NCBI GenBank assembly: GCA_030638305.1
Contig: DAOWEW010000245.1
Location: 1 to 10,077 of the forward strand
Direction of reading: 5' to 3'
Length of the DNA: 10,077 nucleotides
Source of the DNA: Desulfobacteraceae bacterium
GTDB taxonomy: Bacteria; Desulfobacterota; Desulfobacteria; Desulfobacterales; ETH-SRB1
The notes beneath the pieces are model-generated. The model was not told where the DNA came from. It worked only from the letters and a program-made list of their open reading frames with translations, and did not search any database. Positions 1-10,077 of the stretch are shown here, one piece after another. A program made the position numbers and the translations under genes. Numbering within the stretch: the first letter of the stretch is position 1; each line of letters starts with the position of its first letter.

Positions 1-601
1 CCATGGCATTGGTCGATTGCGTAATCTGGTCAATAACCTTCTTTGATATGTTGAAATTTGAAAGTAAACCAAATGCCTTTGAGTCGAACAGGTAGGTTCT
101 CTCTTTGCCGCAAAGCAATATGTCAAGGATGGTCAAACGGTTTTTGTGGGGGACAGTAAAAAATGCCGTATAGAAAGGATTGCAAAAAATTTGTGAATAT
201 TGATTTTCGCCGTTGACCTTTACCGTAGTATCGTCAACTTGGTGAAATGGCGTAGTTTCCAAAGCAGCACGGAAAATATCCTCTTTTTCCTTGTTAAAGC
301 CGGTTTCGTCATTTGTAAGGATTCTCGAAATCGTTGATTGTGAAATGAAAATTCCAGAATTTTCAAGGAGCTCCAGAATTTTTGGCTCGGACATGTTGCC
401 CACATATTTAAGCGTGCATACCAGCGATCTTACGCCAGTACCGAATTCTCCTTTAACTCCACTCGGCACTTCACCGAGGTAAGTTTTATTCTCCGCCGGA
501 GAGTAATTTTTTTCCCTTTTATATTCAACGTTGTCTGTGGTAATCAGAATTTCCTGAACTTCATCTTTGGTTTTTTTTCTCCCTTTTTCTCCCTTTTTTT
601 T
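1..601 (-). CDS. Transposase catalytic frame, partial, reached by -1 frameshift
   Basis: Reading the minus strand in the -1 frame relative to the N-terminal ORF gives about 200 uninterrupted codons to the window edge. Visible landmarks, in order, are KDEVQEILIT near the junction, YLGEVPSGVKGEFGTG, a helix-turn-helix-like stretch (MSEPKILELLENSGIFISQS), and then FHQVDDTTVKVNGENQYSQI and NPFYTAFFTVPHKNRLTILD. The VDDTTVKV segment probably carries the first catalytic Asp of an RNase H-fold DDE transposase. This is an inference, because the remaining acidic residues are beyond position 1. No good start codon or ribosome binding site is seen at its beginning, so it is probably translated as a fusion with the upstream frame. 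Confidence 0.65.
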
Positions 602-858
602 CTCTCTGTTTCCGAAGATACGTTGCCCTGGCCTCCTTTTTTGTTGCCGCGAACATTGGGCTTTCCTTGTTCCCCTTTCAGCAAGTTGACTTCATCTCGC
701 AGTTTCTGGTTTTCTATCTTTAATATCTCATTCTCTTGATTCAAACGTTCAACGAGCTGAAGAAGGACAAAAACGGCCTTCGACCCAGACTCATTTTCGG
801 TTGCATCTGGCCAGATGTTTATATTCTGAAGAATTTGATTTATCTCTGAAGGAGTCAT
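544..858 (-). CDS. Transposase N-terminal frame (orfA-like, 104 aa)
   Basis: This 104-residue frame starts at ATG 858. Residues about 30-61 form a leucine-rich coiled coil (LLQLVERLNQENEILKIENQ and onward), followed by KGEQGKPN and a very basic Lys/Arg/Gly-rich tail. Coiled coil plus basic linker is the usual N-terminal layout of IS66-like transposases, where it serves multimerisation and DNA binding. An AAGGGG sequence lies about 15 nt before the ATG, which is rather far for a ribosome binding site. The last 15 or so codons (PKMKFRKF) look like out-of-frame read-through of the true transposase frame. The frame contains two A AAA AAA heptamers, so the product may be extended by -1 frameshifting. 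Alternatively this is a simple frameshift mutation in a homopolymer. Confidence 0.65.
   Translation of the reverse strand: MTPSEINQILQNINIWPDATENESGSKAVFVLLQLVERLNQENEILKIENQKLRDEVNLLKGEQGKPNVRGNKKGGQGNVSSETERKKREKKGEKKPKMKFRKF
595..601 (-). promoter_or_regulatory. Candidate -1 ribosomal slippery heptamer A_AAA_AAA
   Basis: In the zero frame the codons read AGA AAA AAA AGG, which gives a canonical X XXY YYZ heptamer at 601-595 followed by AGGG. A -1 slip here places ribosomes exactly in the open catalytic frame (AAA AAA AAG GGA). A second A_AAA_AAA heptamer lies at 577-571 and would also reach that frame. Heptamers of this type drive transframe transposase synthesis in several IS families. 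I did not find a strong downstream stimulatory stem-loop by eye. Confidence 0.45.
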
Positions 859-859
859 A

Positions 860-873
860 ATTATTATAATAAT
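860..873. repeat. 14-bp perfect AT palindrome before the transposase start
   Basis: The sequence ATTATTATAATAAT is a perfect palindrome directly upstream of the transposase ATG. It carries a TATAAT hexamer and could hold a -10 element or an autoregulatory site. No convincing -35 was identified. Confidence 0.3.
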
Positions 874-981
874 ACCCCTTCGTTGCTGTGTTCACCCCCC
901 AAAGCAAATTTTTCCGAATTTTTAATAATCTTGATCAGATATCGGTTACCACGGAATTTGAATAGGATACAAAAGATTGTT

Positions 982-1027
982 GTATGGAAACCCATACGGT
1001 ATGCATTTCCACGCTGGAGCATGGGAA
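982..1027. repeat. Palindromic intergenic repeats (GTATGG hairpin and TTCCACGCTGGAGC repeat)
   Basis: GTATGG-AAAC-CCATAC (982-997) is a perfect small hairpin. Next to it, the imperfect palindrome TTTCCACGCTGGAGCATGGG and onward (1006-1027), followed by AACGAG, resembles a short repeat I recall seeing scattered through many bacterial genomes in the form TTCCCACGCTGGAGCGTGGGAA. The resemblance is from memory and was not searched. Nothing suggests coding in 859-1075. Confidence 0.4.
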
Positions 1028-1046
1028 CGAGAAAAATCAATCTATC

Positions 1047-1065
1047 GGGCGGCGTAAAGCCGCCC
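1047..1065 (-). terminator. REP-like hairpin, probable terminator of the methyltransferase operon
   Basis: GGGCGGC (1047-1053), a 5-nt loop and GCCGCCC (1059-1065) form a strong GC stem. It lies about 10 bp downstream of the amidase stop codon. On the minus strand the stem is followed by GATAGATTTTT, an imperfect U-run. The core GTAGGGGCGGCTTTACGCCG belongs to a palindrome type that is common as a dispersed repeat. It may therefore be a mobile REP-like element serving as the operon terminator. The U-tract is interrupted, so intrinsic termination is plausible rather than certain. Confidence 0.5.
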
Positions 1066-1075
1066 CTACAATTTT

Positions 1076-2011
1076 TTAAACCACCTGCATTGTTTTGTGT
1101 GGACTACCAAATTTCTTACCATATAAAATGCGGTGAAGTTCACGATAAGTAAAGTGTGGTTCATCATCTCTCAAGTAGGGAAGCAGAATTTTTTTTTGGC
1201 GGAGCAACTCTCTTGAAATTTCAGCATAAATTGTATCTTTTTTATAAAGTGCGGCTTTGGCGATTTGTTTCCCAAAGGGATTAATTATCTCGCTTCCTCC
1301 CCAGAACCGATAAGGATCATTCTCCCCATCCCCATCCCCATCTTCTTCCGTATTTTTCACGCGCCCTCTTTTTTCAAAATAATGTTCAACACCGACACGG
1401 TTTACACATATATTGTAAATTCCAAATACGCGCGAATAGAATCTATTTATGATTTCCCAGCTTTCAATATTTCTGAATTCGTTCCCCATAGAACCTTGGG
1501 ATGAATTTAAAATAGTTATAAATATATCTGCTTTCTGGCATATTCCCAGATAAGGAAGGGATGGGTGCCACATGTCGTTACAAATAAAAACGGATAAATT
1601 ATAGCCAAGCAACCTGAATATTGAGACTTGTTTTCCATTAGAAAAATATTTTTTTTCTTCAAATACTCCATAGTTGGGTAAATTTAATTTGCGATATGCA
1701 AATAGAATTTCCCCATCAACAGCAATAAGCGCAGAGTTATAAAAATTCATGGATTTTGACTCTTCAATAAAACCGACTATTGCTGCTGTTCCTTTTGTCG
1801 CAAGTGCCAGTTTTTTTATTTCCTTAGAATCTATTTTAAGGGCTACTTCATGATATCTTTCTCCAACAAAATATCCTGTCAGTGCCAATTCCGGGAATAA
1901 AATCAAATCCGCTTTTTTTTCTTTGGCTTGATGGATTTTTGAAATTGCATCTTCAAGGTTTGTCTTAATATCAAGTAAGACAGGTTCTGTCTGACAAATA
2001 GTAATTTTCAT
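1076..2011 (-). CDS. Carbon-nitrogen hydrolase (nitrilase superfamily amidase)
   Basis: This 311-residue protein spans a complete nitrilase-superfamily domain. The Glu-Lys-Cys triad is visible: E41 in LILFPELALTGY, K108 in AYRKLNLPNYGVFEE and C144 in VFICNDMWHP. The family cleaves non-peptide C-N bonds of amides or nitriles through a Cys thioester. The LPNYGVFEE..YF stretch after the Lys resembles the glutaminase domain of glutamine-dependent NAD synthetase, so a glutaminase-like or omega-amidase-like activity is a reasonable inference; the real substrate is unknown. Residues 222-230 (EEDGDGDGE) are an acidic insertion encoded by a 6-bp tandem repeat. The start lies only 10 bp after the MttB2 stop with no clear Shine-Dalgarno sequence, which points to translational coupling as the last gene of the operon. 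The gene has no synthetase domain, so it is not NadE itself. Confidence 0.9.
   Translation of the reverse strand: MKITICQTEPVLLDIKTNLEDAISKIHQAKEKKADLILFPELALTGYFVGERYHEVALKIDSKEIKKLALATKGTAAIVGFIEESKSMNFYNSALIAVDGEILFAYRKLNLPNYGVFEEKKYFSNGKQVSIFRLLGYNLSVFICNDMWHPSLPYLGICQKADIFITILNSSQGSMGNEFRNIESWEIINRFYSRVFGIYNICVNRVGVEHYFEKRGRVKNTEEDGDGDGENDPYRFWGGSEIINPFGKQIAKAALYKKDTIYAEISRELLRQKKILLPYLRDDEPHFTYRELHRILYGKKFGSPHKTMQVV
1324..1341. repeat. In-frame 6-bp tandem repeat (CCCCAT x3)
   Basis: Three perfect CCCCAT units read on the minus strand as GATGGG-type codons and give the alternating Asp-Gly run of the amidase insertion. The unit is a multiple of three, so slippage would change loop length without breaking the frame. 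Confidence 0.7.
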
Positions 2012-2021
2012 TTGCTGGTTA

Positions 2022-3257
2022 TCAATATAAAAAAGATTTGCCTGTATTTTTCAGGGTATGGTCATCGCGCATATAATTGGGTTTGCTGCTATTGCGTTTA
2101 ATAGCATCGAAACCTTCAGGATCATAAGGTTCGATTTCATAATCAGGAGCCTGATCCGATCCGATTTCTTTACATAGAACTATATGTTTTTCAAGCTTTT
2201 CTATGGAAAACGAAACTAATTCCTTTAAGAAACCAAAAGCATGCCTCATCTGATGAAAGCCGTATTTTTTCATCAATGCATAGCCATTAATTGCGTCTTG
2301 TTCGGACTTTTCATTTGGTTTTTCCTGATTTGTTGTGCAGGCGGTTTGTATGGAAGGTATGTTTAGTTTTTTGTTTATTTTTTCCAAAAGCAGGTTGGCA
2401 ATATTGTGGGATACCATACCAAGATCAACGGAATAGTTTTTCTGAATATTAGCAATGGAAGGCAGGCCTGCATCAACGACCATTATGCCCGGATTAACTA
2501 TTTGCGCAAGGGTTATTCCAAATAAGGCTTCAGCATGAGTCAAAGTCAAAAGTCCAGACATACTATAAGGCGCTGAGAGCCCTGCCATGGGCATTGTTGA
2601 AACATAAACGGGCAAGCCTTTCCTTACACACGACAGGAAAGGGTCTATCATTCCTTCAATAACGTTCAATGGGCTGTTTATAATGGAAAACTGTACTGTC
2701 AAATTACCTCTGGTTTCATGAACCTGCTGAGCCCTTGCTATGCCTTCGTCAGTTACGGCCGCAACGTAAATCGGTTTTGAGCAATTTTCAATTATTGTAT
2801 CTATTACTTTTACTTCCCTGTTTCTTATCAGTACTCCTCTTGCCATAAAATTTATTACTTTTGTTTCATTTACTATTTTTGCTATTTTTGCAAGGTGATC
2901 GAAGGTAGGAACTATCAGTTCCCCTGTGTCATCATCATAAACGAATGGTGCCGTACCTCCAACACCGAAGGAGTTTTCCGGAATCCAGTATTTGTCCCTT
3001 TTAGGGGTAGTGCTGATTGCCTGTTCAACCAGCGGACTCAGAATATGAAGATGCCCAGTAGTTTCATCAAAAGCAGCCAGGCCGGTATCTTCGAAGATCT
3101 GTCTGACTTCTGCAGAATTGCATTTAACTCCTGTTTCTTCCAGAATCTTTAATGCGTCCTGATGTATTTTTTCCAAAAGATTACAGTTTTCGAGGTCCAT
3201 TTTTTCTCCCAAAACTTGCGGTTTTGTATTCCCGTTTCTTATTAAAGTTAGCTCCAT
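2022..3257 (-). CDS. MttB-superfamily methyltransferase, paralog 2 (non-pyrrolysine)
   Basis: This 411-residue protein belongs to the trimethylamine methyltransferase (MttB/MtgB) superfamily. Members transfer a methyl group from a quaternary or tertiary amine to a corrinoid protein through a TIM-barrel fold. Recognisable blocks are LLEKIHQDALKILEETGV (27-44), GVGGTAPFVYDDDTG (98-112), MPMAGLSAP (222-230) and THAEALFGITLAQIVNPG (240-257). No in-frame UAG is present. The segment aligned by eye near the pyrrolysine or MtgB active-site loop reads TACTTNQEKP (305-314), unlike the usual GCSD-type loop. The protein is about 60-80 residues shorter than typical MttB. Its ATG at 3257 overlaps the flavoprotein stop by 10 bp and lacks a Shine-Dalgarno sequence. 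Met20 (3200) has GGGAG five nt upstream and may be the real start, giving 392 aa. It is clearly a paralog of the protein at 6286-7512. Its substrate is unknown. Confidence 0.85.
   Translation of the reverse strand: MELTLIRNGNTKPQVLGEKMDLENCNLLEKIHQDALKILEETGVKCNSAEVRQIFEDTGLAAFDETTGHLHILSPLVEQAISTTPKRDKYWIPENSFGVGGTAPFVYDDDTGELIVPTFDHLAKIAKIVNETKVINFMARGVLIRNREVKVIDTIIENCSKPIYVAAVTDEGIARAQQVHETRGNLTVQFSIINSPLNVIEGMIDPFLSCVRKGLPVYVSTMPMAGLSAPYSMSGLLTLTHAEALFGITLAQIVNPGIMVVDAGLPSIANIQKNYSVDLGMVSHNIANLLLEKINKKLNIPSIQTACTTNQEKPNEKSEQDAINGYALMKKYGFHQMRHAFGFLKELVSFSIEKLEKHIVLCKEIGSDQAPDYEIEPYDPEGFDAIKRNSSKPNYMRDDHTLKNTGKSFLY
3206..3210 (-). promoter_or_regulatory. Ribosome binding site supporting an internal start of MttB2
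   Basis: GGGAG followed by AAAAA and ATG (3200-3198) is the best Shine-Dalgarno arrangement near the 5' end of this gene. The upstream ATG at 3257 has none and would depend on coupling to the overlapping flavoprotein stop codon. The comparison with paralog 1 does not decide it, because the extra 19 residues give an N-terminal extension of similar length but unrelated sequence. Confidence 0.5.
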
Positions 3258-4579
3258 GGGAAAGGACTGTTGGAAACAGGATGAAGCTTGCCTTTTGCAT
3301 AACGTTCAAATCTGAAAGGTTTAAGCAAACTCTGTTTTTCTCCTGTAATTTCTTTGGCAATCAGTTTGCCGACACCGATCATTTTGTAACCATGATTGGA
3401 ATCAAGAATCATATAGCAATTATCTTTCATTGTATCGAAAACAGGAAAATTGTCAGGTGTAAAGGCTCCGAGGCCGCCAGACGGTTCATTCTTATAGTTT
3501 TGATATTTATCCTCATATCTTTTCTGACAGTGGGCAAGAGCGGATGTCCACATATGAACAAACTCCGGGCCTACAACAAAATCCGGGGAATCAATGCCAT
3601 ATGGATCAACCTTGACCTCTCCTTTAACAATATATGGAGCAGCTCCTCCCTGAACACCACCGAAATGAAAGTCAGGCTTATAATATATACCCCACATTTT
3701 GTCTGTTATAAGCGATCCATCCTCACTGGAATATAGAGGGGCATCAGTATCAATATGAATAACCGGTGGCATCTTGCCATTGTTATTCATAGCATAGTCA
3801 GGCGGAACTCCAAGAGTGCCTTCGACAAGGCCCCAGTATGTCCACATCTTAACGTTTTTATGAATATTCTTTTTATTATCTTTGATATCTATTTGATCAG
3901 GCAGATCAAGCATGTCCCAGAAGCTTTTAGCCCATGGGCCGGCTCCAATTATTAAATAATCACATTTAATATTTCCTTTTTGAGTTTCTACAGCGGCTAC
4001 AGAATTATTGCCTGTTTTTAATCCTGTTACCTTAACCCCTGTAAGAATTCTTACGCCTTCGGCTTCTGCCTTGTCGGCAAGGCGATAAAGTGATTTTGTA
4101 TTATGTGCATACCCACCTTTTAATTCATGCAAAACAGATGTAATGTTTTTAGCCTGCCAGTCATGAAAAATATTTTCTCTCATATATTTCAGGCATTCTT
4201 TTTCTCCCTCAATAAACAAGGAATCATAGCCTATCTCCTGCTGCTGTTTATGAATTTCAGCAACATCGGCATGCATAGGTTCGCAGGATATCTGCATATA
4301 GCCTATTGGATGATAACCGTATCCTTTTGCATCCTCTTCCCAAAGAGCAACGCTATGAGCCATGAGTTCCCGCATGGCCGGCTGAAAATAGTTATTTCTT
4401 ATTATACCACATGCAATACCTGAAGCGCCGGCTCCGATAGCTGCTTTATCAATAACAAGAATATCTTTGCCGGATCCGGCTTTTTTTTGCTTTAGTTCCT
4501 TTGCTAGATGATATGCGGTGCTTAATCCGTGTATGCCTGCACCTATAATTACATACTTGTATTTTGTTGGAAATGACAT
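3248..4579 (-). CDS. FAD-dependent amine oxidoreductase (DAO / sarcosine oxidase beta-like)
   Basis: This 443-residue protein has an N-terminal Rossmann dinucleotide-binding motif, VIIGAGIHGLSTAYHLA (10-26). It then has an SoxB-like GAGASGIACGIIRNNYFQPA stretch (49-68), a second FAD contact GAGPW (212-216), and the C-terminal FAD-binding blocks FTPDNFPVFD (373-382) and NHGYKMIGVGKLIAKE (395-410). This layout is that of the D-amino-acid oxidase superfamily, closest by eye to the beta subunit of heterotetrameric sarcosine oxidase and to dimethylglycine or glycine oxidases. These enzymes oxidise a C-N bond of secondary or tertiary amines to an imine. In an anaerobe it would probably act as a dehydrogenase. 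No alpha, gamma or delta SoxADG subunit is present. A plausible ribosome binding site AAGGTAG precedes the ATG. A 65-bp gap holding a palindrome separates it from the upstream ligase gene. The substrate is not predictable; an N-methyl amino acid or an amide-protected amine would fit. Confidence 0.88.
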   Translation of the reverse strand: MSFPTKYKYVIIGAGIHGLSTAYHLAKELKQKKAGSGKDILVIDKAAIGAGASGIACGIIRNNYFQPAMRELMAHSVALWEEDAKGYGYHPIGYMQISCEPMHADVAEIHKQQQEIGYDSLFIEGEKECLKYMRENIFHDWQAKNITSVLHELKGGYAHNTKSLYRLADKAEAEGVRILTGVKVTGLKTGNNSVAAVETQKGNIKCDYLIIGAGPWAKSFWDMLDLPDQIDIKDNKKNIHKNVKMWTYWGLVEGTLGVPPDYAMNNNGKMPPVIHIDTDAPLYSSEDGSLITDKMWGIYYKPDFHFGGVQGGAAPYIVKGEVKVDPYGIDSPDFVVGPEFVHMWTSALAHCQKRYEDKYQNYKNEPSGGLGAFTPDNFPVFDTMKDNCYMILDSNHGYKMIGVGKLIAKEITGEKQSLLKPFRFERYAKGKLHPVSNSPFPWS

Positions 4580-4593
4580 TAATCTACCTTAAT

Positions 4594-4644
4594 GAATAGT
4601 TATAACGGTTTACGGTTCAAGCCGTGAACGGCTACCGAATAGTT
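4594..4644. repeat. 35-bp palindromic insert between GAATAGTT direct repeats
   Basis: Perfect 8-bp direct repeats GAATAGTT (4594-4601 and 4637-4644) flank an imperfect palindrome that contains the perfect hairpin AGCCG-TGAA-CGGCT (4620-4633). Removing the insert and one repeat would leave the ligase stop about 22 bp from the flavoprotein ATG. It resembles REP-like CGGTTCA/TGAACGG sequences. It may be a tiny mobile palindrome with its target duplication, or an mRNA-stability hairpin. The 8-bp repeat could also be coincidental. Confidence 0.45.
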
Positions 4645-6126
4645 TTACTTAAAAGGATCCCATCTAACGGTTTGTTTTTCATAGGAAGGTGGAAATTGTT
4701 TTAAAAACTCATCATAATAAAACAATTCTTTGAAAGAAGCAAAGGGTAAGCCATAGGCTGCCTTTGGCCTTATTTTAATTTCATGGGGATCAATTTTTTC
4801 AGAAATAAGTTCATCCATGATATCATCCATGCCAACACCCATGGCAAACCTTAGTTTTTCACGATTTGCTATTTTTTCAGGAAGTATATCTCTAAATGCC
4901 TCTCTCAAGATGTACTTTTCAATCTGTTTTTCTCCATAGATTTTCCAGCTCATGGGAATTTTCTGGCTGAAATCAACTATTTTTTTATCTAAGAATGGAG
5001 TTCTATACTGAACCCCATTAGCCATCCAGGCGCGATCCAGGCGCCTTAACGCGGTGTTATAGGATATTTCCAATAACTTTTTTGCCAGCCGTTCTCTTTG
5101 CTCATCACTTTTAACTTTTGGATTTTTCAAAACCATGCGATAGCCGCCAAATAATTCATCAGCCCCTTCACCTACAAAAATACAGTTTGTATGTTCCTTA
5201 ACCATTCTTGATACATAATAATTAGAAATAATACCGGAGATACAGTCTTCATCAAAACTTTCCAGATACCATACTGCATCACTGATAAAATTTTTTACAT
5301 CTGAATCAGAGATTAAATATATATGATGTTCCAGCCCCAGATATCCGGCCATTAATTTTGCATTTTCCAGATCCGGACCCGGTGCTTTTTCAACTGCACC
5401 AGTAAAGAGTTTTAGATTTGGGTTAAATTCTTTGGCTATGGCTGCTATAATAGAACTATCCAGACCACCGCTTAAAGAGATCCCGCCAACACCATCCATT
5501 CTTATTTTGACAGCCTCAATCAGAAGATCCCTTAAAATATCAATAGCCTCTTTCATATCGGTAAATTCAGGCAATTCAGGAGAATAGGACTCAAATTCTT
5601 TCATTCCTTTCTTTGAGCTGTATATGTTGCCTGGAGCAAGTTCCTGTATATTAAATTGAACATGATCTTTTAATCCCTTCATTTCTGAACTGAAATAAAA
5701 AGTGCCATTATTTGAACCAAAAAACAGCGGCCTTGCGCCAACATGATCTCTTGCCAAAATTGTTTCCTCATCCTTTTCAACGATAGCACAGGAAAAGCTT
5801 CCATAAAGCTTTGAAAAACAATCTTTTTCATACTTTTCATAGTATTGTTTAAAAAGTTCTATGTCACTTTGGCCTTCAGGTCTGTCATTGTAAAGCTCAC
5901 CGTCAAAAAGTATATAAGGCGGTTCTTCAATCGAAGTACAATAAGTTTTATCGGGAGTTAAATTGATTTCATTGGCTCCCAAAGCACCCCTATCGTCTGT
6001 AAGAGTGCGTATTGTGCTGTTATCTGAACCACGATGGCGCATATATTTCAGCATTTTACCTACTTGCTTTGTTGAGTTGAAACTAATTTTTCCGTGTTGT
6101 GATATAATACCTGCTATACTCGCCAT
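4645..6126 (-). CDS. Asparagine-synthetase-like amide ligase with inactive glutaminase domain
   Basis: This 493-residue protein has the full two-domain AsnB architecture. The N-terminal class II glutamine amidotransferase fold (about 1-180) is recognisable from IAGIIS, RHRGSDN (30-36), DGELYN (75-80) and RDHVGARPLFF (126-136). However, the nucleophilic Cys2 is Ala, the usual (R)R(L)S(I) glutamine-binding Arg region reads GANEINL (50-56), and the oxyanion Asn of NGEIYN is Asp. Glutamine hydrolysis should therefore be lost. The C-terminal adenylating domain looks intact: the PP-loop SGGLDSS (219-225), GEGADELFGGY (319-329) and RTPFLDKKIVDF (375-386). Relatives with a dead glutaminase domain include beta-lactam synthetase, which adenylates a carboxylate and uses an internal amine. 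This enzyme may likewise adenylate a carboxylate and couple an amine or free ammonia. A GGGAG ribosome binding site precedes the ATG by 8 nt. A MITE separates it from MttB1. True asparagine synthesis from ammonia remains possible. Confidence 0.88.
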   Translation of the reverse strand: MASIAGIISQHGKISFNSTKQVGKMLKYMRHRGSDNSTIRTLTDDRGALGANEINLTPDKTYCTSIEEPPYILFDGELYNDRPEGQSDIELFKQYYEKYEKDCFSKLYGSFSCAIVEKDEETILARDHVGARPLFFGSNNGTFYFSSEMKGLKDHVQFNIQELAPGNIYSSKKGMKEFESYSPELPEFTDMKEAIDILRDLLIEAVKIRMDGVGGISLSGGLDSSIIAAIAKEFNPNLKLFTGAVEKAPGPDLENAKLMAGYLGLEHHIYLISDSDVKNFISDAVWYLESFDEDCISGIISNYYVSRMVKEHTNCIFVGEGADELFGGYRMVLKNPKVKSDEQRERLAKKLLEISYNTALRRLDRAWMANGVQYRTPFLDKKIVDFSQKIPMSWKIYGEKQIEKYILREAFRDILPEKIANREKLRFAMGVGMDDIMDELISEKIDPHEIKIRPKAAYGLPFASFKELFYYDEFLKQFPPSYEKQTVRWDPFK

Positions 6127-6140
6127 GTTTTAAACTCCCT

Positions 6141-6292
6141 ATTTAGTGCCTGAACGAAAACTGCTAATTTCCCCAATTTCTGCGTCAGGCGCAAATTTTA
6201 ATCCTCAAAATACCCCATGTATTCCTGCGGTTAAAATTTGCGCTTTCCTTAAACTTGAAAAAATTTTCTATTTTTCGTTCGGGCACTATTTA
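6141..6292 (+). mobile_element. MITE copy A (about 142 bp) inserted between MttB1 and ligase genes
   Basis: The terminal inverted repeats are GTGCCTGAACGAAAA on the left (6146 on) and, reversed, AGTGCCCGAACGAAAA on the right (ending 6287). Inside them is a second inverted pair, GCGCAAATTTTAA / TTAAAATTTGCGC. Direct repeats ATTTA flank the element (6141-6145 and 6288-6292); the exact boundary is ambiguous by one base. The core (AAATTTTAA.CCTC.AAATAC..ATGTATTCCTGC.GTTAAAATTT) matches MITE copy B in reverse orientation. No ORF is present, so it is non-autonomous. Deleting the element and one ATTTA restores MttB1 codons ending AAA TAG, with the stop overlapping the ligase GGGAG ribosome binding site 12 bp before its ATG. 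Confidence 0.75.
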
Positions 6293-7512
6293 ACAAAAAT
6301 TTTCCCAAGGTTTGCTGTTGTAAGCGGATCATCCATATACATTCTTAGACGGTTTCGCTTTATAGATTCCATTCCTCTTTCGTCATATACCGGCATCTCA
6401 ACTTCAGGGGCATCATCAGGACTGATTTCTTCTGCAATTTTAATGCTTTTTTCAAGTTTTTCTAAAGAGAAATCAATTAGATAGCGGAGGAAAGAAAATG
6501 GATGTCGCATCATATGAAATCCATATTTCAAGCATAGAGCCTGACCTTTTTTTGCATCATCATATGCCCTGTGCGTGGGATGTTCTTCATGGGTTGTTCC
6601 CGCGCTTTGAAATGTCGGTATATCAAGCATTAAATTCAGATGGCTCATAAGGATATTAAGGAAATTATGGCTTATAAGACCATAATTTGGATTATAGTCT
6701 ATCCTGGGATCGGCAATGGTCGGGAAACCTGCATGTATGCATGTTACACCAGGATTGAGTAATTGAGCTGCACATATGCCAAACAATACTTCTGCATGTG
6801 TCATGGCAAGCACCCCATTGTAACAGTAAGGCGCACTTATACCAGCCATGGGCATTGCCGATATAAATACCGGTAAGCCGGCCTTTACAACTTTTACAAA
6901 ATATTCCGAGAAGTTTTCATTGACCTCAAGGGGTGGGCGGGTAAGGCAGAAAACAATCATAATATTCTTTCTTTTTTCATAAATTTCTACTGCCTTTGCA
7001 AGAGATCTGTCTGAGGTTACGGCAAAATAAAGCGGCTTATTGCAGTTCTCATCCATTATATTCATTTGCCGGACTTCGTCCTTTAATTTTACACCTCTGC
7101 CCATACCGCTTACTATATTATTTTTTTCAGCAATCCGTGCGATCCTGACAACATGTTCTTCTGTAGGAATAACGCCGCCTTTTCCTGCTTTGTCATCATA
7201 AACATATGGCGCTGTTCCGCCTATAAAAAAACTGTTCCGAGGCACAAAAAAGTCACTTACACCCGGAACATTATTAAGGCATTGCTTAACCAGTCTCGAA
7301 GTGATAAATATCCTATCTTCATATAAAATCGCCAGGCCTTCTGATTCATATCTCTTATAAGCTCCTTGAATTTCCGGCTGTTTGCAGCCTACTCCGAGAT
7401 TTTCAAGTATCCATAATGCATCTTCATGTACCTGAAGGAGCATATCTACTGTATTTTTATTGAACAGAGATTTAGATTTTTCAATTTGTTCTTTGTTTAA
7501 TGGTTTAACCAA
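6286..7512 (-). CDS. MttB-superfamily methyltransferase, paralog 1 (non-pyrrolysine)
   Basis: This 408-residue trimethylamine methyltransferase family protein is a clear paralog of the product at 2022-3257. Shared blocks are LLQVHEDALWILENLGVG (25-42), FIGGTAPYVYDDKAG (96-110), the MGRG / DENCNKPLYF region (137-163), AMPMAGISAPYC (219-230), THAEVLFGICAAQLLNPG (238-255) and HMMRHPFSFL (333-342). The predicted active-site loop reads AGTTHEEHPTHRAYDDA (304-320), and no internal UAG (pyrrolysine) is present. The family demethylates quaternary amines onto a corrinoid protein. Some non-Pyl members act on glycine betaine, proline betaine or carnitine; the substrate here is unknown. The start is TTG (7512-7510) with AAGGAG six nt upstream; the next Met is 23 codons in. 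The stop is an amber TAG that touches the end of MITE copy A. The gene is the second of the operon, 55 bp after a zinc-ribbon gene. Confidence 0.85.
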   Translation of the reverse strand: MVKPLNKEQIEKSKSLFNKNTVDMLLQVHEDALWILENLGVGCKQPEIQGAYKRYESEGLAILYEDRIFITSRLVKQCLNNVPGVSDFFVPRNSFFIGGTAPYVYDDKAGKGGVIPTEEHVVRIARIAEKNNIVSGMGRGVKLKDEVRQMNIMDENCNKPLYFAVTSDRSLAKAVEIYEKRKNIMIVFCLTRPPLEVNENFSEYFVKVVKAGLPVFISAMPMAGISAPYCYNGVLAMTHAEVLFGICAAQLLNPGVTCIHAGFPTIADPRIDYNPNYGLISHNFLNILMSHLNLMLDIPTFQSAGTTHEEHPTHRAYDDAKKGQALCLKYGFHMMRHPFSFLRYLIDFSLEKLEKSIKIAEEISPDDAPEVEMPVYDERGMESIKRNRLRMYMDDPLTTANLGKIFVK

Positions 7513-7518
7513 TTATTT

Positions 7519-7524
7519 CTCCTT
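7519..7524 (-). promoter_or_regulatory. Strong ribosome binding site fixing a TTG start for MttB1
   Basis: AAGGAG is placed six nt before TTG 7512-7510. No ATG or GTG is available nearby in this frame, and the downstream Met24 would remove the first conserved helix region. The TTG start is therefore the best choice. Confidence 0.65.
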
Positions 7525-7567
7525 GTTCCTTGCTAAAGCATTCCGGAAACATCAGCATATAATGGTT

Positions 7568-7753
7568 TTATACAGCTTTTGCTGTGCGCTCTCCTGCCAA
7601 CCCAAGGCTCTTGAAATTCTTTATGAATTGGTTTTTGTTATCTTCTTTTCTATGTCCACACTTTGGACATCTCTTGAAGCCATATTCAGCCTCTCTGGAT
7701 GGCAGATTGTAACTGTGATTACATTTAGGACATTTCATTTTTTTTACTGGCAT
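7568..7753 (-). CDS. Small zinc-ribbon protein at the head of the operon
   Basis: This 61-residue protein has two CPKC knuckles (residues 8-11 and 29-32; MKCPKCNHSYNLP and FKRCPKCGHRKED). They are separated by about 17 residues, which is the layout of a short zinc ribbon of the MJ0042 or FmdB-like type. The C-terminal half is basic and probably helical (NQFIKNFKSLGLAGE). A purine-rich GGGGGGAAG lies just upstream of the ATG. It is followed after 55 bp by MttB1 on the same strand, so it probably belongs to the transcript. A function as metallochaperone, nucleic-acid binder or regulatory adaptor cannot be chosen from sequence. It is short, but the paired CxxC motifs and the ribosome binding site make it a likely real gene. 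Confidence 0.7.
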   Translation of the reverse strand: MPVKKMKCPKCNHSYNLPSREAEYGFKRCPKCGHRKEDNKNQFIKNFKSLGLAGERTAKAV

Positions 7754-7776
7754 TTTTACTTCCCCCCTTAAATATT

Positions 7777-7893
7777 AGTAAGGAACGTGGACGAATTAAC
7801 TTCCGCAAGTAGGCGCACAGATTTAGATCGGGCAAAGATGGCCTGATGCTGTGATGCATAGTTGCGGAAGTTATTTCGTCCACGTTCCTTACT
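7777..7893. repeat. 117-bp element with 32-bp near-perfect inverted arms
   Basis: The left arm 7777-7808 (starting AGTAAGGAACGTGGACGAAT) and the right arm 7862-7893 are reverse complements with a single mismatch (AATTAAC versus AAATAAC). The 53-bp centre contains a further stem, ATCGGGC / GCCTGAT. There is no ORF. The terminal symmetry stops exactly at AGTAAGG, and I see no target duplication in the flanks. It could be a MITE or solo IS end pair, or a structured 5' UTR of the zinc-ribbon/MttB transcript. It ends about 23 bp before the zinc-ribbon ATG. It lacks a U-run, so it is not an ordinary terminator. Confidence 0.75.
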
Positions 7894-7908
7894 GTATAAA
7901 AGTTATAC
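7894..7908. promoter_or_regulatory. GTATAA-AAG-TTATAC palindrome, possible operator
   Basis: This perfect 6-3-6 inverted repeat directly abuts the 117-bp element in the operon's upstream region. No protein can be assigned to it. A 7-7-7 palindrome, ATGACTT-GATCCCG-AAGTCAT, lies close by at 7934-7954. Confidence 0.3.
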
Positions 7909-7933
7909 TTTATAGGTTTATAGTTCCCCTCAT

Positions 7934-7954
7934 ATGACTTGATCCCGAAGTCAT
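7934..7954. promoter_or_regulatory. ATGACTT/AAGTCAT palindrome, operator or 5' UTR hairpin
   Basis: Perfect 7-bp arms surround a 7-nt centre in the leader upstream of the zinc-ribbon gene. It could be a dimeric regulator site or an RNA hairpin. Confidence 0.3.
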
Positions 7955-8058
7955 TAAGTGACTGAAAACAAGAAATGCAATGCTTCAAAATGGTATCAGC
8001 TCATGTGAGGAAGGCTATAGTAGCTATAATAAAGAATGATAGTAAAACATTATATTAT

Positions 8059-8109
8059 CTGAAATAATTTCAACTGAAATAATCTAAGATGAATATTTTA
8101 TAATGTCAA
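8059..8109 (-). promoter_or_regulatory. Candidate sigma70 promoter with overlapping palindromic operator for the operon
   Basis: On the minus strand a consensus TTGACA (8109-8104) is followed, after 17 bp, by TAGATT (8086-8081; 4 of 6 matches to TATAAT). Transcription would start near 8074. The start region is covered by the palindrome ATTTCA-AC-TGAAAT (8067-8080), the palindrome GAAATAATTTC (8061-8071) and a direct repeat CTGAAATAAT (8059-8068 and 8074-8083). This is a classic position for repressor binding. The nearby MarR-type regulator is a candidate, by context only. The resulting leader would be about 320 nt. Confidence 0.4.
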
Positions 8110-8153
8110 GTGATTTGTACAGATATTTGTTTTGCTGAAATATTTAGGTTCTA

Positions 8154-8305
8154 ATGAAGAGACCTTTGAAAAATGCTCAATTTTGTTCAAGTTCAAGAAA
8201 AACGAAAATTTTAACTGCAGGAATACATTGAGTATTTCGAGGCTTAAAATTTGAGACTGATGCCAAAATTGGGCAAAAGGAAGCGTTTTGCAAAGGTCTC
8301 ATGAA
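8154..8305 (-). mobile_element. MITE copy B (142 bp) with ATGAA target duplications
   Basis: The element spans 8159-8300 with terminal repeats GAGACCTTTG / CAAAGGTCTC. Subterminal pairs are GCTCAATTTTG / CCAAAATTGGGC and AAAATTTTAA / TTAAAATTT. Perfect 5-bp direct repeats ATGAA flank it (8154-8158 and 8301-8305). Its reverse complement shares the core of MITE copy A (AAATTTTAAGCCTC, GTATTCCTGCAGTTAAAATT), and both copies are about 142 bp. The outer about 20 bp differ between copies. There is no coding potential. It lies 40 bp downstream of the MarR stop codon. Confidence 0.8.
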
Positions 8306-8344
8306 ATGGATATCGGATGGGTTTATAGGATGTCATTTAAAGTT

Positions 8345-8830
8345 TTATTCAACATCAAGATCTTGTACATCAAGCATATCGGTGAGTTTTGTGAGAGAAA
8401 GAATTATTTGGTCTAATTTGTTTTCTGAAAGCATTTTCAAACCATCAATTATTTTCTGCTGAATTGGAGGTGGTGCATTCTCGGCAAGGTTTCTACCCGC
8501 TTCTGTTAACTCTATTGTAATAAATCGGCGATCCGGAGAGTTTCTTAACCTCTTAACAAAACCTTTTTTTTCCAGGCGGTCAACAATTCCTGTAACTGTA
8601 CTTGATTTAACCATAATGTGTTTGGCAATTTGTGAGGGGGGCAGGGGGCCATGTTCGTATAGCGATAAAAGACAATTAAGCTGCGGAGCGCTTACCTGAT
8701 ATTTTTTATTTAATTCCTTAGTGTAAAACTCTCCTGCCTGCATTAGCTTACGGATAGAAAATATAATTTCTTTGCTACGATTTTTGACAGGGATATCAAG
8801 TTTATCCATTTTATTTAATATGTTTAGCAT
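8345..8830 (-). CDS. MarR-family transcriptional regulator
   Basis: This 161-residue protein has a winged helix-turn-helix at about residues 45-112. Residues SAPQLNCLLSLYEHGPLPPS are followed by IAKHIMVKSSTVTGIVDRLE, with STVTGIVDRLEKKG (77-90) as the recognition helix. The wing is RNSPDRRFITIELTEAG (96-112) with the characteristic D-R-R. Flanking helices form the usual dimerisation region. MarR proteins bind palindromic operators and usually respond to small ligands. Neither ATG (8830 or codon 8 at 8809) has a Shine-Dalgarno sequence. A TTGACA/17/TATTAA promoter overlaps the first seven codons, so the shorter 154-aa form starting MDKLDIP is attractive. It lies upstream of, and on the same strand as, the methyltransferase operon and may control it, but that is inferred from position. 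Confidence 0.9.
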   Translation of the reverse strand: MLNILNKMDKLDIPVKNRSKEIIFSIRKLMQAGEFYTKELNKKYQVSAPQLNCLLSLYEHGPLPPSQIAKHIMVKSSTVTGIVDRLEKKGFVKRLRNSPDRRFITIELTEAGRNLAENAPPPIQQKIIDGLKMLSENKLDQIILSLTKLTDMLDVQDLDVE

Positions 8831-8843
8831 ATGTTATTGTCAA
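8815..8843 (-). promoter_or_regulatory. Candidate promoter of the MarR gene, suggesting a leaderless start
   Basis: TTGACA (8843-8838), a 17-bp spacer and TATTAA (8820-8815) lie on the minus strand across the longer annotated start. The expected transcription start falls about 6-7 nt later, at or next to the ATG of codon 8 (8809-8807). The lack of any Shine-Dalgarno sequence agrees with a leaderless message. The -10 matches 4 of 6 positions, so confidence is limited. Confidence 0.35.
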
Positions 8844-8899
8844 TTTTCTCAATGGTTGTGATAAATGCTTTGCTTAAAAATTAAAACAAGATAAGTTAA

Positions 8900-8910
8900 G
8901 TTATCATAAC
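8900..8910. promoter_or_regulatory. GTTATCATAAC palindrome upstream of the MarR gene
   Basis: This 11-bp palindrome (GTTAT-C-ATAAC) lies 70-80 bp upstream of the MarR start, in the gap after rarA. It is a possible autoregulatory site. No matching copy was seen in the operon's upstream region. Confidence 0.25.
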
Positions 8911-8933
8911 AGGAAATGTTAAACAACAAGATT

Positions 8934-10077
8934 TTACTTTTCGTTTTTATTTTCGGCATTGCTCTTCAGGTTGCACCATTTCTCTAATCTTTGCTTTATT
9001 ATTTTTTCATACCCTCTGTCAGTCGGGAAATAATATCGCTGATTCTGTAGCTTTTCAGGTAAATATTCCTGATGAATGTATGCATCTTTAAAATCATGTG
9101 CATATTTGTAATTTTTTCCGTATCCAATATTTTTCATCAGCCCTGTTGGCGCATTCCTTATATGCAGAGGAACAGGCAGTGTTCCTGTATCTTTAACAAT
9201 AGCTTTTATTTTTCCATAGGCCAGATATATGCTGTTACTTCTCGGCGCGGTAGCAAGATATACGGCTGCTTGAGCAAGAGCCAGTTCTCCTTCCGGTGGA
9301 CCGAGAAATCTAAATGCTTGCATGGCGTTCAAGGCAATCTCAAGAGCTTGAGGATCAGCGTTTCCAACATCTTCAGAAGCGAATCTTACCATTCTGCGAG
9401 CTATATACATCGGGTCTTCACCTGCTGAAAGCATACGTTCGAGCCAATAGAGAGCTGCGTCGGGATCACTTCCCCGTAGACTTTTATGAAAGGCTGAAAT
9501 AAGATTATAATGCTCTTCACCGGATTTGTCATAAACAAGACTTTTTTTCTGAAGAGCAAATTCTAAATCTTTGATGGTTATATACTGATTTTTCTTTTCA
9601 TCTGCAACATTTCTTTCCGCTGATAGAAGTGAAGCTGCTACCTCAAGGTTGTTTAAAGCTGTACGTGCATCTCCATCTGCTATTTGGATAAGATATGAGA
9701 AGGCATCCTGGGATAAAACAAGGTTTAAATTTCCAAGACCTCTTTCTTTATCGTTAAGCGCTCTATTAATTATAGTATGGATATCATCCTGTGAAAAAGT
9801 TTTTAAAACAATTACACGGCATCTTGATAAAAGAGGCGCTATAACTTCAAATGAGGGGTTTTCAGTTGTGGCTCCAATAAGGGTTATCAAGCCGCTTTCT
9901 ACGTGATGAAGAAATGCATCCTGTTGCGCTTTATTGAACCTGTGTATTTCATCTACAAAGAGAATGGTTTTTTTTCTATAAAATCGTTGCTGATCTTTTG
10001 CCTTTTCAATAACAGATCTTATTTCCTTGATTCCTGAAAGTACAGCGGAAAAATGGACAAAATAAGAACTGGTTTCG
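8934..10077 (-). CDS. rarA: Replication-associated recombination protein A (AAA+ ATPase), N-terminus outside window
   Basis: 380 C-terminal residues are visible; the frame is open through the window edge at 10077. Landmarks are HFSAVLSGIKEIRSVIEKA (8-26), the Walker B stretch TILFVDEIHRFNKAQQDAFL (37-56), sensor 1 LIGATTENPSFEV (66-78), and the arginine-finger region LLSRCRVIVL (82-91). The RarA-specific C-terminal domain follows: ALYWLERMLSAGEDPMYIAR, RMVRFASEDVGNADP, YLATAPRSNSIYLAYG and the terminal QNQRYYFPTDRGYEK. RarA/MgsA is a clamp-loader-related ATPase that acts at stalled replication forks with SSB and RecA. The Walker A motif and about the first 80 residues lie beyond the window. 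A shorter reading from TTG 9892-9890 would start inside the ATPase fold and is not the gene start. This is a housekeeping gene bordering the accessory region. Confidence 0.95.
   Translation of the reverse strand, partial: ETSSYFVHFSAVLSGIKEIRSVIEKAKDQQRFYRKKTILFVDEIHRFNKAQQDAFLHHVESGLITLIGATTENPSFEVIAPLLSRCRVIVLKTFSQDDIHTIINRALNDKERGLGNLNLVLSQDAFSYLIQIADGDARTALNNLEVAASLLSAERNVADEKKNQYITIKDLEFALQKKSLVYDKSGEEHYNLISAFHKSLRGSDPDAALYWLERMLSAGEDPMYIARRMVRFASEDVGNADPQALEIALNAMQAFRFLGPPEGELALAQAAVYLATAPRSNSIYLAYGKIKAIVKDTGTLPVPLHIRNAPTGLMKNIGYGKNYKYAHDFKDAYIHQEYLPEKLQNQRYYFPTDRGYEKIIKQRLEKWCNLKSNAENKNEK

What the first reader, a model, noticed from the sequence alone, without database searches (positions are those of the whole stretch)
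1076..7753. Uncharacterised six-gene operon: zinc ribbon, two MttB paralogs, dead-glutaminase AsnB-like ligase, sarcosine-oxidase-like flavoprotein, nitrilase-type amidase
Six co-directional genes have short or overlapping junctions once two small insertions are discounted. The parts resemble the logic of the gamma-glutamyl amine route (ligase, DAO-type flavoprotein, amide hydrolase, as in PuuA/PuuB/PuuD) but with unrelated ligase and hydrolase families plus two quaternary-amine methyltransferase homologs. A pathway that demethylates a betaine-like compound, caps it as an amide, oxidises it and releases it would use every gene. A biosynthetic role for a methylated amide is the alternative. I know of no described system with this exact set.
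Basis: partly seen in the sequence, partly recalled or inferred. Interest (0 to 1): 0.75.

Follow-up and report, generated by a model that had tools for sequence, protein, structure and literature searches.

The report
Betaine-demethylation operon with exchangeable amide synthetase
Relatives of sulfate-reducing bacteria carry a conserved, apparently undescribed set of genes that seems to strip methyl groups from betaine-type nutrients together with an amide-making enzyme, which in this copy has lost its usual way of obtaining nitrogen from glutamine.

Summary
The six genes are real and the set is not a chance neighbourhood. In 66 related loci a core MttB1 - AsnB-like - MttB2 recurs, often with an upstream MarR gene and optionally a DAO flavoprotein, an MBL-fold hydrolase, a nitrilase-type amidase, a corrinoid kit and an OpuC-type betaine importer. 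The zinc ribbon is local (5 of 66). The AsnB slot holds either a dead-glutaminase enzyme (22 loci, as here) or an intact glutamine-dependent one (24); both together in none of the 66. The form switched at least 4, most simply 8, times on the MttB tree. This suggests ammonia, not an amine, as the usual nucleophile, against the amine-capping picture. Most likely the operon demethylates an imported carboxylated betaine, with an amide-forming step. Which acid is amidated is not shown. The intact form may be an asparagine synthetase; the dead form, with a changed acid pocket, probably is not. DAO and nitrilase are accessory. My searches found no description of the set. New variant of MttB-type quaternary-amine metabolism; substrate unknown.

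The parts
8345..8830 (-). MarR-family regulator, likely regulator of the unit
   Evidence: PF01047 5.5e-20; same-family gene in 33 of 66 loci, mostly just upstream of MttB1
7568..7753 (-). 61-aa zinc-ribbon protein, lineage-specific
   Evidence: PF08271 below cut-off; only in L001-L004 and L062
6286..7512 (-). MttB1: short (408 aa) non-pyrrolysine MttB-superfamily protein
   Evidence: PF06253 2.3e-19; profile hits MtgB 9yce/2qne at 4.6e-17/4.8e-17; all 10 Foldseek hits at E <= 0.001 of a low-confidence model are MttB/MtgB-type chains
4645..6126 (-). AsnB-like amide synthetase with inactivated glutaminase domain (Ala2; AsnB Arg49 -> Glu, Asn74 -> Asp)
   Evidence: PF00733 1.6e-59; residues in 28 aligned copies; 1ct9 AsnB 1.1e-56
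3248..4579 (-). DAO/sarcosine-oxidase-like flavoprotein (accessory)
   Evidence: PF01266 3.9e-35; 29 of 66 loci; GxGxxG, Arg61, His396, Lys399 in 26 of 26 aligned copies
2022..3257 (-). MttB2: second short non-pyrrolysine MttB-superfamily protein
   Evidence: PF06253 2.8e-32; 38 of 66 loci
1076..2011 (-). nitrilase-superfamily amidase (accessory)
   Evidence: PF00795 8.2e-38; Glu41/Lys108/Cys144 in 18 of 18 aligned copies; nearest solved chain is a glutamine-dependent NAD synthetase, matched in its N-terminal part, 5kha 2.7e-28
6144..6288 (.). small inverted-repeat element between MttB1 and AsnB
   Evidence: 17-nt arms, 94% complementary; gap under 20 bp in L001 and L002
7777..7893 (.). small inverted-repeat element upstream of the zinc ribbon
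   Evidence: 38-nt arms, 92% complementary
8159..8300 (.). third inverted-repeat element between MarR and the operon
   Evidence: 35-nt arms, 77% complementary

Best explanation
A MarR-controlled quaternary-amine demethylation operon of desulfobacterial-type bacteria. A carboxylated betaine is imported by an OpuC-type ABC transporter (encoded beside the genes in part of the relatives, not in this window). MttB1 and MttB2, short non-pyrrolysine MttB-superfamily enzymes, move methyl groups to a corrinoid protein and then to folate. The AsnB-like enzyme between them adenylates a carboxylate of the pathway substrate or product and turns it into a carboxamide with ammonia: free ammonia in the dead-glutaminase form seen here, ammonia from glutamine in the intact form. 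Optional enzymes finish the job: the DAO flavoprotein oxidises a remaining N-methyl amino acid and the nitrilase-type amidase hydrolyses the amide. Shown: gene set, conservation, repeated exchange of the two AsnB forms, intact synthetase and amidase catalytic residues, linkage to betaine import and corrinoid proteins in part of the loci. Inferred: demethylation direction, ammonia as nucleophile, a betaine-derived carboxylate as the acid that is amidated, order of steps.
For: Core MttB1-AsnB-MttB2: 36 of 46 AsnB-bearing loci have MttB2; nine of the other ten have at most 5.9 kb of sequence after MttB1 and the tenth (L043) looks decayed. Over 146 genomes of one order, 13 of 14 MttB2 genomes carry an AsnB form against 5 of 132 others, Fisher p 9e-14 (from lists read off). 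A corrinoid protein beside the genes in 10 of 66 loci, in 5 of them with pterin methyltransferase, activation-domain protein and full-length MttB as well. Of 18 loci with an OpuC-type binding protein, 16 show the motif EYTGT (two gave no match to the pattern; 7 of the 18 are in the second, AsnB-less context); by spacing its Tyr and Thr match F293 and T296 of EgtUC, of which T296 contacts the ligand carboxylate (passages of PMC9732360). Intact form: glutaminase Cys/Arg/Asn/Asp in 26 of 26 rows; dead form: Cys in 0 of 28, Arg->Glu and Asn->Asp in 28 of 28, yet SGGxDS and the Glu348-, Asp351- and Lys449-equivalents in 28 of 28. Repeated switching of form on the MttB1+MttB2 tree. Of six dead-form genomes tested three carry AsnA and two lack AsnRS, and the positions aligned with T-T-x-R of E. 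coli AsnB read D-C-x-S in 28 of 28, so its acid is probably not aspartate.
Against: No locus shows what is amidated. The intact form may simply make asparagine: nine genomes with it in the operon have AsnRS in 9 of 9 and AsnA in 1 of 9, and outside the operon it lies beside a glutamine-synthetase-like gene (L085, L087) or between purF- and glyA-like genes (L075). The acid-site residues of the two forms differ, which speaks against one shared acid. One operon (L076) holds both forms side by side. The dead form also occurs apart from MttB genes in 3 of the 7 genomes of the order that have it. Two MttB1+MttB2 loci (L050, L058) have no AsnB. Corrinoid proteins are not beside the genes in 56 of 66 loci; no B12-binding_2 domain was found in 2 of 8 genomes, both with MttB1 (split in one) and no MttB2 found. 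DAO keeps the Arg and Lys that in sarcosine oxidase bind the carboxylate (roles recalled), so it is unlikely to act on an alpha-amide.
Confidence: 0.35

Rival explanations
1. Nitrogen sink. MttB1/MttB2 (and DAO) degrade the betaine; the AsnB enzyme has aspartate as its acid and stores the released ammonia as asparagine. It is in the operon for nitrogen economy, not as a step on the betaine.
For: Intact form in glutamine-synthetase-like and purF/glyA-like contexts; intact-form genomes have AsnRS in 9 of 9 but AsnA in 1 of 9; in G071 the operon copy was the only AsnB-like hit besides a 513-aa frame matched only in its GATase part.
Against: The dead form has a changed acid site in 28 of 28; of six dead-form genomes three carry AsnA and two lack AsnRS. 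AsnRS is general in the order (119 of 146 genomes) while either AsnB form is found in only 18, so most members get asparagine otherwise; and G065 and G103, which hold the intact form outside the operon, show no AsnRS. Frames of about 600-690 aa with AsnB-like matches occur in 13 of 19 genomes, so the intact form need not be the asparagine synthetase.
Confidence: 0.28
2. Amine capping: the dead-glutaminase ligase joins a methylated amine to an amino acid, DAO oxidises it, nitrilase releases it, as in PuuA/PuuB/PuuD.
For: Glutaminase clearly dead, 28 of 28; DAO and nitrilase present with intact catalytic residues.
Against: The slot is held by an intact glutaminase in 24 of 46 loci and has switched repeatedly; DAO not seen in 17 and nitrilase not seen in 25 of 46 AsnB loci, some of these cut by contig ends.
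Confidence: 0.12
3. Biosynthesis of a methylated amide or osmolyte, with MttB proteins running towards methylation.
For: AsnB-like amidotransferases occur in osmolyte synthesis (the N-acetylglutaminylglutamine amidotransferase model TIGR03104 hits the protein at 129.6 bits, far below its 570.1 cut-off).
Against: Import system of the betaine type, MarR regulator, nitrilase amidase and sarcosine-oxidase-like partners fit uptake and breakdown better; the MttB-superfamily enzymes in the abstracts and passages I saw demethylate.
Confidence: 0.1
4. The nitrilase protein is the missing ammonia supplier: a free-standing glutaminase (NadE-like) feeding the dead AsnB.
For: Nearest solved chain is a glutamine-dependent NAD synthetase, 102 bits against 67 for the next.
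Against: Nitrilase is as frequent with the intact form (11 of 24) as with the dead form (10 of 22).
Confidence: 0.08

Closest known systems
MtgB-type glycine betaine demethylation (Desulfitobacterium, Methanolobus) and related non-Pyl MttB enzymes (MtcB, MtyB)
   Same: MttB-superfamily enzymes without pyrrolysine; corrinoid protein and pterin methyltransferase adjacent in some loci; betaine import linked
   Different: Two paralogs of about 400 aa instead of one of about 480-500; an AsnB-family amide synthetase between them; optional DAO, MBL hydrolase and nitrilase
AsnB, glutamine-hydrolysing asparagine synthetase (E. coli 1ct9)
   Same: Same two-domain architecture; synthetase motifs intact
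   Different: Glutaminase Cys, Arg and Asn lost; acid-site residues changed; lies between MttB genes
beta-Lactam synthetase / carbapenam synthetase (1jgt, 1q15)
   Same: AsnB relatives (also hit by the profile); recalled: their glutaminase domain is inactive too
   Different: Weaker match (77 and 71 bits against 196 for AsnB); no lactam-type partners seen; here the slot alternates with an intact form
Putrescine gamma-glutamylation (PuuA/PuuB/PuuD) and gamma-glutamylmethylamide routes (recalled)
   Same: Ligase, DAO-type oxidase and amidase in one unit
   Different: Unrelated ligase and hydrolase families; DAO and amidase missing from part of the loci; ligase slot also held by an intact amidotransferase

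Membership tests
MttB superfamily, non-pyrrolysine branch | PF06253 fold and sequence | tested here: met
   both proteins above the curated cut-off; for MttB1 the four solved chains hit by sequence are MtgB and MttB, same by fold (model pLDDT 61)
MttB superfamily, non-pyrrolysine branch | no in-frame amber/pyrrolysine | tested here: met
   frames open without stops; in the MttB1 profile the MttB Pyl aligns with Thr
MttB superfamily, non-pyrrolysine branch | corrinoid-dependent methyl transfer from a quaternary amine | not testable with these tools
   linkage to a corrinoid protein in 10 of 66 loci only
Glutamine-hydrolysing asparagine synthetase AsnB | N-terminal Cys nucleophile and Arg/Asn of the glutaminase site | tested here: not met
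   Ala2, Glu and Asp in the window; Cys in 0 of 28 copies
Glutamine-hydrolysing asparagine synthetase AsnB | ATP/PPi loop SGGxDS and catalytic Glu, Lys of the synthetase site | tested here: met
   28 of 28 copies
Glutamine-hydrolysing asparagine synthetase AsnB | aspartate as acid substrate | tested here: inconclusive
   acid-site residues changed; genome-context test small
beta-Lactam synthetase type | inactive glutaminase domain with intact synthetase motifs | tested here: met
   (that these enzymes share it is recalled)
beta-Lactam synthetase type | intramolecular amide (lactam) formation | not testable with these tools
   no matching partner genes recognised among the recurring neighbours
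gamma-Glutamyl-amine pathway (Puu-type) | glutamine-synthetase-like ligase and class I GATase-type hydrolase (recalled) | tested here: not met
   ligase is PF00733, hydrolase PF00795
Nitrilase superfamily amidase | Glu-Lys-Cys catalytic residues | tested here: met
   18 of 18 aligned copies
DAO / sarcosine-oxidase-like flavoprotein | FAD-binding GxGxxG and substrate-carboxylate Arg and Lys | tested here: met
   26 of 26 aligned copies; equivalence to the Arg and Lys of monomeric sarcosine oxidase judged by eye and recalled

The most novel reading that the evidence does not exclude
An undescribed anaerobic route in which the carboxylate of a betaine or of its demethylated product is first amidated by an AsnB-family enzyme and only then fully demethylated and released by an amidase. 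In the window's form the former glutamine pocket of that enzyme has turned acidic (Arg->Glu, Asn->Asp in 28 of 28 copies) and may hold ammonium or the quaternary amine itself.
Probability: 0.22. Interest if true: 0.8.

Novelty: new variant of a known kind. Interest (0 to 1): 0.6.

Why it matters
Betaines are abundant nitrogen osmolytes in marine sediments, and few members of the MttB superfamily have a known substrate. Here two short MttB paralogs are tied to an amide synthetase in many uncultured desulfobacterial genomes and in two named strains (Desulfonema magnum, NaphS2), so substrate and product can be tested. The slot where an intact and a dead glutaminase form replace each other is a natural experiment on what the glutaminase domain is for.

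Tried and rejected
Substrate by MttB active site: the MtgB positions proposed in PMC6855144 (Y94, N199, R309, H345; passages) rest on docking, and my alignment around them is ambiguous; only His345 clearly has an equivalent (His337, by eye), so I drew no conclusion. Structure models (16-row alignments) came out at mean pLDDT 61 (MttB1) and 69 (AsnB): enough for the fold of MttB1, not for pockets; I did not search with the AsnB model. Nitrilase as ammonia supplier: no bias towards the dead form. Dead form as a housekeeping asparagine synthetase: found at E <= 1e-100 in only 7 of 146 genomes of the order, six of them with MttB1 and the seventh (G038) in another MttB operon, although in three of the seven the copy itself lies apart from MttB genes. 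Tandem ancestor with loss against swapping: L076 has both forms side by side, but I could not decide; pairwise identities of each form follow those of MttB only loosely (Spearman 0.41 dead, 0.30 intact).

Limits and dropped rows: the scan that gave the 66 loci needs exact peptide patterns, so more distant groups are not sampled. Neighbour counts use one query per family and at least 35% identity. Contig-cut proteins were left out of residue counts and trees (22 dead-form loci gave 21 rows, 24 intact-form loci 21; the window and extra copies from fetched genomes bring these to 28 and 26). Searches covered 20 of 24 intact-form and 19 of 22 dead-form loci, plus L050 and L058. In the 146-genome count the lists were read by eye; MttB2 there means a second, weaker hit (E 1e-104 to 1e-118) of the MttB1 profile beside MttB1, and a contig-end fragment in G088 was not counted. 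The 15 genomes were chosen by me, not drawn at random, and their completeness is not given.

Recalled, from no call: residue numbers and roles in E. coli AsnB (Cys1, R49, N74, D98, T322, T323, R325, E348, D351, K449) and monomeric sarcosine oxidase (R52, K348); the Thr/Asp difference between broad and choline-specific OpuC/OpuB binding proteins; the PuuA/B/D and lactam-synthetase chemistry; names of most neighbouring proteins read from the start of a translation (glutamine synthetase, purF, glyA, UroD-like, PrpD, RpiR, sarcosine-oxidase subunits, the AAA ATPase).
Full report
What is in the window. Small inverted-repeat elements lie at 6144-6288 (between MttB1 and AsnB) and, upstream, at 7777-7893 and 8159-8300. 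L001 and L002, whose MttB1 is 93% and 92% identical, have a MttB1-AsnB gap under 20 bp. A MarR gene (8345-8830) lies upstream in the same direction, then an AAA-ATPase-like ORF (by eye); the left end holds pieces of an IS66-type transposase (below cut-off).

Conservation. No genome is held for the window. A scan of genome contigs with a 16-row MttB1 alignment gave 66 loci. Most record titles name Deltaproteobacteria- or Desulfobacterales-type MAGs, some only Proteobacteria or bacterium; named strains are Desulfonema magnum (L019), NaphS2 (L032) and Desulfococcaceae HSG8 (L049, MttB1 alone). In the protein database 924 proteins matched MttB1 at E <= 0.001, not all of them necessarily of this subfamily. 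Around MttB1 the order MarR - MttB1 - AsnB - DAO - [MBL-fold hydrolase] - [OpuC-type ABC transporter] - MttB2 - nitrilase recurs with losses and with the transporter also elsewhere. Of 66 loci: AsnB form 46, MttB2 38, MarR 33, DAO 29, MBL hydrolase 25, transport ATPase 23, nitrilase 22, betaine-type binding protein 18, corrinoid protein 10, zinc ribbon 5. Many loci are cut by contig ends, so these are lower bounds. Five loci (L015, L021, L030, L042, L047) show the complete corrinoid kit: activation-domain protein, full-length MttB, pterin-binding methyltransferase and B12-binding protein (families, presence).

Over 146 genomes of one order (centre D. magnum), MttB1 was found in 26 (E below 1e-190) and MttB2 in 14, each time on the same contig close to MttB1. 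The dead AsnB form was found in 7 and the intact form in 15, at E <= 1e-100; 18 genomes have at least one. AsnB (either) is present in 13 of 14 MttB2 genomes against 5 of 132 others, p 9e-14.

A second context. Of 61 MttB1 rows, 45 have AsnB nearby, 12 instead have sarcosine-oxidase-like subunits, a large GATase/SIS protein, a PrpD-like or an RpiR-like protein and no AsnB (7 of these 12 with the betaine-type binding protein), and 4 have neither. On the MttB1 tree these labels are strongly clustered: 5 changes, as low in 0 of 200 shuffles. A different nitrilase-family protein lies next to MttB1 in one of the second-context loci (L078).

The exchangeable amide synthetase. In the AsnB context the slot is held by one of two enzymes about 28-33% identical to each other; in none of the 66 loci did I find both. 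In the intact form the glutaminase residues are present in 26 of 26 rows; in the dead form Cys2 is absent in 28 of 28 (25 Ala, 2 Pro, 1 Ser), Arg is Glu in 28 of 28 and Asn is Asp in 28 of 28, while the synthetase motifs are intact in 28 of 28. On the MttB1+MttB2 tree of 36 rows (34 labelled) the form changes 8 times by parsimony, at least 4 forced by well-supported branches. The window's nearest kin show it: L001, L003 and L062 have the dead form, L002 the intact one, with MttB1, DAO and MttB2 of L002 at 91-92% to the window. Most genomes keep one form: of 20 with the intact form in the operon 4 hold the dead form elsewhere; of 19 with the dead form 5 hold the intact form elsewhere. One operon (L076) has MarR - intact - dead - MttB - corrinoid protein - MttB, and in L081 the intact form is near MttB and activation-domain genes. 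So either form usually suffices, which points to ammonia as the common nucleophile; this is inference.

Which acid? Against a shared acid, the positions aligned with E. coli AsnB T322/T323/R325 (numbers recalled) read D-C-x-S in the dead form (28 of 28) and S-L-x-R in the intact form (25 of 26, one with A at the first position). Outside the operon the intact form sits beside a glutamine-synthetase-like gene (L085, L087), between purF- and glyA-like genes (L075), or with no evident link (L082, L083, L084; in L086 I did not resolve the neighbours). In 15 chosen genomes, those with the intact form in the operon have AsnRS in 9 of 9 and AsnA in 1 of 9; those with the dead form have AsnRS in 4 of 6 and AsnA in 3 of 6. 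GatB, the transamidase marker, is present in 12 of 15. This suggests that the intact form can make asparagine for the cell and that the dead form does not. Against leaning on it: the sample is small and the genomes may be incomplete; AsnRS is general in the order (119 of 146) although only 18 genomes have either form; G065 and G103 hold the intact form outside the operon and show no AsnRS; and frames of about 600-690 aa with AsnB-like matches occur in 13 of 19 genomes.

Link to betaines. The linked binding protein tested belongs to PF04069. Of 18 loci with such a protein (11 in the AsnB context, 7 in the second), 16 show EYTGT and two gave no match to the search pattern. In EgtUC the carboxyl group of the ligand contacts K242, T296 and R379, and F293 is part of the aromatic cage (passages, PMC9732360); the F293/T296 spacing matches Y and T of EYTGT (my comparison, no alignment run). 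Together with the recalled Thr/Asp difference to choline-specific proteins this favours a carboxylated betaine over choline. Such motifs are common in the family, so this does not name the compound.

Methyl transfer. MttB1 is related by sequence and by a low-confidence model to MtgB/MttB chains. Among eight genomes searched for the B12-binding_2 domain, six have it; D. magnum has one, in a 214-aa protein beside a UroD-like protein and far from the operon; the two without it have MttB1 (split in L043) and no MttB2 found. The acceptor is therefore not part of the operon in many hosts.

Literature. Searches for the combination returned nothing relevant: (0 papers; 0; 0; 1, an unrelated Lactiplantibacillus study by title; 8; 48, 15 listed; 206, 20 listed), none of the listed ones about this gene set by title or start of abstract. 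Of PMC12478193 I saw the outline, abstract and start of the introduction; of PMC9842639, PMC6855144, PMC9732360 and PMC7396694 I saw passages. The library lacks most subscription journals.

Verdict. The minimal unit is two MttB paralogs plus an amide synthetase; DAO and nitrilase are accessory and the zinc ribbon is local. I commit to amidation of a pathway carboxylate by ammonia at 0.35, with a nitrogen-sink (asparagine) role close behind at 0.28. The odds are as I first set them; the check changed counts and wording only.

Noticed in passing
window 2-469 and 544-858, - strand: Pieces at the left edge of the window: 2-469 has a weak IS66-type transposase match (DDE_Tnp_IS66 22.2 bits, cut-off 23.1); 544-858 has no Pfam match and may belong to the same element.
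   Followed up: no
L048, L050, L052, L056-L058, L078, L079: MttB1 in a second conserved context with sarcosine-oxidase-like subunits, a 900-1500 aa GATase/SIS protein, PrpD-like protein, RpiR-like regulator and OpuC importer in varying combinations: another undescribed betaine-linked unit.
   Followed up: partly
L076:6912-14464: MarR - intact AsnB - dead AsnB - MttB - corrinoid protein - MttB: both AsnB forms side by side in one operon.
   Followed up: partly
L019, L060 and others (cluster c3): A PF12706 metallo-beta-lactamase-fold hydrolase with an N-terminal Cys motif is a frequent operon member (25 of 66 loci) but absent from the window.
   Followed up: no
L043: Apparently decayed copy of the operon in uncultured Desulfobacterium TRIP AH-1: MttB1 match in two pieces, no MttB2, partial nitrilase match.
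   Followed up: no
L068:9484-10842 and L069:8309-9529: Solitary MttB1 paralogs in D. magnum and Desulfococcaceae HSG8 without a recognisable operon partner in the stretches read.
   Followed up: partly
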